Assembly: GCF_001870515.1 (NCBI RefSeq) | Contig: NZ_MDGT01000002.1 | Coordinates: 434,066-498,065, forward strand | Origin: Idiomarina sp. MD25a | Lineage (GTDB): Bacteria; Pseudomonadota; Gammaproteobacteria; Enterobacterales; Alteromonadaceae | DNA: 64,000 bases | Direction of reading: 5' to 3' | Shown here: in pieces, positions 1-64,000 of the stretch | Position numbering within the stretch: the stretch's first letter is position 1 | How the letters are laid out: every line of letters begins with the position of its first letter | Notes under the pieces: model-generated | Told to the model about the DNA's origin: nothing | The model's database searches: none | Seen by the model: only the letters and a program-made list of their open reading frames with translations | Translations under genes and position numbers: made by a program

Positions 1-770
1 TCCGTCGGCCACCCTACTGGGAAGGTGCATTGGCCGCTAAACCAAGCTTAACAGGGATGCGTCCTCTAGCGGTACTTGGCGACAACATCACGACCGATCA
101 CCTGTCACCATCGAATGCGATTCTTGCTGACAGTGCTGCCGGTGAATACCTCGCTAAGATGGGGTTGCCTGAAGAGGACTTTAACTCTTATGCGACTCAC
201 CGCGGCGATCACTTAACGGCTCAGCGTGCAACGTTTGCCAACCCGAAACTGTTTAATGAAATGGTGCGGGATGATGCTGGCAATGTGATTCAAGGTTCGT
301 TGGCACGGATTGAACCTGAGGGTAAAACCGTACGCATGTGGGAAGCGATTGAGCACTACATGACTCAAAAGCAACCATTGATCATCGTGGCAGGTGCTGA
401 CTATGGTCAAGGTTCATCGCGCGACTGGGCCGCGAAAGGTGTCCGTTTAGCTGGGGTTGAAGCTATCGTCGCAGAGGGTTTCGAGCGTATTCACCGTACC
501 AACTTAATTGGTATGGGCGTTTTGCCGCTGCAGTTTGAAGAGGGCACAACTCGCAAGACGTTAGAACTTGATGGTTCTGAAACCTATGATGTTAAGGGCG
601 AACCGGCTCCTGGTGCGCGACTGAGTTTAATGATTCACCGAGCCAATGGTGAAGATATTGAAGTGCCTGTGATCTGCCGCTTGGATACCAAAGAAGAAGT
701 ATCCATTTATTCGGCGGGTGGTGTGCTTCAACGGTTTGCGCAAGACTTTCTTGAGGCTGAGGCAAGTTGA
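1..770 (+). CDS. acnD: Fe/S-dependent 2-methylisocitrate dehydratase AcnD, C-terminal part
   Basis: This is the C-terminal part of an aconitase-family enzyme; the gene enters from the left edge and its reading frame begins at base 3. In the 2-methylcitrate cycle AcnD dehydrates 2-methylcitrate to a methylaconitate isomer during propionate breakdown. The visible part is the swivel domain, with the motifs GDNITTDHLSPSNAI near the edge and the substrate-binding GADYGQGSSRDWA further on, both typical of aconitases. The downstream gene prpF is the obligate partner of AcnD-type enzymes, which is why AcnD is preferred over AcnA. One base separates the stop from the prpF start, so the two are translationally coupled. 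The Fe-S cysteines lie outside the window. Confidence 0.93.
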   Translation, partial: RRPPYWEGALAAKPSLTGMRPLAVLGDNITTDHLSPSNAILADSAAGEYLAKMGLPEEDFNSYATHRGDHLTAQRATFANPKLFNEMVRDDAGNVIQGSLARIEPEGKTVRMWEAIEHYMTQKQPLIIVAGADYGQGSSRDWAAKGVRLAGVEAIVAEGFERIHRTNLIGMGVLPLQFEEGTTRKTLELDGSETYDVKGEPAPGARLSLMIHRANGEDIEVPVICRLDTKEEVSIYSAGGVLQRFAQDFLEAEAS

Positions 771-771
771 T

Positions 772-1953
772 ATGAAATTTAAGCCACAGTTGAAAATTCC
801 CGCCACCTACATGCGTGGCGGGACTTCAAAAGGTGTATTCTTTAACTTAGCGGACTTACCTGAGGCGGCGCAGCAGCCAGGTAACGTACGTGATGCACTT
901 CTGATGCGCGTGATTGGCAGCCCCGATCCTTACGCTAAGCATACTGATGGTATGGGCGGCGCGACGTCAAGCACCAGTAAAACGGTCATCGTGTCGAAAA
1001 GCACGCAACCCAACCATGATGTTGACTACCTATTTGGTCAGGTAGCGATCGATACTCCTTTTGTCGACTGGAGCGGTAACTGCGGAAACTTGTCCTCTGC
1101 AGTGGGCGCCTTTGCAATAACTCAAGGTCTCGTTGATGCCGATCGCGTGCCTAAAAACGGTATCGCTGAAGTCCGTATTTGGCAGGCAAACATTGGCAAA
1201 ACTATTGTCAATAAGGTGCCGATGCAAGACGGACAAGTGCAAGAAATGGGTGACTTTGAGCTTGATGGTGTGACGTTTCCAGCGGCTGAAGTCGCGATCG
1301 AGTTTATGGATCCCTCCGCCGATGGTGAACAGATGTTTCCCACCGGAAATCTTGTCGATACATTTGAGGTGCCTGGCGTCGGAACCTTAGAGGCTACCTT
1401 TATCAATGCGGGTATTCCTACCGTATTTTTGCGCGCCGAGGCGTTAGGTTATGAAGGAACTGAGTTGCAAGAAGCGATTAATGGTGACGCAGCAGCCTTG
1501 ACGCGACTCGAGACGATTCGGGCTCATGCCGCGGTTCGTATGGGACTGATCGATCAGGTAGAAGAAGCCGTGCAGCGTCAACATACGCCGAAATTAGCCT
1601 TTGTAGCACCGGGTAAGACTTACACCGCCTCGAGTGGTAAAGTGATTGAAGCCAATGATGTTGACTTGCTTGTCCGTGCTATGTCGATGGGTAAACTGCA
1701 TCACGCGATGATGGGAACGGCTGCGGTGGCGATTGGCACAGCCGCCTCTATACCAGGTACTTTAGTAAACCAAGTGGCCGGTGGTGGAGAGCGCACTATG
1801 GTTAACTTTGGTCATCCGTCGGGTACGTTGCAAGTCGGTGCTGAAACGCTCCTGAAAGATGGTGAATGGCGTGCTGTCAAAGCTATTATGAGTCGAAGTG
1901 CACGTGTGCTTATGGAAGGCTGGGTGAGAGTACCTGCAGAGGTATTGGATTAA
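772..1953 (+). CDS. prpF: 2-methylaconitate cis-trans isomerase PrpF
   Basis: A 393-residue protein of the usual PrpF length. It isomerises the methylaconitate released by AcnD to the form hydrated by aconitase, completing the AcnD/PrpF bypass of PrpD. The N-terminus carries the family signature YMRGGTSKG, followed by a GGATSSTSK segment and a WSGNCGNLSSAVG segment holding the catalytic cysteine; the fold is a diaminopimelate-epimerase-like duplication. The reading frame is open further upstream, but the ATG at 772 is chosen because it follows the acnD stop directly and gives the canonical N-terminus. It is the last gene of the methylcitrate operon and is followed by a clear terminator. Confidence 0.95.
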   Translation: MKFKPQLKIPATYMRGGTSKGVFFNLADLPEAAQQPGNVRDALLMRVIGSPDPYAKHTDGMGGATSSTSKTVIVSKSTQPNHDVDYLFGQVAIDTPFVDWSGNCGNLSSAVGAFAITQGLVDADRVPKNGIAEVRIWQANIGKTIVNKVPMQDGQVQEMGDFELDGVTFPAAEVAIEFMDPSADGEQMFPTGNLVDTFEVPGVGTLEATFINAGIPTVFLRAEALGYEGTELQEAINGDAAALTRLETIRAHAAVRMGLIDQVEEAVQRQHTPKLAFVAPGKTYTASSGKVIEANDVDLLVRAMSMGKLHHAMMGTAAVAIGTAASIPGTLVNQVAGGGERTMVNFGHPSGTLQVGAETLLKDGEWRAVKAIMSRSARVLMEGWVRVPAEVLD

Positions 1954-1978
1954 TCCACTTTAAGCTGGGAAAAATCGA

Positions 1979-2006
1979 TAAAAGCGTCCTTACGGGCGCT
2001 TTTTTT
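1979..2006 (+). terminator. Rho-independent terminator after prpF
   Basis: The arms AGCGTCC (1983-1989) and GGGCGCT (1994-2000) pair around a TTAC loop and are followed by six T residues. It closes the acnD-prpF operon and separates it from the SMC-type operon that begins about 100 bases later. Confidence 0.85.
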
Positions 2007-2105
2007 ATGTCTCAAGCGGATGTAAATTGTCCGTTAGTGCATCGCTCATGGCGTAAAATGCATGCTATGATTAGCGGCTCTGGTGAAGGTGTTACGAGGA
2101 ATAAT

Positions 2106-5100
2106 ATGGCAGGTAATGCGGCTCGTCTTAAAAAAATAATTATGATCAACGGCCATCTCCCCGGTATCGTGGAATTGGACGTAGAAGGGCATACCAATAT
2201 CTGTGGTAGCAACGCATCTGGGAAAACCACTCTACAGCGAATGATTCCGGTGTTTTATGGTGAGCAGCCCAATAAAGTCGTACCTAAAACACGCGATAAT
2301 TTTGATAAGTTTTATCTTCCATATAGTAATAGCTATATCATCTACACCTATCAGTCGGCAGCGCAACGTAACGTTCAAGTTGTGTTAACCAAACGCAGTG
2401 ACGGCGTCGATTATCGCTTTATCGATGCCGAATATTGCCCACAAGATTACCTCGACGCGCATGGCGATAAAGTCATTGCGGTTGACTACAACGAGTGGTT
2501 GAAGCGATTGCGTGCAAAAGGCTATCTTTTTAGCCATAAAATCAGTGCAACAAGCGAATTTCGCACGCTGATTCAAAATGATGTACAAGCGTTGCAACAT
2601 ACTCAAAAAGATAGCGTAAAACTGCGTCAATTGGCGGCACGCTTTGCATTGGTGAACGCACCTCATAAATTACGCCATATCGAGAAGCTGGTCAGTGCCG
2701 TGCATGCTAAAGAAGGCAAGATGGATACCTTGCGAAGCATGTTGGCAGCGATTTTAGAAGAAGATGGCCACACCGTTCCTCACAGCTCGATCCGCGGCGA
2801 AAAAATTCGACGTTGGATCGAGCAAATGCGTCAAAATATGCGACTCAAGGAATTACAGACGGCATTTACCGAGTTATCGAATAACGCTCACCGATACGGC
2901 GATGAATTAGCCGAGCTCTGGGCTATCCAGCCACTATTGTCGAAGCATAGAGAGCAATTAGCCGACCAAGAGCGTGATTTAAAAGCAACGTTAAAAACGA
3001 TAGAGCAACGGATCAGTCAGCGCACCGCCGATTATGAACAGCAACGCGATCAGGTTAATGAAACTTTGAGTGAATATAGGGCTGAGCTTAAACAAGTAGA
3101 GCGGCAGTTAGATGAAGCACAAAATAAAGCGGATGTCTTTCGCGACGCGAATATTGAGGAATGGGAACAAAAAATTGAGCGCTTGCCAGCGTTGCGGGAG
3201 CAAGCGGATGAAATTAAGCAACAGCGTGTTGTATTACTCGAGGCGCATCAGAGTGAACGTCAACAACTGGATAGCGAGAAGCTAAAACTGACTGAGCGAC
3301 AGCAGCGGCGTGATAGTAAACATCAAGCTAAACTCGATGGGCTGGCTACTGAGCTTGCTGAACTCCATGCGAGGCACAGTGAGGCGTTGAGCGCGCTCCG
3401 CGAGCAACACCAATTGCGTCGCAATGAACAAACGGAACGTTGGCGCGATGAGCGAGAGGCGGTCAAACTAAAGCTGGCTGCGCTTAACTCCGAGCAGAGT
3501 CATAATGCCAATGGGGAAGAGCAACAGCAGTTGGATGCGATGGTTGAACGTGTCGCTGATGCGCAAGAGCACCTTACGTTGCAGCGCGACCATCTAGAGC
3601 ATGCGCGTGACCAATTAAACTTAGCCCAACGCAACCGCTTACGCGTCAGCGAAGACCTCAATCGTGAACGAGAGCAACTCGCTTCGGTTAAGACTGCAAT
3701 TAAACAAAAGACCATTGAGCTGGAACCCGACCCAGATAGTTTGCGAGGCTTTTTACACAGCCACGCATCGGAATGGCATGAGACGATTGGTAAGGTCATT
3801 TCACCCGCGTTGTTAGAGCGAACCGATCTGAACCCCGTGCTCGGACAAGATAACACCAGTGTATTCGGCTTGCAGCTTGATCTTGCGGCGATTGAAGCGA
3901 CTTATCACGATGACACAGAAGGCCGGGCTGAACTAGAACGACTGCAGACACAACAACAGTCACTGGTTAAGCGCATCGAAGACATTGAACAGCAGTTGGC
4001 CGGTGAAACTGCACGTGTAACCGATGCCGAGGCGCAGCTACAAATGGTGCAGCAACAGCTTCACAAGCAACAACGTGAAGTGGAATATGCACTTGATGCA
4101 CAAGCTCGCTTAAAAGCGGAGATCAAACGACAAATCTCTGAACGAGCTGAGCAACTGGGTGCGCAGAAAGCGACACTTGAGGAACGCTTAGACAGCCTTA
4201 ATGAACACATCGAATATAGTGCGCAAGAGCTTATCGAACAGCAGCGTAGCGCGGAGATAGAGTTAAAGGCGGAGCAACAAGATGCTGTTGCGCAGTTGCA
4301 CGAATCTCAAGACTTTGAGCGGCAGCAGCAGGCAGAGGAACGTGCGCAGCTCAAGGATGATATTAAAGCATTGGAACGCGCATTTAGTGACAAGCTTGCC
4401 CAACAAGGCGTTAATGAACACGATATTAATCAGTTAAAGCAGCGTGAGGAACAGCTAGACCAGGCCATACAGCAAGCGCTCGAGCGCCAGGAACAAGTGC
4501 GTGAGTATCGCCACTTTAAAGAGTCAGTTTGGCAGTCCGCGCGCCCGCAATGGCAACAGCGTGAGCAACAGCTACAGTCTGAAATTCTAGCGCTTGAAGA
4601 TAAAAAGCGTTTGGCTAAGGATGGGTTTGAGCAAAGCAAGGCGCATGATGTTGAGCAACGTCAGCGTACCAAGTTAACGTTGGAGCACGCCACTACGCTC
4701 TTGCAACGTTTGCGAGAGAGCGTGAACAAACTCGAACACATACCGGCTTTAACGCCCGAACTACAGCAGGCTCGCCACAAAGGGTCGCTAGAGCACAGTG
4801 ATAGTAGTGAACTGTTAGGGCGCTGCGATGATGTATATGAGCGCTTTTTGCATAGTGAAAAAGCGTTGAATGAGCAGCTCCGCCAGTTCGATAATCAATT
4901 GCGACGTGACGCACAAGCTGACTTCCTGAATTTTATGGAAGAAAGTCGAGAACGCATGAATGTAGGCGACGATATTGCTTCCAATTTAGCGCTTTACCAA
5001 GCCATGCTGAATTACCTTGAAGAACATCAGCAAGCTATATTGGCGACCGGTCATAATATTAGTAAGGATTTAGTCGACTTCTTCACTGTTTTCAACGATA

Positions 5101-5792
5101 TCCATAAGCGCGTAGCTCAATATAGTCGCCGCTTAACCGATGCGGTGGGTAATGAATTATCACTGTCCGGTATTGAGCGCGCTGAAGTTAAAATCAGTTC
5201 AACTATCGATGCGTTGGGTTTTTGGGAACCTCTCAAGCAGTTTGTCGCAAGCTATGAACGTTGGCAGGAATCTGGCGAACGACTTCCGCACGAGGACTAT
5301 TTATTACAGCTTGGCATGGTTGCGGATATTTTACGTGCTGACCAAAAGTACAGTATCGAGTCCTTATTAAAAATCGAGTTGTTCTTAACCGAATCAGGCA
5401 ACGAGCTTGTTATACGAAATGACCGTCAGTTAGCAGAATCATCGAGTCATGGTATGGCCTATCTCATTTTGTGTAAGTTCTTGCTGGCTTTTACTCGGTT
5501 ACTGCGCAGTGATGCTGAGGCGATCATTTTACACTGGCCCATTGATGAAATAGGGACCTTGGCTTATCACAACGTAGAGAAGTTGTTCGATGCGTGCGAC
5601 AGTAACCAAATTCAAATCGTCGGCGCATTTCCTAATCCGGAGTCTGACGTGCTGATGCTATTTAAGCATCGTTATTTAATTGAGGCGCATCCGGATAAGG
5701 TCGGTAAAGGGCAGTTGAAACGTATTCAACCAAAGGCTTCGGGTTTGTCTGAGAAACTGGCTCACCTCGTGCAACAGGAGTACAGCGCATGA
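2106..5792 (+). CDS. SMC-type ATPase of a MukB/MksB-like condensin (DUF3584-like)
   Basis: A 1228-residue protein with an SMC/ABC-ATPase architecture. A Walker A motif, GSNASGKTT, lies at residues 34-42; a very long Gln/Glu/Arg-rich coiled coil (about residues 250-1000) is interrupted by a globular hinge-like stretch; a C-terminal signature SSSHGM (about 1112-1117) and Walker B HWPIDEIG (about 1143-1149) complete the head. Such proteins entrap or extrude DNA together with a kleisin and kite subunits. The frame is open upstream, but ATG 2106 follows the Shine-Dalgarno GAGGA and starts just before the ATPase fold. The next gene overlaps by 4 bases. The overall resemblance is to MukB/MksB and the DUF3584 group. 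Whether it serves chromosome organisation or plasmid/phage defence is not shown by the sequence. Confidence 0.8.
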   Translation: MAGNAARLKKIIMINGHLPGIVELDVEGHTNICGSNASGKTTLQRMIPVFYGEQPNKVVPKTRDNFDKFYLPYSNSYIIYTYQSAAQRNVQVVLTKRSDGVDYRFIDAEYCPQDYLDAHGDKVIAVDYNEWLKRLRAKGYLFSHKISATSEFRTLIQNDVQALQHTQKDSVKLRQLAARFALVNAPHKLRHIEKLVSAVHAKEGKMDTLRSMLAAILEEDGHTVPHSSIRGEKIRRWIEQMRQNMRLKELQTAFTELSNNAHRYGDELAELWAIQPLLSKHREQLADQERDLKATLKTIEQRISQRTADYEQQRDQVNETLSEYRAELKQVERQLDEAQNKADVFRDANIEEWEQKIERLPALREQADEIKQQRVVLLEAHQSERQQLDSEKLKLTERQQRRDSKHQAKLDGLATELAELHARHSEALSALREQHQLRRNEQTERWRDEREAVKLKLAALNSEQSHNANGEEQQQLDAMVERVADAQEHLTLQRDHLEHARDQLNLAQRNRLRVSEDLNREREQLASVKTAIKQKTIELEPDPDSLRGFLHSHASEWHETIGKVISPALLERTDLNPVLGQDNTSVFGLQLDLAAIEATYHDDTEGRAELERLQTQQQSLVKRIEDIEQQLAGETARVTDAEAQLQMVQQQLHKQQREVEYALDAQARLKAEIKRQISERAEQLGAQKATLEERLDSLNEHIEYSAQELIEQQRSAEIELKAEQQDAVAQLHESQDFERQQQAEERAQLKDDIKALERAFSDKLAQQGVNEHDINQLKQREEQLDQAIQQALERQEQVREYRHFKESVWQSARPQWQQREQQLQSEILALEDKKRLAKDGFEQSKAHDVEQRQRTKLTLEHATTLLQRLRESVNKLEHIPALTPELQQARHKGSLEHSDSSELLGRCDDVYERFLHSEKALNEQLRQFDNQLRRDAQADFLNFMEESRERMNVGDDIASNLALYQAMLNYLEEHQQAILATGHNISKDLVDFFTVFNDIHKRVAQYSRRLTDAVGNELSLSGIERAEVKISSTIDALGFWEPLKQFVASYERWQESGERLPHEDYLLQLGMVADILRADQKYSIESLLKIELFLTESGNELVIRNDRQLAESSSHGMAYLILCKFLLAFTRLLRSDAEAIILHWPIDEIGTLAYHNVEKLFDACDSNQIQIVGAFPNPESDVLMLFKHRYLIEAHPDKVGKGQLKRIQPKASGLSEKLAHLVQQEYSA

Positions 5793-6409
5793 TGACATAT
5801 GGCCCCATAATCGAAACGCTGCTGGCGGGCGAGTTTATCTGTGCCCAACGTTTTCCGGAATATCACCAGCAATTACAGGATGAGACACTACAAAACCAGA
5901 TAAATGACTATTTACGCCCGCTCAACAGAACAGTGAGTCAGGCAGCTGACGGCGGCGTATTTTTCTTGAGCTATCAGCAGCTCGATAAGCAGGGGCGCGA
6001 TCATTTACGTCAGCAGTTTACTCAGACTCTTACTACATTGATGCCGTTGTTAGAGTGGCTCACACTGACACAAGAGGCGCTCGGTCATGACAGTACACTG
6101 GTCCCGGGCGATACCGTAAAACTGCCTGAGTGGGTGATGGCATGTGAGGACAATCCAAGCTTAAAGCAACGCCTAGCAAATTTAGCGCGTGACCGCTTTT
6201 TTAATTCGCAAGCTGAAACGGTCGATGCGCAAATAAAGCAAATTGCTAAGCGGTTGGTCGAGCATGGTTATTTAATGCAGCCTCATGGGGATAGACCTTA
6301 CTTTATTGTAACTGGGAAAGTGGATTATTTGATTGATGTGATTCGCTTCATTCGTGACGAAGAAAACTTACCGGTTGACGAAAAACCAGAGCAAGAGGCA
6401 TTACTGTAA
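5789..6409 (+). CDS. MksE-like (kite) condensin subunit, probable
   Basis: A 206-residue soluble acidic protein whose ATG overlaps the stop of the SMC gene (ATGA); a good CAGGAG ribosome site lies at 5775-5780. Size, position and the helical, winged-helix-like character (a C-terminal LVEHGYLMQP...YFIVTGKVDYLIDVIRFI segment resembling a wHTH with wing) fit MukE/MksE/JetB kite subunits, which bind the kleisin and modulate loading of the SMC ATPase on DNA. The assignment rests mainly on operon context and size, as these subunits diverge strongly. No catalytic motif was seen. Confidence 0.65.
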   Translation: MMTYGPIIETLLAGEFICAQRFPEYHQQLQDETLQNQINDYLRPLNRTVSQAADGGVFFLSYQQLDKQGRDHLRQQFTQTLTTLMPLLEWLTLTQEALGHDSTLVPGDTVKLPEWVMACEDNPSLKQRLANLARDRFFNSQAETVDAQIKQIAKRLVEHGYLMQPHGDRPYFIVTGKVDYLIDVIRFIRDEENLPVDEKPEQEALL

Positions 6410-7669
6410 ATGGCTGGAGAGCAACTCAACGTTTCTGATCAGCGACTTCAACAAGGTGAAAAGCGACTTAACCTGATAGGTCGGCACGCAGCTATTTTAA
6501 TGCAGGCGTATCAAACCGGCGTACTAGATGAGCTCAGCGTTAATGAGGGGGTATTACGCAACCTTTTACATGCGCGGATCATCTATCAGCCTGAGAGCGG
6601 TCAAGGATACCGTTTACGGGCACCTGTTGCACAACTGATTGCTAACCTGGTCGTGGACGAGAGACGGCGTTCTATTCAAGCGGACGTGGCCGATAAACTT
6701 GAAGCTATTCGTGGTCAGGTGGATGCGTTCAGAAAAGCGCAACAGCGCAGCGATATCTATCTGGCAGAATTGAAGTTACAGGTGATTGAAGAGCGTGTAC
6801 ATGATTTGGTAGCTGAGTTCGATGAGGCGATTCACAGCTTATGGAACCGACTCAATACCGATTTTGGTTTTGCCGCTCACCTTGACGAAAAGATGGCTGA
6901 AAATCAACGCGCGCAGAATCAAATTGAACGGCTGCTCGAAGGTCTATCGATGATTGACTACGACGAGTGCATTGCGCTCGCTGATGGCCATGTAAAGCTG
7001 AGGCATCTTTTAGTCGTGCAGTTACAACGACGCACTAGCTTGCAGCGCGCCAGCATGCTAGAAATCCAACATCGTATGATCGAGTTAATGAGCCGTTTTC
7101 GTGAGCAGCAGTCGCGCAGTTTGTTGGTTGGTAATATGGCGCAGTTTCTTCGTCAACACCCCGAACTCAAGGTCAGTGATTATACCGAACAAAGCCAGGT
7201 GCCGACGCTGTTTAATCAAGCTCGTGCTATTCGTGCAGCAGCGCATGCTGACGTTCAAAGTTCAGGTGGGCAGCGTGAAACGTTAGCGGCGTTGCATGAC
7301 GCGTTACAGCAAACGCGGCATTTGCGTAATGAAAAAGCAACTTTGAGAGAGTCGGCACAAGCAGTCGAGCAGTTTGGCGATGCGATACTTGAGACCCAAC
7401 AGCGTCAATTAAAACACGATGTTGACCAATTTTTCATTGATGTTGCTCAAAGCCAACAGCCGCAGTCTGCGCTCGATTACCTCATCAAGCACGAACTGCA
7501 ATGGCATGGAGAAATTTGGCTGTTTCAAGTACTCAGTGAATATCAAACGCTTGCTCGCAACGTACAAGCGCAGTTGCCGCTGCAGCGGCAAGAGCGTCCC
7601 GTAAGTACGACCAATAACGTACAGATTATTGAAGACTTAGTTGTAACACCGCCGAAACGGGTCGCTTAG
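6410..7669 (+). CDS. MksF-like kleisin subunit, probable
   Basis: A 419-residue, mostly alpha-helical protein starting directly after the stop codon of the kite-like gene. The first ~90 residues look like a winged-helix domain (GVLRNLLHARIIYQPES followed by a hairpin). They are followed by long amphipathic helices and a C-terminal segment ending in a flexible, proline-containing tail. Length and place match MukF/MksF/JetA kleisins, which bridge the two SMC heads. No enzymatic motif is visible. In known Muk, Mks and Jet operons the kleisin gene comes first, whereas here it is last. No fourth gene (MksG/JetD) follows: the next gene is convergent and 12 bases away. Confidence 0.65.
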   Translation: MAGEQLNVSDQRLQQGEKRLNLIGRHAAILMQAYQTGVLDELSVNEGVLRNLLHARIIYQPESGQGYRLRAPVAQLIANLVVDERRRSIQADVADKLEAIRGQVDAFRKAQQRSDIYLAELKLQVIEERVHDLVAEFDEAIHSLWNRLNTDFGFAAHLDEKMAENQRAQNQIERLLEGLSMIDYDECIALADGHVKLRHLLVVQLQRRTSLQRASMLEIQHRMIELMSRFREQQSRSLLVGNMAQFLRQHPELKVSDYTEQSQVPTLFNQARAIRAAAHADVQSSGGQRETLAALHDALQQTRHLRNEKATLRESAQAVEQFGDAILETQQRQLKHDVDQFFIDVAQSQQPQSALDYLIKHELQWHGEIWLFQVLSEYQTLARNVQAQLPLQRQERPVSTTNNVQIIEDLVVTPPKRVA

Positions 7670-7681
7670 CTGCGCGTTGGG

Positions 7682-8416
7682 TTAGGGAAGCCAAATATCT
7701 TGCAGCGGCGTGTCGATACTGTAGCGGTGTCGGATTTGCGCCTGCAAAAGCTCAGCACATGCTAGCGCATCTGTAAGCGCATCATGGGGCGCGTAAAAAG
7801 GCAGGTTATAGCGCTCGCGACTATCGGCAAGACGAATGGATAAAGGCTGTTTTCCCATTAGTTTTGACCATAATGATCGCCGTTGACGATGAAAGCGGGC
7901 TTCAATGGCCATGGTATCGATGACAGGGAAGTGAATATGCTCATCAAATCGTGCATCCATCGCTTTCTGCAGAAAAGGGCGCTCAATGCCGTTGTAATGT
8001 ACGACCCAAACCTTACCTGCAACTAACTCGAGCAATTCAGGTAAGATATCTTCGATGTCAGGCGCTGATTGGATATCAGAATGAGTAATGCCATGAATAA
8101 CAACAGATTCGTCGGTTAGATCTTGTCGTGGTTTGACGACCCATTGTCGCGCTTGTGACATAAAAATACGATGCGTTGTCATGGGTACGACAGCGATACT
8201 AACGATACTGTTACACTGACAATCTAAGCCTGTGGTTTCGAAATCAACGGCAACCATCGGGGCATCTTTAATCAAGGTCTCTTTGTTGACCATGCCTTGT
8301 TCAAAATAGTGTTTGAACATCGGAGTTTTGACATGCGCTGCCCATGACGAAAAGTCGGTTGGCCAATCACGCTCAGCGTCCGAGTTAATCACCTCACGCG
8401 GCTTTAAATAAAACAT
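7682..8416 (-). CDS. DnaQ-like DEDDh 3'-5' exonuclease
   Basis: A 244-residue protein with an RNase T/DnaQ exonuclease fold. Exo I is VAVDFETTGLD (about residues 55-65, metal-binding D and E), Exo II includes the HYNGIERPFL region, and Exo III is HDALTDALA near the C-terminus, giving the DEDDh set. It would trim 3' ends of DNA or RNA. It lacks the polymerase III tau/alpha context and an N-terminal extension of about 50 residues precedes the nuclease domain, so it is probably not the replicative epsilon subunit. It is downstream of and co-directional with the cNMP/CBS/DUF294 gene, 6 bases away, a pairing common in gammaproteobacteria. Confidence 0.87.
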   Translation of the reverse strand: MFYLKPREVINSDAERDWPTDFSSWAAHVKTPMFKHYFEQGMVNKETLIKDAPMVAVDFETTGLDCQCNSIVSIAVVPMTTHRIFMSQARQWVVKPRQDLTDESVVIHGITHSDIQSAPDIEDILPELLELVAGKVWVVHYNGIERPFLQKAMDARFDEHIHFPVIDTMAIEARFHRQRRSLWSKLMGKQPLSIRLADSRERYNLPFYAPHDALTDALACAELLQAQIRHRYSIDTPLQDIWLP

Positions 8417-8422
8417 GCCGGC

Positions 8423-10276
8423 TTAGCCTCCTGCATAGCGGTAGCGTAAGTATTTCTGTGCATTGCTGAGAATCTGAAAAGCATCTTTTAGGTTTTTGCG
8501 CTCAAAGTCTGATAGTTGTTCTGGTGCGACATTATTATCGGGCGTGTCGCCCTCAGTCAGAGCAATAGCCTGGTGTCGAATACGCACCATTGAGATTAAC
8601 TCGAGGGCGTCACGTAAATCGGGTCCACGACCTTTGGGCAGTATGTTGGCCTCCATTATATCCTCTAGGCGAGCAAACGAGTTACGCTGCGTCGATCCGA
8701 CCGCCAGCGCATGTACGCGAATTAGATCAGCCACCGGTGCTGTGCCGCGTCGCTTCGTATTGATACTGTCGCGGTGCTTACCATCCTTTTCCATCACGAA
8801 ATCTTTGAAAAAGCCCAGCGGCGGTGTTCGACTCAACGCATTACGCGCCATAGAGCCTAAGAAACGATTATTATTTTTGGCTTTTACACGAATTAGTTCA
8901 TTAAGCTGTTTGGCAAAGCTAAACTCACCCCATACGCCGTCTAAGTCAAAAAAGATAGAGGAGTGCAGTAAGCGCTCGGGAGAGGGGTTATCTATCCAAT
9001 CAGTGAAATACTTTTTCCAAACCCGCAATGGCTGGCGCCACTGATTATTGGTTGCCATAATACCGCCCGTGCAATACGTATAGCCGCATTCGTGCAAACC
9101 GTCCGAGACAAATTTAGCCAAAGCTTTAAAATAAGCATCGTGTTGTTTTGGATTAAAGTCGTCATGTAATACCAGTGCGTTATCTTGGTCGGTTACGATA
9201 GATTGCTCATCACGAGCCATTGAACCGAGTGCGAGAAAGCAGTAGGGAATAGGTGGTGGACCTAACTCGATTTCCGCTAACTCCAAAAGACGTTGCTTGA
9301 AACTACGACCGATGGTGGCCATCGCTGAGCCGATCATTCGCGAATTGGCGTCTTCGTTGACCAAACGAACAAAGCTTGCCTCAACACTTTCTTTAAGTTG
9401 TGCCAACTCCTCAAACGTATTTTGTTTAAAAATACTACTGACTACGTAAAGACTTGATTTCGATTCGTGACGCACGACATCAGATAAGGCAACAACACCA
9501 ATTAAGCGCTGTTTTTTTAATACAGGTAAGTGATGCAGGTTGGTTCTTAGCATGGTTAACATCGCTTCAAATATGCGTTGATTATGCTCGATATAAACCA
9601 AGTTAGACGACATGACATCACGCACGGGATCGTTGGGAGAACGTTCGACCGCGAGCACACGCTTGCGTAAGTCCTTGTCGGTAATAATGCCGAGTACGTC
9701 ATCGGGATTATCACCACAAATGAGTAACGATGACACTTGTTCGTCAGTCATTTTTTGCGCGGCTTCGACGATCGGCGCATCTGACTCTATGATCACCGGT
9801 TGGCGACTCAGTAATGTTTCTACTGTCTCAATAAACAAATCATTACGTTGTTCCCGTTCACGAACGGCTAAATTAACGCGTTGATGCTCCTCAACTTCGA
9901 CTGCATCGGCGAAGGCATCATACTCGTCGTAAAGTCGATTAAATAATGTGCCTGGCACATAATAAATAAGACTGTCTTCTAATGCTTTGACAGGGTAACG
10001 GACGCGTCCCTTTCGCAATAGGCCTGCTTCACCGAAAAAACCGCCAGCACTAAGACGGTTAAATAGTTCGCCATTACGTTTATAGGTTTCTATTGCACCG
10101 CTACGTATGACGTAGAGATCGCTAATAGGTTGGTTGTATTCAAGTACCTGCTCACCTTTTTGAAAATAACCGACTTCGATTTGCCGTGCGATGGCTTGTA
10201 GTTCGTCTTCTGGCAAAATGGTAAAGGGGGCGTACTGCTTAATGAAATTGAGAATTTCAACGTGTTCGGCTTCCAT
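8423..10276 (-). CDS. cNMP-binding / CBS-pair / DUF294 nucleotidyltransferase-like protein
   Basis: A 617-residue cytosolic regulatory protein. In order it has a cyclic-nucleotide-binding-like domain (about 10-130, with GEAGLL), a CBS pair (about 160-280, including DKDLRKRV), a DUF294 putative nucleotidyltransferase (motif GSMARDEQ with following acidic residues DQDNAL) and a DUF294 C-terminal substrate-binding helical domain. The arrangement resembles GlnD-type signalling enzymes and suggests sensing of adenine nucleotides coupled to nucleotidyl transfer; the target is unknown. It starts at ATG 10276 after GAGGTGAT and is cotranscribed with the exonuclease downstream. A terminator separates it from the BCCT transporter gene upstream. 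Confidence 0.88.
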   Translation of the reverse strand: MEAEHVEILNFIKQYAPFTILPEDELQAIARQIEVGYFQKGEQVLEYNQPISDLYVIRSGAIETYKRNGELFNRLSAGGFFGEAGLLRKGRVRYPVKALEDSLIYYVPGTLFNRLYDEYDAFADAVEVEEHQRVNLAVREREQRNDLFIETVETLLSRQPVIIESDAPIVEAAQKMTDEQVSSLLICGDNPDDVLGIITDKDLRKRVLAVERSPNDPVRDVMSSNLVYIEHNQRIFEAMLTMLRTNLHHLPVLKKQRLIGVVALSDVVRHESKSSLYVVSSIFKQNTFEELAQLKESVEASFVRLVNEDANSRMIGSAMATIGRSFKQRLLELAEIELGPPPIPYCFLALGSMARDEQSIVTDQDNALVLHDDFNPKQHDAYFKALAKFVSDGLHECGYTYCTGGIMATNNQWRQPLRVWKKYFTDWIDNPSPERLLHSSIFFDLDGVWGEFSFAKQLNELIRVKAKNNNRFLGSMARNALSRTPPLGFFKDFVMEKDGKHRDSINTKRRGTAPVADLIRVHALAVGSTQRNSFARLEDIMEANILPKGRGPDLRDALELISMVRIRHQAIALTEGDTPDNNVAPEQLSDFERKNLKDAFQILSNAQKYLRYRYAGG

Positions 10277-10293
10277 GACATCACCTCGGGTAC

Positions 10294-10322
10294 AAAAAAG
10301 CGGCGCTAAGTGCGCCGCCTTT
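10294..10322 (-). terminator. Rho-independent terminator after the BCCT transporter gene
   Basis: Read on the minus strand, arms GCGGCGC and GCGCCGC (10300-10306 and 10312-10318) close a 5-nt loop and are followed by a run of six T. It lies between the transporter stop and the next co-directional gene. Confidence 0.85.
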
Positions 10323-10344
10323 GTTTCAAGACAACCGCTGCGCG

Positions 10345-12009
10345 TTATCCGTTTTTACCGATTCGTGGCTCAGAACGCAAGCCCTGAACGACAGCAACAC
10401 AGGCTGCTAATAAAACGATAGTGAACGGTAGACCAGCAGAAACTGCCATTGCTTGTAATGCAACAAGTCCGCCGCCTAGTATTAAGGCGATTGCAACCAG
10501 CCCCTCGAAAGTACACCAGAAAATACGCTGTGGTACAGGCGCTTCGACTTTACCACCTGCACTGATGGTGTCGATAACTAACGAGCCAGAGTCAGATGAA
10601 GTCACGAAGAATACAATAACCAAGATGATACCGATGAACGAGGTTACGGCAGCCCAAGGTAACTCTTCGAGCATGACGAACAGTTTGAGTGACAAGTCAG
10701 CGTCAACCAAGTCTTGTGCGCCATTAATCACTTGTTCGATAGCAATGTTACCGAATACAGACATCCAAAATACACAGGCAAGTGAAGGCACTAGCAATAC
10801 AGATACTAGGAATTCACGAACGGTACGACCACGTGATACACGTGCGATGAACATACCGACGAACGGTGACCATGCGATCCACCACGCCCAGTAGAACGAA
10901 GTCCAACCTTGGGTGAAGTTTAAGTCCTCACGTCCGACAGGATTAGAGAGAGCAGGTAGGTTAGCAACGTAGTTGACTAGGTTTTCACCGAAACCTGTAA
11001 TAATCGCAAGCGTCGGTCCTACAATAATCACGAACAATAGCAGTAGGGCTGCTAATGTCATGTTAATTTGCGATAAGCGTTGTACGCCTGATTCTAAACC
11101 AGCCAACACTGATGTCAGTGCGATTGCAGTGATACCCAATACTAGTAGCACTTCGGTGGTTTCACCTTTTGGTACATCGAACAAAAAGTTTAGACCAGCA
11201 GCTGCTTGTGAGGCACCCAATCCCAATGATGTTGCGAGGCCGAATAGCGTCGCTAAGATGGCAATGGTATCGATAATGTGACCAGGCCAACCCCAAACGC
11301 GCTCTTTCAAAATCGGATAGAAAATTGAACGGACAGTCAGTGGCAAGCCTTTGTTAAATGAGAAGATAGCCAGACCCAACGCGAGGATTGCATAAATAGC
11401 CCATGGGTGAAGTGCCCAGTGGAAAATAGTCGCTGCCATGCCCAGTTCGCGCGCAGCAGCCTCGTTACCACCTGCGCCACCTAAAGGCGCCCAGTCAGTA
11501 CGCACTCCATTTTCCATGGAAATGCCACCGAGCGAAGATGAGAAGTGAGAGATTGGCTCAGATACACCATAAAACATTAAGCCGATACCCATACCCGCAG
11601 CGAATAGCATCGAGAACCATCCGAGGTAGGAGAAATCCGGTTTAGCTTCGGTACCACCGATTCGAACTCGACCCAAGGGGGTAAAAATGAGTACCAACGC
11701 AACGACTACAAAAATATTAGCTGCGCTTAAGAAAAACCAATCGAGGTTAGAGGTAAGCCAACCACGAATACCGCTAAACAGAGGCTCAGCTTGCTCTTGA
11801 AAAATTAGGGCAAACAGAACAAATGCGACAATCGCAAGGCCTGAAACAGCAAAGACCCGATTATGGAAGTCTAATCCAAACGGGCCTAAATTCATCACGA
11901 CGTTGTCTTGTCCAACTTTGTAATCGGTATTGATGGGATTGACCTCCCCATCAGGGATCATCGGATCCTTTTCCGCCTTACTTTCGTCTATATCCTTGTT
12001 CTCGCTCAT
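10345..12009 (-). CDS. BCCT-family betaine/carnitine/choline transporter
   Basis: A polytopic inner-membrane protein of about 554 residues with about 12 membrane helices. The BCCT hallmarks are present: GMGIGLMFYGVSEP in the early core and a Trp-rich FYWAWWIAWSPFVGMFIARVSRGRT segment holding the trimethylammonium-binding aromatic box. It probably imports glycine betaine or a related osmolyte by Na+ symport, fitting a marine cell. Two in-frame ATGs lie close together; 12009 is preferred to 12015 because the AAGGGG ribosome site abuts the first but is 6 bases from the second. The N-terminal ~50 residues are acidic and hydrophilic and the C-terminal tail is short, without the long sensory extension of BetP. 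Confidence 0.9.
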   Translation of the reverse strand: MSENKDIDESKAEKDPMIPDGEVNPINTDYKVGQDNVVMNLGPFGLDFHNRVFAVSGLAIVAFVLFALIFQEQAEPLFSGIRGWLTSNLDWFFLSAANIFVVVALVLIFTPLGRVRIGGTEAKPDFSYLGWFSMLFAAGMGIGLMFYGVSEPISHFSSSLGGISMENGVRTDWAPLGGAGGNEAAARELGMAATIFHWALHPWAIYAILALGLAIFSFNKGLPLTVRSIFYPILKERVWGWPGHIIDTIAILATLFGLATSLGLGASQAAAGLNFLFDVPKGETTEVLLVLGITAIALTSVLAGLESGVQRLSQINMTLAALLLLFVIIVGPTLAIITGFGENLVNYVANLPALSNPVGREDLNFTQGWTSFYWAWWIAWSPFVGMFIARVSRGRTVREFLVSVLLVPSLACVFWMSVFGNIAIEQVINGAQDLVDADLSLKLFVMLEELPWAAVTSFIGIILVIVFFVTSSDSGSLVIDTISAGGKVEAPVPQRIFWCTFEGLVAIALILGGGLVALQAMAVSAGLPFTIVLLAACVAVVQGLRSEPRIGKNG

Positions 12010-12155
12010 GGACATCCCCTTTATTTGTTGTGATTAGTGAGTACATTCTGCAAATTTATACTTATTTTACCGAAGTTTAGAGTAAACAGTTCACCCACGC
12101 GAGTAAAAACCCTTGTTTTTATAGCAAATGACAGAGGGTTCAAAGTTGTCACCGA

Positions 12156-12533
12156 CTATTTTACGTCACCTAACGTATAGAGCCAGCGTTCACCTAGCTT
12201 AACAAACTGACTCTGTTCTTCCATCCATGTAAGCTCACCTTGCGTGTTATAAAATGCACGAAAGTGAACGTAACCCTCATTGTTTGAATGATGATGAGAC
12301 ATAATCTGTAAACGGATGAATTGAGGTAATCCTTCAAGAGATAAATCAGCAGGGCAGTAATCGCGGTGCCACGTTTTACGGATATAAGGTAAGTCGCCAA
12401 CGACATAGGCGGTATATCGTGAGCGCATCAATTGCTCAGGTGTGCATGCTTGCTGTTTATTTGCGATTAAAGGTTGGCAGCAGACGCGGTATGGCTTTCC
12501 GCTGCCACATGGACAGGTATTGTGTGATTCCAT
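12156..12533 (-). CDS. YchJ-like SEC-C zinc-motif protein (UPF0225)
   Basis: A 125-residue protein starting CPCGSGKPYRVCC, the SEC-C-type zinc-binding motif (CxCxSG...C-C), followed by the YchJ-family core (MRSRYTAY, then a WHRDYCP region and the FRAFY strand). The core is an NTF2-like small domain; its biochemical role is unknown. The reading frame can be extended 5 codons to a TTG, but ATG 12533 has a GAGAG site 8 bases upstream and gives the usual N-terminus. It is a single gene with no visible terminator. Confidence 0.87.
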   Translation of the reverse strand: MESHNTCPCGSGKPYRVCCQPLIANKQQACTPEQLMRSRYTAYVVGDLPYIRKTWHRDYCPADLSLEGLPQFIRLQIMSHHHSNNEGYVHFRAFYNTQGELTWMEEQSQFVKLGERWLYTLGDVK

Positions 12534-12591
12534 TGCACATACTCTCAACTAAAAAGTTTGAAGTATGCCATTTTGTTCACGTGAACCCTAC

Positions 12592-13236
12592 TTAAAACCA
12601 AAAACGAACGTTGAGAAGATAACTATCTTGTTGGTATTCCGTGTCTGATGCAGTATCGCGTTGATAACTTAAGCCCATTGCGGTGCGCGGGTTAAACATG
12701 TAAAAAACACCTAATTCAGTGCGCCAATAGCTGATTTCGCGGGTAAGGTGGCTATATCGCGCTGACGCATAAAACGTCAGTTGTGTTTGGGTTTGGTGTT
12801 CGATACCGAGTTTAATAGCGGGCCCTATTTCCTGGTCTTCTACACGCGCTTTTCCAGTGTCTGTTTCCATCGTTAGTCGTTGTAGTAATAGCTCAGAGAA
12901 TAGACGAGTCTTAGCGTTGAGGAAATGATGAGTTCCGATACTGGCGGTGAGCTCATCGGTTAACAGATCGACATCGTTGTACCGGGTCTCGGAAAATCGC
13001 GCTGAAAGTCCAACGTACCAATCATGTTGCCATTGCAGCCTCAACTCCGCCAGGGCGCCACCACCGTCAAAGGCATTTTGCTCGGAGCCTCCATCCATAT
13101 CGACTTCAGTGCTTATGCCACTCAACGTTAATTGGTTCGATGATTGAGCTGGCAGAGTATATGAACTTTGCGCAAGACTAGGAAATGAAACGGATGCCAG
13201 TAATGCTAACGATGCTATAGAAAATTGAACTTTCAT
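12592..13236 (-). CDS. Putative outer-membrane beta-barrel protein
   Basis: A 214-residue protein of unknown function. A typical signal peptide is present (residues 1-22, cut after FPSLAQ or nearby). The mature part alternates short hydrophobic strands with polar turns, and the last residue is an aromatic Phe (VRFWF), the signature for outer-membrane barrel insertion by BamA. The size suggests an 8- to 10-stranded barrel. A strong AGAGGAAAAT ribosome site precedes ATG 13236. It is transcribed away from the DCC thiol-protein gene; no operon partner is evident. Confidence 0.72.
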   Translation of the reverse strand: MKVQFSIASLALLASVSFPSLAQSSYTLPAQSSNQLTLSGISTEVDMDGGSEQNAFDGGGALAELRLQWQHDWYVGLSARFSETRYNDVDLLTDELTASIGTHHFLNAKTRLFSELLLQRLTMETDTGKARVEDQEIGPAIKLGIEHQTQTQLTFYASARYSHLTREISYWRTELGVFYMFNPRTAMGLSYQRDTASDTEYQQDSYLLNVRFWF

Positions 13237-13417
13237 ATTTTCCTCTCTGAAAAAAAATTTTCGCAGAGGAGATTAGCTTGAGGCCCTTTAGCTCACTATC
13301 AGTGAAATTACTTAAACGTTGTACGAATTGCCAGACCAGCAATGAGTTTGATTAATCGATATGTGGCTATCTAACGTATATCAACTACATTTTGTTCCTT
13401 AAGCGTTGGAGTATTTT

Positions 13418-13825
13418 GTGGTGAATCAGCAACTTTCAAATGCGAGTCGAGTTATCATTTTTTATGATGGAGGTTGCCCATTATGTGTTAAGGAAATGAA
13501 ACATTTAAGCAAGCTGGATAAACGTAACCGTTTGTTATTCGAAAACATTAATGCTGAGGACTTTAACGATCGCTATCCTCACATTGACCCGATTGCGGCT
13601 AACCGATACTTGCATGGTGTCGACAGCAGTGGAAAAGAAATTTATGGGCTTGATGTGACATATGCTGCTTGGCAGGCGGTGGGAAAAGGCGTTTACATCG
13701 CGCCTCTCAGGTGGCCTGGTATTCGTTGGCTAGCCGATCGGGCTTATTTGCTGTTCGCTAAGCACCGAAACCGCTTATCGCGCTGGCTAACGGGTCAGGA
13801 GCGTTGCGAACAGTGTAATCTTTAA
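13418..13825 (+). CDS. DCC-family thiol-disulfide oxidoreductase (DUF393)
   Basis: A protein of about 135 residues with the N-terminal motif FYDGGCPLC, the DxxCxxC signature that names the DCC family (thioredoxin-like, predicted redox activity), and a conserved AAWQAVGKG segment. A second cysteine pair, CEQC, ends the protein. GTG 13418 is chosen as the start because GGAG lies 6 bases upstream; a TTG start 12 bases earlier is possible but would overlap that ribosome site. The physiological substrate is unknown. Confidence 0.8.
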   Translation: MVNQQLSNASRVIIFYDGGCPLCVKEMKHLSKLDKRNRLLFENINAEDFNDRYPHIDPIAANRYLHGVDSSGKEIYGLDVTYAAWQAVGKGVYIAPLRWPGIRWLADRAYLLFAKHRNRLSRWLTGQERCEQCNL

Positions 13826-13837
13826 CTGCTATTCGGC

Positions 13838-14443
13838 TTACAGCCAACGTGGAGTGGCTGACTTGTAGTGAAGGTAAACTTCACCATGGCTGTGCTCGAG
13901 CGCGGTTTCTTCGTGTTTCACCTGCAATACTATCATGGATATCCCAGTGACAAGACATAGCAGCGTAAACACCGATGGGAACGCCAAGAACAAGCCTAGC
14001 TGACCTAATAATACGCCCTTAAATATCGGGTTGCGTGTGCGCTTAAAAGGACCTTCCACTAATAGTGGATGCTCGGTGTTATCATCAATTCCTGATCGCC
14101 ATTGAGCCTGCATATAGGCATGACTAAAACTGACGAGAAACAACGATAGCAACATCAAAATGACGCCGAGGTACACGACAACGGGTTGATAGAGTATGCC
14201 GAATACACCTAAATACCCATCAATATCCCAGCCAACACGAGCGATACAAAGTAGTAATATCAGCGTGCGAAAAAGGTTAAAGGTTTGTCGCACCCACCAC
14301 TGCGCTGTAAAAGGTTGCCCGGCGTGAACCTGTTTTTGTTGAGTTCGTACCTTTCGGCCCAAAGCGACACTACTGTAGTGAATCGCAATGATAGTAAAGT
14401 AAATAGCAAGAAAATACTGACTCAATGTGTCAAAGTTGAACAC
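13838..14443 (-). CDS. Isoprenylcysteine carboxyl methyltransferase-like membrane protein
   Basis: A 201-residue membrane protein with about five hydrophobic segments. The C-terminal half has GPFKRTRNPIF, then a hydrophobic stretch and VKHEETALEHSHGEVYLHY, the SAM-binding pattern of the ICMT/PEMT superfamily, which methylates lipid or prenyl substrates at the membrane. The bacterial substrate is not known. TAGGAG lies 5 bases before ATG 14443. The gene converges on the DCC thiol gene with a 12-base gap and diverges from the M24 peptidase gene. Confidence 0.8.
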   Translation of the reverse strand: MFNFDTLSQYFLAIYFTIIAIHYSSVALGRKVRTQQKQVHAGQPFTAQWWVRQTFNLFRTLILLLCIARVGWDIDGYLGVFGILYQPVVVYLGVILMLLSLFLVSFSHAYMQAQWRSGIDDNTEHPLLVEGPFKRTRNPIFKGVLLGQLGLFLAFPSVFTLLCLVTGISMIVLQVKHEETALEHSHGEVYLHYKSATPRWL

Positions 14444-14611
14444 ATGATACTCCTATATTTTCGAATGAATATGCCATCTATTCTACTAGAAAATTAAACA
14501 AATTAAACCCTCGTGAGTGTGCGCTCAAGAAATACCTTGTTTGCCTTTTCGCGAGCGTCGTGCGAGCCTTAACGATTGTTTTGAATGTTTCACATAGCAC
14601 TGGAGTTCAGA

Positions 14612-15823
14612 ATGACACGAGGCATTGGCTACCAAACGCAAGCGGAAGCGTTGGCCCAACTGGTTAATATGGCTGACGAGGCGCAGCCGATTGGCATTGA
14701 CGAGTATAGTAAACGTATTGAGCATGCTCAGATACTCATGAAAGCGCAGGGTATTGATGCCATTTACCTCAATGCAGGTACGAATCTTGAGTACTTTACT
14801 GGATTGCGTTGGTATCCGAGTGAACGGCTAGTGGGGGCCATTATTCCCGTCGAGGGTTCACCAAGGCTCATTGCTCCGGCGTTCGAATTAGGCTCGTTAA
14901 AGCAAGCGATGCAAGTTCCTCTCGAGCCGCTATTATGGGAAGAGCATGAATCGCCCATTGAGCTGATGGCAAGCACGTTAAAGGACACGTTCGGCACTCA
15001 ATTAAGGTTGGGTATCGACGAGTCAACCGCCTACAGTTTCGTCGCTCGACTCGAGCAGTACGTGCCTGCAGAGCAATTGTGTGATGCGAAAATGGTCATT
15101 GCTGAGTGTCGAATGCATAAATCAGATGCGGAACTTGCACTCATTCAAACTGCCATGGATATGACGATTGCCGTTCATCGCGCGACAGCATCGATGCTGA
15201 AAGAGGGCATAAGTGCCACGGAAGTGCGGACATTTATTGATGAGGCACATCGTCGAGTTGGTGCTTCGGGATCCTTTTTCTGTATCGTCTTGTTTGGTCA
15301 AGCAACCAGCTATCCGCACGGAGTACAGCACGAGCAATACTTGAAAGCCAACGATTGGGTGCTGATCGATACGGGCTGCAAGCTGCACGGCTATCACTCT
15401 GATATCACACGTACCTATGCTTTTGGTGAAGCGACGTCTGAACAACGTGAGTTCTGGCAGTATGAGCGCCAATTGCAACACGTTGCTTTTGACGCGGCAC
15501 GTTTAGGTCAGCCATGCTCTAGCGTGGATGATGCAGTGCGACATGAACTCGCCCGCTTATCGCTTAAACCTGATTACCAGCTACCGGGCGTGCCTCATCG
15601 AACGGGACATGGCATTGGCATGGATTTGCATGAGTGGCCTTATTTAGTGGGAGGCGATGATACCCCCTTGGCACAGGGAATGTGCTTTAGCAACGAGCCT
15701 ATGTTGATTCAGCCGGAACAGTTTGGCGTTCGTTTAGAGGATCATTTCTATATGACTGACGAAGGACCGAAATGGTTTACCGAACCGTCTCGGTCGCTGG
15801 ATGATCCGCTCAATCTAGGGTGA
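14612..15823 (+). CDS. M24-family Xaa-Pro (amino)peptidase
   Basis: A 403-residue metallopeptidase. The N-terminal creatinase-like domain (about 1-160) is followed by a pita-bread catalytic domain. The five metal ligands are visible: D in LIDTGCKLHG, D in YHSDITRT, H in HRTGHGIGMD, E in SNEPM and E in VRLEDHF. It would remove N-terminal residues before proline or cleave Xaa-Pro dipeptides in the cytosol; PepP versus PepQ specificity cannot be decided here. The start is ATG 14612, with GGAG 6 bases upstream, rather than an upstream ATG lacking a site. Its stop abuts the convergent serine hydrolase gene with no spacer. Confidence 0.88.
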   Translation: MTRGIGYQTQAEALAQLVNMADEAQPIGIDEYSKRIEHAQILMKAQGIDAIYLNAGTNLEYFTGLRWYPSERLVGAIIPVEGSPRLIAPAFELGSLKQAMQVPLEPLLWEEHESPIELMASTLKDTFGTQLRLGIDESTAYSFVARLEQYVPAEQLCDAKMVIAECRMHKSDAELALIQTAMDMTIAVHRATASMLKEGISATEVRTFIDEAHRRVGASGSFFCIVLFGQATSYPHGVQHEQYLKANDWVLIDTGCKLHGYHSDITRTYAFGEATSEQREFWQYERQLQHVAFDAARLGQPCSSVDDAVRHELARLSLKPDYQLPGVPHRTGHGIGMDLHEWPYLVGGDDTPLAQGMCFSNEPMLIQPEQFGVRLEDHFYMTDEGPKWFTEPSRSLDDPLNLG

Positions 15824-17452
15824 TCATTTTACGGGGGTCAACAGCAACTGTTGACCCAGCTGAGTAACCGGACGTGCTTGGTTACTCAGTAACACGACGC
15901 CACGATGACCATCTAATGTAAATCCAACATAACTGGTAAACCCAGCTGTTTGACCGTTATGCCAAGCCCATCGTTGTTGACCTTTGTTTTGAATTAGCCA
16001 ACCCAGTGCCTGTTGAGTCTGTGTGCTCAGTGACTCGCGCGGCTCTAAAACCGTTTCTACCGTGTCTTTCTGTGACTCGGGTGGTTGCATCATGAGCTTT
16101 ATGTAAGAAACCATATCATCAACAGTGGATACCACAGCGCCTGCGCCCGCCATCGCATCAAAATACCAATGAGATGTTGTATCGCCATCAAAACGATGAC
16201 CTTGAGCGAGGGCGTTAATATGTGCTTTAACGTGATCCTCATTCTCTAAGGCGAGGTAACTGTGATTCATGTTTAATGGTTTAAACAATGATTGAGTGAG
16301 CAGTGTATCGAGTGATTGATGGTGAAAAGCGACCAGCGTTTCGGCAAGCACGGAATAGCCAAAGTTTGAATATTGATAACCCATGGGTGATGATAATTCA
16401 GTGTTGCGCAGTGCATCGGATAGTTGATTAAGATGATAGTCGGCATAAGGATTAGTGTCGTCCGTTACATCAAGATTGGCAGGTAGCCGCGGTAAACCCG
16501 AGAAATGAGTTGCCAGAGAAACTAAAGAAATATCACCGATGGGCTTTGGCAACTTATCCCAAACCTCCGCTAGTTGCGTGTCTTGGGCTAGCGATTCGTT
16601 GGCTAGATCTTCGGCTAGTAAAAATGCCACCATGGTCTTGGTTACCGAGCCAATTTCAAATTGGGCATCCTTAGGTACGTGATGAGTAAAGCGTTCTACC
16701 TGCCACTGACCGTTACTGTACGTAATTACCGCGCCATCGACGTTATAGTCGGCAGGGTTTACTTGCTGTGTGCTGGACGTCTGTTCTGTCGCTTTTATAC
16801 ACAAGGTAAGCGGTAATTTTCCGCCTTGAGAAAACTGGCCTTTATAACACTGCGATGATTCACTCTCAGTCAGGGTGCCCGAATAAGATGCACCAATCAT
16901 GCTGGCTTGAAATGTAAGTTGCGTGTCATCGATGTTCACCTGATCAACCGGAATACCAAAGGACTCCTGCGCAGGGCTGTCGAGCGTCGCTAGATAGCCA
17001 TTCGCTAAAACAGCGATATTCAGCTGCAGGGGCAGTGATGTATTGGCATTAATATCCAATGTGCCTTTATAAGTGCCCTCAAAGCGCATCCGTTGCTCAT
17101 CATTACTGGCTAACCTAGAGAGATCAATCGGCATTGCTTGACCCTGTTTCCATTCACCGCTCAGTTTTTGGTTATTCAGATGACCGGAAAATTGGGCATC
17201 GAGCTCGTCAGATTGGATTGTTAGTTGATTATTTTTGATAGCGGCTGAGCTGGCTGGAAAGTCATGCATGCCTTGATTTGGGCTGTCAATGAGGACGTTT
17301 ACTTCACCATCTTCATTATGACTGATATCAAAACCGAGTACGATAGAAACCCCTTGACCCAGATTGAGCTGACCGCGCCAGGTACCCGAGAAATCACTCG
17401 CTGATGCCATTGGGATAACTAAGAAGAGTAAACAGAGTAAAAGTTGTTTCAT
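15824..17452 (-). CDS. Periplasmic serine hydrolase, class C beta-lactamase-like, with twin N-terminal domains
   Basis: A 542-residue exported protein with a signal peptide ending near residue 18 (MASAS). Residues about 20-110 and 115-215 are two copies of a small beta-rich module, each opening with F-x-G-T-(W/Y)-(R/K)-G-x-L and ending with a conserved G-x-x-(M/L)-P-(I/L)-x-L. The C-terminal ~310 residues are a class C/DD-peptidase-like hydrolase with SxxK (SVTK), YxN (YSN) and HxG (HNGQ) motifs. Such enzymes act as esterases or on peptidoglycan peptides; true beta-lactamase activity is not implied. It is transcribed alone. Confidence 0.85.
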   Translation of the reverse strand: MKQLLLCLLFLVIPMASASDFSGTWRGQLNLGQGVSIVLGFDISHNEDGEVNVLIDSPNQGMHDFPASSAAIKNNQLTIQSDELDAQFSGHLNNQKLSGEWKQGQAMPIDLSRLASNDEQRMRFEGTYKGTLDINANTSLPLQLNIAVLANGYLATLDSPAQESFGIPVDQVNIDDTQLTFQASMIGASYSGTLTESESSQCYKGQFSQGGKLPLTLCIKATEQTSSTQQVNPADYNVDGAVITYSNGQWQVERFTHHVPKDAQFEIGSVTKTMVAFLLAEDLANESLAQDTQLAEVWDKLPKPIGDISLVSLATHFSGLPRLPANLDVTDDTNPYADYHLNQLSDALRNTELSSPMGYQYSNFGYSVLAETLVAFHHQSLDTLLTQSLFKPLNMNHSYLALENEDHVKAHINALAQGHRFDGDTTSHWYFDAMAGAGAVVSTVDDMVSYIKLMMQPPESQKDTVETVLEPRESLSTQTQQALGWLIQNKGQQRWAWHNGQTAGFTSYVGFTLDGHRGVVLLSNQARPVTQLGQQLLLTPVK

Positions 17453-19841
<2,389 letters not shown>

Positions 19842-19864
19842 TCTGCGTTAAAAGTCGATATCTT

Positions 19865-19897
19865 AAAAAGCTCGTGTGCTAAGCACGAGCTTTTTTT
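19865..19897. terminator. Bidirectional terminator between katG and the LacI-type gene
   Basis: Arms GCTCGTG (19870-19876) and CACGAGC (19884-19890) pair around a 7-nt loop, flanked by A5 on the left and T7 on the right. It can stop transcription from both convergent genes. Confidence 0.88.
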
Positions 19898-19903
19898 ATG
19901 CGC

Positions 19904-20902
19904 TCAAATACTGTGAACTGAATCGCGTTCGATCACTCGAGGCTCAAACACGGTCTGGATATTATCGAGTTTTTGATGATAAATGTGTTTGAGTACCCAG
20001 CGCGCTGCCATAACGCCCATGCCGCCAATGGGATAATCGATAGTGGTTAACTTTGGATACATGTAGTGGGAGAAGTTGACGTTATCAAAGCCGACAATAG
20101 ACAAGTCATCGGGCAGTCGCAGACCCTGTTCACGTGCCGTTGTAACAGCACCTGCTGCCATTTCGTCGTTCGCACACACGATAGCGGTGATATCAGCATC
20201 AGCATGTAGTAGTGCAGCAACGCCTTTGACCCCACCAAGTTCATGAAAGTCACCTTCGTAAAATAAGCTACTTTTAGATTCAATTCCATATTCAGCGAGC
20301 GCTCGCAAGTGACCTAGATAGCGCTGTTCAGCATCATTTTTCCACATAGGACCGGATATGTAGCCAATTTTACGGTGCCCGTTACGAAGCAAATGCTGAG
20401 TGGCGAGGTAACCGCCGTGCTGGTTATTCAGCGTCACACAGCGATCCGACAAACTCTCAACAAAACGATTGAGAATAACAAATGGCGTGCCGCTCTCATT
20501 AAGTTGACGTAAGTAGTCATCTGAAACCGCTTCGACATGTAAGATAAGAGCATCGCAGTTACGACTTTTTAAAAAGGCAATACTCTCTTTTTCTAACCGT
20601 TCATCACTGTGTCCGGCCGCTATGATGACGTGTTTTCCAGCACGTCGAAAAGCTGTTTCAATATCACTGAGTAAGGTACCAAAGAATGGGCCATTGAGTT
20701 CGGAAACGACAATGCCAATTGAGTTGGAGCGGCTCGATGCGAGCGACTGCGCGATAGAGTTTGGGTGATAGCCTAATTTATCCATCGCTTCTAAAACTTT
20801 TACACGAGTAGCTTCGCGCACAGGGGTATTGTTATTAATCACTCGTGAAACGGTGGCTAGTGAAACGCCCGCGAGTTTAGAGACTTCGTAAATAGTCGCC
20901 AT
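19904..20902 (-). CDS. LacI-family transcriptional regulator of the glucan locus
   Basis: A 332-residue repressor. Residues 2-50 form the LacI helix-turn-helix and hinge (ATIYEVSKLAGVSLATVSRVI), and the rest is a periplasmic-binding-protein-like effector domain. Its gene is the last of the GH1-transporter-regulator operon, one base after the symporter stop. The likely operator is the palindrome TGTAAGCGCTTTCA, of the CG-centred LacI type, found at both glycan promoters in this window. The likely inducer is a gluco-oligosaccharide or glucose derived from laminarin-type beta-glucan. The effector and operator assignment are inferred from context. Confidence 0.9.
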   Translation of the reverse strand: MATIYEVSKLAGVSLATVSRVINNNTPVREATRVKVLEAMDKLGYHPNSIAQSLASSRSNSIGIVVSELNGPFFGTLLSDIETAFRRAGKHVIIAAGHSDERLEKESIAFLKSRNCDALILHVEAVSDDYLRQLNESGTPFVILNRFVESLSDRCVTLNNQHGGYLATQHLLRNGHRKIGYISGPMWKNDAEQRYLGHLRALAEYGIESKSSLFYEGDFHELGGVKGVAALLHADADITAIVCANDEMAAGAVTTAREQGLRLPDDLSIVGFDNVNFSHYMYPKLTTIDYPIGGMGVMAARWVLKHIYHQKLDNIQTVFEPRVIERDSVHSI

Positions 20903-20903
20903 A

Positions 20904-22229
20904 TTATGAGTATTGCTCCAAGGCTTTTGAAATTTGTTGTACGCGCTTTTGCTTCAAACTGTAGCGTAGCATTACTGCTGCTACCAGCAATGAAGCAAAT
21001 GCTGGCAAAATGGTAAAGGCGATTTGAATACCATGTTGTGTTTCTACACTTTGAATTTGATTCGGGGCGTAATCGTAAAAGGCTAACCACCAACCGCTGA
21101 TAGCGCCACCCAGTGCTAGTCCGAACTTTATAAAGAAGACCACCGATGAATAAACTAAGCCAGTCGCCCGAACGCCGGTTTTCCAATAGCCGTAATCCGC
21201 TACGTCTGCTATTTTTGCCCATAACATGGGTGTACCCATTTGTAGGAATAACCCCCACCAAAAATACATGACAAAAGCGGCAATCAACTGATCAGGAGCC
21301 ACCCAATAGGCAGCGACACAAACGACAGCCGCAAGTACCTGAATACTAATATAGGCGTGCACTTTGTCCATATATCGGCATACATATTGAGCGAGTGCAC
21401 AACCGATTATATTACCTACCATACCGGTGCTTACGAAGGCGGTCACGAGGTCATCACGCAACAAATAATATTTTACGTAGTAAACGGCTAGGGTGTTTTT
21501 TAATGCGATGCCTGTCAGTACCAAAGCGGCTGCGATGGAGAGTCTTCGCCACTGTTCGTTCTGCCACAATGTTTTTAGTGCTTTGCGTAAAGCAAGTTGC
21601 TGTTGCTTCGGAGGTTTCACTCGTTCTTTAGTTCCACAGAAGCAGAGCACAAAAAGTAACATTCCGAGCACACTTAGTGCTGCGATTGTCAATTGATACC
21701 CAACAACCTGACTACCGCTACCTAACCAATCAACGAGTGGCAAAGTGCACGTGGTGACCAGTAAACCTCCCAGCATACCAAGCACGAATCGATACGACTG
21801 CACTGAAACACGTTCTGAGGGGTCTTCGGTGAGTACACCACCCAGCGCTGAGTAGGGGATGTTGATGGCGGTGTATGCTAGCATCAGGAGCGTATACGTG
21901 ATGTAGGCATAGATGAGTTTGCCGTTACTATCGAATTCGGGCGTGGTGAATGCGAATACACTAAAAACAGCAAAAGGGATGGCCATCCAGATTAAATAGG
22001 GGCGGAACTGACCGTGGCGCGAGCGCGTTTTGTCAGTCAGCAACCCCATCAGTGGATCGGTGATCGCATCAATTAGCCGCACTACCAAAAACATGGTACC
22101 CACGGCAGCCGCGGAGATACCAAAAATGTCCGTGTAAAAAAAAGCCAGAAACAACATGACCGTTTGGAAAATGATGTTACTGGCGGTGTCACCCAAGCCG
22201 TAGGCTATTTTTTCGGTGCGACTTAGCAT
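20904..22229 (-). CDS. GPH-family sugar:cation symporter (MelB-like MFS)
   Basis: A 441-residue inner-membrane protein with about 12 membrane helices. The N-terminus (EKIAYGLGDTASN) and the loop DPLMGLLTDKTRSRHGQFRPYL, holding the cation- and sugar-site acidic residues, are typical of the glycoside-pentoside-hexuronide family. Its start codon overlaps the end of the GH1 gene by 7 bases and carries its own GGAGGAT site. It probably imports glucosides such as laminaribiose or cellobiose for the cytosolic GH1 enzyme encoded just upstream. Confidence 0.88.
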   Translation of the reverse strand: MLSRTEKIAYGLGDTASNIIFQTVMLFLAFFYTDIFGISAAAVGTMFLVVRLIDAITDPLMGLLTDKTRSRHGQFRPYLIWMAIPFAVFSVFAFTTPEFDSNGKLIYAYITYTLLMLAYTAINIPYSALGGVLTEDPSERVSVQSYRFVLGMLGGLLVTTCTLPLVDWLGSGSQVVGYQLTIAALSVLGMLLFVLCFCGTKERVKPPKQQQLALRKALKTLWQNEQWRRLSIAAALVLTGIALKNTLAVYYVKYYLLRDDLVTAFVSTGMVGNIIGCALAQYVCRYMDKVHAYISIQVLAAVVCVAAYWVAPDQLIAAFVMYFWWGLFLQMGTPMLWAKIADVADYGYWKTGVRATGLVYSSVVFFIKFGLALGGAISGWWLAFYDYAPNQIQSVETQHGIQIAFTILPAFASLLVAAVMLRYSLKQKRVQQISKALEQYS

Positions 22230-23614
22230 ATATCCTCCACAGCGTGATGCCGTGATTGTCTAGCTAAGAGGAGTTGCTGTAAAGCTTTTGCACTATTTTT
22301 AAGCGTTCTACGTTGGGTGGAATAGTCTACATAAACAATTCCGAAGCGCTGTGTGTAGCCTTCTGCCCACTCAAAGTTATCCATGAGACTCCAGGCAAAA
22401 TAGCCCCGAATGTCGACACCTTGTTGGATTGCATCATGAACAGCGAGTAGGTGGCTCTGGAAGTAATCGACGCGCATGGCATCGTTAACTTCGTTATTGT
22501 CACAGACGTCAGCTGTCGCAATGCCGTTTTCTGTGATGAAAATCGGCGGTAAGTTATCGAACTCGCTATCCAATGACAGCAAAATTTCAGTCAGTCCTTT
22601 AGCGTAGACCTCCCAGCCCATGGTGGTAAGCCCTTCACCTGTTGCGGGTACATCTTTGAAACCATGTTGTTGGTTTGCTCTAAACACGGTACGGGTGTAG
22701 TAGTTCACTCCCAGAAAATCAAGTGACTGATTAATAAGCGCCATATCACCGGGCTCAATTTGGGGACGGTCTTCAACAGGGAGCCGCTCATACACGCTCG
22801 GATAGTGACCCGTGAGCATTGGTTGTAAATACCATAAGTTGTGATATTGATGAGCAAATTCAGCAGCATCCAGATCCTCTGGGCTAGAGTTCAGCGGGTG
22901 ACAAGGACTAAAGTTAAGTACAACCCCTAACTGTGGTGCATTGCTCTGTGCAAAATGTTGGCGCAGTGCTTGAAGCGCTAAACCGTGTGCCAAAAGTAGG
23001 TGGTGTGCAGCTTGGCGTCCCTGTTTGCGACGAGAACCTGCATCAGCTTGTGGCCCCGGTGCGTGAATACCCGCCTCATAGCCTAAATATGCACTGCAGA
23101 AAGGTTCATTCAGCGTTGCAATACTGGCTACTTTGCTACCTAGCGCATCGGCAATAACGGCGGCATAGTCAGCAAACCGATAGGCCGTCTCGCGGTTTAA
23201 CCATCCGCCTTGATCTTCCAAATACTGCGGTAGATCCCAATGGTATAGTGTTACGTGGGATTGAATTCCTCTTTCAGAGAGTGCGTCGACAAGCTTGATA
23301 TAAAAATTTAAGCCACTTCGGTTGATGTCGCCGTTGGCTTTAATCACACGTCCCCAAGCGATAGAAAAACGGTATGCATCAACACCCAATTCACTAATGA
23401 GTTCCACATCCTCTTGCCAACGGTGGATGTGGTCGCAGGCGATATCGCCATTGCTGCCATCCTTTATGGTATCGGGCTGATTACAGAAAGTGTCCCAAAT
23501 ACAGGTCTCGCGACCCGCACGATCGCCCTCTATCTGATACGACGAGGTCGCGACACCAAATGTAAAATTGGCGTGGTTTAAAGCAGATTGACTAGGAAGC
23601 GTTATTTTTTTCAT
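22223..23614 (-). CDS. GH1 beta-glucosidase
   Basis: A 463-residue glycoside hydrolase family 1 enzyme of normal length. The general acid/base Glu170 lies in TLNEP and the nucleophile Glu362 in FITENG; the N-terminal FTFGVATSSYQIEG and the C-terminal NFEWAEGYTQRFG signatures are intact. No signal peptide is seen, so it acts in the cytosol, releasing glucose from imported beta-glucosides. It heads the three-gene operon GH1-GPH symporter-LacI regulator, which is transcribed divergently from the FGHS transporter/GH3 operon across a shared operator. Confidence 0.94.
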   Translation of the reverse strand: MKKITLPSQSALNHANFTFGVATSSYQIEGDRAGRETCIWDTFCNQPDTIKDGSNGDIACDHIHRWQEDVELISELGVDAYRFSIAWGRVIKANGDINRSGLNFYIKLVDALSERGIQSHVTLYHWDLPQYLEDQGGWLNRETAYRFADYAAVIADALGSKVASIATLNEPFCSAYLGYEAGIHAPGPQADAGSRRKQGRQAAHHLLLAHGLALQALRQHFAQSNAPQLGVVLNFSPCHPLNSSPEDLDAAEFAHQYHNLWYLQPMLTGHYPSVYERLPVEDRPQIEPGDMALINQSLDFLGVNYYTRTVFRANQQHGFKDVPATGEGLTTMGWEVYAKGLTEILLSLDSEFDNLPPIFITENGIATADVCDNNEVNDAMRVDYFQSHLLAVHDAIQQGVDIRGYFAWSLMDNFEWAEGYTQRFGIVYVDYSTQRRTLKNSAKALQQLLLARQSRHHAVEDIC

Positions 23615-23670
23615 AAGAGTTCGCTCGTCGGGCAGGTTTTAATTGCCTTTGAATTAAATTATGCTATACA

Positions 23671-23684
23671 TGAAAGCGCTTACA
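23671..23684. promoter_or_regulatory. LacI-type operator at the divergent glucan promoter
   Basis: TGAAAGCGCTTACA is a near-perfect palindrome with the central CG of LacI-family operators. It lies in the 121-base region between the GH1 operon start (23614) and the sugar transporter start (23736). Its exact reverse complement lies upstream of the GH16-TBDR operon, which supports a common regulator, presumably the LacI protein encoded at 19904-20902. Confidence 0.8.
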
Positions 23685-23735
23685 TAATATTAGATGGTCC
23701 GATGGCTATCGTCAAAAATAAAGCAAGAGGGAATT

Positions 23736-25010
23736 ATGACAACTCCACAAACCTCAGCGTTGCATGGGAGTGGACAGCCGACCGATTATCGGTTTGCACT
23801 CACCGCACTTACATCACTGTTTTTTATTTGGGGCTTTATTACCTGCCTCAACGATATTCTTATCCCATACCTTCGCCTGCTATTCGATCTGAACTACGCT
23901 CAATCTATGTTGATTCAGTTCTGTTTCTTCGGTGCCTACTTTATTATTTCGGTGCCCGCCGGCTTAATGGTCGGTAAAATTGGCTATAAATCTGGAATTA
24001 TTGTCGGTCTACTGACAGCGGGTGCCGGCTGTGTATTGTTTTACCCAGCTGCTCAAATGGAAGTGTACGGGTTATTTCTGGGCGCGTTATTTATTCTAGC
24101 GTCGGGTGTGACGATTCTCCAAGTCGCCGCTAACCCTTATGTGACACGCTTAGGACCCGAAAAAACGTCATCCAGCCGTCTGACAATGACACAGGCGTTT
24201 AACTCGCTTGGTACCACCGTTGCTCCGTTTTTTGGTACATGGCTTATTTTTGGTGGCGTTGCAGATCCTGAAGTTTCGGGTGTTTCGAAAGACACGGTCT
24301 CATTGCCGTATTTCATTCTTGCTGCGACCCTCGTCATTATGGCCTTGGTGTTTGTTCGCTTAAAGCTACCTGCAATGGGTAAAGTCGACCAAGCAGCTCC
24401 GTTACCGACGCAGGGTGGTGCTTGGGGTCAAAAGCACTTAGTCTTGGGCGCGTTAGGTATCTTCGTCTACGTTGGTGCGGAAGTTGGTATCGGTAGTTTC
24501 CTTGCCATCTACCTGTCACAAGACAACATCGGTGGTATGTCGACTTCACAAGCTTCCCACTACATTTCTTGGTATTTTGGTGGCGCCATGGTGGGTCGTT
24601 TTATTGGTGCAGCCGTTATGCAACGTTTCGCTGGTAACCGCGTACTGTTATTTAATGCGGTCTGTGCCATGTTGCTGATACTGACCACAATCTTCAGTTC
24701 AGGAACATTAGCCATGTGGTCGATTTTGTTTGTCGGCTTATGCAATTCGATTATGTTCCCAACCATTTTCAGTTTAGCACTGCAAGGTTTAAAAGAGAGC
24801 ACGGGGCAGGGCTCGGGCATTCTTTGTTTGGCGATTGTCGGCGGTGCAGTATTACCGCTGTGTCAGGGCGCTTTAGCCGATATGATCGGCGTGCAAGCCG
24901 CGTTTGTCGTGCCGTTGATGTGTTACGCCTATATCGCCTATTACGGTTTCGCGGGTCACGTACCCCGAGCCTTTAAAAAAGCAAAGCAAACAGCTGAGGT
25001 TGCAGAATAA
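23736..25010 (+). CDS. FGHS-family sugar MFS transporter (FucP/GluP-like)
   Basis: A 424-residue inner-membrane protein with 12 predicted helices. The segment SLFFIWGFITCLNDILIPYL and the QVAANPYV motif are hallmarks of the fucose-glucose/galactose:H+ or Na+ symporter group (FucP, GluP, NagP). It probably takes up glucose or another monosaccharide freed in the periplasm by the GH3 and GH16 enzymes. The frame opens 42 bases earlier, but ATG 23736 has AAGAGGG directly upstream and the correct N-terminus. The GH3 gene overlaps by one base (TAATG), so the two form an operon under the divergent operator. Confidence 0.9.
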   Translation: MTTPQTSALHGSGQPTDYRFALTALTSLFFIWGFITCLNDILIPYLRLLFDLNYAQSMLIQFCFFGAYFIISVPAGLMVGKIGYKSGIIVGLLTAGAGCVLFYPAAQMEVYGLFLGALFILASGVTILQVAANPYVTRLGPEKTSSSRLTMTQAFNSLGTTVAPFFGTWLIFGGVADPEVSGVSKDTVSLPYFILAATLVIMALVFVRLKLPAMGKVDQAAPLPTQGGAWGQKHLVLGALGIFVYVGAEVGIGSFLAIYLSQDNIGGMSTSQASHYISWYFGGAMVGRFIGAAVMQRFAGNRVLLFNAVCAMLLILTTIFSSGTLAMWSILFVGLCNSIMFPTIFSLALQGLKESTGQGSGILCLAIVGGAVLPLCQGALADMIGVQAAFVVPLMCYAYIAYYGFAGHVPRAFKKAKQTAEVAE

Positions 25011-27529
25011 TGAGACACAAAAAATGGCTATTGGCTGCGCTACCGGCAGCCATTCTTTCGGCCTGTAGTACCGATTCACAGGCACCCACTGAAAACGATT
25101 CAGTATGGCCACAACTTGACATTCCAGTTGCGCAAAAATCGGCGATGGAGCAGCGTATCGACGAACTGCTCGGTGAAATGACACTGGAGCAAAAAGTCGC
25201 GCAAATGATCCAGCCAGAAATCCGTGACATTACTGTCGAAGATATGCGCCGATATGGCTTCGGTAGTTACTTGAATGGTGGTGGGGCGTTCCCAAATAAC
25301 GATAAATATGCAACGCCACAAGATTGGATTGCGCTTGCTGAGGCGATGTATCAGGCTTCAGTCGATGACAGCGTCGATGGTATTGATATCCCCACGATGT
25401 GGGGGACTGATGCGGTGCACGGTCATAACAACGTGTTAGGTGCAACCATATTTCCGCACAATATTGGTTTAGGTGCAGCGCGCAACCCAGCGCTTATAGA
25501 AGATATCGCTGAAGTGACGGCCACCGAAGTGATGGTCACAGGAATCGACTGGGTGTTTGCTCCGACTGTTGCGGTTGCACGCGATGTGCGTTGGGGACGT
25601 ACCTATGAGAGTTACTCGGAGGACCCTGCGGTTGTGCGTGATTATTCAGCATCCATCGTGCGCGGATTGCAAGGTCATGTAGACGGCGACTTTTTGTCTG
25701 AGAAAAACGTTATTAGTACGGTAAAACACTTTATTGGTGACGGTGGAACCACAGACGGTATTGACCAAGGTAATACCGAAGTCGATGAACAAACGTTATT
25801 TGATATTCATGCGCAAGGTTATGTGGGTGGACTCGAAGCTGGCGCGCAAACCGTAATGGCGAGTTTTAATCGTTGGAATGGTGAAAAAATCCATGGCAGT
25901 AAATACCTGCTGACGGATGTGCTTAAAGAGAAGATGGGCTTTGACGGATTTGTCGTCGGTGACTGGAACGGTCATGGACAAATTGAAGGTTGCACGAATG
26001 ATAACTGCCCACAAGCTGCAAATGCAGGTCTTGATGTCTATATGGTGCCTACTCAGGCGTGGAAGCCTTTGTACGAAAATCTTATTGCACAGGTGAAAGA
26101 TGGCACCATTGCTGAGTCCCGTATCGATGATGCAGTGCGCCGTATTTTACGTGTCAAAATGCGAGCAGGACTATTTGATAAACCGTCACCTGCTAACCGT
26201 CCATTATCGGGTAAAACCGAACTCATCGGTGCTGAAGAACACCGCGCAATTGCACGTCAAGCGGTACGTGAGTCTTTGGTACTGCTGAAAAACAATAATA
26301 ATGTGTTGCCAATCAAACCGAATCAGCGTGTATTAGTGGCTGGTCCTGCAGCTGACAATATCGGTCAACAGTCGGGTGGCTGGACCATTAGTTGGCAAGG
26401 TACAGGTAACTCAAATGAAGACTTCCCTGGTGGTACGTCGATATATGATGGTATCGCTGAGGCTGTAACACAAGCTGGCGGCGAAACAGAGCTTGCTATT
26501 AATGGTGAATATCAAGAAAAACCTGATATTGCAGTGGTCGTTTATGGTGAAACACCCTACGCAGAAGGTAATGGCGACATTGACAATGTAGATTATCAAC
26601 GCGGCAACGCGGTTGATCTCGAGCTGCTAAAGCGGCTTAAAGAAAAAGGTATCCCTGTCGTTTCAGTGTTTATCAGTGGTCGTCCGATGTACGTCAACCC
26701 AGAAATGAATGCATCAGATGCTTTTGTAGCTGCGTGGCTACCGGGTAGCGAAGGTGGGGGTGTAGCTGATGTATTGGTGACCGATGAAAATGGGCAGGTG
26801 CGTTACCCGATTACAGGGCAACTCCCGTTCTCATGGCCTAAAGCGCCGACTCAAGGTCGACTCAACGGTGACGAGGTAGGCTACGACCCATTGTTTAAAC
26901 TAGGTTATGGCTTGAGCTTTGATGACAATGTAACCATTGACACATTAAACACGGATTTCGCGGGCAGCGATGTGCCGTTAGAAATGGCTATCTTTGATCG
27001 CGCGCCGCAAGCGCCGTGGCGTTTAATGATAGGTAACCGTGATGAGCGAAGCGAAGTGACCAGCAGCATTCAGTCACTGAGCGGCGTGCAAACTGAAACC
27101 TTTGATGATCAAGTGCAAGAGGATGCGCGACGCTTCACTTTCACAGGGGACGGCACAGGTTATTTTAGTTTTGTTAGCCCTTTCCCACGTGATCTGCGCG
27201 CGTATAGTGTAGACGGTGGTGTGTTGAGTCTAACCGTTAAAGCCGATCCGAATCAGCCGTTAACTTTGTCACTTAACTGTGGCGCCGACAGCTGTGAATT
27301 TAGCCAAGCTATTGACGGCTATTTAAATGATGACTCAGCAGAGCAATGGACGACGTTAGACGTATCTGTTCAATGCTTAGAACAAGCGGGTGTTACCACC
27401 GCGAGCACCGGTGAAGTGGTGCGTTTAGGCAGCTCAGCAAGCACGTCTGTGAGCATTCGCGATGTACGCTTGCAGGTGGCCGATGGGATTAACGGTGAGG
27501 CGCTTTGTCCGTTGGGTGAAGATGACTAA
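25010..27529 (+). CDS. GH3 beta-glucosidase lipoprotein with ExoP-like C-terminal domain
   Basis: An 839-residue exo-acting glucan hydrolase. The N-terminus is a lipoprotein signal (lipobox LSAC, Cys about 19), so it is anchored in a membrane and faces the periplasm or outside. The GH3 N-terminal barrel carries the nucleophile Asp318 in FVVGDWNGHG; the (alpha/beta)6 sandwich follows to about residue 640. The last ~200 residues are a beta-rich, galactose-binding-like domain typical of ExoP-type marine GH3 enzymes. It would release glucose from beta-1,3-, 1,4- or 1,6-gluco-oligosaccharides. It is cotranscribed with the sugar transporter. Confidence 0.93.
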   Translation: MRHKKWLLAALPAAILSACSTDSQAPTENDSVWPQLDIPVAQKSAMEQRIDELLGEMTLEQKVAQMIQPEIRDITVEDMRRYGFGSYLNGGGAFPNNDKYATPQDWIALAEAMYQASVDDSVDGIDIPTMWGTDAVHGHNNVLGATIFPHNIGLGAARNPALIEDIAEVTATEVMVTGIDWVFAPTVAVARDVRWGRTYESYSEDPAVVRDYSASIVRGLQGHVDGDFLSEKNVISTVKHFIGDGGTTDGIDQGNTEVDEQTLFDIHAQGYVGGLEAGAQTVMASFNRWNGEKIHGSKYLLTDVLKEKMGFDGFVVGDWNGHGQIEGCTNDNCPQAANAGLDVYMVPTQAWKPLYENLIAQVKDGTIAESRIDDAVRRILRVKMRAGLFDKPSPANRPLSGKTELIGAEEHRAIARQAVRESLVLLKNNNNVLPIKPNQRVLVAGPAADNIGQQSGGWTISWQGTGNSNEDFPGGTSIYDGIAEAVTQAGGETELAINGEYQEKPDIAVVVYGETPYAEGNGDIDNVDYQRGNAVDLELLKRLKEKGIPVVSVFISGRPMYVNPEMNASDAFVAAWLPGSEGGGVADVLVTDENGQVRYPITGQLPFSWPKAPTQGRLNGDEVGYDPLFKLGYGLSFDDNVTIDTLNTDFAGSDVPLEMAIFDRAPQAPWRLMIGNRDERSEVTSSIQSLSGVQTETFDDQVQEDARRFTFTGDGTGYFSFVSPFPRDLRAYSVDGGVLSLTVKADPNQPLTLSLNCGADSCEFSQAIDGYLNDDSAEQWTTLDVSVQCLEQAGVTTASTGEVVRLGSSASTSVSIRDVRLQVADGINGEALCPLGEDD

Positions 27530-27559
27530 GTGACACAGCTTACTGACTCTGTGTAAAAG

Positions 27560-27591
27560 AAAGGCCAGCTAATAACTTAGCTGGCCTTTTT
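27560..27591. terminator. Bidirectional terminator between the GH3 and TonB-receptor genes
   Basis: A perfect 13-bp stem (27560-27572 with 27577-27589) with a TAAC loop is flanked by A-rich and T-rich ends. It lies between two convergent operons and could serve both. Confidence 0.85.
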
Positions 27592-27646
27592 AATGAGTGT
27601 TGCTTGTTGGTCCAGGGAAGACAACAAGCAACTGAGTTACGCAAAC

Positions 27647-30610
27647 TTAGAAGGTGTAACGTGCACCGACTGCGTAACGTGGACCGTATTGACGTGCGAA
27701 CAGGAACTGCTCTTCGTAGCGTCCGTAACCTTCTTCGGTTTCGTTGTTCAGGTTAATACCTTCAAAGAATACCGTTAGCTTTTCAGTTACGTCATAGTTA
27801 ACACTTAAGTCCCACTGTCCATAAGACTTAGCGAACTGTGGTGGCGCATCTGAAGAGCCCTGTGCCTGACCAACACCAATTAGATAACTATCACGCCACG
27901 CGTATGTAGCGCGGACAGACCAACCATCTTTCTCGTAAAATGCTTGGAAGTTAGCTGAGTCACTCAAGCCTGTAAGCGGTGCTTGTTGCTCCAAGCTGTT
28001 GACGTCAAAACGCACATCGCCATCGACGAATGTTGCGTTGGCAGCTAAACCAAAACCCGACCGACCAAAGAGGTGCTGAGCTGCAATTTCAAAGCCGTCT
28101 ACGCTCTTACTATCGGTGTTGCTTGGGCGGCTAATGCTCCAAACAATTAAAGGGTCATCTGCATTTGGTTCAATAGCACCATCCGCATTACCGTAACCGT
28201 TGGCTATCATTTGCTCAAAGATTGCCGTACTGGTGGCTTGCTCACCGCGCGCTTCAACATCAGCGACAGCTTGCTGATAGCGAGGTCCCTCAAAGATGTC
28301 ACGCAAACCTTCTACGGTCGTTTCGGTGATGGTTGTTTGAACAAAGTTATCAACATCTTTTTTAAAGTAACCAACCGATGCATAGCTACCTTCGCCATAA
28401 TAATATTCAATGGCTAAGTCGAGGTTGGTTGACTCAAATGGCAACAGGTTAGGGTTACCTGAGCTACCTGTGCGTGCGCCAGGTTTCGGACTCGCTGATA
28501 AGCTACGACCGCCTGCCAATGCGCCTAACGGAGCACGAGAGATGGTTTTACCCGTCGAGAAGCGACCAATCAGTTGATCGGTGAAGTTAACCTTTAAGTC
28601 GAGCATCGGCAAGAACACATCGTGTTCGCCGGTTTGCGTTAAGAAGGTTGCATCACCTTGCTCGTATTGCATGATCCACTCTGACGCGCTCACCCAATTG
28701 ACTTGCTGCTCAACTCGTTGACGTACCGTACTAGTAACGTCAGTGGTCTCGTAGCGAACACCAACATTGAGCTCAGTTAAGAACGAACCTATCATGAATT
28801 CCCACTCTGATTGTAGGAAGATAGCGTCGGTTTGTTCGCGCACGTAACTTTGGCTATCGATACCATCATAATACGCATCAGCGACGAATTCATCGGCACC
28901 CATAAGATCTTCGGTTAGATAAGCGACATGGCGCGCCAGGGCTTCGTTATAATCGTAGGTGTAATAGTAGTTCTGTGCTAAATCAGAACCACCGCCTTCA
29001 AATTCGTCTAAAAAGCCACTGGTATCATGGTACTCGAACATGCCGTCAGGGAATATTTCGGCGAAGCTCGGGCTGAAGCCGGGTCCACCGCGTAAACCAC
29101 TCCATGCTTCGTAACCACCCATATCTTGGTCGGTACGTGAAATACCCGCTTTCACAGAAACCAGAGGGATATCCAGCACAGAGTTATACCAAGTACCTTC
29201 AACCTGATACTGTTTTACGTTTGACTCACCTGGGGAGTGAATGAATTGACCAAAGTTAGAGCCAATTTCGTTTGGCGCTAGTACCGAAGTCCCATTGTTC
29301 CAAAGTACGCTTGCTTGAGGGATTTCTCCGTTACGATAGTCGTAGATTTTGGTTTGTAACTGGTCAGAACCCATAATGATTTGACCATTTGAACCGAGAC
29401 CCGGGTCCGCACCGTTGTCGATGCTGTTACTTGAGTCATGTGCATCGACCCAAAGTCGAAAGTCGGGTGTGATGTCCCATGTTAGATTTAAACCGACGGA
29501 GTCCGCTTCTATTTCAGTGGTATCCCAGTTTGCGGTAAATGACGCGTCATTACCCGCGATATCGGCATAAACAGCTGTACCGTTCTCATCTAAGATATAC
29601 GAATTGATGTTGCCACCAAATTCGTTCCAAATACCCCAGCCAAACCCGACACGACCCGAGGTTCGGCGCGAACCCGTGTAATCAGCGGTGAGCACCATGG
29701 TGTCAGTGGGCGCAAATTGAAATGTTACTTGGCCATTGGTGCGTTCGTTTTGAACGTCGGTGAAGCCGTAGTTCATATCTTTTGGGAAAAAGTGGTTGCC
29801 AATACGCTCACCATCTTCACCCATCGGACGGGGGTCAACATAGTCCCCCTCGTCAAGGTCCGGTAGGCCTACATTGGCCTGCCAACCTTGAATATTGGCA
29901 TACTGTTGGCGAAAATCGCGGCGTTGTTGAGATACCGAGACTGACACACCAAACATATCGTCGGCAAACGTATTACTGTATACCGCAGCCAGTTCTGGCG
30001 TCACGCTATCGCCTTTTTCGACTGAACTATCGTGCAGTGCTTTACCCATCACCACGAATTTCTGCCCGGAGTGTTGGAACGGACGAGTGGTAACAATATT
30101 TACTGTTGCACCTAAACCGCCACTCGGCGTGTCTGCTCGAGCTGTCTTATACACCTCTAGAGCTGTTACACCCTCAGAGGAAAGCGCCTCTAAACTATAT
30201 GAGCGAGTAAAACCTGTGCCTGGCATTTGGCGGTTATTTAACGTAATTAAGTTAAATTCTGGACCAAAACCACGTACCGTGATTTGGCTACCCTCGCCAT
30301 CATTGCGGCTCACCGATACACCGGTGATGCGCTGTAGTGATTCTGCCAAGTTGGTATCAGGGAATTTACCCATTTCTTCCGCTGAAATTGCATCGACAAC
30401 GCCACTCGACTGACGTTTAAAGTCAGTTGAGCGCGCTAAACTACCGCGAATACCACTGACATTAATGACTTCAATGGACTCTTCTTTGGCTTTTTCTTCG
30501 TTATCTTGTCCTTGATCTTGCGCGTACACAGGAAACGCCAGACCCGCGGTCAGTACGAGTGACACTGCCGTCGCAACAGGACTTATGCTAAACGTCATTG
30601 GTTTTTTCAT
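27647..30610 (-). CDS. TonB-dependent receptor, probable laminarin-oligosaccharide porin
   Basis: A 987-residue outer-membrane receptor. A signal peptide (cut near FPVYAQ) is followed by a plug domain with VDAISAEEMGKFPDTNLAESLQRITGV, the pattern typical of carbohydrate-specific TonB receptors in gammaproteobacteria, then a 22-stranded barrel ending in RYTF. It would import gluco-oligosaccharides released by the GH16 enzyme at the cell surface. Two ATGs are possible; 30610 gives a normal MKKP-type signal peptide, while 30622 adds four residues. It follows the GH16 gene in the same operon by 18-30 bases. No SusD-like partner is present, as expected outside Bacteroidota. Confidence 0.92.
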   Translation of the reverse strand: MKKPMTFSISPVATAVSLVLTAGLAFPVYAQDQGQDNEEKAKEESIEVINVSGIRGSLARSTDFKRQSSGVVDAISAEEMGKFPDTNLAESLQRITGVSVSRNDGEGSQITVRGFGPEFNLITLNNRQMPGTGFTRSYSLEALSSEGVTALEVYKTARADTPSGGLGATVNIVTTRPFQHSGQKFVVMGKALHDSSVEKGDSVTPELAAVYSNTFADDMFGVSVSVSQQRRDFRQQYANIQGWQANVGLPDLDEGDYVDPRPMGEDGERIGNHFFPKDMNYGFTDVQNERTNGQVTFQFAPTDTMVLTADYTGSRRTSGRVGFGWGIWNEFGGNINSYILDENGTAVYADIAGNDASFTANWDTTEIEADSVGLNLTWDITPDFRLWVDAHDSSNSIDNGADPGLGSNGQIIMGSDQLQTKIYDYRNGEIPQASVLWNNGTSVLAPNEIGSNFGQFIHSPGESNVKQYQVEGTWYNSVLDIPLVSVKAGISRTDQDMGGYEAWSGLRGGPGFSPSFAEIFPDGMFEYHDTSGFLDEFEGGGSDLAQNYYYTYDYNEALARHVAYLTEDLMGADEFVADAYYDGIDSQSYVREQTDAIFLQSEWEFMIGSFLTELNVGVRYETTDVTSTVRQRVEQQVNWVSASEWIMQYEQGDATFLTQTGEHDVFLPMLDLKVNFTDQLIGRFSTGKTISRAPLGALAGGRSLSASPKPGARTGSSGNPNLLPFESTNLDLAIEYYYGEGSYASVGYFKKDVDNFVQTTITETTVEGLRDIFEGPRYQQAVADVEARGEQATSTAIFEQMIANGYGNADGAIEPNADDPLIVWSISRPSNTDSKSVDGFEIAAQHLFGRSGFGLAANATFVDGDVRFDVNSLEQQAPLTGLSDSANFQAFYEKDGWSVRATYAWRDSYLIGVGQAQGSSDAPPQFAKSYGQWDLSVNYDVTEKLTVFFEGINLNNETEEGYGRYEEQFLFARQYGPRYAVGARYTF

Positions 30611-30640
30611 TGTTCTATCCATTTCTGTTTGTCGTACCGC

Positions 30641-33274
30641 TTAGAAGTTATCGATGACTAAGTTATCGACTTGATACTCAGCACCGAGCGACTGACCCCA
30701 GGTCGGGAAAATCATAATGGTTTTGATATCGCTGATGTCTAAACCTGCATCAAACAGTGATTGTAGGGTGAAGTTATATGTTGCCCATTCGCCTGCAACT
30801 GGCTCCTCGCCATAGTTACCGCTGGCCAGAGGCACTTCCACAAATATACTGCTATCGCTCGATTCAACTTTAAATAACCACTGTGCGTCAGCGCCTTCCG
30901 GCTGACTCAAAACTCGCATATCAAAACTGATTGCACCGTTAGCTAACATCGCTGAAGCGTCAAATGAGACCTCGTCCTTAGCTTGGAAGCCAAGTACTGT
31001 CTCAGGGTTGCCTTGAATGACAAACTCAGTGACTTGTCCATGATCATCGCCACTATCGACGACTCCGGGTGTTGAACCCGCACAGCAATCAAACAGATTC
31101 CAGTCTTCATTCAACGACTCTTCGAATATCGCCAAGCCTTCTTGCCCAGCACTAGGATTATAAATGCGTGCCTCATCCACACGGTAGACGGCGCCTTCAC
31201 CTGTACCCCAAGCAGGGTACATCATGACAACGTCGATTGCAGAGAGGTCAAAGTCTTGATTGGCGATTTCCTGCAAACTAAAGGTATAGGTTTGCCATTC
31301 ACCCACGACCGGCTCTGCACCGCCGCTGCCCGCAGTGAGATCAAGTTCAAGCGCTGACTCAGCGTTGTTGGATTCAATTTTGAATTTCCAAACAGCGTCA
31401 GGATTAGACGGTGACTCGACGACCTTTAAATCGAACTGAACCACGCCTTCGACCATTAGAGCGCTCGCATCAAACTTGATGCCTGAGTCTTCGGGTGGCT
31501 TAAAGCCCAATACTGCGGGTTCAGCGCCGACAGAAAATTCCGCGACATTGCCACGCTCTTCATCAGTGACAACAACGGGCGTTGTGCCGCCACAACAGTC
31601 CCACATGGGCCAGTCAGGGTTTTCGCTGTCACCGAATAAAACCAATTCAGGCGACGCTGCTTCAGGCGATACGATCTCAGCGTTAGTAACGAGATATTCC
31701 GCACCATTACCCATATCCCATGTCGGGAAGATCATTAACACATCAATTGCGGTAGGCTCTAAGCCTGCGTCAACCAGCGTTTGGATTGGAAAGGTATAGG
31801 TTTGCCATTCGCCCACGGTGGGCGCAACCCCTTCTTCACTTGCTGTTAATGGGACTTGTCCCGCTGTTTGGGCGTCGTTACTTTCAACTTTAAATAGCCA
31901 TTCTGCACTGCCATTGCTCGGCGGGGTAACCACTTTTAAGTCAAACGTAAAGTAACCCGACTCAATAATCTGCGTTGCGTCGTAAGGTTGTGGAGAAACG
32001 GTTTCGTCTTCAATGAATGCTTCGCGACTTACAAAGCCATTTACAGTCGGTGTTTCGTTGACCACAAACTTGTACACATCACCTTTATCGGCATCACTAA
32101 CCAACTCGGGTGTTGAGCCTCCACAACAATCCCACGCAGGCCATGCTGGATTAGGCGTGCCGTCAAAAATGGTCAGTGTGTCAGGGATAGTTGTACTCGG
32201 AGGGACTGGAATAGGGGCCTTGCCCGTGACTAACGTTTCTTCGTCTTTGTAACCTGCACGGACGGTTTCACAACCTTTACCCGTATCCGGGTTTTGTGAG
32301 CATTGGAAAACGCGAACATAGTCGACTTCCAACGTCTGACCTTCTGCGAAAGCGCTTTCATCAATACCCAAGTTATTAACGTTTTCAGGCCAATCACCGC
32401 CAACTGCCAGGTTCATGATGAGGTAGAAGCGCTGGTCGAAAGGTTCAGGACCGTAGGCAACTTCAAGCTCACCGGTACTTTGGTTGTAAAACTCGGTATA
32501 CCAACCTTGGTGGTTTAGACCAATGGCTTCGCCTTTGCTGTTATAGCGAACGGTTGATTCCATTTGGGTTGCATACAGGTAGTCGTCTACGTACCAACGA
32601 ATTTCACCCTGTTGCCATTCGATAGCATAAGTGTGGAATTCGTCCGCAGGATTACCCTCTACAGCGTAGGACTTACCAGATGAATCGTTATCAGGCCATT
32701 CGCTACCGTAGTGAAGGGTACCATGGACATTGTTCTCAACGTTACCTTCTTCGTCGGTCGTTTTGAGGTTAACGGCTTCGACAATATCAATTTCGCCAGA
32801 TTTCGGCCAAGTACCATAGACTGAATCCGTCGGCATCATCCAGACCGCCGGCCAACTGCCTTGACCAGAAGGCATTTTCGCGCGCACTTCGATACGGCCG
32901 TACTTAAAGTCACCTTTCATTTTGCTGTTCAAGCGTGCTGACGTGTAGGGCTTTTCAGCACCTTCTTCAGCAGGTAAAGCAACAATTTTTAAAGTGTCAT
33001 CGGAGACGTACGCGTTGTCAGGACTGTCGGTGTAGCACTGTTGCTCGTTGTTGCCGCCACCTTGGCAGTTGACTTCAAAGTTCCATTTACGTTCGTCAAT
33101 ACTGTCACCGCTGAACTCGTCACTCCATACAAGTTCCCAGTCCTCAACGGGAGCAGTGGTATCAATTTGGGTGTAATTAGTGTTGGTTTCGACACTGTCA
33201 CCACCACACCCTACGAGGCCGAGCGCTACGAGCGCTGCGGCAATAGGGCGTATTTTTGTTGTTATCGGGTTCAT
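30641..33274 (-). CDS. GH16 laminarinase lipoprotein with three C-terminal repeat modules
   Basis: An 877-residue secreted endo-beta-1,3-glucanase candidate. The lipobox LVGC (Cys about 23) anchors it to the membrane. The GH16 domain (about residues 45-325) holds the catalytic EIDIVE motif, with nucleophile Glu161, Asp163 and acid/base Glu166, and the WPAVWMMP and YGRIEVRAKMPSG signatures. The remaining ~510 residues are three copies of a ~170-residue beta-rich module, each with a D-C-C-(G/A)-G motif and probably glycan-binding. It is the first gene of the GH16-TonB receptor operon and has the LacI-type operator about 50 bases upstream. AGGA 8 bases before ATG 33274 sets the start. Confidence 0.93.
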   Translation of the reverse strand: MNPITTKIRPIAAALVALGLVGCGGDSVETNTNYTQIDTTAPVEDWELVWSDEFSGDSIDERKWNFEVNCQGGGNNEQQCYTDSPDNAYVSDDTLKIVALPAEEGAEKPYTSARLNSKMKGDFKYGRIEVRAKMPSGQGSWPAVWMMPTDSVYGTWPKSGEIDIVEAVNLKTTDEEGNVENNVHGTLHYGSEWPDNDSSGKSYAVEGNPADEFHTYAIEWQQGEIRWYVDDYLYATQMESTVRYNSKGEAIGLNHQGWYTEFYNQSTGELEVAYGPEPFDQRFYLIMNLAVGGDWPENVNNLGIDESAFAEGQTLEVDYVRVFQCSQNPDTGKGCETVRAGYKDEETLVTGKAPIPVPPSTTIPDTLTIFDGTPNPAWPAWDCCGGSTPELVSDADKGDVYKFVVNETPTVNGFVSREAFIEDETVSPQPYDATQIIESGYFTFDLKVVTPPSNGSAEWLFKVESNDAQTAGQVPLTASEEGVAPTVGEWQTYTFPIQTLVDAGLEPTAIDVLMIFPTWDMGNGAEYLVTNAEIVSPEAASPELVLFGDSENPDWPMWDCCGGTTPVVVTDEERGNVAEFSVGAEPAVLGFKPPEDSGIKFDASALMVEGVVQFDLKVVESPSNPDAVWKFKIESNNAESALELDLTAGSGGAEPVVGEWQTYTFSLQEIANQDFDLSAIDVVMMYPAWGTGEGAVYRVDEARIYNPSAGQEGLAIFEESLNEDWNLFDCCAGSTPGVVDSGDDHGQVTEFVIQGNPETVLGFQAKDEVSFDASAMLANGAISFDMRVLSQPEGADAQWLFKVESSDSSIFVEVPLASGNYGEEPVAGEWATYNFTLQSLFDAGLDISDIKTIMIFPTWGQSLGAEYQVDNLVIDNF
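30644..32179 (-). repeat. Three tandem vicinal-cysteine modules in the GH16 protein
   Basis: The repeats begin near residues 366, 543 and 713, with the paired cysteines at 383/384, 560/561 and 730/731, a period of 170-177 residues. Each starts with (I/L)F-x-x-x-x-N-x-x-W, then D-C-C-(G/A)-G-(S/T)-T-P. Each later has F-D-(L/M)-(K/R)-V and a V-G-E-W-x-(T/A)-Y-(T/N)-F segment, and ends with an (I/V)-M-(I/M)-(F/Y)-P-(T/A)-W strand. They look like beta-sandwich carbohydrate-binding modules, but the family is not one I can name. Confidence 0.8.
32347..32360. promoter_or_regulatory. Operator-like palindrome inside the GH16 gene
   Basis: CGAAAGCGCTTTCA differs from the promoter operator TGTAAGCGCTTTCA at two positions and contains a perfect 12-bp palindrome. 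It is about 975 bases inside the transcript, a distance that would allow looping as with lac O2. It may equally be chance coding sequence. Confidence 0.35.
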
Positions 33275-33321
33275 AATTGAATTCCTGATTCATCGTTCTT
33301 GTTGTACGGCTGCGTTGAAAA

Positions 33322-33335
33322 TGTAAGCGCTTTCA
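33322..33335. promoter_or_regulatory. LacI-type operator upstream of the GH16-TonB receptor operon
   Basis: TGTAAGCGCTTTCA is the exact reverse complement of the operator at 23671-23684. It lies 48 bases before the GH16 start codon, in the 87-base gap between gap and the GH16 gene, where it would overlap or follow the promoter and allow repression. Confidence 0.8.
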
Positions 33336-33361
33336 CAAACTAGAACAAAAAATTAACAACG

Positions 33362-34420
33362 TCAATGTGTGGTATTAACTTCTTGTGTAGAATTTGTGAC
33401 AACCTTTTTGGACGCCGCACCCATCAAGGCTATTGTATTATCAAGCATACGATTACTAAAGCCCCATTCATTGTCGTACCACGCCATGACTTTAACTAAA
33501 CGTCCATTAACGCGAGTTTGACGTGCATCAAAAATACTCGAATGATCATTATGGTTGTAATCAGAGGACACCAAGGGTAACTCGTTGATCGCCAATACTT
33601 GGTTCAGCGGAGCTTGGCTAGCAGCCTCCTTTATGATGGCGTTTACTTCTTTGACGGTTGTGTCACGTGCAGCGATAAAATTTAGATCGACCAGAGAAAC
33701 ATTGGGAGTAGGGACACGCACAGCCAAACCATCAAACCGACCTTGTAATGCTGGGATGACGAGTCCGACAGCCGCAGCAGCGCCTGTTTTTGATGGAATC
33801 ATGTTTTGTGCAGCCGCTCGGGCACGTTGTAAGTCACTGTGATAGGAGTCAGTTAAGCGCTGATCGTTAGTGTATGCATGCACGGTGGTCATCAAACCGG
33901 ACTCAATACCCAGTGATTCGTGCAATACTTTCGCCACCGGTGCCAAACAGTTAGTTGTGCATGAGGCGTTCGAAATAATATCCATGTCTGCTGTTAGTAT
34001 TTCATCATTAACACCGAACACGACGGTCGCATCAACGTTTTTGCCTGGTGCAGAGATAATTACTTTTTTTGCGCCTGCATCAATGTGTGCTTTGGCTTTA
34101 TCGCGTTCCGTGAATAAGCCTGTACATTCGAGTACAACATCAATGTTTAGCGCCTGCCAGGGTAGCTGGCTTGGGTCACGCTCAGCGTAAACACTTACAG
34201 TGTGGTTATCTATCGACAAGCTATCGGTGCCAGCTTCGACTTGCGCAGCAAATCGACCGTGCACCGTGTCAAATTGAAGCAGATGTGCAAGTACATCGGG
34301 TGAGCCAAGGTCATTAATCGCGACGAGCTCGATATGGTCAGTCAGACCTCGTTCATAAAGAGCGCGTACAATGTTTTTTCCGATTCGTCCAAAACCATTA
34401 ATTGCTATACGAATGGGCAT
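33362..34420 (-). CDS. gap: Type I glyceraldehyde-3-phosphate dehydrogenase
   Basis: A 352-residue NAD-dependent GAPDH that converts glyceraldehyde-3-phosphate to 1,3-bisphosphoglycerate. The Rossmann motif [10 protein letters not shown], the active-site [12 protein letters not shown] with catalytic Cys, and the C-terminal [12 protein letters not shown] are intact. The last ~15 residues form a hydrophilic tail beyond the usual end, making it slightly long. AGGAG lies 5 bases before ATG 34420. The gene follows hexR by 15 bases in one operon, so the lower-glycolysis step is controlled with the Entner-Doudoroff genes by HexR. Confidence 0.96.
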
Positions 34421-34435
34421 AACTACTCCTAACTA

Positions 34436-35293
34436 TTATTTTGTTGTGGTTTGTTTGCTGTAACGGGAGCCCTTGAGACCCTCTTTTACACGCGCGAGCT
34501 TTTCTCTAAATTTTGGTCCTCGTTGCAATGTGTAACCGGCAATAATTGCGTCGATCAGTACTAGCTGAGCAATACGAGAGGCCATTGGCATATATTGGTC
34601 GGTATCTTCGGGCACGTTTGTCGAGACGGTAAATTGACAGTTTTCGGATAGCGGGCTATTCGGTGCCGTTATACCAATGACCGTTGCCTTATTGTCGTGT
34701 GCAATGGCTGCTATTTCGCAGAGCGCCTTGGTGCGACCTGTATGACTAATGCAAACAAGGACGTCATTTGGCTCACTATTAATAGCCCACATACGTTGGA
34801 CCAGCGGGTCATCTGAAAACACCGATGGTGTATCAAATCGGGCAAATTTATTCTGTGCGTCGTGGGCCACAGAGGCGGACGCACCGAAACCAAAAAATGC
34901 GATTTTTCGAGCACTCACCATGGCTTCAACGGTGGCAGCAATAGGGCGGCTATCTAGCGACTGGCGGGCAATACTCAACGCATTTAATGTCGAGTCAAAA
35001 ATCTTTTGTGTGATTTGATCAACATTATCGTTTTCTTCGATATCTCGGTTCACGAATGGCGTACCCTGTGCGAGGCTTTGTGCTAGCTGCAACTTAAAGT
35101 CAGGATAGCCCTTACAGCCCAAGCGACGACAAAACCGATTGACGGTCGGTTCACTGACCTCCGCCAGAGCCGCCAAACTGGCAATGCTTCGGTGAATGGC
35201 CTGCTCGGGCTCATGCAAAATCAATGCAGCTACTTTACGTTCAGATTTACTGAATTGACTCTGCTCTGACGAGATACGGTTAATCAAATCCAT
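34436..35293 (-). CDS. hexR: HexR-type MurR/RpiR family regulator
   Basis: A 285-residue regulator with an N-terminal RpiR helix-turn-helix (about 1-77, ending NRFCRRLGCKGYPDFK) and a C-terminal SIS sugar-phosphate isomerase-like domain (about 120-250, with FGFGASASVAHDAQNKF and ISHTGRT). HexR represses Entner-Doudoroff genes and is released by 2-keto-3-deoxy-6-phosphogluconate, the intermediate made by Edd and used by Eda. The divergent position opposite zwf-pgl-edd-glk-eda and two HexR-like boxes in the shared region support the assignment. It heads the hexR-gap operon and is probably autoregulated. Confidence 0.94.
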   Translation of the reverse strand: MDLINRISSEQSQFSKSERKVAALILHEPEQAIHRSIASLAALAEVSEPTVNRFCRRLGCKGYPDFKLQLAQSLAQGTPFVNRDIEENDNVDQITQKIFDSTLNALSIARQSLDSRPIAATVEAMVSARKIAFFGFGASASVAHDAQNKFARFDTPSVFSDDPLVQRMWAINSEPNDVLVCISHTGRTKALCEIAAIAHDNKATVIGITAPNSPLSENCQFTVSTNVPEDTDQYMPMASRIAQLVLIDAIIAGYTLQRGPKFREKLARVKEGLKGSRYSKQTTTK

Positions 35294-35311
35294 ATGTTTT
35301 ACGACTCATTA

Positions 35312-35326
35312 TGTAATTTAGTTACG
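35312..35326. promoter_or_regulatory. HexR-type box 1
   Basis: TGTAATTTAGTTACG is a partial palindrome close to the described gammaproteobacterial HexR consensus TGTAATTAAATTACA. It lies 19 bases before the hexR start, so it could mediate autorepression of hexR-gap. Confidence 0.75.
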
Positions 35327-35341
35327 AAAATATTTGTTATA

Positions 35342-35389
35342 TTGACAAACTTGTCGCCTTTACACTAGTCTAAATGTAGTAAAGTTACA
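35342..35389 (+). promoter_or_regulatory. zwf promoter with HexR-type box 2
   Basis: A perfect -35 TTGACA (35342-35347) is followed after 18 bases by a weak -10 TAGTCT (35366-35371). TGTAGTAAAGTTACA (35375-35389), a HexR-like palindrome, begins 4 bases after the -10, where it would cover the start site and block RNA polymerase. Confidence 0.7.
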
Positions 35390-35421
35390 AAAACAAGCAA
35401 CTAAAATTAATCGAGGCATGC

Positions 35422-36885
35422 ATGACAGACAGTTTGCAACGCAGTGATTTAGTGTTATTCGGGGTGCTGGGTGACCTGTCACGGCGCAAATTAATTCCTG
35501 CGCTTTTTCAATTAGATCGCAGTGGGTTATTGCATCAAGAGAGCAAAATTATTGGTGTCGCCAGAGAGGAATTAAGTGCCAGTCAGTTTGAAGAGCGCGT
35601 TAAGGAAACACTGCAAACGTTTGTGTCTAGTGATGAGTTAGTTGACGACGTGTTGAAGCGATTTTGTAAGCGCTTTCATTATGTTGAAATGGATTTTTCG
35701 CAAGATGAAGCCTACGAAACGCTGAAAGTGGCGGTTGCTAAGGACGTCGATTGCGTGTTCTACCTCGCCACGCCACCGAGCTTATACGCGACAATTTGCG
35801 CGGGATTGAGCGGTCAATCTCTGATAAAACCAAGTACTCGGGTTATTTTAGAAAAACCTATCGGCCACAATTTAGCTTCGTCACAAACGATTAACCAAGC
35901 GGTAGCGCAATATTTTCAAGAGAGCCAAATTTATCGAATCGACCATTACCTCGGTAAAGAAACTGTATTAAACCTGTTGGCATTGCGCTTTGCCAACGCT
36001 CTTTTTGCGTCAAACTGGGATAACTCTGCAATTGACCATATTCAGATAACAGCTGCGGAAAAAGTGGGTGTTGAAGGGCGCTGGAGCTATTACGACGACG
36101 CAGGTCAGTTGCGTGATATGGTGCAAAACCATCTATTACAAGTACTTTCATTGATAGCCATGGAACCGCCTTCGCGACTTGATGCAGAGAGCATTCGTGA
36201 AGAGAAGTTAAAGGTGTTGAAAGCTTTACGACCGATTGATACGTCGAACTGCAAAGATGTTTCGGTACGAGGTCAGTATCAAGGTGGCTTTATCGGTGAG
36301 GCGAAAGTGCCGGGTTATTTGCAGGAAGAGGGCGCTCGCGAGAACAGCGATACAGAAACCTTTGTTGCCCTCAAAGTCAACATTGATAACTGGCGTTGGT
36401 CAGGCGTTCCATTCTATTTGCGCACGGGCAAACGAATGCCAGAAAAGCGCAGCGAGGTCGTCATTACATTTAAGAAACAGCCACACAATATTTTCAGCGA
36501 TACAACCGCTGACTTACAACCCAACAAACTCGTTATTCGCCTACAACCGGATGAAGGCGTTGAAGTTCAGATGCTTAATAAAATTCCGGGATTGGGTAAA
36601 CAGATGCACCTTAAAGCGACGACACTCGACTTAAGTTTTGATGAGACGTTTGAGAAAAAGCGTATTGCCGATGCCTATGAGCGGCTCATGCTCGAGGCAA
36701 TGCAGGGTAACCAATACTTATTTGTGCACCGTGACGAGGTCGAGTATGCGTGGCGCTGGGTCGACGGCATTCTCGCGGCATGGGAACAAAACGAACAACC
36801 ACCAAAACCTTATCACGCAGGCACCTGGGGACCTGTTTCCGCCGTTTCTTTATTGGCGCATGACGGAAGACAGTGGGATGAATAA
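35422..36885 (+). CDS. zwf: Glucose-6-phosphate 1-dehydrogenase
   Basis: A 487-residue enzyme oxidising glucose-6-phosphate to 6-phosphogluconolactone with NAD(P)+. The dinucleotide-binding motif is GVLGDLSRRKL, the catalytic region is RIDHYLGKETV (His general base, Lys), and EKPIGHN is present. It is the first gene of the Entner-Doudoroff operon. Codons about 82-86 contain an exact 14-bp copy of the LacI-type operator found at the glucan promoters, which is unexpected inside a coding region. Control by HexR is indicated by the upstream box. Confidence 0.97.
   Translation: MTDSLQRSDLVLFGVLGDLSRRKLIPALFQLDRSGLLHQESKIIGVAREELSASQFEERVKETLQTFVSSDELVDDVLKRFCKRFHYVEMDFSQDEAYETLKVAVAKDVDCVFYLATPPSLYATICAGLSGQSLIKPSTRVILEKPIGHNLASSQTINQAVAQYFQESQIYRIDHYLGKETVLNLLALRFANALFASNWDNSAIDHIQITAAEKVGVEGRWSYYDDAGQLRDMVQNHLLQVLSLIAMEPPSRLDAESIREEKLKVLKALRPIDTSNCKDVSVRGQYQGGFIGEAKVPGYLQEEGARENSDTETFVALKVNIDNWRWSGVPFYLRTGKRMPEKRSEVVITFKKQPHNIFSDTTADLQPNKLVIRLQPDEGVEVQMLNKIPGLGKQMHLKATTLDLSFDETFEKKRIADAYERLMLEAMQGNQYLFVHRDEVEYAWRWVDGILAAWEQNEQPPKPYHAGTWGPVSAVSLLAHDGRQWDE
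35665..35678. promoter_or_regulatory. Exact LacI-type operator copy inside zwf
   Basis: TGTAAGCGCTTTCA, identical over 14 bases to the GH16 promoter operator, lies about 245 bases into zwf, where it encodes C-K-R-F-H. Binding there could form a roadblock or a loop with the operator 2.3 kb away at 33322. A coincidental match is possible. Confidence 0.4.
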
Positions 36886-36901
36886 AATAGAGGGAATCAA
36901 C

Positions 36902-37582
36902 GTGAATACTTTTGATAGTAACCAAGCATTATCGAGTTCATTAAGCGATCGTATCGCAGAAATTCTTGCGTGCGCCATCGAACAAAAAGGCGCAGCGACG
37001 CTTGTCGTATCCGGCGGACGCACTCCTAAGCCCTTGTTTGCTGAGCTAAATCAAAAGCCACTCGATTGGTCAAAGGTGACTATTTTGTTAGCTGATGAAC
37101 GCTGGGTGTTACCCGATTCAGACGACAGCAACGATAAGCTGATAAAAACTTGCTTATTGAAGAATAAAGCGGCTGCTGCTAAGTACGTCAGTCTTTTTAC
37201 AGGTCATGAACATGCCGAAAATGCTGCTAATGCCTTAGAAACCAGAGTCGCGAATTTACCGAAATTTGATGTGGTGGTGTTGGGTATGGGCAACGATGGC
37301 CATACCGCATCACTGTTTCCATGTTGTCAGCAACTTGAAGCTGGGCTAACTCGGCCACAGGCGCTTATCGCGACAGAGCCAACGACGGCACCTTATACGC
37401 GACTGAGCTTGACTAAACAGCGTTTGCTGAACAGTCATAATGTATTTTTTCATATTACTGGCGATGATAAATGGTCCGTATTGCAAACAGCGCTCGAGCA
37501 GCCTGATCCGAAAAAATACCCGATTAGTGATTTTGTTCATGCAGAAACAACGCCCATCAATGTTTACTATTCAGCCGCGTAA
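36902..37582 (+). CDS. pgl: 6-phosphogluconolactonase
   Basis: A 226-residue DevB/Pgl-type lactonase hydrolysing 6-phosphogluconolactone to 6-phosphogluconate. The motifs VVSGGRTP, LADERWV and GMGNDGHTASLFP are typical. Two starts are possible: GTG 36902, with AGAGGGA 7 bases upstream, is preferred; ATG 36878 would overlap the zwf end by 8 bases and add 8 residues. It sits between zwf and edd in a tightly packed operon. Confidence 0.92.
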   Translation: MNTFDSNQALSSSLSDRIAEILACAIEQKGAATLVVSGGRTPKPLFAELNQKPLDWSKVTILLADERWVLPDSDDSNDKLIKTCLLKNKAAAAKYVSLFTGHEHAENAANALETRVANLPKFDVVVLGMGNDGHTASLFPCCQQLEAGLTRPQALIATEPTTAPYTRLSLTKQRLLNSHNVFFHITGDDKWSVLQTALEQPDPKKYPISDFVHAETTPINVYYSAA

Positions 37583-37591
37583 GAGGTGCTT

Positions 37592-39415
37592 ATGAATCCG
37601 ATAGTAGAACGTGTAACGCAGCGTATTGAAGCGCGCAGCGAAACAACACGCCACGCATATCTGGAACGTATGAAACACGCACGTCGTCAAGGTCCACACC
37701 GTAGTGCATTGTCATGCGGTAATCTAGCGCATGGTTTCGCCGCTTGTGGGCAGTCAGATAAAAGTGAATTACGCAGCTTGACGAAAGCCAATATTGGTAT
37801 CGTGACAGCGTATAACGATATGTTATCAGCTCACCAGCCTTACCATGATTATCCGGAAAAGCTAAAAAAGGCGATTCGTGATGTTGGCAGCGTCGCACAA
37901 GTAGCCGGTGGTGTGCCCGCTATGTGTGACGGGGTTACACAAGGACAACCGGGTATGGAGTTGAGCCTGCTCAGTCGCGATGTCATTGCCATGGCAACCG
38001 CAGTAAGTTTGTCACACAACATGTTTGATGGCGGCTTGATGCTTGGCATTTGCGATAAAATCGTACCCGGTCTTTTGATCGCTGCATTAAGCTTTGGTCA
38101 TATGCCATTTATTTTCGTACCTGCAGGTCCCATGCCGTCGGGTATTTCCAATAAAGAAAAGGCGCGTATCCGCGAGCTTTATGCGGAAGGTAAAGTTGAT
38201 AAGGAACAGTTGCTTGACGCTGAATCTGCATCTTATCACTCGGCGGGAACGTGTACGTTTTATGGCACCGCCAACTCTAATCAGTTGGTGATTGAGATGA
38301 TGGGGTTGCACCTGCCCGGCGCTTCGTTCGTGAATCCTGGCAGTGAACTGCGTGAGCAATTGACTCGTGCCGCTGCGCAGCACGTCACACGTATAACCGA
38401 TCTAGGAGCAGATTACCGTCCTATTGGTGAGATTGTGACGGCTAAGACTATTGTAAACGGTATCATTGGTCTGTTGGCAACCGGGGGCTCGACTAACCAC
38501 ACCATGCACCTTGTAGCGGTAGCGAAAGCAGCGGGTTATCAAGTCGATTGGAATGATTTTGCTGAATTATCCTCCGTTACGCCGTTATTGACCCGAATAT
38601 ATCCAAACGGACAAGCGGATATTAATCACTTTCAACGCGCCGGCGGTATGCCGTTCTTAATTCGCGAACTATTGCGAGCAGGTTTATTACATAACGACGT
38701 TGAGACAGTTGTCGGCCACGGACTCGACAAATATCAGCAGCGCCCAACGCTCACCGAAGAGGGGCAACTGACGTGGGTCGATATTGCTGAAGAATCGCTC
38801 GACGAAGACGTTTTACGACCGCACACCCAAGCATTCAATAAGCATGGAGGCTTAGAGGTCCTGTCTGGTAACTTGGGGCGTGCGGTCATCAAAACATCCT
38901 CTCTACCAGAGGGCATCAAACCGATCACTGCACCCGCGGTGGTGTTCACCAGTCAGCATGAGCTGGTCGATGCGTTTAAAGCGGACAAGCTAAACAAAGA
39001 TTGTGTAGTCGTTGTGCGTTATCAAGGTCCCAAAGCGAATGGCATGCCCGAATTACACAAGCTAACGCCATCACTGAGTGTTCTACAAAAGCGCGGTTAC
39101 CATGTGGCTTTAGTCACGGATGGGCGCATGTCAGGCGCATCAGGGACAGTGCCTGCGGCTATCCACGTAACGCCTGAAGCGGTCGATGGGGGCGTGATCG
39201 CGAAGATCAAGGATGGTGACCTAGTCAGCGTCGATTTTGAAAATGCCCGCTTAGAGGTGCTTGTTGACGAGAATGAATTGCATGCGCGTGATATAGTCGC
39301 GCCTGATTTATCAGAATATCAATTTGGCATGGGACGCGAGTTGTTTGGCAACTTTCGAGATAATTTGAGTGGCGCTGAGTCAGGCGCATCCGTGCTCTTT
39401 AGGGAAGATCAGTAA
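37592..39415 (+). CDS. edd: Phosphogluconate dehydratase
   Basis: A 607-residue [4Fe-4S] IlvD/Edd-family dehydratase that converts 6-phosphogluconate to 2-keto-3-deoxy-6-phosphogluconate, the committed step of the Entner-Doudoroff pathway. Signatures include [13 protein letters not shown], the cluster cysteines in AMCDGVTQG and GICDKIVPG, and the C-terminal [12 protein letters not shown] 37592 with AGAGG at 37582-37586 is the start; a GTG two codons earlier is less likely because it overlaps that site. The glk ATG follows the stop codon directly. Confidence 0.96.
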
Positions 39416-40432
39416 ATGGTAAACGACTCACAACTCGACCTAAGCACGGAATTTGCCGTGGTCGCAGATATTGGTGGTACCAATGCGCGTTTCGGTCGTA
39501 TCAACTTAAAAACCTTTGAACTCGATCGCATACAAGTGTTTCCTTGTGCGGACTATTTAAATCTTACCGATGCTTTGATTGCTTATCGCGATCAGCAAGA
39601 CGTTGCGTTAGAGCACGTAGCGATTGCCATTGCTTGTCCAGCAGAGGGTGACTCGATTCAAATGACTAACCACCACTGGCAATTTTCCGTGCGCGGTACG
39701 CGTGAAGCGCTAGGCTTAACTAGCTTCATCGTATTGAACGATTTTGCGGCCGCTGCGATGAGCTTATTGACGCTTGATAAAAGCGAAACGAAGAAAATCG
39801 GTGGTGGTAAAAAGGTCGAAACCGCTCCCTGTGCCGTACTTGGCGCAGGTACCGGTCTCGGTGTGGGACACTTGGTGCACATGCCTAACGGCGATGTAAT
39901 GCCGTTGCCGGGCGAGGGCGGTCATGCCGATTGGGCGCCACTTAATGAGAAAGAATGGGCGATTCACGAATTTCTGGCACGTCGCTTTGATGGTCGGGTC
40001 TCAGCAGAGCGGCTCCTTTCCGGTCCCGGTATTGAAAACCTTTATCAAGCCATCGCCCACTACCACGACAGAGCAGTACCGCCGTTGCGAGCAAAGACGA
40101 TTGGAGCGCGCGCTTTGACAAACTGCGATGCGATAGCGACAGAGACGGTCAATCAGTTTTTTGCCAGCCTGGGTAGTTTTGCAGGCAACCTTGCGCTCAC
40201 GCTTAACACTCGCGGCGGTGTGTATATTGCAGGAGGCGTGGTACCCAAATTACTGCCATTAATGGCCGCCTCCGAATTTAGAACACGATTTGAGCAAAAA
40301 GGTCGTTTCTGTAATTTAGCCGAGTCAATCCCCTGTTATGTGATCACTGCCGAACATGCGGGCATGCGCGGCGTGGCACAGTACTTAAAACAAACATTGC
40401 GTAAAGCACCAGCGACAGCTGATATCGATTGA
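39416..40432 (+). CDS. glk: Glucokinase
   Basis: A 338-residue bacterial-type (Glk/ROK-superfamily) glucokinase that phosphorylates cytosolic glucose with ATP. Visible motifs are the phosphate-binding VVADIGGTNARFG, the substrate loop VLNDFAAAAMSL and the adenosine-site GAGTGLGVGHL. Its place inside the Entner-Doudoroff operon, next to a non-PTS glucan utilisation locus, indicates that free glucose from beta-glucan enters metabolism here. Eda follows after 8 bases. Confidence 0.95.
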   Translation: MVNDSQLDLSTEFAVVADIGGTNARFGRINLKTFELDRIQVFPCADYLNLTDALIAYRDQQDVALEHVAIAIACPAEGDSIQMTNHHWQFSVRGTREALGLTSFIVLNDFAAAAMSLLTLDKSETKKIGGGKKVETAPCAVLGAGTGLGVGHLVHMPNGDVMPLPGEGGHADWAPLNEKEWAIHEFLARRFDGRVSAERLLSGPGIENLYQAIAHYHDRAVPPLRAKTIGARALTNCDAIATETVNQFFASLGSFAGNLALTLNTRGGVYIAGGVVPKLLPLMAASEFRTRFEQKGRFCNLAESIPCYVITAEHAGMRGVAQYLKQTLRKAPATADID

Positions 40433-40440
40433 GGCCCCTG

Positions 40441-41001
40441 ATGAACTATTCTGCTAACGATATTCTTAATGCGTCAAGCGTTATTCCAGTCATTGTCATT
40501 GATGACATTCAACAGGCTGTGCCGCTCGGGAGAACACTTTGTAAGCAAGGCTTTAAAGTGCTGGAAGTAACCTTAAGGACGCCCGCTGCGTTGCACGCGA
40601 TTGAGGAAATGCGCCGCGAGCTACCCGATGCTATTGTTGGCGCGGGTACAGTCACTAACACCACTCAGCTTACTCAAGTGCAAACGGCAGGTGCACAATT
40701 TGCGATAAGCCCAGGTGCCACGTCGACATTATTAGAGGCTGGCAAGGCCGCTGATATTCCATTGATTCCCGGCATTGCAACAGTATCCGAATTAATGATG
40801 GGGATCGAATATGGTTATGATCGTTTCAAGTTGTTTCCAGCTGAAGCCGTTGGTGGCGTAAAATTATTGAAATCGATTCATGGCCCTTTCCCTGATATTC
40901 GCTTTTGCCCTACAGGCGGTATCAACGAAAGCAACTATCAAGACTACCTCGCGTTACCTAACGTAAGTTGCGTGGGTGGTTCATGGATCATACCGAAGTA
41001 A
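40441..41001 (+). CDS. eda: KDPG aldolase (2-keto-3-deoxy-6-phosphogluconate aldolase), short form
   Basis: A 186-residue class I aldolase splitting KDPG into pyruvate and glyceraldehyde-3-phosphate. The catalytic Glu region VLEVTLRTPAA, the GAGTV motif and the Schiff-base Lys in RFKLFPAEAVGG are intact, as is the CPTGGI phosphate site. The protein stops right after GGSWIIPK, whereas usual Eda proteins (about 200-213 residues) continue with a C-terminal helix of about 20 residues. No frameshifted continuation is seen downstream. GAGG 6 bases before ATG 40441 sets the start. It is the last gene of the operon. Confidence 0.93.
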   Translation: MNYSANDILNASSVIPVIVIDDIQQAVPLGRTLCKQGFKVLEVTLRTPAALHAIEEMRRELPDAIVGAGTVTNTTQLTQVQTAGAQFAISPGATSTLLEAGKAADIPLIPGIATVSELMMGIEYGYDRFKLFPAEAVGGVKLLKSIHGPFPDIRFCPTGGINESNYQDYLALPNVSCVGGSWIIPK

Positions 41002-41010
41002 TATTGCAAC

Positions 41011-41037
41011 TGGGTTATCTGTATTCCAGATAACCCA
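41011..41037 (+). terminator. Stem-loop after eda
   Basis: A perfect 11-bp stem, TGGGTTATCTG with CAGATAACCCA, closes a TATTC loop 9 bases after the eda stop. There is no T-run, so it is either a weak terminator or an mRNA 3'-end stabiliser. Confidence 0.5.
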
Positions 41038-41127
41038 CATCTATTGACCCTTCCTATTGCACGGGCATCCTACGAGCCGCTACTATACGCTATGATTTTG
41101 CCCTATTAGTCAACCAAGGACGCATTC

Positions 41128-41829
41128 ATGCCCACCGATACTCAATTAACGGTCAAACAAGCCCAACAAATTGCTACGCTACAGACTCAATTTAATCAGG
41201 GTCTCGATGCACACTGGCCGATGGCACCAAAACTGACGCGTGATGATTTCGCGGCTGTCATTGTGGAGCTCGGTGAACGCTATGAACACCTCGGCTACAA
41301 GTGGTGGAAAAAGCAAACAGTTGACCACGCCCAAGCTAATATGGAGTTGATCGATGTGCTGCACTTCGCTGTGTCTGACGTTATCGAAATTTTGGTTGAA
41401 GATGGCAGTGCCAGTCCTGTTGAGACCGCCGCACTTAAGCTCGCTGAAGCGAGCATTCGTGCCCGTGCCGATGAGGCGCGTGATGCCCGATGGTTGTTGC
41501 GTCATACCGCGTTAGAAGGACGCCCAGACCTAAACCGCCCGTTGTGTTTTGGTAATGAATCCTTAACGCAACTATTTAGCATGCTGTATCAAGCCTACGG
41601 CAGTGCGGAAGCCGTTTATATCAGTTACGTAGGAAAAAATGCGCTGAATCATGTGCGTCAACAACGGGGTTATAAAGAGGGCAGTTACATTAAGATGTGG
41701 CGAGAGGAAGAGGATAACCAAGTGATGATGCGTTTGCTACTCGACAGTGCTGACATCTTAAAAAGTAACTCACCGCTAGATGATGCAATATCCCTTTTAC
41801 TTAATTACTATGACACCCATGTTGCGTAG
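41128..41829 (+). CDS. Dimeric all-alpha dUTP diphosphatase (dUTPase_2 family)
   Basis: A 233-residue all-alpha NTP pyrophosphatase that hydrolyses dUTP (and perhaps dUDP) to dUMP, protecting DNA from uracil and supplying dTMP synthesis. The metal-binding pattern EL-x-D-x-x-H-F appears as MELIDVLHFAVSD after a KWWKK motif. The second conserved block, VGKNALNHVRQQRGYKEG, is characteristic of the dimeric dUTPases of trypanosomes, Campylobacter and some phages and differs from the usual trimeric Dut. AAGGA lies 7 bases before ATG 41128. It is monocistronic. Confidence 0.85.
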   Translation: MPTDTQLTVKQAQQIATLQTQFNQGLDAHWPMAPKLTRDDFAAVIVELGERYEHLGYKWWKKQTVDHAQANMELIDVLHFAVSDVIEILVEDGSASPVETAALKLAEASIRARADEARDARWLLRHTALEGRPDLNRPLCFGNESLTQLFSMLYQAYGSAEAVYISYVGKNALNHVRQQRGYKEGSYIKMWREEEDNQVMMRLLLDSADILKSNSPLDDAISLLLNYYDTHVA

Positions 41830-41848
41830 GTCGCGCATCATGCGCGAC
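41830..41848. terminator. Stem-loop between the dUTPase and Mrr-type genes
   Basis: An 8-bp perfect stem, GTCGCGCA with TGCGCGAC, around a TCA loop lies between two convergent genes. It lacks a T-run, so the terminator function is tentative. Confidence 0.45.
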
Positions 41849-41856
41849 TAACCCAG

Positions 41857-42531
41857 CTATGGGCGCGTGCCATTACATTTTGGAAACCGTTTGCAGCCCC
41901 AAAAAGATTCGCCTCTATTAGGTCCACGACGAGCTGTGCGTCTCACCATCGGCCCTTCACACTTAGGGCAAACCTGTGTAGTTGCACGTGTGTTAGGGCT
42001 GGGGGGAAACCGAACAGCGGCTTTTTCGCGTTGTCGCACAAATCGATGGAAGGTTTCTCCATCGATAATATGTATGGGTTTACTTTCTGCGAATACGTAT
42101 GCGTCATGAGTCAGCTCGCCAGAAGTTACGATAAATCCACCTGCGGCACCCTCTGCGATGACAACACCAAACAGTTCTCGTACGACTGAAACAGGCACTT
42201 TACGATATTTCCACTGCTTACACTGCACCAAATATAACTGACCGTTTCGTTCAATCCTTAAATCAATTCCACCATCCGGACCCGCTGGCGTCGACTTCAC
42301 GTGATAGCCTTCGCGGCTAAAAAATTCGCCAACGAGTTGCTCAAAGTGTTCCCAATCAAAGGTTTTCAATACGGCAGGCTCGGACGATTGGGTAACACGT
42401 TCATAGCGTTGTTGGTTCGATAAAGATTTTATCAATGAAACGATACTGGCTATAACGAGAAGCGCCGGGAGCGCAAATTGCAATAGAGGTAATACCAACG
42501 TCCCCATGAATTGGGCCATATAAGCGGTCAT
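41857..42531 (-). CDS. Membrane-anchored Mrr-type nuclease with C-terminal topoisomerase zinc ribbon
   Basis: A 224-residue protein. An N-terminal membrane segment (about residues 9-35) is followed by an Mrr_cat PD-(D/E)xK nuclease domain, with FEQLVGEFFSREGYHV, the catalytic GPDGGIDL and VQCKQWK. A C-terminal zinc ribbon (CPKCEGPM, then C-x-x-FPKC) of the topoisomerase I type follows. Similar proteins are widespread in bacteria without a partner methylase and are not proven restriction enzymes; a role in DNA quality control is possible. The start is uncertain because ATGs at 42531, 42519 and 42507 all lack a strong ribosome site. Confidence 0.82.
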   Translation of the reverse strand: MTAYMAQFMGTLVLPLLQFALPALLVIASIVSLIKSLSNQQRYERVTQSSEPAVLKTFDWEHFEQLVGEFFSREGYHVKSTPAGPDGGIDLRIERNGQLYLVQCKQWKYRKVPVSVVRELFGVVIAEGAAGGFIVTSGELTHDAYVFAESKPIHIIDGETFHRFVRQREKAAVRFPPSPNTRATTQVCPKCEGPMVRRTARRGPNRGESFWGCKRFPKCNGTRP

Positions 42532-42668
42532 GGTCGTGGGATCGTTAATGTCTATTTGAACCGTGTCGCATTTCTCTTTAAGTTAAACCTGATTCATTTG
42601 TTAAGCATTTAGCTTTAGTTTACGATTAGAGTGCTTATCGTAATAACTCATTTATAGGATTTTCCCGT

Positions 42669-43853
42669 TTGTCATTAAAACAAAAACAAAGCGACATACA
42701 TTGGCTAACAGGGCAGTTTAAAGAGATACAGCAGGAACTAAGTTACCGAGAGTCTATTCAGCTAAGAGTTAGACGTGAATCTCGATTAGCGTTGGTACTT
42801 GTCTCTTTTATATTTGCGATGTTTGCTATCACAGATTACAACTTGCTTGGTGACTCAACTGAATTTTACATATTAATCTCGATGCGGGTTATAGTGGTTT
42901 CAACGTGCGTCATTTTGGCGCTGATTATTGGGCGGGTCGGTAGCTTTTCTCGAAAACCACTTCTACATGCCTTGCCGTTATGGGTTCTTGCTGCGGGTAT
43001 TATCTCGATTGTCCCATTAAGGCCCGAAAGCCTTTATACTCAAATTACGGCGGTTGTTGTCGCCATCATGGCATTCTATTTACTCATTCCAAGTCTATTA
43101 ACCATTGCCAGTTGGGCGAGTGGATTTCTCAGTGTTGGATTCATAGTAGCTTCAGTAGCTTATGCCGACGTCTCCGTACCTACTGCCTCGCGTCTCGTTC
43201 TTCTTCTTATCATGGCTAATATTGTCGGTTATTGCGCGTTGTTAAGACTTGAAATACTCCAACGTAAGCAGTTTTCTTTATTAAATGAAGAGCGCGACCA
43301 GAATTTAGCCTTGCAACAAGAAGTAGAACACCGAAAGTCTCTCGAAGCACAGTTAAGAAGATTAGCCGAACGGGATACCTTAACCGAGCTTGATACGCGT
43401 AGTCATTTCATTAAACGTGCTGAAGCTTTATTAGATCAAGCGGCGCGTGAAAACTCAGCTTTCTGCCTATTCATGATAGACGTCGACCACTTCAAACAAA
43501 TTAACGATACTTGGGGTCATACGCGGGGTGATGAGGTACTTAAGCAGGTTGCTAAAACCATTCGTCAAACGCTTCGACGTGTCGATGTGGTTGGTCGTTT
43601 TGGTGGTGAAGAGTTTATCGTGGCGATGCCGAACACGCACCATAAAGAGGCGGTCAAGTTAGCTAAGCGATTAACTTCCAATATCAACGCAATCGAGTTA
43701 CCACCCCCGCTCAACCAAGTTTCGGTCAGTATCACCGTCGGTATCGCAATGAAAAGCAATGAGCGCAGCTTGGATCTGCTCATTCAGCGCGCTGATGAGA
43801 TGCTTTACAAAGGAAAGCGAAACGGTCGAAACCGAGTTGAGTTGGCGCGCTGA
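42669..43853 (+). CDS. Membrane diguanylate cyclase (GGDEF domain)
   Basis: A 394-residue protein with about six N-terminal membrane helices (about 35-200), a short coiled-coil linker and a C-terminal GGDEF domain that makes cyclic di-GMP. The active-site motif is GGEEF (in VVGRFGGEEF), and an RxxD inhibitory site (RRVD) lies five residues before it, so product feedback is likely. No known periplasmic sensor domain is present; the membrane part itself may sense. The apparent start is TTG 42669, with AGGA 9 bases upstream. It is monocistronic. Confidence 0.9.
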   Translation: MSLKQKQSDIHWLTGQFKEIQQELSYRESIQLRVRRESRLALVLVSFIFAMFAITDYNLLGDSTEFYILISMRVIVVSTCVILALIIGRVGSFSRKPLLHALPLWVLAAGIISIVPLRPESLYTQITAVVVAIMAFYLLIPSLLTIASWASGFLSVGFIVASVAYADVSVPTASRLVLLLIMANIVGYCALLRLEILQRKQFSLLNEERDQNLALQQEVEHRKSLEAQLRRLAERDTLTELDTRSHFIKRAEALLDQAARENSAFCLFMIDVDHFKQINDTWGHTRGDEVLKQVAKTIRQTLRRVDVVGRFGGEEFIVAMPNTHHKEAVKLAKRLTSNINAIELPPPLNQVSVSITVGIAMKSNERSLDLLIQRADEMLYKGKRNGRNRVELAR

Positions 43854-43893
43854 GAGACTCATCCACAATAATTGATTCGCATGTCAAATAAAC

Positions 43894-43938
43894 TTGACTT
43901 TATTTTTTGTGTGTCTACTATGGTAAAGTGTATTTTAC
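43894..43938 (+). promoter_or_regulatory. Promoter and inverted repeat upstream of the membrane protein/Xre pair
   Basis: A -35 TTGACT (43894-43899) and a -10 TACTAT (43916-43921) are spaced 16 bases apart. Just after, GTAAA and TTTAC form an inverted repeat (43923-43938) across the expected start site, a plausible operator for the Xre protein encoded downstream. Confidence 0.55.
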
Positions 43939-43980
43939 ATTATGACGTGTTTTGTTTACTTTACTGAATGGAGAACAAAA

Positions 43981-44385
43981 ATGACTGAACGTAACGAATG
44001 GCAGCAACAGCAGTGCCGATCGAATAAGTTACTGGCGGTTTGGACAGGGTTATGGGTACTGACACTGGCGTTGTCGAGCTTTGGACCACAATGGTGGGAA
44101 AGCGCGACAATGACCTATTTGGCTACGGTGGTAAATATTATTATGGGCGCTGCCATGATATGGGCGAACAAACGTCACTTAGACCATCAAGACGAGCTAC
44201 AACGAAAAGTTCAACTCGAGGCCATGAGTTTAGCACTTGGCATTAGTGTTGTTTTAGGCCTTGCGGCGACATCTCTAACGCAAAATAGCTTGTTAGGCTT
44301 TGATTTTGAGATTTCACACTTGATGATGGTACTCGGCGTCACTTATATTGTTGCGCTTTTATTAGGGATGAGGAAATACCAATGA
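43981..44385 (+). CDS. Small four-helix membrane protein of unknown function
   Basis: A 134-residue inner-membrane protein with four predicted helices and a charged cytoplasmic loop (NKRHLDHQDELQRK) between the second and third. I do not recognise a named family. GGAG 8 bases upstream supports ATG 43981. Its last codons overlap the Xre regulator gene (ATGA), so the two are a translationally coupled unit. Membrane-protein/Xre pairs of this size are common and usually autoregulated. Confidence 0.7.
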   Translation: MTERNEWQQQQCRSNKLLAVWTGLWVLTLALSSFGPQWWESATMTYLATVVNIIMGAAMIWANKRHLDHQDELQRKVQLEAMSLALGISVVLGLAATSLTQNSLLGFDFEISHLMMVLGVTYIVALLLGMRKYQ

Positions 44386-44573
44386 AAAACCGACTCAAAG
44401 TGTTAAGGGCTGAGAGAAACTGGACTCAGAATGATCTTGCGCAAGCACTGTCGGTTTCGCGTCAAACAATCAACGCGATTGAAACAGGTAAGTTTGACCC
44501 GAGTTTACCGCTGGCATTTAAAATTGCCAAGGTATTCCAATGCTCTATTGAAGACATTTTTTTTGACGAGTAG
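44382..44573 (+). CDS. Short Xre-family HTH regulator
   Basis: A 63-residue protein that is essentially one Cro/CI-type helix-turn-helix domain (WTQNDLAQALSVSRQTINAIE), resembling YozG-like regulators. It starts inside the end of the membrane-protein gene. The likely target is the inverted repeat at the upstream promoter. It is too short to hold an effector domain; a response to the membrane partner is a speculation. Confidence 0.88.
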   Translation: MKNRLKVLRAERNWTQNDLAQALSVSRQTINAIETGKFDPSLPLAFKIAKVFQCSIEDIFFDE

Positions 44574-44582
44574 TCGGTTGTA

Positions 44583-44613
44583 CAGCCGCCTGCGATGAAG
44601 ACGCAAGCGGCTG
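44583..44613. terminator. Stem-loop between the Xre and MDR reductase genes
   Basis: CAGCCGC and GCGGCTG pair, extended by TGCG/CGCA after one mismatch, in the 45-base gap between convergent genes. No T-run follows on either strand, so termination is likely but weakly supported. Confidence 0.45.
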
Positions 44614-44618
44614 AACTA

Positions 44619-45617
44619 TTATAGTTTGACCAGTAATTTACCCTGGTTCTCACCACTTAGAAACATGTTAAGTCCTTCAATCGCAGACTCTAAGCCTTCA
44701 AGCACGTGAGCCCGATATTTGATATCGCCATTTGTCACGTAAGGCGTTAATTGTTTCAGTAAGGTCGGGATTTGATCAAAATGGTCAGGCATCGTGAAGC
44801 CCTTAATTGTCAGTCGCTTCTTAATGATTGGAATCCAGCTCGGTCCAGGGCTTGGTTGCTCTTTATCGTAATCCGCAATCATGCCACAGACAACAATGCG
44901 TCCATGTGCATTCATACGTCCCATGACCGCATGTTGAATCGGACCGCCGGTATTCTCAAAATAGAGGTCAATGCCATTAGGGGTTAATTCAGCTAACTTG
45001 GCGGGAATATCATCAGTCTTGTAGTTGACTGCGCCGTCAAACCCAAGTTCGTTAACAATCCACTCTGCTTTTTCGTCTGAACCGACTACGCCAATAACCG
45101 AGAGGCCATCGGCTTTAGCCATTTGACCGACAATCGAGCCGACGGAACCGGCTGCGCCTGTGACTACCAACGTTTCACCTTGTTTGGGTTTCCCCACGTT
45201 TAATAGACCTTGTGTCGCGGTAAGGCCGGGAAGAGCAAACACCGAAAGCACCATTTCATCGGGCGCATCTGTTTGCACTTTATTAATTCCTTGACCATCG
45301 CTGAGCGCATACTCCTGCCAGCCCATCATTCCCATGACACGGTCGCCTTCGGCAAAATCAGGGTGTTTACTTGCAACGACTTCACCGACACCTGAACTGC
45401 GCATCACAGAGCCGAGTTCAACCGGTGGAATATAACTTTCTTTGTCTGGGCTCATCCAGCCAAACATGGCGGGATCCAATGACATGTGGGTTTGTTTAAT
45501 CAGTATTTGACCGTCGTCGACGCTGGGACGATCGAGTTCAACGATCTCGAAAATATCCTTGGAGACAGGACCAGGTTGAGGACGTTTGACTAGTTTAATT
45601 GCTTTATATTGGCTCAT
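44619..45617 (-). CDS. NADP-dependent MDR-family oxidoreductase (zinc-free, CurA/leukotriene B4 reductase-like)
   Basis: A 332-residue cytosolic reductase. The N-terminal GroES-like domain is followed by a Rossmann domain with VTGAAGSVGSIVGQ and the YFENTGG motif typical of 2-alkenal/curcumin reductases. The zinc ligands of true alcohol dehydrogenases are absent. It would reduce alpha,beta-unsaturated carbonyls with NADPH; the natural substrate is not known. ATG 45617 opens with the family start SQYKAIKLVKRP. It is monocistronic. Confidence 0.88.
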   Translation of the reverse strand: MSQYKAIKLVKRPQPGPVSKDIFEIVELDRPSVDDGQILIKQTHMSLDPAMFGWMSPDKESYIPPVELGSVMRSSGVGEVVASKHPDFAEGDRVMGMMGWQEYALSDGQGINKVQTDAPDEMVLSVFALPGLTATQGLLNVGKPKQGETLVVTGAAGSVGSIVGQMAKADGLSVIGVVGSDEKAEWIVNELGFDGAVNYKTDDIPAKLAELTPNGIDLYFENTGGPIQHAVMGRMNAHGRIVVCGMIADYDKEQPSPGPSWIPIIKKRLTIKGFTMPDHFDQIPTLLKQLTPYVTNGDIKYRAHVLEGLESAIEGLNMFLSGENQGKLLVKL

Positions 45618-45737
45618 GAAGCTCCTCGCTACAGGTAAGTGTACTGACGATGCAGATTAACTATGTGCGAAACTTACGAATAGAGCAACTTGAGCGGATC
45701 AGACGGTATAAAAATAAAAGTTGTTAAATTTAAGGAG

Positions 45738-45814
<77 letters not shown>

Positions 45815-45931
45815 ACTGTTTGGGGTTGTCGTGAAGACGGGCGCTATATTATTGATTTGAAGTTAAGCATGCAAGTACTTTTTTACCCGATAGCGTGTGT
45901 TTGCTTGTTAAATCACCAAAGTGTACGAAAT

Positions 45932-46993
45932 TTAACGTCCAGCCTTAAATCCACATGCTTCAAAAAACTGTTGCCAGGGTTGGACGAACGACTTAGTTGC
46001 CTGCGTTAACCGCGCGTCGTAAAGGGCCCATTGATTTATATAGCGTTTAAGCTCAGGTTGCGGCGCTTTCATTGCAAGCGTGTTTAGAGCTTCACTAAAG
46101 CGTTGATACTGGCGTTGTAAATCCGCTAAGTCGCCTTGTGTTTGTTTGATAAAAACTGAAATAAAGGCGCTATGTAAACGGTGAGCGCGTTCTGGCACAC
46201 CTTTCGATAAACACCCCGCAGGCTGAGCAATGTTATCGATTTGCTCGTAAAATTGCGCGAGTAGAACAGAAGACTCAGCGACGCTTCGCATCAGTTGGGG
46301 CAAGTAGTTTTCTTGCGCCAAAACTTTTAAGTGCTGATTCAGATCAACAGCTGTATTTGGCTCCTCAAGCCATGAAGTGACCGCATTCAAGGCACTTATA
46401 CTGTGACTAAACTCAGTGTCGGAAATTGTTACTAATGGCGTTGCAGCCATCGTTAGCGCATGTCTGAATCCTTTGTCCGTTGCAAACGCGCGTGCCAGAC
46501 GAGCAGACGTTGTGTCGCTGAGTTGCTGCGCAGCGGTAATGAGCTCAGCTGCAAAAGCTTCTGACTTCGGTGACTTAGCACATTGTCTGAGCGCTTTAAT
46601 GAGGCTTTGATCATCTTGAAAACGAGAGAATCCATCATCAAGGCGACCTAATGCACTGTTACGCTCAGCAATGAGCTGCCCAGCACGACAATGATTCAGT
46701 TGTAGCGCTGTTAAAAAGCTCATGGTGGGTGTCGATGCCGTCGGCTTGAGGACGCGAACGTCAGGTAACTGTGGCGGTCGGGGCTCGAATGTGAGCGGCG
46801 TTAATTCAATATCTAAGGTAAAGGCTACGCGCTCGTGTAGATCGTGCAAACTGGATACAGTCGAGGGCTGCGAACAACCTACCAACGAAACTAATAAAAT
46901 TGCCACTGTCCATGCGTTGACACAACGCTTTGGCTGGAGTCGCGTAAATAAAAGCTTTAAACTGGTCAGTATTGTGTTGTCAACTAAGGACAT
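45932..46993 (-). CDS. DUF3080 lipoprotein of unknown function
   Basis: A 353-residue protein. A lipobox LVGC lies at about residues 37-40 after a hydrophobic segment, making it a probable lipoprotein; the mature part is helical, with two internal cysteines. It resembles the DUF3080 family of Alteromonadales. The only reasonable start, ATG 46993, is 7 bases from the divergent ribE start and has no clear ribosome site, so the n-region of the signal is unusually long (about 25 residues). The true start or a misassigned one deserves a check. The function is unknown. Confidence 0.75.
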   Translation of the reverse strand: MSLVDNTILTSLKLLFTRLQPKRCVNAWTVAILLVSLVGCSQPSTVSSLHDLHERVAFTLDIELTPLTFEPRPPQLPDVRVLKPTASTPTMSFLTALQLNHCRAGQLIAERNSALGRLDDGFSRFQDDQSLIKALRQCAKSPKSEAFAAELITAAQQLSDTTSARLARAFATDKGFRHALTMAATPLVTISDTEFSHSISALNAVTSWLEEPNTAVDLNQHLKVLAQENYLPQLMRSVAESSVLLAQFYEQIDNIAQPAGCLSKGVPERAHRLHSAFISVFIKQTQGDLADLQRQYQRFSEALNTLAMKAPQPELKRYINQWALYDARLTQATKSFVQPWQQFFEACGFKAGR

Positions 46994-47000
46994 AAGCTAA

Positions 47001-47612
47001 ATGTTCACAGGTATTGTTCAAACCAAAGCCAACGTGGAATCGCTGACTGATAAAAGCGATTTTCGTCATTTGACCGTCTCAGTTGAGCCGCACCATCTTG
47101 ATGGCGTTCAACTGGGGGCCAGTATAGCGATAAACGGTGTTTGCTTAACAGTGGTTCACTTTGATGAGACACAGGTTTCATTTGATGTGATCGATGAAAC
47201 GCTGCGGCTGACTAACCTAGGCGAACTGAAAGTAGGCTCGGAGGTTAACTTCGAACGCTCGTTGCGGGTCGGTGATGAAATTGGCGGTCACTACGTATCA
47301 GGGCATATTCATTGCACCGCTTCGATCCTTGATGTTGAAGTCAGTGAACATAATTGGTCAGCTTGGTTGTCGTTACCGCAAGCTCAAGTGCCTTATTTGT
47401 TCGCGAAGGGCTTTATTGCCGTCAATGGTGCGAGCTTGACGGTTGGGCAGGTAAAGGGTAATCAGTTTAGTCTGCACCTTATTCCCGAAACATTGCGCTT
47501 AACGAACTTGGCTGAACTAAAGCCAGGCGATAATGTGAACATTGAGATGGACCAACAAACTATCACGACTGTCACAACGGTGGAACGCGTCCTTGCCGCA
47601 CGCGGTCAATAG
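47001..47612 (+). CDS. ribE: Riboflavin synthase alpha subunit
   Basis: A 203-residue enzyme that dismutates two 6,7-dimethyl-8-ribityllumazine molecules to riboflavin and the pyrimidine by-product. The N-terminal MFTGIVQ and the internal duplication of the lumazine-binding domain are clear, with G-x-S-(I/L)-x-(I/V)-NG-x-(C/S)-L-T-V in each half. The other rib genes are not adjacent, so this is a standalone copy. AAGGA lies 10 bases before ATG 47001. No FMN riboswitch was seen ahead of it, and none would fit in the 7-base gap to the divergent gene. Confidence 0.95.
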   Translation: MFTGIVQTKANVESLTDKSDFRHLTVSVEPHHLDGVQLGASIAINGVCLTVVHFDETQVSFDVIDETLRLTNLGELKVGSEVNFERSLRVGDEIGGHYVSGHIHCTASILDVEVSEHNWSAWLSLPQAQVPYLFAKGFIAVNGASLTVGQVKGNQFSLHLIPETLRLTNLAELKPGDNVNIEMDQQTITTVTTVERVLAARGQ

Positions 47613-47815
47613 AATTGTTCATCGTTGCCGTCAACCTTTAAACGAGTTTGCGCATTAATGGGGTCGACGGTGAGTTGGATATGAATCAGGTCACCGCAGG
47701 CTGAACATTCTTCTTGGTAATCCTGATCGCCGTTACTGCTATCTACACCGAGCTGCGTCGTATGCCCGCAGTGGGGGCAACGGATGATTGCATTGGTCAG
47801 GTCTTCCTCGTGCAT
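47606..47815 (-). CDS. CPXCG-motif cysteine-rich protein
   Basis: A 69-residue zinc-ribbon-like protein with CPHCGH near the N-terminus and CSACGD about 26 residues later. Family members are small conserved gammaproteobacterial proteins of unknown function. ATG 47815 is used; a GTG 9 bases upstream would add three residues. The 3' end overlaps the convergent ribE end by 7 bases. Confidence 0.85.
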   Translation of the reverse strand: MHEEDLTNAIIRCPHCGHTTQLGVDSSNGDQDYQEECSACGDLIHIQLTVDPINAQTRLKVDGNDEQFY

Positions 47816-47850
47816 AACGGTCACCGTTTGTTTTTTTAGGGTCGCCTTAA

Positions 47851-48735
47851 TTATAGAAATAGAATCGCTATACCACCTAATGAAACCAGTGCGCCGAACA
47901 GCGAACGCACGGTAATCTTTTGTTTTTTCAATAAAGAAATTGGAATTAAAAAAAGTGGTGCAGTGGACAGAAGTGTTTGTGTTAAACCCGGATTAATATG
48001 TGCAATAGATAGCTGCTGTAACCAAATCGCTAAAAAGGTCCCAAAAAAGATAGCACCCAGCAGTGGCATCGGATTAATGGCTCGGCACTGGCAAAAAATG
48101 GCTTGAAAAGCGTGGCGTTGTGATATTCCAACAATCAGCGCTAATAGAATAGAACCGGCGGCAAGGCGAATAAATGCCGCACTGAGCGGATCAATGACAT
48201 CATTTTGTAATACCGAAAAAGCCATTACCAGCCCAGTTGCTTGACAGAGCGCAGCACCACAGCCAAACAGGATTCCGCTGATGGATAGCGACGGCTGCTG
48301 ATTAGGCGCACGTTCGGTGACGACCAACAAAACACCCAACAAAGTCACGAACGCACCGATAATTTCGATACCTGAAAGACCGTCGTTTAAAAATAACCAA
48401 GCCATAAACGCAGCTAGAGGCGGCGCTAAGTATTCGAGTAGCATGGCGTGCCAAGGGCCCAAACGGCGCAATGCGGCAAAATGGCAGCTGTCGCCTACGG
48501 TAATACCAATTACTCCGCTGAGGGCGAGTAACCAGAGCCCTGCACTAAATACCAACGGTGCGCCAAACAGGGCACTCATACCGAATAGCAACGGACTGGC
48601 AATTGCGCCTTTGATGAGATTCATTTGTAACGCCGAAAAGTGTGCACCGGCGCGATGATAAAGTATCGAAGCCACTGCCCAAAAAGCGGCTGCTGTTAAC
48701 GCTGCTAGCTGCCCCCAAACACTCGCTAGATCCAT
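47851..48735 (-). CDS. EamA/DMT-family transporter
   Basis: A 294-residue inner-membrane protein with ten predicted helices arranged as two EamA repeats (drug/metabolite transporter superfamily). Each repeat ends in a conserved Gly-rich helix, here ALSGVIGITVGDSCHFAAL in the first half. The substrate is unknown; relatives export amino acids or metabolites. AAGGG 6 bases before ATG 48735 supports the start. It is transcribed divergently from thrS. Confidence 0.88.
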   Translation of the reverse strand: MDLASVWGQLAALTAAAFWAVASILYHRAGAHFSALQMNLIKGAIASPLLFGMSALFGAPLVFSAGLWLLALSGVIGITVGDSCHFAALRRLGPWHAMLLEYLAPPLAAFMAWLFLNDGLSGIEIIGAFVTLLGVLLVVTERAPNQQPSLSISGILFGCGAALCQATGLVMAFSVLQNDVIDPLSAAFIRLAAGSILLALIVGISQRHAFQAIFCQCRAINPMPLLGAIFFGTFLAIWLQQLSIAHINPGLTQTLLSTAPLFLIPISLLKKQKITVRSLFGALVSLGGIAILFL

Positions 48736-48744
48736 GTGTTACCC

Positions 48745-48773
48745 TTGCTCTCACAAAAAGCCTGCATTATAGT
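48745..48773 (+). promoter_or_regulatory. Predicted thrS promoter
   Basis: TTGCTC (48745-48750) and TATAGT (48768-48773) are spaced exactly 17 bases apart. Transcription would start near 48780, so that the first leader hairpin stands at the 5' end of the thrS mRNA. Confidence 0.6.
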
Positions 48774-48777
48774 GTGG

Positions 48778-48806
48778 GTTTACGTTCGATGGTACCGAAC
48801 GTAAAC
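48778..48806 (+). promoter_or_regulatory. thrS leader stem-loop 1, tRNA-Thr anticodon-arm mimic
   Basis: A perfect 11-bp stem (GTTTACGTTCG with CGAACGTAAAC) closes a 7-nt loop ATGGTAC. In tRNA numbering this gives U33, G34-G35-U36 (the anticodon GGU of tRNA-Thr) and A37. It corresponds in position to the distal operator domain of the Escherichia coli thrS leader, which ThrRS binds to repress its own translation. Confidence 0.7.
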
Positions 48807-48845
48807 AATTTCGTATGGTTCGACAAAGAATCGATGTTAGCGCAT

Positions 48846-48866
48846 GTGGCACTTGGTAGGTGTCAC
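48846..48866 (+). promoter_or_regulatory. thrS leader stem-loop 2, tRNA-Thr anticodon-arm mimic next to the ribosome site
   Basis: GTGGCAC and GTGTCAC pair (7 bp, one G-U) around a 7-nt loop TTGGTAG that again gives U33, anticodon GGU and A37. The stem ends 9 bases before the AAGGA Shine-Dalgarno (48876-48880), so ThrRS bound here would block ribosome entry, as domain 2 does in Escherichia coli. Confidence 0.7.
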
Positions 48867-48886
48867 CACTGTAGAAAGGAAGTTTC

Positions 48887-50803
48887 ATGCCTGTAATCAC
48901 TCTCCCTGACGGTAGTCAACGCGAATTTGATCAACCTGTATCCATTATGGATGTGGCTCAAGATATTGGTGCTGGCTTAGCTAAAGCCACCGTGGCAGGT
49001 CGTATTGACGGGGAACTCGTCGATGCCTGTGAAATGATTGAGCACGATGCGCGTATTGAGATCGTGACACCGAAAGATGATGACGGTGTACATATTATTC
49101 GTCATTCCTGTGCTCACTTATTAGGCCATGCGTTTAAGCAATTATGGCCGGACGCAAAAATGGCGATAGGTCCAGTCATCGATAATGGCTTCTATTACGA
49201 TGTTGACGTTGATCACACTTTAACGCAGGACGATCTCGATAAACTTGAACAACGCATGAAAGAACTCGCGAAAACCGAGTATCAGGTCATCAAGAAGAAA
49301 GTCAGCTGGCAAGAAGCGCGTGAAACGTTTGTAGAGCGCCATGAACCATACAAAGTCGAAATTCTCGACGAAGATATTCCAACGGATGCTAAGCCTGGTC
49401 TTTACCACCACGAAGAATACATTGATATGTGCCGTGGACCACACGTGCCAACGATGAAATTCTGCCAACATTTTAAAGTGATGAAAATGGCGGGCGCATA
49501 CTGGCGTGGTAACTCAGATAACAAGATGTTGCAACGTGTGTACGGTACTGCGTGGGCGGATAAAAAACAGTTAAAAGCGTATTTGCAACGTTTAGAAGAG
49601 GCCGAAAAACGCGACCACCGTAAAATTGGTAAGGCGCAAGACCTGTTCCATTGGCAAGAAGAAGCGCCAGGCATGGTATTTTGGCATCATAATGGCTGGA
49701 CCATTTTCCGCGAACTCGAAGACTTTGTGCGTGAGAAACTACGCGAATACCAATACCAAGAAGTTAAAGGTCCGATGATGATGGACCGTGTATTGTGGGA
49801 AAAGTCGGGTCATTGGGAGAAGTTTTCAGACCTGATGTTTACGACATCATCAGAAAACCGTGAGTACGCGGTAAAACCAATGAACTGCCCAGGTCATGTA
49901 CAGATCTTTAACCAGGGCCTTAAGTCTTATCGTGATTTGCCGTTGCGTATGGCAGAGTTTGGCTCGTGTCATCGTAATGAACCTTCAGGTGCGCTGCACG
50001 GACTGATGCGTGTACGTGGCTTCACACAAGATGATGCGCACGTTTTTTGTACTGAAGATCAGGTGCAAGAAGAAGTCGCTGCGTGCATCAAAATGGTCTA
50101 CGAAACATATGAAACGTTTGGTTTCGATAAGATCGATGTGAAGCTTTCAACACGCCCTGAGAAACGCCTTGGTGATGATGCAACTTGGGATCGTAGTGAA
50201 AAAGCTTTAGCGGATGCCTTGAAAGCACATGATATCGACTTCACCTATCTACCAGGTGAAGGTGCCTTCTACGGTCCTAAAATTGAATTTACTTTGTTCG
50301 ATTGCTTAGGTCGTGCGTGGCAGTGTGGTACAATACAGTTAGATTTCGCCTTACCGGGTCGTTTAAATGCGACTTACGTAGGTGAAGATAACGATCGCCA
50401 TACGCCTGTAATGATTCACCGAGCCATTCTCGGGTCACTTGAACGTTTTATGGGCATTCTTATTGAAGAGTATGCGGGGAATTTCCCGTTGTGGCTTGCA
50501 CCGACGCAAGTTGTGTTGATGAATATTACCGATAATCAACGCGATTACGTCAATAAAGTAGTGAAATCCCTGAATGAAAAGGGAATTCGTGCATCAGCCG
50601 ACTTGAGAAATGAGAAGATAGGCTTTAAAATCCGAGAACACACTTTAAAACGTGTTCCATATTTGCTAGTTGTTGGCGATAAAGAAGTCGAGGCTGGCGA
50701 GGTTGCGGTTCGTACTCGTAGCGGTGAAGACTTAGGTAAGTTTCCGCTCGAACAGTTTGTTGAGCAGTTACAAGCAGAAGTGCGTACACGCAAAATCAAT
50801 TAA
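48887..50803 (+). CDS. thrS: Threonyl-tRNA synthetase
   Basis: A 638-residue class II synthetase charging tRNA-Thr. In order it has an N-terminal TGS domain (1-60), the SAD/editing domain with [14 protein letters not shown] and MCRGPHV, the catalytic core with motif 2 and zinc-site residues ([19 protein letters not shown]), and the anticodon-binding domain (about 535-638). It heads the classic thrS-infC-rpmI-rplT block. AAGGA 6 bases before ATG 48887 sets the start. The leader carries two anticodon-loop mimics, suggesting translational autoregulation. Confidence 0.98.
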
Positions 50804-50823
50804 TTAGTTTGGAGGAATAAACC

Positions 50824-51366
50824 ATTAAAGGCGGAAAAAGAACTCAGAAAAGCGCTGACAAAAATCGTATCAATGACGAAATTCGTGTTAATGAAGTTCG
50901 CTTAATTGGCACGGAAGGTGAACAGATCGGTATTGTAAGTATCAATGAAGCTCTTGAAGCAGCAGAGGATGCTGGTGTTGATTTGGTCGAAATGAGTCCA
51001 AATGCTGAGCCACCTGTCTGCCGCCTTATGGATTACGGTAAGTTTCTCTACGAAAAGAGTAAAGACCAGAAAGAGCAGAAGAAAAAGCAGAAACAGATTC
51101 AGGTTAAGGAAGTCAAATTCCGACCTGGCACAGATGAGGGCGACTACCAGGTAAAACTGCGCAACCTGCGTCGTTTCCTCGAGGGAGGTGACAAAACTAA
51201 AGTCACTATCCGTTTCCGTGGCCGGGAAATGGCACACCAAGAGTTGGGTATTGAGCTGCTAACTCGTATTAAAGACGATTTAGACGAAATCTCAACTGTT
51301 GAGTCGTTCCCTAGAAGGGCCGAAGGTCGCCAGATGATTATGGTTCTGGCACCGGCTAAGAAGTGA
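50824..51366 (+). CDS. infC: Translation initiation factor IF-3, ATT start
   Basis: A 180-residue IF-3 that binds the 30S subunit, checks start-codon pairing and prevents premature 50S joining. The N-domain ([15 protein letters not shown]) and C-domain are complete. Its start is the rare ATT at 50824, preceded by GGAGG 8 bases upstream; starting at the first ATG (50983) would remove the first 53 residues, including most of the N-domain. The AUU start underlies IF-3 autoregulation, since IF-3 discriminates against non-canonical starts. It lies 20 bases after thrS. Confidence 0.95.
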
Positions 51367-51381
51367 TTGTGGTACACAAGT

Positions 51382-51401
51382 AGTTCAGCCTCGGTTGAAC
51401 T
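51382..51401 (+). promoter_or_regulatory. Stem-loop in the infC-rpmI spacer
   Basis: AGTTCA and TGAACT form a perfect stem, extended by G-U and C-G pairs. It lies ahead of rpmI, where ribosomal protein L20 represses rpmI-rplT in Escherichia coli, but whether it is part of an L20 site cannot be told from sequence alone. Confidence 0.4.
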
Positions 51402-51443
51402 CACCCTGTCACACTTTTAATCAACAATGCGGAGTTTTATTTC

Positions 51444-51641
51444 ATGCCAAAAATGAAATCAAACAAGGGCGCGTCAAAGCGCTTTAAAAAGACTGCTTCA
51501 GGCGGTTACAAGTGCAAGCAATCTCACTTGCGTCACATTCTGACTAAGAAGACACCTAAGCGTAAGCGTCAGCTTCGCGCGAAGAGCATGGTCCACGAGG
51601 CCGACGTCAAATTAGTCGATCGTATGTTACCATACGCGTAA
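51444..51641 (+). CDS. rpmI: 50S ribosomal protein L35
   Basis: A 65-residue, very basic protein with the L35 start [16 protein letters not shown] and the conserved [16 protein letters not shown] region. It is part of the large ribosomal subunit. GGAG lies 10 bases before ATG 51444. It is cotranscribed with infC and rplT. Confidence 0.97.
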
Positions 51642-51655
51642 GGAGGGATTAGCAA

Positions 51656-52009
51656 ATGGCACGAGTTAAACGTGGTGTGATCGCGCGTGCGCGTCACAAG
51701 AAAGTCCTAAAGCAGGCGAAAGGTTATTATGGTGCTCGTAGTCGCGTATATCGCGTTGCGGTGCAGGCAGTTACTAAAGCAGGTCAATACGCATACCGTG
51801 ACCGTCGCAACAAGAAACGTCAATTCCGTCAATTGTGGATTGTTCGTATCAATGCGGCAGCGCGTCAAAACGGTTTGTCATACAGCCGCTTTATCAACGG
51901 TCTGAAGAAAGCATCGGTAGAAATCGATCGCAAAATCCTTGCCGACATCGCTGTACATGACCAAAGCGGTTTTGCAGCCTTGGTTGAAAAGGCGAAAGGT
52001 GCACTGTAA
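51656..52009 (+). CDS. rplT: 50S ribosomal protein L20
   Basis: A 117-residue basic protein (start [17 protein letters not shown], a clear L20) that binds 23S rRNA early in 50S assembly and represses its own operon in relatives. AAGGAGG precedes ATG 51656. It is followed by a strong terminator and then the pheS-pheT-ihfA unit. Confidence 0.97.
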
Positions 52010-52049
52010 TCGGCAAAAAGGCTTTGCCAAAAACCGATAAACAGATTTA

Positions 52050-52077
52050 AAAGGGAGCCAATTTGGCTCCCTTTTTT
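52050..52077 (+). terminator. Rho-independent terminator after rplT
   Basis: AAAGGGAGCC and GGCTCCCTTT pair around an AATTT loop region and run into T6. A smaller hairpin, GGCAAA/TTTGCC, lies just before it at 52013-52030. No Phe-rich leader peptide was found here, so an E. coli pheM-type attenuator is not evident. Confidence 0.85.
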
Positions 52078-52098
52078 ATGGCTTTTTCGTTAGAATAG

Positions 52099-53115
<1,017 letters not shown>

Positions 53116-53128
53116 GAGGGCGGCGAAC

Positions 53129-55513
53129 ATGAAATTTAGTGAAAATTGGCTAAGAAGTTGGGTCAATCCAGACATTTCTAGTGAAGCGCTGAGCGAGCAA
53201 CTCAGTATGGCTGGCCTTGAGGTTGATGGTTTAGAGCCCGTTGCAGCAGACTTTCATACTGTTGTCGTTGGTAAAGTCGTTGAATGCGGTCCTCATCCAG
53301 ACGCCGATAAGTTACAGGTCACTAAAGTCGATGTGGGTGAGAATGAATTACTTGATATCGTTTGCGGTGCACCGAACTGCCGTAAGGATTTAATGGTTGT
53401 GGTCGCTAAGGTTGGCGCGGTATTACCGGGTGACTTCAAAATTAAGAAGGCAAAGCTGCGCGGACATCCATCGCATGGTATGTTGTGCTCGTTTAAAGAG
53501 CTGGGTCTAATTGATGACCACGACGGTATCATTGAGCTACCTTCAGACGCACCCATCGGTAAAGATTACCGCGAGTATTTGGGTCTGGATGACTTAAGTA
53601 TTGATATCGATTTAACACCCAACCGCGGTGACTGCCTGAGTATTCGTGGCATAGCACGTGAGGTCGGTGTACTGAATAACATTGATGTGTCCGAGCCGAC
53701 AGTTGACGCAGTTGAAGCAACTCTCGAAGACGCCAAAGCAATTCACTTAGATGCACCGGTTGGGTGCCCTCGTTACTTGGGGCGCGTAGTAAAGAATGTT
53801 GACGTTAAGCAACAAACACCGTTGTGGATGAGCGAGAAACTGCGTCGCAGTGGTATACGTAGCATTGATCCTGTGGTTGATATCACCAACTACGTATTGT
53901 TGGAGCTGGGCCACCCGATGCACGCATTCGACCTCGACCGCGTTCAAGGCGATGTTCATGTGCGCTATGCCAATAAAGGTGAGACCTTAACTTTATTGGA
54001 TGAGCAAGAAGTGAAACTCGATGGCGATGTGCTAGTTATTGCTGATGACAAGCAGGCATTGGCTATGGCGGGCGTTTATGGTGGCCTCGGCAGTGGTGTA
54101 ACACGAGAAAGCAAAGATATATTCCTCGAAAGCGCATTCTTCGCGCCTGATGCGATTTTAGGTAAAGCACGTCGTTTTGGTTTGCACACGGATGCGTCTC
54201 ATCGTTATGAACGCGGTGTTGACCCAGAATTGCAACGCCAAGCCATGGAGCGCGCAACACAGTTGTTGATTGAAATTTGTGGTGGTGAAGCAGGTCCTAT
54301 CGTCGAAGCCAAATCAGACGAGCATCTACCTAAGCCAGCTGAGGTGACGCTGCGTGCGGCACGCCTCGCGAGTGTATTAGGAATTGATATTGAAGCTGCT
54401 CGCGTGACTGAAATTCTCGAGCGTCTAGGCTTTGACGTCAAAGTGGAGACAGGCGAGTGGTTGGTCAAAGTGCCGACTTATCGATTTGATATTGCCATTG
54501 AAGAAGATCTTATCGAAGAGGTTGCGCGCGTATTTGGGTATAACAATATTCAGGCAGCTGCGCCCGCTGCACAATTACGTATGCGCGCACAACAGGAATC
54601 ACTAATCAGCACACACCGCTTAGTGGATGCGATGATCGAGCGGGGCTATCAAGAAGCAATTACGTATAGCTTCGTAGACCCGAAACATCAAGCGGCGTTA
54701 TTTGATGAAAGTGCATCGTTAACATTACCCCATCCTATTTCGGTGGACATGTCATCAATGCGGTTAAGCTTGTGGCCGGGTCTATTGAATGCGCTAGCGC
54801 ATAACCAAAAGCGTCAGCAATCAGTATTAGCCTTTGTTGAAACAGGCTTACGTTTTATCCCTGATGAAGTGGCTGAAAATGGTGTGATGCAGCAACCGAT
54901 GTTTGCTGGCGTGCGTTCAGGTAAGGCCTATGGCGAACATTGGTCGGCGGAAGACCGTGGCGTCGATTTCTATGATGTAAAAGGTGATGTTGAAGCCTTG
55001 TTGAAGAAATCCGGTGTCAATGATGTTCGTTTTGTTGCTAGCGAACACAGCGCTCTGCATCCAGGACAGTCTGCTGCGATATATCGTGGTGAGCGTTGTA
55101 TCGGCTATATAGGGGCCTTACACCCTAGATTTGAGAAGACATTCGGTCTTAATCAACGTGCTTTTGTGTTCGAATTGCAAATTGATGCGATTAACCAACG
55201 TAGCATTCCATCGGCTCAACCTGTGTCGCGGTTTCCGAGTATCCGTCGTGACTTAGCGATTGTTTTAGATGAACGTATCGCGGCGGGTGAAGTGTTAACT
55301 ACGTTGAAGAACATTGGCGTTAATCAGTTGATTGACCTAAACTTATTTGACGTTTACCAAGGTGATAACCTGCCAGAAGGTAAGCGTAGTTTAGCTCTTT
55401 CCGTCACACTTCAAGATAACGAAAAGACCCTTGAAGAAGTCGAAATAAACGGCATTATGGAAAAGCTAGTATCGACGTTACAGTCGGAGTTTGATGCAAC
55501 CTTGAGGGATTAG
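53129..55513 (+). CDS. pheT: Phenylalanyl-tRNA synthetase beta subunit
   Basis: A 794-residue subunit that binds tRNA-Phe and edits Tyr-tRNA. It has an N-terminal tRNA-binding (EMAP-like) domain at about 40-150 (GPHPDADKLQVTKVD), the B3/B4 editing domain, B5 DNA-binding-like folds and a C-terminal ferredoxin-like anticodon domain (SRFPSIRRDLAIV). The length is normal. It is cotranscribed with pheS and ihfA. Confidence 0.97.
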   Translation: MKFSENWLRSWVNPDISSEALSEQLSMAGLEVDGLEPVAADFHTVVVGKVVECGPHPDADKLQVTKVDVGENELLDIVCGAPNCRKDLMVVVAKVGAVLPGDFKIKKAKLRGHPSHGMLCSFKELGLIDDHDGIIELPSDAPIGKDYREYLGLDDLSIDIDLTPNRGDCLSIRGIAREVGVLNNIDVSEPTVDAVEATLEDAKAIHLDAPVGCPRYLGRVVKNVDVKQQTPLWMSEKLRRSGIRSIDPVVDITNYVLLELGHPMHAFDLDRVQGDVHVRYANKGETLTLLDEQEVKLDGDVLVIADDKQALAMAGVYGGLGSGVTRESKDIFLESAFFAPDAILGKARRFGLHTDASHRYERGVDPELQRQAMERATQLLIEICGGEAGPIVEAKSDEHLPKPAEVTLRAARLASVLGIDIEAARVTEILERLGFDVKVETGEWLVKVPTYRFDIAIEEDLIEEVARVFGYNNIQAAAPAAQLRMRAQQESLISTHRLVDAMIERGYQEAITYSFVDPKHQAALFDESASLTLPHPISVDMSSMRLSLWPGLLNALAHNQKRQQSVLAFVETGLRFIPDEVAENGVMQQPMFAGVRSGKAYGEHWSAEDRGVDFYDVKGDVEALLKKSGVNDVRFVASEHSALHPGQSAAIYRGERCIGYIGALHPRFEKTFGLNQRAFVFELQIDAINQRSIPSAQPVSRFPSIRRDLAIVLDERIAAGEVLTTLKNIGVNQLIDLNLFDVYQGDNLPEGKRSLALSVTLQDNEKTLEEVEINGIMEKLVSTLQSEFDATLRD

Positions 55514-55516
55514 GAT

Positions 55517-55813
55517 ATGGCGCTGACTAAAGCAGAACTCGCTGAGGTACTTTTTGACAAGTACGGGGTAAGTAAGCAAGACGCTAAGGATTTAGTAGAG
55601 GCGTTTTTTGAAGAAATACGTTCTGTTTTAGAATCGGGGGAAATGGTCAAGTTATCAGGCTTTGGTAACTTTGAACTTCGAACTAAGAATCAGCGCCCAG
55701 GTCGGAATCCGAAAACGGGTGAGGATATTCCTATTTCTGCTCGCCGAGTGGTGAGTTTTAAACCCGGTCAAAAATTCAAAAGCCGCGTAGAAAACACAAA
55801 GCCCGAGCAATAG
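55517..55813 (+). CDS. ihfA: Integration host factor alpha subunit
   Basis: A 98-residue DNA-bending protein of the HU/IHF family. The start [23 protein letters not shown] and the DNA-inserting arm with [20 protein letters not shown] are typical IHF-alpha. It forms a heterodimer with IhfB and takes part in replication, transcription and recombination. It lies 3 bases after pheT, as in most gammaproteobacteria. Its last codons are built into the terminator stem. Confidence 0.97.
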
Positions 55814-55823
55814 CTCGGGCTTT
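55798..55823. terminator. Terminator overlapping the ihfA stop codon
   Basis: An 11-bp perfect stem, AAAGCCCGAGC with GCTCGGGCTTT, around an AATA loop. The left arm encodes the last residues of ihfA. The A/T flanks make it usable from the convergent chrR side too. Confidence 0.8.
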
Positions 55824-55846
55824 ATCGTTTAGTTATGCTTAAAACG

Positions 55847-56527
55847 TTAGCGAAAAAATAAACTACTAAATGGATTAAGCAGGCGACTGATACCCGATGT
55901 AAAGAACAACGGTGCGTCTAGTGTCGCAAGGGTCAAGCAGTCTTCCGTCGCAGTACGAGGTGTGTGCTTACGATCCGCATCCAACAAGATAAAATCACCG
56001 TCATAATAAGCATCGTGCTCATCATTGAATACACCATCAATCACAAGTGTGGCTTCTTGACCTTTGTGAGTATGTTCCGGTACTTGGGCGCCGGGCTCCA
56101 TATAAATTAAATTGGTTTGTCCATCATCGGACAAATCAACAGGCGCTCTCCATAGCTTACCCACTAAATGGGTCCATTCTCCGATACGATGAGCGTTATG
56201 CGCCAAAGTCGTCGGTAAATTGAAGCGACGACCCTCAAGACTAATCAAATCTTCGCGTTGAGCGGCAGGCTTGGCCTGAGAGTTAAAAATCGCCTCTAAC
56301 ATTTGGTCGCATTGGGTTTTCGACATGGCACCTTTAGAGGGGGCACAAATCGTTTCAACAAGGCTATCCAAATGCTTGTTACATAAATCTTCCTCTATTT
56401 CACAAACTGTTCGCTTGCAAATAGGGCACATATCAATATGTGTACCAACAACTAATGTCATTGACGCACTAAGGTCGCCTGAAGCGTACTGATACAAAAT
56501 TGCTTCAGAGGGATGTGACTTAATCAT
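55847..56527 (-). CDS. chrR: ChrR-type zinc anti-sigma factor with cupin domain
   Basis: A 226-residue cytosolic anti-sigma factor. The N-terminal zinc anti-sigma domain shows His5 and H-x3-C-x2-C (His30, Cys34, Cys37), as in Rhodobacter ChrR. The C-terminal cupin holds a second metal site, with HTHKGQE (His152, His154, Glu158) and His188. In that system singlet oxygen frees the sigma factor by acting on the ChrR cupin. ATG 56527 overlaps the sigma gene end by 8 bases, so production is coupled; a TTG two codons earlier is less likely. Confidence 0.9.
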   Translation of the reverse strand: MIKSHPSEAILYQYASGDLSASMTLVVGTHIDMCPICKRTVCEIEEDLCNKHLDSLVETICAPSKGAMSKTQCDQMLEAIFNSQAKPAAQREDLISLEGRRFNLPTTLAHNAHRIGEWTHLVGKLWRAPVDLSDDGQTNLIYMEPGAQVPEHTHKGQEATLVIDGVFNDEHDAYYDGDFILLDADRKHTPRTATEDCLTLATLDAPLFFTSGISRLLNPFSSLFFR

Positions 56528-57140
56528 GCTCAACTATTAACTCTTTCAATTTCTTTAATGCAAGGCGCGTACGAGACTTAACCGTGCCCAATGGAATTCC
56601 AAGAGAGTCGGAAACTTCTTGCTGCGACTTACCCTCGACATATATTTTTTCTACCACGATACGTTGTGCATCTGGCAACTGACCGTAGTAGTGAGAAATC
56701 TCTTGCAACAGAATGTCTTGGTCCAACGCGTAATCGTCGTCTAAGTTATCATTCTGCTCGGCCAGAATTGGCCATAGTTCATCTGCACTTATATCATCTT
56801 TACGCTTTTTATTCTTTCTTAATAAATCGAATCGAATATTACGCGCAATCGTGAAAATCCAAGTCGAAGGTGAACCCTTATCAGCTTTAAATAAATGTGC
56901 CTTATGCCACACATTTGTCATCGTTTCTTGCACAAGATCCATTGCAGTTTGTTCGTTACCAAACTGACGCGTTCCATAAGCTTGCAACTTAGGCGCAAAG
57001 TGTGAGAACAATTCACTGAACGCTTGACGGCTACGCGTTTCAGCAATTTGAGCCAAAAGTTGCGCAGCTTTTTCTGCAGTGTCCTGCTGGGATGTGGTCA
57101 TAACTCCCCGTTGTGAAGTATGAGATGTCACCGTTTGCAT
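56520..57140 (-). CDS. rpoE: ECF sigma factor of the ChrR-controlled (RpoE/ECF11-like) group
   Basis: A 206-residue sigma-70 family factor. Region 2 (about 35-110) has DLVQETMTNVWHKA and STWIFTIARNIRFDLLRK, and region 4 (about 145-200) has EVSDSLGIPLGTVKSRTRLALKKLK. With its ChrR partner it should direct a response to singlet oxygen, organic peroxides or light. ATG 57140 has AGGT about 7 bases upstream; an internal ATG at residue 14 is closer to a GGGGAG, but only 2 bases away from it. This is distinct from the RseA-controlled envelope RpoE. Confidence 0.9.
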   Translation of the reverse strand: MQTVTSHTSQRGVMTTSQQDTAEKAAQLLAQIAETRSRQAFSELFSHFAPKLQAYGTRQFGNEQTAMDLVQETMTNVWHKAHLFKADKGSPSTWIFTIARNIRFDLLRKNKKRKDDISADELWPILAEQNDNLDDDYALDQDILLQEISHYYGQLPDAQRIVVEKIYVEGKSQQEVSDSLGIPLGTVKSRTRLALKKLKELIVEHD

Positions 57141-57174
57141 AACTAGACCTGCTATTGTTGTTAGTTGGTATATC

Positions 57175-57205
57175 TAACTACGAGAACAAGTTTAAGTTTG
57201 GATCA
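57175..57205 (-). promoter_or_regulatory. Possible autoregulated ECF promoter of rpoE-chrR
   Basis: On the minus strand TGATCC (57205-57200) matches the -35 described for Rhodobacter RpoE, with TAGTTA (57180-57175) 19 bases further in the -10 position. The start codon is 35 bases downstream. The -10 match is weak. Confidence 0.4.
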
Positions 57206-57221
57206 GTCGATCTCAAAAAAG

Positions 57222-57800
57222 TTACGTAACCAAGTTTAGCAGATAATCAGCAACTTGCTCACTTGATTGCGATTTAATTAACTCTTGTTTGGTGTGAACG
57301 TCGAGTGGCAAAATTTCCAGCCAACGCTGGCACACCCAATCGAGTTGTTCAAACGGTTTTTCATCATACAAATCACCGAGTTCTGGGTAAACACCATAAA
57401 TTTCTTCAAGGCGCTCTTTAAGCACGGCAACCTCATCCGTAATTGGTGTGTGCTGCCAAAAAGGGAGTACTTCAACGTCACCGACTCGAAGACCATCGTC
57501 CTCGAATTCGTGATGTTTTATGTGAACTCGACGCTCACCATGCACAGTAATACCCAGAAAACCATCGTTGAGCATTTCAAAGTCAACAATGGTGACCGCG
57601 GTGCCAAAGGGCAGAATATATTCAGGATCATATTTATCGATGCCAGGATCAAACATGCATACAACAAATTCACTTTGATTTGCCATGCACTGTTTCACTA
57701 ACCGTGTGTAGCGTTGTTCGAAGATGCGCAATTTTAGCTTTCCATTCGGCATAACATGAGCCGTTAGCGGAAATAGAGGTAAACGCTGCACTTTATCCAT
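57222..57800 (-). CDS. Lon N-terminal (substrate-binding) domain-like protein
   Basis: A 192-residue protein made of a single LON-type N-terminal domain (LPLFPLTAHVMPNGKLKLRIFEQRYTRLV) with a helical tail and no ATPase or protease parts. Free-standing proteins of this type are common in proteobacteria; their role is unclear. ATG 57800 is used, as the frame's upstream TTG is less likely. It lies between the sigma/anti-sigma pair and the photolyase operon, which suggests the same stress response. It is divergent from the ybgA-like gene. Confidence 0.87.
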   Translation of the reverse strand: MDKVQRLPLFPLTAHVMPNGKLKLRIFEQRYTRLVKQCMANQSEFVVCMFDPGIDKYDPEYILPFGTAVTIVDFEMLNDGFLGITVHGERRVHIKHHEFEDDGLRVGDVEVLPFWQHTPITDEVAVLKERLEEIYGVYPELGDLYDEKPFEQLDWVCQRWLEILPLDVHTKQELIKSQSSEQVADYLLNLVT

Positions 57801-57983
57801 ACGATACAACTATCCTGAATTTTTGGGTTGATTTAACGTGCTTTACGTATGTCTATTCGGCTTGGATCTAAATTTGTACAACTTAATCAAACCTTTTTTG
57901 CTATAAGTCCGTTATGTTAGATAGCAACACCCACGCAACAATATATATAATGTATTATAAGCTTGTAAATAAATGGAGTTTTG

Positions 57984-58919
57984 ATGCGCCTAAAAGTTGG
58001 AATAAGCGCCTGTTTACTGGGCGATGAAGTACGTTTCGATGGGGGTCACAAGCGTTCACCCTTTTGCGAAAATGAACTGGCTAAACACGTCGAGTTCGTT
58101 AAATTTTGCCCAGAAGTCGGCATCGGGTTGCCAGTACCGCGTCCAACCATCCGCTTAGAATATAAGGACGAGCAAGTACGCGCGGTCATTCCTAAAACCG
58201 GCGAAGATGTTACTGAATCGCTCAAGCATTTCGCGGACAAAGTAAAACCCAAGCTAGCGGATCTGTCGGGTTATGTCTTATGCGCTAAGTCACCTAGCTG
58301 CGGCATGGAGCGTGTAAAATTATATGACCCTAAGACAGGTAGTGCTCGCAAGGAGGCAATGGGATTATTTGCTGAACGCTTGCACCAATTAGAGCCCGCA
58401 CTGCCTTTGGAGGAGGATGGGCGCCTGAATGATCCCCATCTACGCGAGAACTTTGTTTTACGCGTATTCCTATATGGTCGTTGGAAGTCGTTATCGCATC
58501 CGTTAAACAAAGCCGCCTTGCTTAAGTTTCATACACAAGCAAAACTTATTCTAATGGCACACAATCAGGCCGAATATCGTGCCCTAGGCCGTGACGTTGG
58601 TGAAGCGCAGGCTATCGATGAAGCTTTTTGCCAACGCTACATTTTGCGTGTGATGGGGGCATTAAGTAAACCTGCCTCAAGACGCAACCACACAAATGTA
58701 CTGCAGCATATTCAAGGTTATTTTAAACAGTACTTAGATAAACAGCAGAAGCAGGAGTTGAGTCAGTTAATACTCGATTACCATGACGGAACGCTACCGC
58801 TGATGGCGCCACTCACACTAATCCGTCATTACCTGCGAGAGTTCCCTAGCGAATATTTAGCTGAGCAGTGGTATGTCACACCATACCCTGAAGATTTAAA
58901 ACTGAGATATGGATTGTAA
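57984..58919 (+). CDS. YbgA-like DUF523/DUF1722 protein
   Basis: A 311-residue protein. Residues about 1-150 are a DUF523 domain with conserved cysteines (GISACLLGDEVRFDGGHKRS, FCPEVGIGLPVPRP, CAKSPSCGMERVKLY), and residues about 165-311 a DUF1722 domain as in Escherichia coli YbgA, whose gene is also next to phr. A role in thiouridine or other nucleoside chemistry has been proposed for DUF523 relatives; none is proved here. ATG 57984 has GGAG 5 bases upstream. It heads the photolyase operon. Confidence 0.87.
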   Translation: MRLKVGISACLLGDEVRFDGGHKRSPFCENELAKHVEFVKFCPEVGIGLPVPRPTIRLEYKDEQVRAVIPKTGEDVTESLKHFADKVKPKLADLSGYVLCAKSPSCGMERVKLYDPKTGSARKEAMGLFAERLHQLEPALPLEEDGRLNDPHLRENFVLRVFLYGRWKSLSHPLNKAALLKFHTQAKLILMAHNQAEYRALGRDVGEAQAIDEAFCQRYILRVMGALSKPASRRNHTNVLQHIQGYFKQYLDKQQKQELSQLILDYHDGTLPLMAPLTLIRHYLREFPSEYLAEQWYVTPYPEDLKLRYGL

Positions 58920-58920
58920 T

Positions 58921-60327
58921 ATGGCCGCTGTTGTTTGGTTTAGGAGTGATTTAAGAACCGTTGATAATCCTGCCTTAGATGCTGCATGTGCTAACCATGA
59001 TCGGGTATATGCTGTATTTCTAGTGCCAAAGCGTACCTGGCAAGCGCATGATTGGGCACCCATAAAAGTCGATTTATGGTGGCGTCACCTGGCCGCGTTT
59101 AAAGAGGAGCTTGCAGATAAGGGCATCGGCTTTTCTATCTTTGTTATCGAACGGTTTAGTCAAAGTGGGGCTGCAATCGCTGACTTTTGCGAACAAAACG
59201 ATGTTCATGCCGTATACGCTAATCGTGAATATCCGCTAGACGAAGTTAAACGGGACAAGCAAGCTGATGCATGCTTCAAGCAACGCGATATTGACTTAGC
59301 GCTATTTGACGGCAACTTATTGGTCGCACCAGAATACGTAGAAACACAGCAGGGCGGCTACTACAAAGTGTTCACACCGTTCAATCGAGCTTGGCGTAAA
59401 GAGGTTGCTAAAATCAATGATTGGACCCCAGAGTCTTGGAGTGTTGAAAATACCGTAGCAACCAGCACCGAGCTACCGCCGTGTCCGTTAGAACGTAAAA
59501 ATAGTCAAGACTATCCAGTCGGACGACAAGCCATTATGGGCAAACTGGGTCAATTTATTGAACATCAGGTTGACGACTATAAAGCGCGCCGCGACCAGCC
59601 ATCCGTTGACGGAACATCGATGATGTCCGCGTACTTTGAAATGGGCGCGATTGCACCGAAAACGGTTGCGCGTGCATTGTCATCTTTTTCACCGGAATTT
59701 CCACACGGACTTGAGCCCGGCGCAGACACTTGGCTAACGGAGGTGGCGTGGCGCGAGTTCTACCAGCACCTCATGTTTCATGAACCGCGGTTAAGCCGAG
59801 GTGAAAATTACCAAACCGAAACCCAAGGGTTACCTTGGCGAGAGGCTGAAGAAGATTTTCAAGCTTGGTGTGACGGGCGCACAGGCTTTCCTATCGTCGA
59901 TGCCGGCATGCGACAGCTCAATGAGACGGGATGGATGCATAATCGCTTGCGCATGATTGTGGCTAATTTTTTAGTCAAAGATCTACTGATCGATTGGCGC
60001 AAAGGTGAGCAGTACTTTATGCGTAACCTGGTGGATGGCAGCTTTCCCGCTAACAACGGCGGCTGGCAATGGAGTGCATCGGTCGGTACTGATGCGGTGC
60101 CTTACTTCCGCGTCTTTAATCCTGTCCGCCAGAGTGAGAAATTTGATCCCGAGGGAACCTACATCCGTACTTGGGTTAAAGAATTAGCGGATGTACCGAG
60201 TAAACATATTCATTGGCCACATTCGTATTTGAAACAGCACAAAACGGGGTACGTGTCTCCGATAGTCGATCATAGCGAGGCACGTGAGCGATTCTTATCG
60301 ACGTTTAAGCAGGTGAAAAATGGATAA
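58921..60327 (+). CDS. phrB: Deoxyribodipyrimidine photo-lyase (CPD photolyase)
   Basis: A 468-residue class I photolyase that uses light and reduced FAD to split cyclobutane pyrimidine dimers. The N-terminal antenna domain starts VVWFRSDLRTVDNPAL. The C-terminal FAD domain has WREFYQHLMFHEPRLSRG, FPIVDAGMRQLNETGWMHNR and NNGGWQWSASVGTDAVPYFR, with the Trp-rich electron path. ATG 58921 starts 1 base after the ybgA stop; an ATG 12 bases earlier is possible. The operon with an NTF2-like protein, SDR and lipid genes fits ECF-sigma control. Confidence 0.94.
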   Translation: MAAVVWFRSDLRTVDNPALDAACANHDRVYAVFLVPKRTWQAHDWAPIKVDLWWRHLAAFKEELADKGIGFSIFVIERFSQSGAAIADFCEQNDVHAVYANREYPLDEVKRDKQADACFKQRDIDLALFDGNLLVAPEYVETQQGGYYKVFTPFNRAWRKEVAKINDWTPESWSVENTVATSTELPPCPLERKNSQDYPVGRQAIMGKLGQFIEHQVDDYKARRDQPSVDGTSMMSAYFEMGAIAPKTVARALSSFSPEFPHGLEPGADTWLTEVAWREFYQHLMFHEPRLSRGENYQTETQGLPWREAEEDFQAWCDGRTGFPIVDAGMRQLNETGWMHNRLRMIVANFLVKDLLIDWRKGEQYFMRNLVDGSFPANNGGWQWSASVGTDAVPYFRVFNPVRQSEKFDPEGTYIRTWVKELADVPSKHIHWPHSYLKQHKTGYVSPIVDHSEARERFLSTFKQVKNG

Positions 60328-60754
60328 TAAAGAGTTAGTAGAAAAGCTAAAGAGCTTTTACGAGGAATTTTCGACGGATCAACTCGATGATTTAGACTCG
60401 ATATATCATGACGATGTTGCTTTTAATGATCCTATTCACCAAGTCGTGGGCCGTGACGACTTGCGCAAATATTTTGAGCATACAATGGAAAACGTAGAGT
60501 ACTGCCATTTTACGTTTGAAGATGAGGTTGTTGGCGATAAGCAGGCTTATTTGAGTTGGCAAATGCGCTTTTCACATCCGAAGTTAGCTAATGGACGTGA
60601 AATTATTCTACCAGGCGTCTCACATGTGCAGTTTGAAGACGAAAAAATAAGACTGCAAGAAGACCACTACGATCTCGGCGCCATGTTATATGAGCACGTG
60701 CCGTTAGTTGGGTTTGTTATTGATAAGATTAAACAAAGGCTGGTGTCATCATGA
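60320..60754 (+). CDS. NTF2-like (SnoaL-type) protein
   Basis: A 144-residue alpha+beta-barrel protein of the nuclear transport factor 2-like superfamily: N-terminal helix, then FNDPIHQVVGRDDLRKYFEH and a C-terminal strand set. Members bind hydrophobic ligands or act as small isomerases and cyclases. The start overlaps phrB by 8 bases and the stop overlaps the SDR gene by 4. The same gene order occurs in photolyase-lipid clusters of other gammaproteobacteria, so a part in lipid modification is plausible. Confidence 0.85.
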   Translation: MDNKELVEKLKSFYEEFSTDQLDDLDSIYHDDVAFNDPIHQVVGRDDLRKYFEHTMENVEYCHFTFEDEVVGDKQAYLSWQMRFSHPKLANGREIILPGVSHVQFEDEKIRLQEDHYDLGAMLYEHVPLVGFVIDKIKQRLVSS

Positions 60755-61476
60755 AAGTGCTCATCACCGGTGCTACTAGCGGAATTGGCCAACAACTCGT
60801 CGCAGATTATGCCTGTGAGGGTCACAACGTGATCGCTTGCGGGCGTAATGCCGAAGCGCTGAAGAAGCTGGCGGACGAGTTTCCTGACTATGTCGAAACA
60901 TTACAATTTGACACCGTTGACCGTGAAAAAACGATTGAGCTTTTAGGTTCTATCAATCAAATCGATGTCGCAATCTTGAGTGCGGGTGTCTGTGAATACT
61001 TGGATATTGAATCATTTGACGCAGAGCTCTTTGAACGGGTATTTACGGTTAATGTGCAAGGCACAATGAATTGTGTTCAAGGTTTGCTACGTACATTGCA
61101 ACCAGGCTCAAAATTAGTACTGGTGGGTAGTCTCGCGCGATTGCTGCCGTTTACCCGCGCGCAAGCTTATGGTGGCTCGAAGGCAGCCATTCATTATATA
61201 GCTCGGTCTTTAGAAGTGGATCTTGCACCTAAAGGTATTCGAGTGCTGTCAATTTCACCGGGGTTTGTTAAAACCCCGATGACCGATGCTAACGATTTTG
61301 AAATGCCGATGCGAGTTTCTGTCGATTATGCCTCTCAGTGTATTCGCAAAGGTATCGACAAGAACAAGCGGGATATCGGTTTTCCTACCATTTTTACATT
61401 GATGTTAAAAACCATGTCTATTCTGCCTCAAGCGTGGCAAGTAGCGCTCAGTAAACGTATGTCGAAGGGAAATTAA
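60751..61476 (+). CDS. Short-chain dehydrogenase/reductase
   Basis: A 241-residue NAD(P)-dependent SDR. The cofactor motif TGATSGIGQQ, the NVQGT region and the catalytic S...Y-x3-K (VGSLARL, then YGGSK) are intact. It starts inside the end of the NTF2-like gene (ATGA) and ends at the FAD-oxidoreductase start (TAATG). The substrate is unknown; the context points to a fatty-acyl or lipid carbonyl. Confidence 0.9.
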   Translation: MKVLITGATSGIGQQLVADYACEGHNVIACGRNAEALKKLADEFPDYVETLQFDTVDREKTIELLGSINQIDVAILSAGVCEYLDIESFDAELFERVFTVNVQGTMNCVQGLLRTLQPGSKLVLVGSLARLLPFTRAQAYGGSKAAIHYIARSLEVDLAPKGIRVLSISPGFVKTPMTDANDFEMPMRVSVDYASQCIRKGIDKNKRDIGFPTIFTLMLKTMSILPQAWQVALSKRMSKGN

Positions 61477-62750
61477 TGAAAATAGCAGTTGTAGGAAGTG
61501 GTATTGCAGGCTTAACAACGGCATATTACTTAACTGACCACCATGAGGTGACGGTATTCGAAAAAAACGATTATATCGGCGGTCATACAAATACCATTGA
61601 GGTCGATGATAAAACAGGTCCCGTGGGCGTTGATACCGGCTTTATCGTGTTTAATGATAGAACCTATCCGCGTTTCAAACGTCTGATGACTGAAGTAGGG
61701 GTACCGTGGCGTGATACTGAAATGAGTTTTAGTGTGCAAGATCCAGAGTCAGGTCTTGAGTATAACGGACATACTTTACTTACTTTGTTTGCCCAAAAAC
61801 GTAACTTGTTTCGACCCAAGTTTTATAGATTACTTAAAGGTATTGTTACGTTTAACGAAGCGGCAAAAAAGGCTGCACAAGAGAATAGCGATAACGACCA
61901 TATAACCTTGGGTGAGTTCATCGATTCGCTGAATTTAGATGAGCAAGTCGCCCACTTTTATTTGCTACCGATGATCTCTGCAATTTGGTCTTCAAGCATA
62001 AAAGATGCTTACCAGTTTCCGTTAGGCTTTTTCTTACGTTTTTTCTTAAACCATGGCCTGTTAGATATCAGCAATCGACCGCAGTGGCATACCATCGAAG
62101 GTGGTTCGAGCGCCTATATTCCTAAACTGACTAAAAAGTTTAGCGACCGCATACGTCTATCGGAAGATATTACCGAAGTCCGACGTACGGAAAAGGGCGC
62201 ATCGTTGACCTTCATCGACGGCCATGTTGAACACTTTGACCAAGTGGTTTTTGCTTGTCATAGCGACCAAGCACTGGCGCTCATGGTGGACGCAAGCGAC
62301 GAGGAAAAGCGTATTTTGGGTAGCATCCCCTATAAACTGAATGAGGTTGTATTGCACACCGATCGTGCTCTATTGCCGCTTCGAAAAGCCGCTTGGGCGA
62401 GCTGGAATTATCGTTTAAGAGTCGGTGAGTCGGCGCAGCGTGAGCCAAGTTCAGTTACCTACAGCATGAATATTTTGCAGGGTTTAAAGACGCATGCGCA
62501 CTACCTTGTTACGCTCAATAATAGTGAGGCTATTAATCCGGACAAGGTGATTAAAAAGCTGTTTTATGCACACCCTCAATATAGTACAACTTCAATGGCT
62601 GCTCGCAAAGATAGAGACCTGATCAATGGTCATCGCAATACCTATTTTTGTGGTGCTTACTGGTATAGCGGGTTCCATGAAGACGGCGTACATAGTGCCA
62701 TTGATGTAGTTAATATGATTGCACCGGAGCTCAATATAGATAATGGATAG
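61476..62750 (+). CDS. FAD-dependent amine-oxidase-like oxidoreductase
   Basis: A 424-residue flavoprotein with the N-terminal FAD motif VVGSGIAGLTTAYYL followed by EKNDYIGGHTNT. It belongs to the NAD/FAD-binding group found beside cyclopropane synthase and DUF1365 genes. Related proteins have been linked to fatty-acid modification. The start shares bases with the SDR stop; DUF1365 overlaps the end by 8 bases. It is cytosolic or membrane-associated. Confidence 0.9.
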   Translation: MKIAVVGSGIAGLTTAYYLTDHHEVTVFEKNDYIGGHTNTIEVDDKTGPVGVDTGFIVFNDRTYPRFKRLMTEVGVPWRDTEMSFSVQDPESGLEYNGHTLLTLFAQKRNLFRPKFYRLLKGIVTFNEAAKKAAQENSDNDHITLGEFIDSLNLDEQVAHFYLLPMISAIWSSSIKDAYQFPLGFFLRFFLNHGLLDISNRPQWHTIEGGSSAYIPKLTKKFSDRIRLSEDITEVRRTEKGASLTFIDGHVEHFDQVVFACHSDQALALMVDASDEEKRILGSIPYKLNEVVLHTDRALLPLRKAAWASWNYRLRVGESAQREPSSVTYSMNILQGLKTHAHYLVTLNNSEAINPDKVIKKLFYAHPQYSTTSMAARKDRDLINGHRNTYFCGAYWYSGFHEDGVHSAIDVVNMIAPELNIDNG

Positions 62751-63480
62751 TGGTATTTATTGGGGGCGGGTGTTTCATGAACGCCGCACGCCTAAACATC
62801 ACCAATTTAACTACCGTTTTATGCAGTGGTGCGTGTGCCTTGATGAATTGGATGATATCCACCAGCAAAGCCGCTGGCTCAGTACCCGAGGCTTTGCGCC
62901 GCTGTGGTTCAGGCGTAATGATTACTTACGGGGCTCAACAGGGGACTTAAAAACGGCTGTGCTTGAAAAAATGAACCAGCTCAATTCGCGAGCGCTTAGC
63001 GGTCGAATCTGGTTTGTTGGTAATCTGCGTAGCTTTGGCATTTATTTTTCGCCACTCAATTTGTATTTCCTACAACAGGGTAACCAGTTTACTCATGTTC
63101 TAGCAGAAGTTAGCAACACGCCATGGTTAGAAAGACACTATTATCTAATCGATTTGAGTGAAGCCGTACCTGAGCATGATAAGGCGTTTCATGTCTCACC
63201 ATTTAATCCAATGGATATGCGATATCGGTGGTATATTGAACCTCCACAGGACAACTTGTCGGTCACTATAAAAGCCTGTCGTGAAAAGGCTGAGTTTATA
63301 GCGGGCATGAAGTTGTCTAGGAGTGAATTAAACCGTAAATCGATAAAACACGTAATGAAGACAATGCCGTTTATGGCGCTACGAATAATCGGTGGAATCT
63401 ATTGGCAAGCGTTGAAGTTGTTTATTAAGCGTATTCCGATATATGACCATCCCAAAACAAAAAAGAGCAAGACCAGATAA
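62743..63480 (+). CDS. DUF1365 protein
   Basis: A 245-residue protein of the DUF1365 family (GRVFHERRTPKHHQFNYRFMQWCVCLDELDD at the start; NLRSFGIYFSPLNLYF; HVSPFNPMDMRYRW). Its function is unknown, but it is nearly always found with an FAD oxidoreductase and a cyclopropane-fatty-acid-synthase-like gene. There is no good ribosome site, so translation is probably coupled to the preceding gene. Confidence 0.88.
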   Translation: MDSGIYWGRVFHERRTPKHHQFNYRFMQWCVCLDELDDIHQQSRWLSTRGFAPLWFRRNDYLRGSTGDLKTAVLEKMNQLNSRALSGRIWFVGNLRSFGIYFSPLNLYFLQQGNQFTHVLAEVSNTPWLERHYYLIDLSEAVPEHDKAFHVSPFNPMDMRYRWYIEPPQDNLSVTIKACREKAEFIAGMKLSRSELNRKSIKHVMKTMPFMALRIIGGIYWQALKLFIKRIPIYDHPKTKKSKTR

Positions 63481-63492
63481 AGGGTACGATCG

Positions 63493-64000
63493 ATGTCTCA
63501 AGGCGAAACTGTAATGCAAGCACCGCTGACTTATGGCTGGATAGACAAAGCAGCCAAACGTATGACACAGGCACTGCTTGCGCATTTAGGCGAAGGCCAG
63601 TTGGTCGTTAAAGAACAAGGCAAACTGGTGGGTCATTATGGCGACAAGTATTCAGATTTAAGTGCTGAAATTAATGTGCTAGATGCTAAGTTTTATGTGC
63701 GCTTGTTGACCGGCGGAAGCATCGGCGCCGCGGAGTTATTTATTGATAAAGCGTGGGAAACGCCGAACTTAACCGCTGTAATTCAAGTGTTCGCACGGAA
63801 TATGGATGCGCTCGATAAGTTGGAGCGAAAAGTTGCTTGGCTTACATTCCCAATCAATAAATACCGTCACTGGGCTAATCGAAATCATAAAGCGCAAGCC
63901 AAGAAGAACATTTCAGCGCATTATGATCTAGGTAATGAGCTGTACACCCGTTTTTTAGACACAAATATGCAGTACTCGAGTGCTTTGTTCTTACAAGGCA
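63493..64000 (+). CDS. cfa: Cyclopropane-fatty-acyl-phospholipid synthase-like methyltransferase, N-terminal part
   Basis: The first 169 residues of a SAM-dependent lipid methyltransferase, cut by the window end. The N-terminal non-catalytic domain runs to about residue 135 (GGSIGAAELFIDKAWETPNL). The start of the catalytic domain is seen as NISAHYDLGNELY followed by DTNMQYSSALF, typical of CFA synthases. It methylates unsaturated acyl chains in membrane phospholipids. AAGGG lies 9 bases before ATG 63493. The last visible gene of the photolyase-lipid operon; relatives in Rhodobacter are controlled by RpoE-ChrR. Confidence 0.9.
   Translation, partial: MSQGETVMQAPLTYGWIDKAAKRMTQALLAHLGEGQLVVKEQGKLVGHYGDKYSDLSAEINVLDAKFYVRLLTGGSIGAAELFIDKAWETPNLTAVIQVFARNMDALDKLERKVAWLTFPINKYRHWANRNHKAQAKKNISAHYDLGNELYTRFLDTNMQYSSALFLQG

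Follow-up and report, generated by a model that had tools for sequence, protein, structure and literature searches.

The thrS locus and its leader

In the 64,000-nucleotide stretch of Idiomarina sp. MD25a DNA that was analysed (the window), the threonyl-tRNA synthetase (ThrRS) gene thrS follows a leader with two hairpins, H1 and H2, whose loops resemble the anticodon loop of tRNA-Thr. The leader is identical in sequence in I. baltica OS145 (L002) and the two ThrRS proteins are 99 % identical, so that the genome is Idiomarina baltica-like. The locus contains the following features:

48745-48773, + strand: candidate thrS promoter (inferred), TTGCTC (48745-48750), 17 nt, TATAGT (48768-48773)
48778-48806, + strand: H1, distal anticodon-arm mimic, 11-bp stem, 7-nt loop AUGGUAC (48789-48795)
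48807-48845, + strand: linker of 39 nt separating the arms
48846-48866, + strand: H2, proximal anticodon-arm mimic, 7-bp stem, 7-nt loop UUGGUAG (48853-48859)
48867-48871, + strand: CACTG, conserved 3' flank of H2
48876-48881, + strand: Shine-Dalgarno sequence AAGGAA, read from the sequence
48887-50803, + strand: thrS, threonyl-tRNA synthetase of 638 aa, regulated gene and presumed repressor

The two stem-loops of 11 and 7 bp, with the 7-nt loops ATGGTAC and TTGGTAG, had been predicted correctly to the base, as had the length of the linker and the 9 nt between the end of H2 and the ribosome site. The ATG start codon at 48887 lies 20 nt from the end of H2. Upstream of thrS, a divergent transporter-like reading frame (47851-48735) runs in the opposite direction. 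On the opposite strand, a tRNA-Val(GAC) gene (45738-45814) lies at a distance of 3 kb upstream of thrS. In some other Gammaproteobacteria (L286, L288, L296, and L301), a tRNA gene ending in GCCTACCA, probably also tRNA-Val, directly precedes thrS on the same strand.

The promoter of the original prediction was not reported by a promoter scanner, which found none, TTGCTC-17-TATAGT being below its cut-off; nevertheless, TTG-17-TATAGT occurs at the same spacing in all 11 Idiomarina leaders examined, with TTGCTC in nine, TTGCTG in one, and TTGTCA in one. From the position of these boxes, the thrS transcript would begin at about 48778, where H1 begins; this lies upstream of 48806 and would give a leader of about 109 nt. 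Predicted folds of this region contain a short hairpin within the linker, for which a weak stem of 6 bp is possible, and weak long-range pairing near the thrS start codon. The sequence AATTTCGTATGGTT in the linker is partly conserved among Idiomarina. The stretch ATTTCGTANGGTT (48807-48820) is kept in most Idiomarina leaders, and a possible third NGU loop (TTCGTAG/T) with a weak A-U stem is found in the linker; both are missing from L004 and L009.

The proximal arm

H2 consists of GTGGCAC (48846-48852), the loop TTGGTAG (48853-48859), and GTGTCAC (48860-48866), which form seven pairs including one G-U. When the loops of H1 and H2 are read as tRNA positions 32-38, both give N-U33-G34-G35-U36-A37-N, and the U33, GGU, and A37 claimed for them are thus confirmed from the sequence. 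H2 alone folds at -9.4 kcal/mol, and 1 of 200 shuffles was as good. The predicted fold closes U33-A37 and a U-G pair, leaving a GGU triloop; since the anticodon arm of the genome's own tRNA-Thr(GGU) is given the same closure, this 3-nt predicted loop is a property of the prediction.

Conservation was analysed in a set of 304 thrS leaders (80 loci, one E. coli strain, the window's genome, and 222 further loci), 292 of which are distinct in their last 120 nt. To avoid circularity, H2 was located by the CACTG anchor at -11 to -35 only, without use of stem or loop. The anchor is present in 247 leaders and gave 175 distinct 31-mers, related sequences whose counts are not independent events. In this fixed register, loop positions 35-36 are GU in all 175. 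Position 34 is free (G in 90, C in 57, U in 15, and A in 13) and position 33 is not strict (U in 148, G in 14, A in 12, and C in one), while position 37 is A in 126, G in 40, and U in nine. The seven stem pairs form in 173, 171, 173, 155, 173, 173, and 165 of the sequences. The original prediction had pointed out that the window carries GGU rather than the CGU of E. coli; this is true, yet it is ordinary variation. Among the 57 leaders without the anchor, a hairpin with an NYNGURN loop ends 7-31 nt before the start in 11 and is present anywhere in the last 75 nt in 17; by this rule none is found in the rest.

Covariation was assessed in an ungapped alignment (A1) of 108 of 109 diverse rows, one row with an 8-nt loop having been dropped. 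Pairing was observed in 97.2 % of the cells, and all seven pairs show double-sided changes, which amount to 121 cells compared with a shuffled mean of 33. Sliding the 3' side of H2 by 1-3 columns lowers pairing to 32-57 %. Stem covariation with conserved loops, the support sought for the original prediction, is therefore found across genera: H2 is invariant in the seven Idiomarina rows of a second alignment (A2, used for H2 only), and its covariation stems from the other genera. As bases 35-36 are fixed while base 34 and the stems vary freely, the class-wide set amounts to a natural mutagenesis of the operator.

The distal arm

H1 is formed by GTTTACGTTCG (48778-48788), the loop ATGGTAC (48789-48795), and CGAACGTAAAC (48796-48806), with 11 perfect pairs. 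It folds as drawn at -13.3 kcal/mol, and none of 200 shuffles was as good. H1-type arms were searched for in the 200 nt before H2 as hairpins with at least five Watson-Crick pairs and a 7- or 8-nt N-Y-N-G-U-R-N loop, and the expected numbers were taken from dinucleotide shuffles. All 12 Idiomarina leaders, among them both the window's and its identical I. baltica counterpart, have such an arm against 0.08 expected, with an exact 7-nt N-Y-N-G-U-A-N loop. An arm was likewise found in 31 of 31 leaders of Pseudoalteromonas (0.78 expected), 30 of them with the loop ATTCGTAA and L064 with a different, weak one, in six of six Vibrionaceae (0.12 expected), and in 17 of 60 other members of the GTDB family (1.35 expected). 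Whereas the Idiomarina loop has 7 nt, those of Pseudoalteromonas and Vibrionaceae have 8 nt, as does the predicted E. coli loop. The Pseudoalteromonas arm with the loop ATTCGTAA (L042-L063, L065, and L067-L074), about -80 from thrS, is near-invariant while its flanks diverge.

In an alignment of the 12 Idiomarina leaders, the seven inner pairs of H1 are kept in 11 rows and five of them in L013. Counted from the loop, I. baltica has A-U as its seventh pair, where the ten remaining seven-pair rows have G-C, and L011 has U-A as its second pair, where the other rows have C-G. Outside the baltica sequence the stem measures 5-8 bp. The loops found are ATGGTAC, ACTGTAA, ATTGTAC, and ACAGTAG, in which G35-U36 is fixed and position 34 and the flanking bases vary. 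The expectation that close relatives keep the TGGTA loops thus holds in part: congeners retain both arms, but the H1 triplet is GGU, UGU, or AGU, and U33 is replaced by C in two.

Both arms are not kept by all relatives, as no H1 was found in two neighbouring genera. Pseudidiomarina keeps the promoter, but its -10 box lies only 20-23 nt from H2 in 12 of 14 leaders (L012, L014-L022, L025, and L037), and therefore there is no room for H1. The exceptions are L028, with a gap of 45 nt, and L039, in which no convincing promoter was found. The single H1-type hit among these 14 leaders (0.28 expected) has a loop that overlaps the -10 box. In Aliidiomarina the corresponding distance is 37-78 nt, and none of 13 leaders has an H1-type arm (0.23 expected). 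On their sequences, the leaders of both genera look like natural one-arm leaders, which make it testable whether the ThrRS dimer needs symmetric binding to two arms.

The absence of H1 from these genera would suit an arrangement in which only H2 is the ThrRS operator and H1 either stabilises the 5' end as a hairpin or has a role in transcription, e.g. as an inverted-repeat protein site on the DNA of the divergent promoter region, with a loop that resembles the anticodon loop by coincidence. The perfect 11-bp palindrome at the inferred transcript start, adjoining the divergent transporter-like gene, would fit such a role as well. This is considered improbable, as the loop is retained in all 12 Idiomarina leaders examined while the stem changes in length, two of its inner pairs change on both sides, and G35-U36 stays fixed, and as a distal NGU arm is also present in all the Pseudoalteromonas and Vibrionaceae leaders searched, with L064 as the only deviating case.

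Still less probable is an action of the leader on transcription, with H1 as an intrinsic terminator or as part of an attenuator. A terminator scanner does list H1 as terminator-like, but shuffled sequences give a mean of 0.8 sites, and H1 of the window is followed by AATTTCGTAT, a poor U-tract. Better terminators between promoter and H2 do occur in other lineages. Under a strict rule (a stem of at least five pairs with four G-C and six T in eight, no more than 200 nt before H2, and leaders that agree over 150 nt counted once), only one of 11 Idiomarina leaders has such a hairpin (L013, none expected), and the leader identical to that of the window, L002, has none. Furthermore, Rfam gave no match to a T-box or Thr-operon leader in window positions 45000-54000 at E values up to 10, nor in 11 thrS loci at E values up to 0.5. 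That the two arms are chance hairpins with GGT in their loops is scarcely credible: short hairpins are common in leaders, but the conservation and covariation refute this reading, and the pattern of H2 with its 3' flank, derived from the family, occurs once in the window and in none of 100 window shuffles.

Relation to the E. coli operator and probable mechanism

Work on E. coli has made the thrS operator a classic example of tRNA mimicry. In that organism, free ThrRS binds two arms in the leader of its own message and stops binding of the 30S subunit, while tRNA-Thr competes for the enzyme, according to the accessible parts of the reports (PMC7373986, PMC9976931, PMC3858243, PMC6542539, PMC9956033). 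A selection with borrelidin yielded an E. coli mutation that is likely to lie in the thrS leader, for which the authors' hypothesis, in the part of the paper available, is a reduced autoregulation (PMC13148393).

The proximal arm of the E. coli leader (L139) reads GTGGTCT TTCGTGT GGGTCAC, followed by CACTG, and forms a row of alignment A1. Because this row fits the ungapped covarying alignment, the comparison identifies H2 of the window and the E. coli proximal arm as one element. By its position and by the descriptions in the accessible text, the latter corresponds to the published domain 2 (PMC9976931). The two leaders share a 7-bp proximal arm with an NGU triplet in a 7-nt loop, the same 3' flank GUCACCACUG, the location of this arm relative to the Shine-Dalgarno sequence, a further, distal arm, and an orthologous ThrRS. 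They differ in the triplet, which is CGU in E. coli and GGU in H2, and in the distal arm: that of the window has 11 perfect pairs and a loop of 7 nt and stands at the inferred 5' end, whereas the E. coli arm is predicted to fold into a long, irregular stem whose loop has 8 nt. Judged by the variation of position 34 across the family, CGU is not a defining property of the operator. The predicted layout, that of the E. coli operator with its two anticodon-arm mimics, is supported by these data, and the statements made about E. coli hold for the proximal arm. An independently maintained operator is not supported, since H2 together with its flank GTCACCACTG agrees with E. coli in its sequence, its structure, and where it lies, and belongs to one series that runs through the Gammaproteobacteria. 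Of the two arms, H1 is the more divergent; H2 is homologous to the E. coli proximal arm. It is plausible that H1 is orthologous to the E. coli distal arm.

Residues 1-637 of the window's ThrRS and of E. coli ThrRS (1qf6) give a gap-free alignment, N-terminal and anticodon-binding domains included, and 476 of 638 positions equal those of L139. The residues N575, R583, E600, and R609, which we take to be the readers of the anticodon, are the same in both enzymes; G35 and U36 are presumably the identity bases for ThrRS. A scan of 16 of 30 fetched tRNA loci, out of 50 tRNA matches, showed tRNA-Thr genes with the anticodons GGT and TGT in the window's genome. The anticodon arm of tRNA-Thr(GGU) is CACCC UUGGUAA GGGUG, so that its loop and the H2 loop UUGGUAG differ at one base (6/7 the same).

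Very probably, the leader represents in Idiomarina the translational operator through which E. coli thrS is autogenously controlled, and it would, by analogy, work through the same mechanism. This reading draws on the two arms and their loops, their conservation, the covariation of H2 across genera, the position before thrS, and the conserved ThrRS. Each arm would copy the anticodon arm of tRNA-Thr. When ThrRS is in excess of its tRNA, the free dimer would bind H2, and H1 as well, through its anticodon-binding domains, reading G35 and U36. Bound at H2, close to the Shine-Dalgarno sequence, it would bar the 30S subunit and leave thrS untranslated, and tRNA-Thr, by competing for ThrRS, would relieve the block. 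The window leader is a well-supported member of the known thrS operator, with a presumably ordinary mechanism and with natural variants in relatives. The leaders compared show this presumed switch to be old and widespread, some relatives having lost one hairpin or placed a likely terminator between the two.

Synthetases also bind anticodon-like elements in their own message in the yeast AspRS leader and in other synthetase mRNAs, as described in the accessible parts of three papers (PMC7373986, PMC9976931, PMC6542539); the yeast case concerns another synthetase and another domain of life, and no homology is claimed. Synthetase genes of Firmicutes are controlled by T-box leaders, again through tRNA-related recognition. 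There the mRNA pairs with the tRNA, whereas the mRNA of the window imitates it. In the literature consulted, mostly without the primary subscription papers and accessible in part, no such operator is named outside E. coli and no terminator between the arms is mentioned. A survey of premature terminators mentions E. coli ThrRS only once in its accessible part, as a self-regulating protein (PMC2965389).

Terminator-like hairpins in relatives

Under the strict rule given above, terminator-like hairpins are present in 15 of 55 leaders of the family sample (0.15 expected), although one of these (L102) overlaps a promoter and is probably false. They were also obtained in ten of 84 leaders of the order sample (0.45 expected) and in six of 22 of the class sample (0.3 expected). 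Five of the latter six sit behind a tRNA gene, which may explain them. Pseudoalteromonas has six in 29 leaders (0.15 expected), located farther upstream and with weak tails, and none was found in 14 Pseudidiomarina, 13 Aliidiomarina, and six Vibrionaceae leaders. An H1-type arm lies upstream of the terminator-like hairpin in ten of the 15 family leaders and in four of the ten order leaders (L163, L164, L205, and L206). The longest upstream frame was checked in 12 leaders, namely 11 that come from the strict lists and L105, which fails the rule; in all of them it runs in the opposite direction, and hence no upstream gene is apparent that would need the terminator.

The arrangement is most regular in the genus of G054, of which 22 genomes were searched and the leaders of 21 analysed, G054 itself (L105) being excluded. 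Twenty of these leaders (L382-L400 and L402) have the anchor, and all 20 align from about -150 to -40 from thrS with TATAAT, a CACC..GGTG hairpin followed by a T-run, and H2, the terminator-like hairpin thus lying between promoter and H2. By rule, 14 of the 20 pass the strict terminator test and 15 the H1 test. The other five keep the hairpin, L391 with an A at position 35 and L388, L390, L392, and L397 without a clear arm; these leaders speak against a necessary coupling of the terminator to H1. H1 of L400 and L402 has a U-tract behind it, and the scanner lists two tandem terminator-like sites in L400, one of which is H1 followed by CCTTTTTTCA; it lists one site in L087. No antiterminator was seen by eye in the predicted folds of the terminator-bearing leaders.

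The succession of promoter, H1, terminator-like hairpin, and H2 also occurs in other Alteromonadaceae (L086-L091, L095, L096, L260, L265, and L013); taking both groups together, the hairpin is CACC..GGTG with a T-run in most leaders. In L104, a terminator-like hairpin about -88 from thrS has the 7-nt loop CTCGTAT, a CGU anticodon-loop mimic, on the stem CACCC/GGGTG, which is the anticodon stem of tRNA-Thr(GGU) in the window's genome; this may be chance.

The observations on the genus of G054 suggest premature termination in that clade. A more far-reaching scheme, which is put forward tentatively and is on the whole thought unlikely, would have a double switch in a related clade of Alteromonadaceae and perhaps in other families, with H1 and a terminator followed by H2. 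ThrRS on the nascent H1 would favour an early end of transcription, and H2 would govern translation; in some species H1 would itself run into a U-tract, and the released H1 RNA could titrate ThrRS. The leader of the window would then represent the translational half only, and that of Pseudidiomarina would be reduced to one arm. Leaders with a terminator-like hairpin between the arms make it testable whether ThrRS also controls transcription.

Distribution of the proximal arm

A model of H2 (R1) was built from 108 rows. It scores 45.7 bits at the thrS site of the window's genome, whose own H2 is a row of the model, and 17.8 bits at the next match there. At E ≤ 1e-3, R1 matches 84 of 274 genomes of the class, 255 of which have a ThrRS match; the other 190 gave no match at this threshold. 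All 84 matches lie just upstream of thrS, as established by coordinates for 68, by a script on the sequence for 15, and by eye for L375 in G098. Rows of the model were supplied by 23 of the matched genomes, and 61 supplied none.

A search for other ThrRS targets with R1 in the 274 genomes gave no match away from thrS at E ≤ 1e-3. Seven of the weaker matches, with E values between 1e-3 and 0.1, are likewise at thrS. Another 11, at E 0.001 to 0.072, have other locations, and four (E 0.0013 to 0.099) were left unplaced, their genomes being ones whose thrS was not listed; in one of these, G117, the fetched sequence contains no thrS start. The matches elsewhere were rejected as further ThrRS targets, their number being within chance for 274 genomes. 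A search of 249 genomes sampled from the phylum gave 44 matches at E ≤ 0.01, and 40 of them fall in the class. The other four are weak (E 7e-4 to 0.0099; the share of other classes in the sample is not listed), and no thrS start was found near the two of them that were fetched.

Rfam has no match covering the E. coli operator in L139, and its library seems to be without a model of the thrS operator; a model made from the present set would thus be useful for annotation.

In viral contigs, a pattern scan gave 110 stretches, and the 80 listed ones were examined with R1. Twenty-one matches were obtained at E ≤ 1e-5. Of these, 19 precede a thrS start, and in the other two the fetched piece stops 7-9 nt past the element; the matches thus seem to be flanking host DNA of proviruses and were rejected as viral thrS operators. 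Two further viral matches of 25 bits (L594 and L587), inside long open frames of the other strand, were taken as chance. Fifteen of the IMG/VR pieces (L526, L541, L546, L551, L559, L561, L565, L570, L572, L573, L580, L582, L599, L601, and L602) end 1934-1943 nt past H2, about the end of thrS, and the two with ends 7-9 nt past H2 are L543 and L563, as if provirus borders had been placed at thrS.
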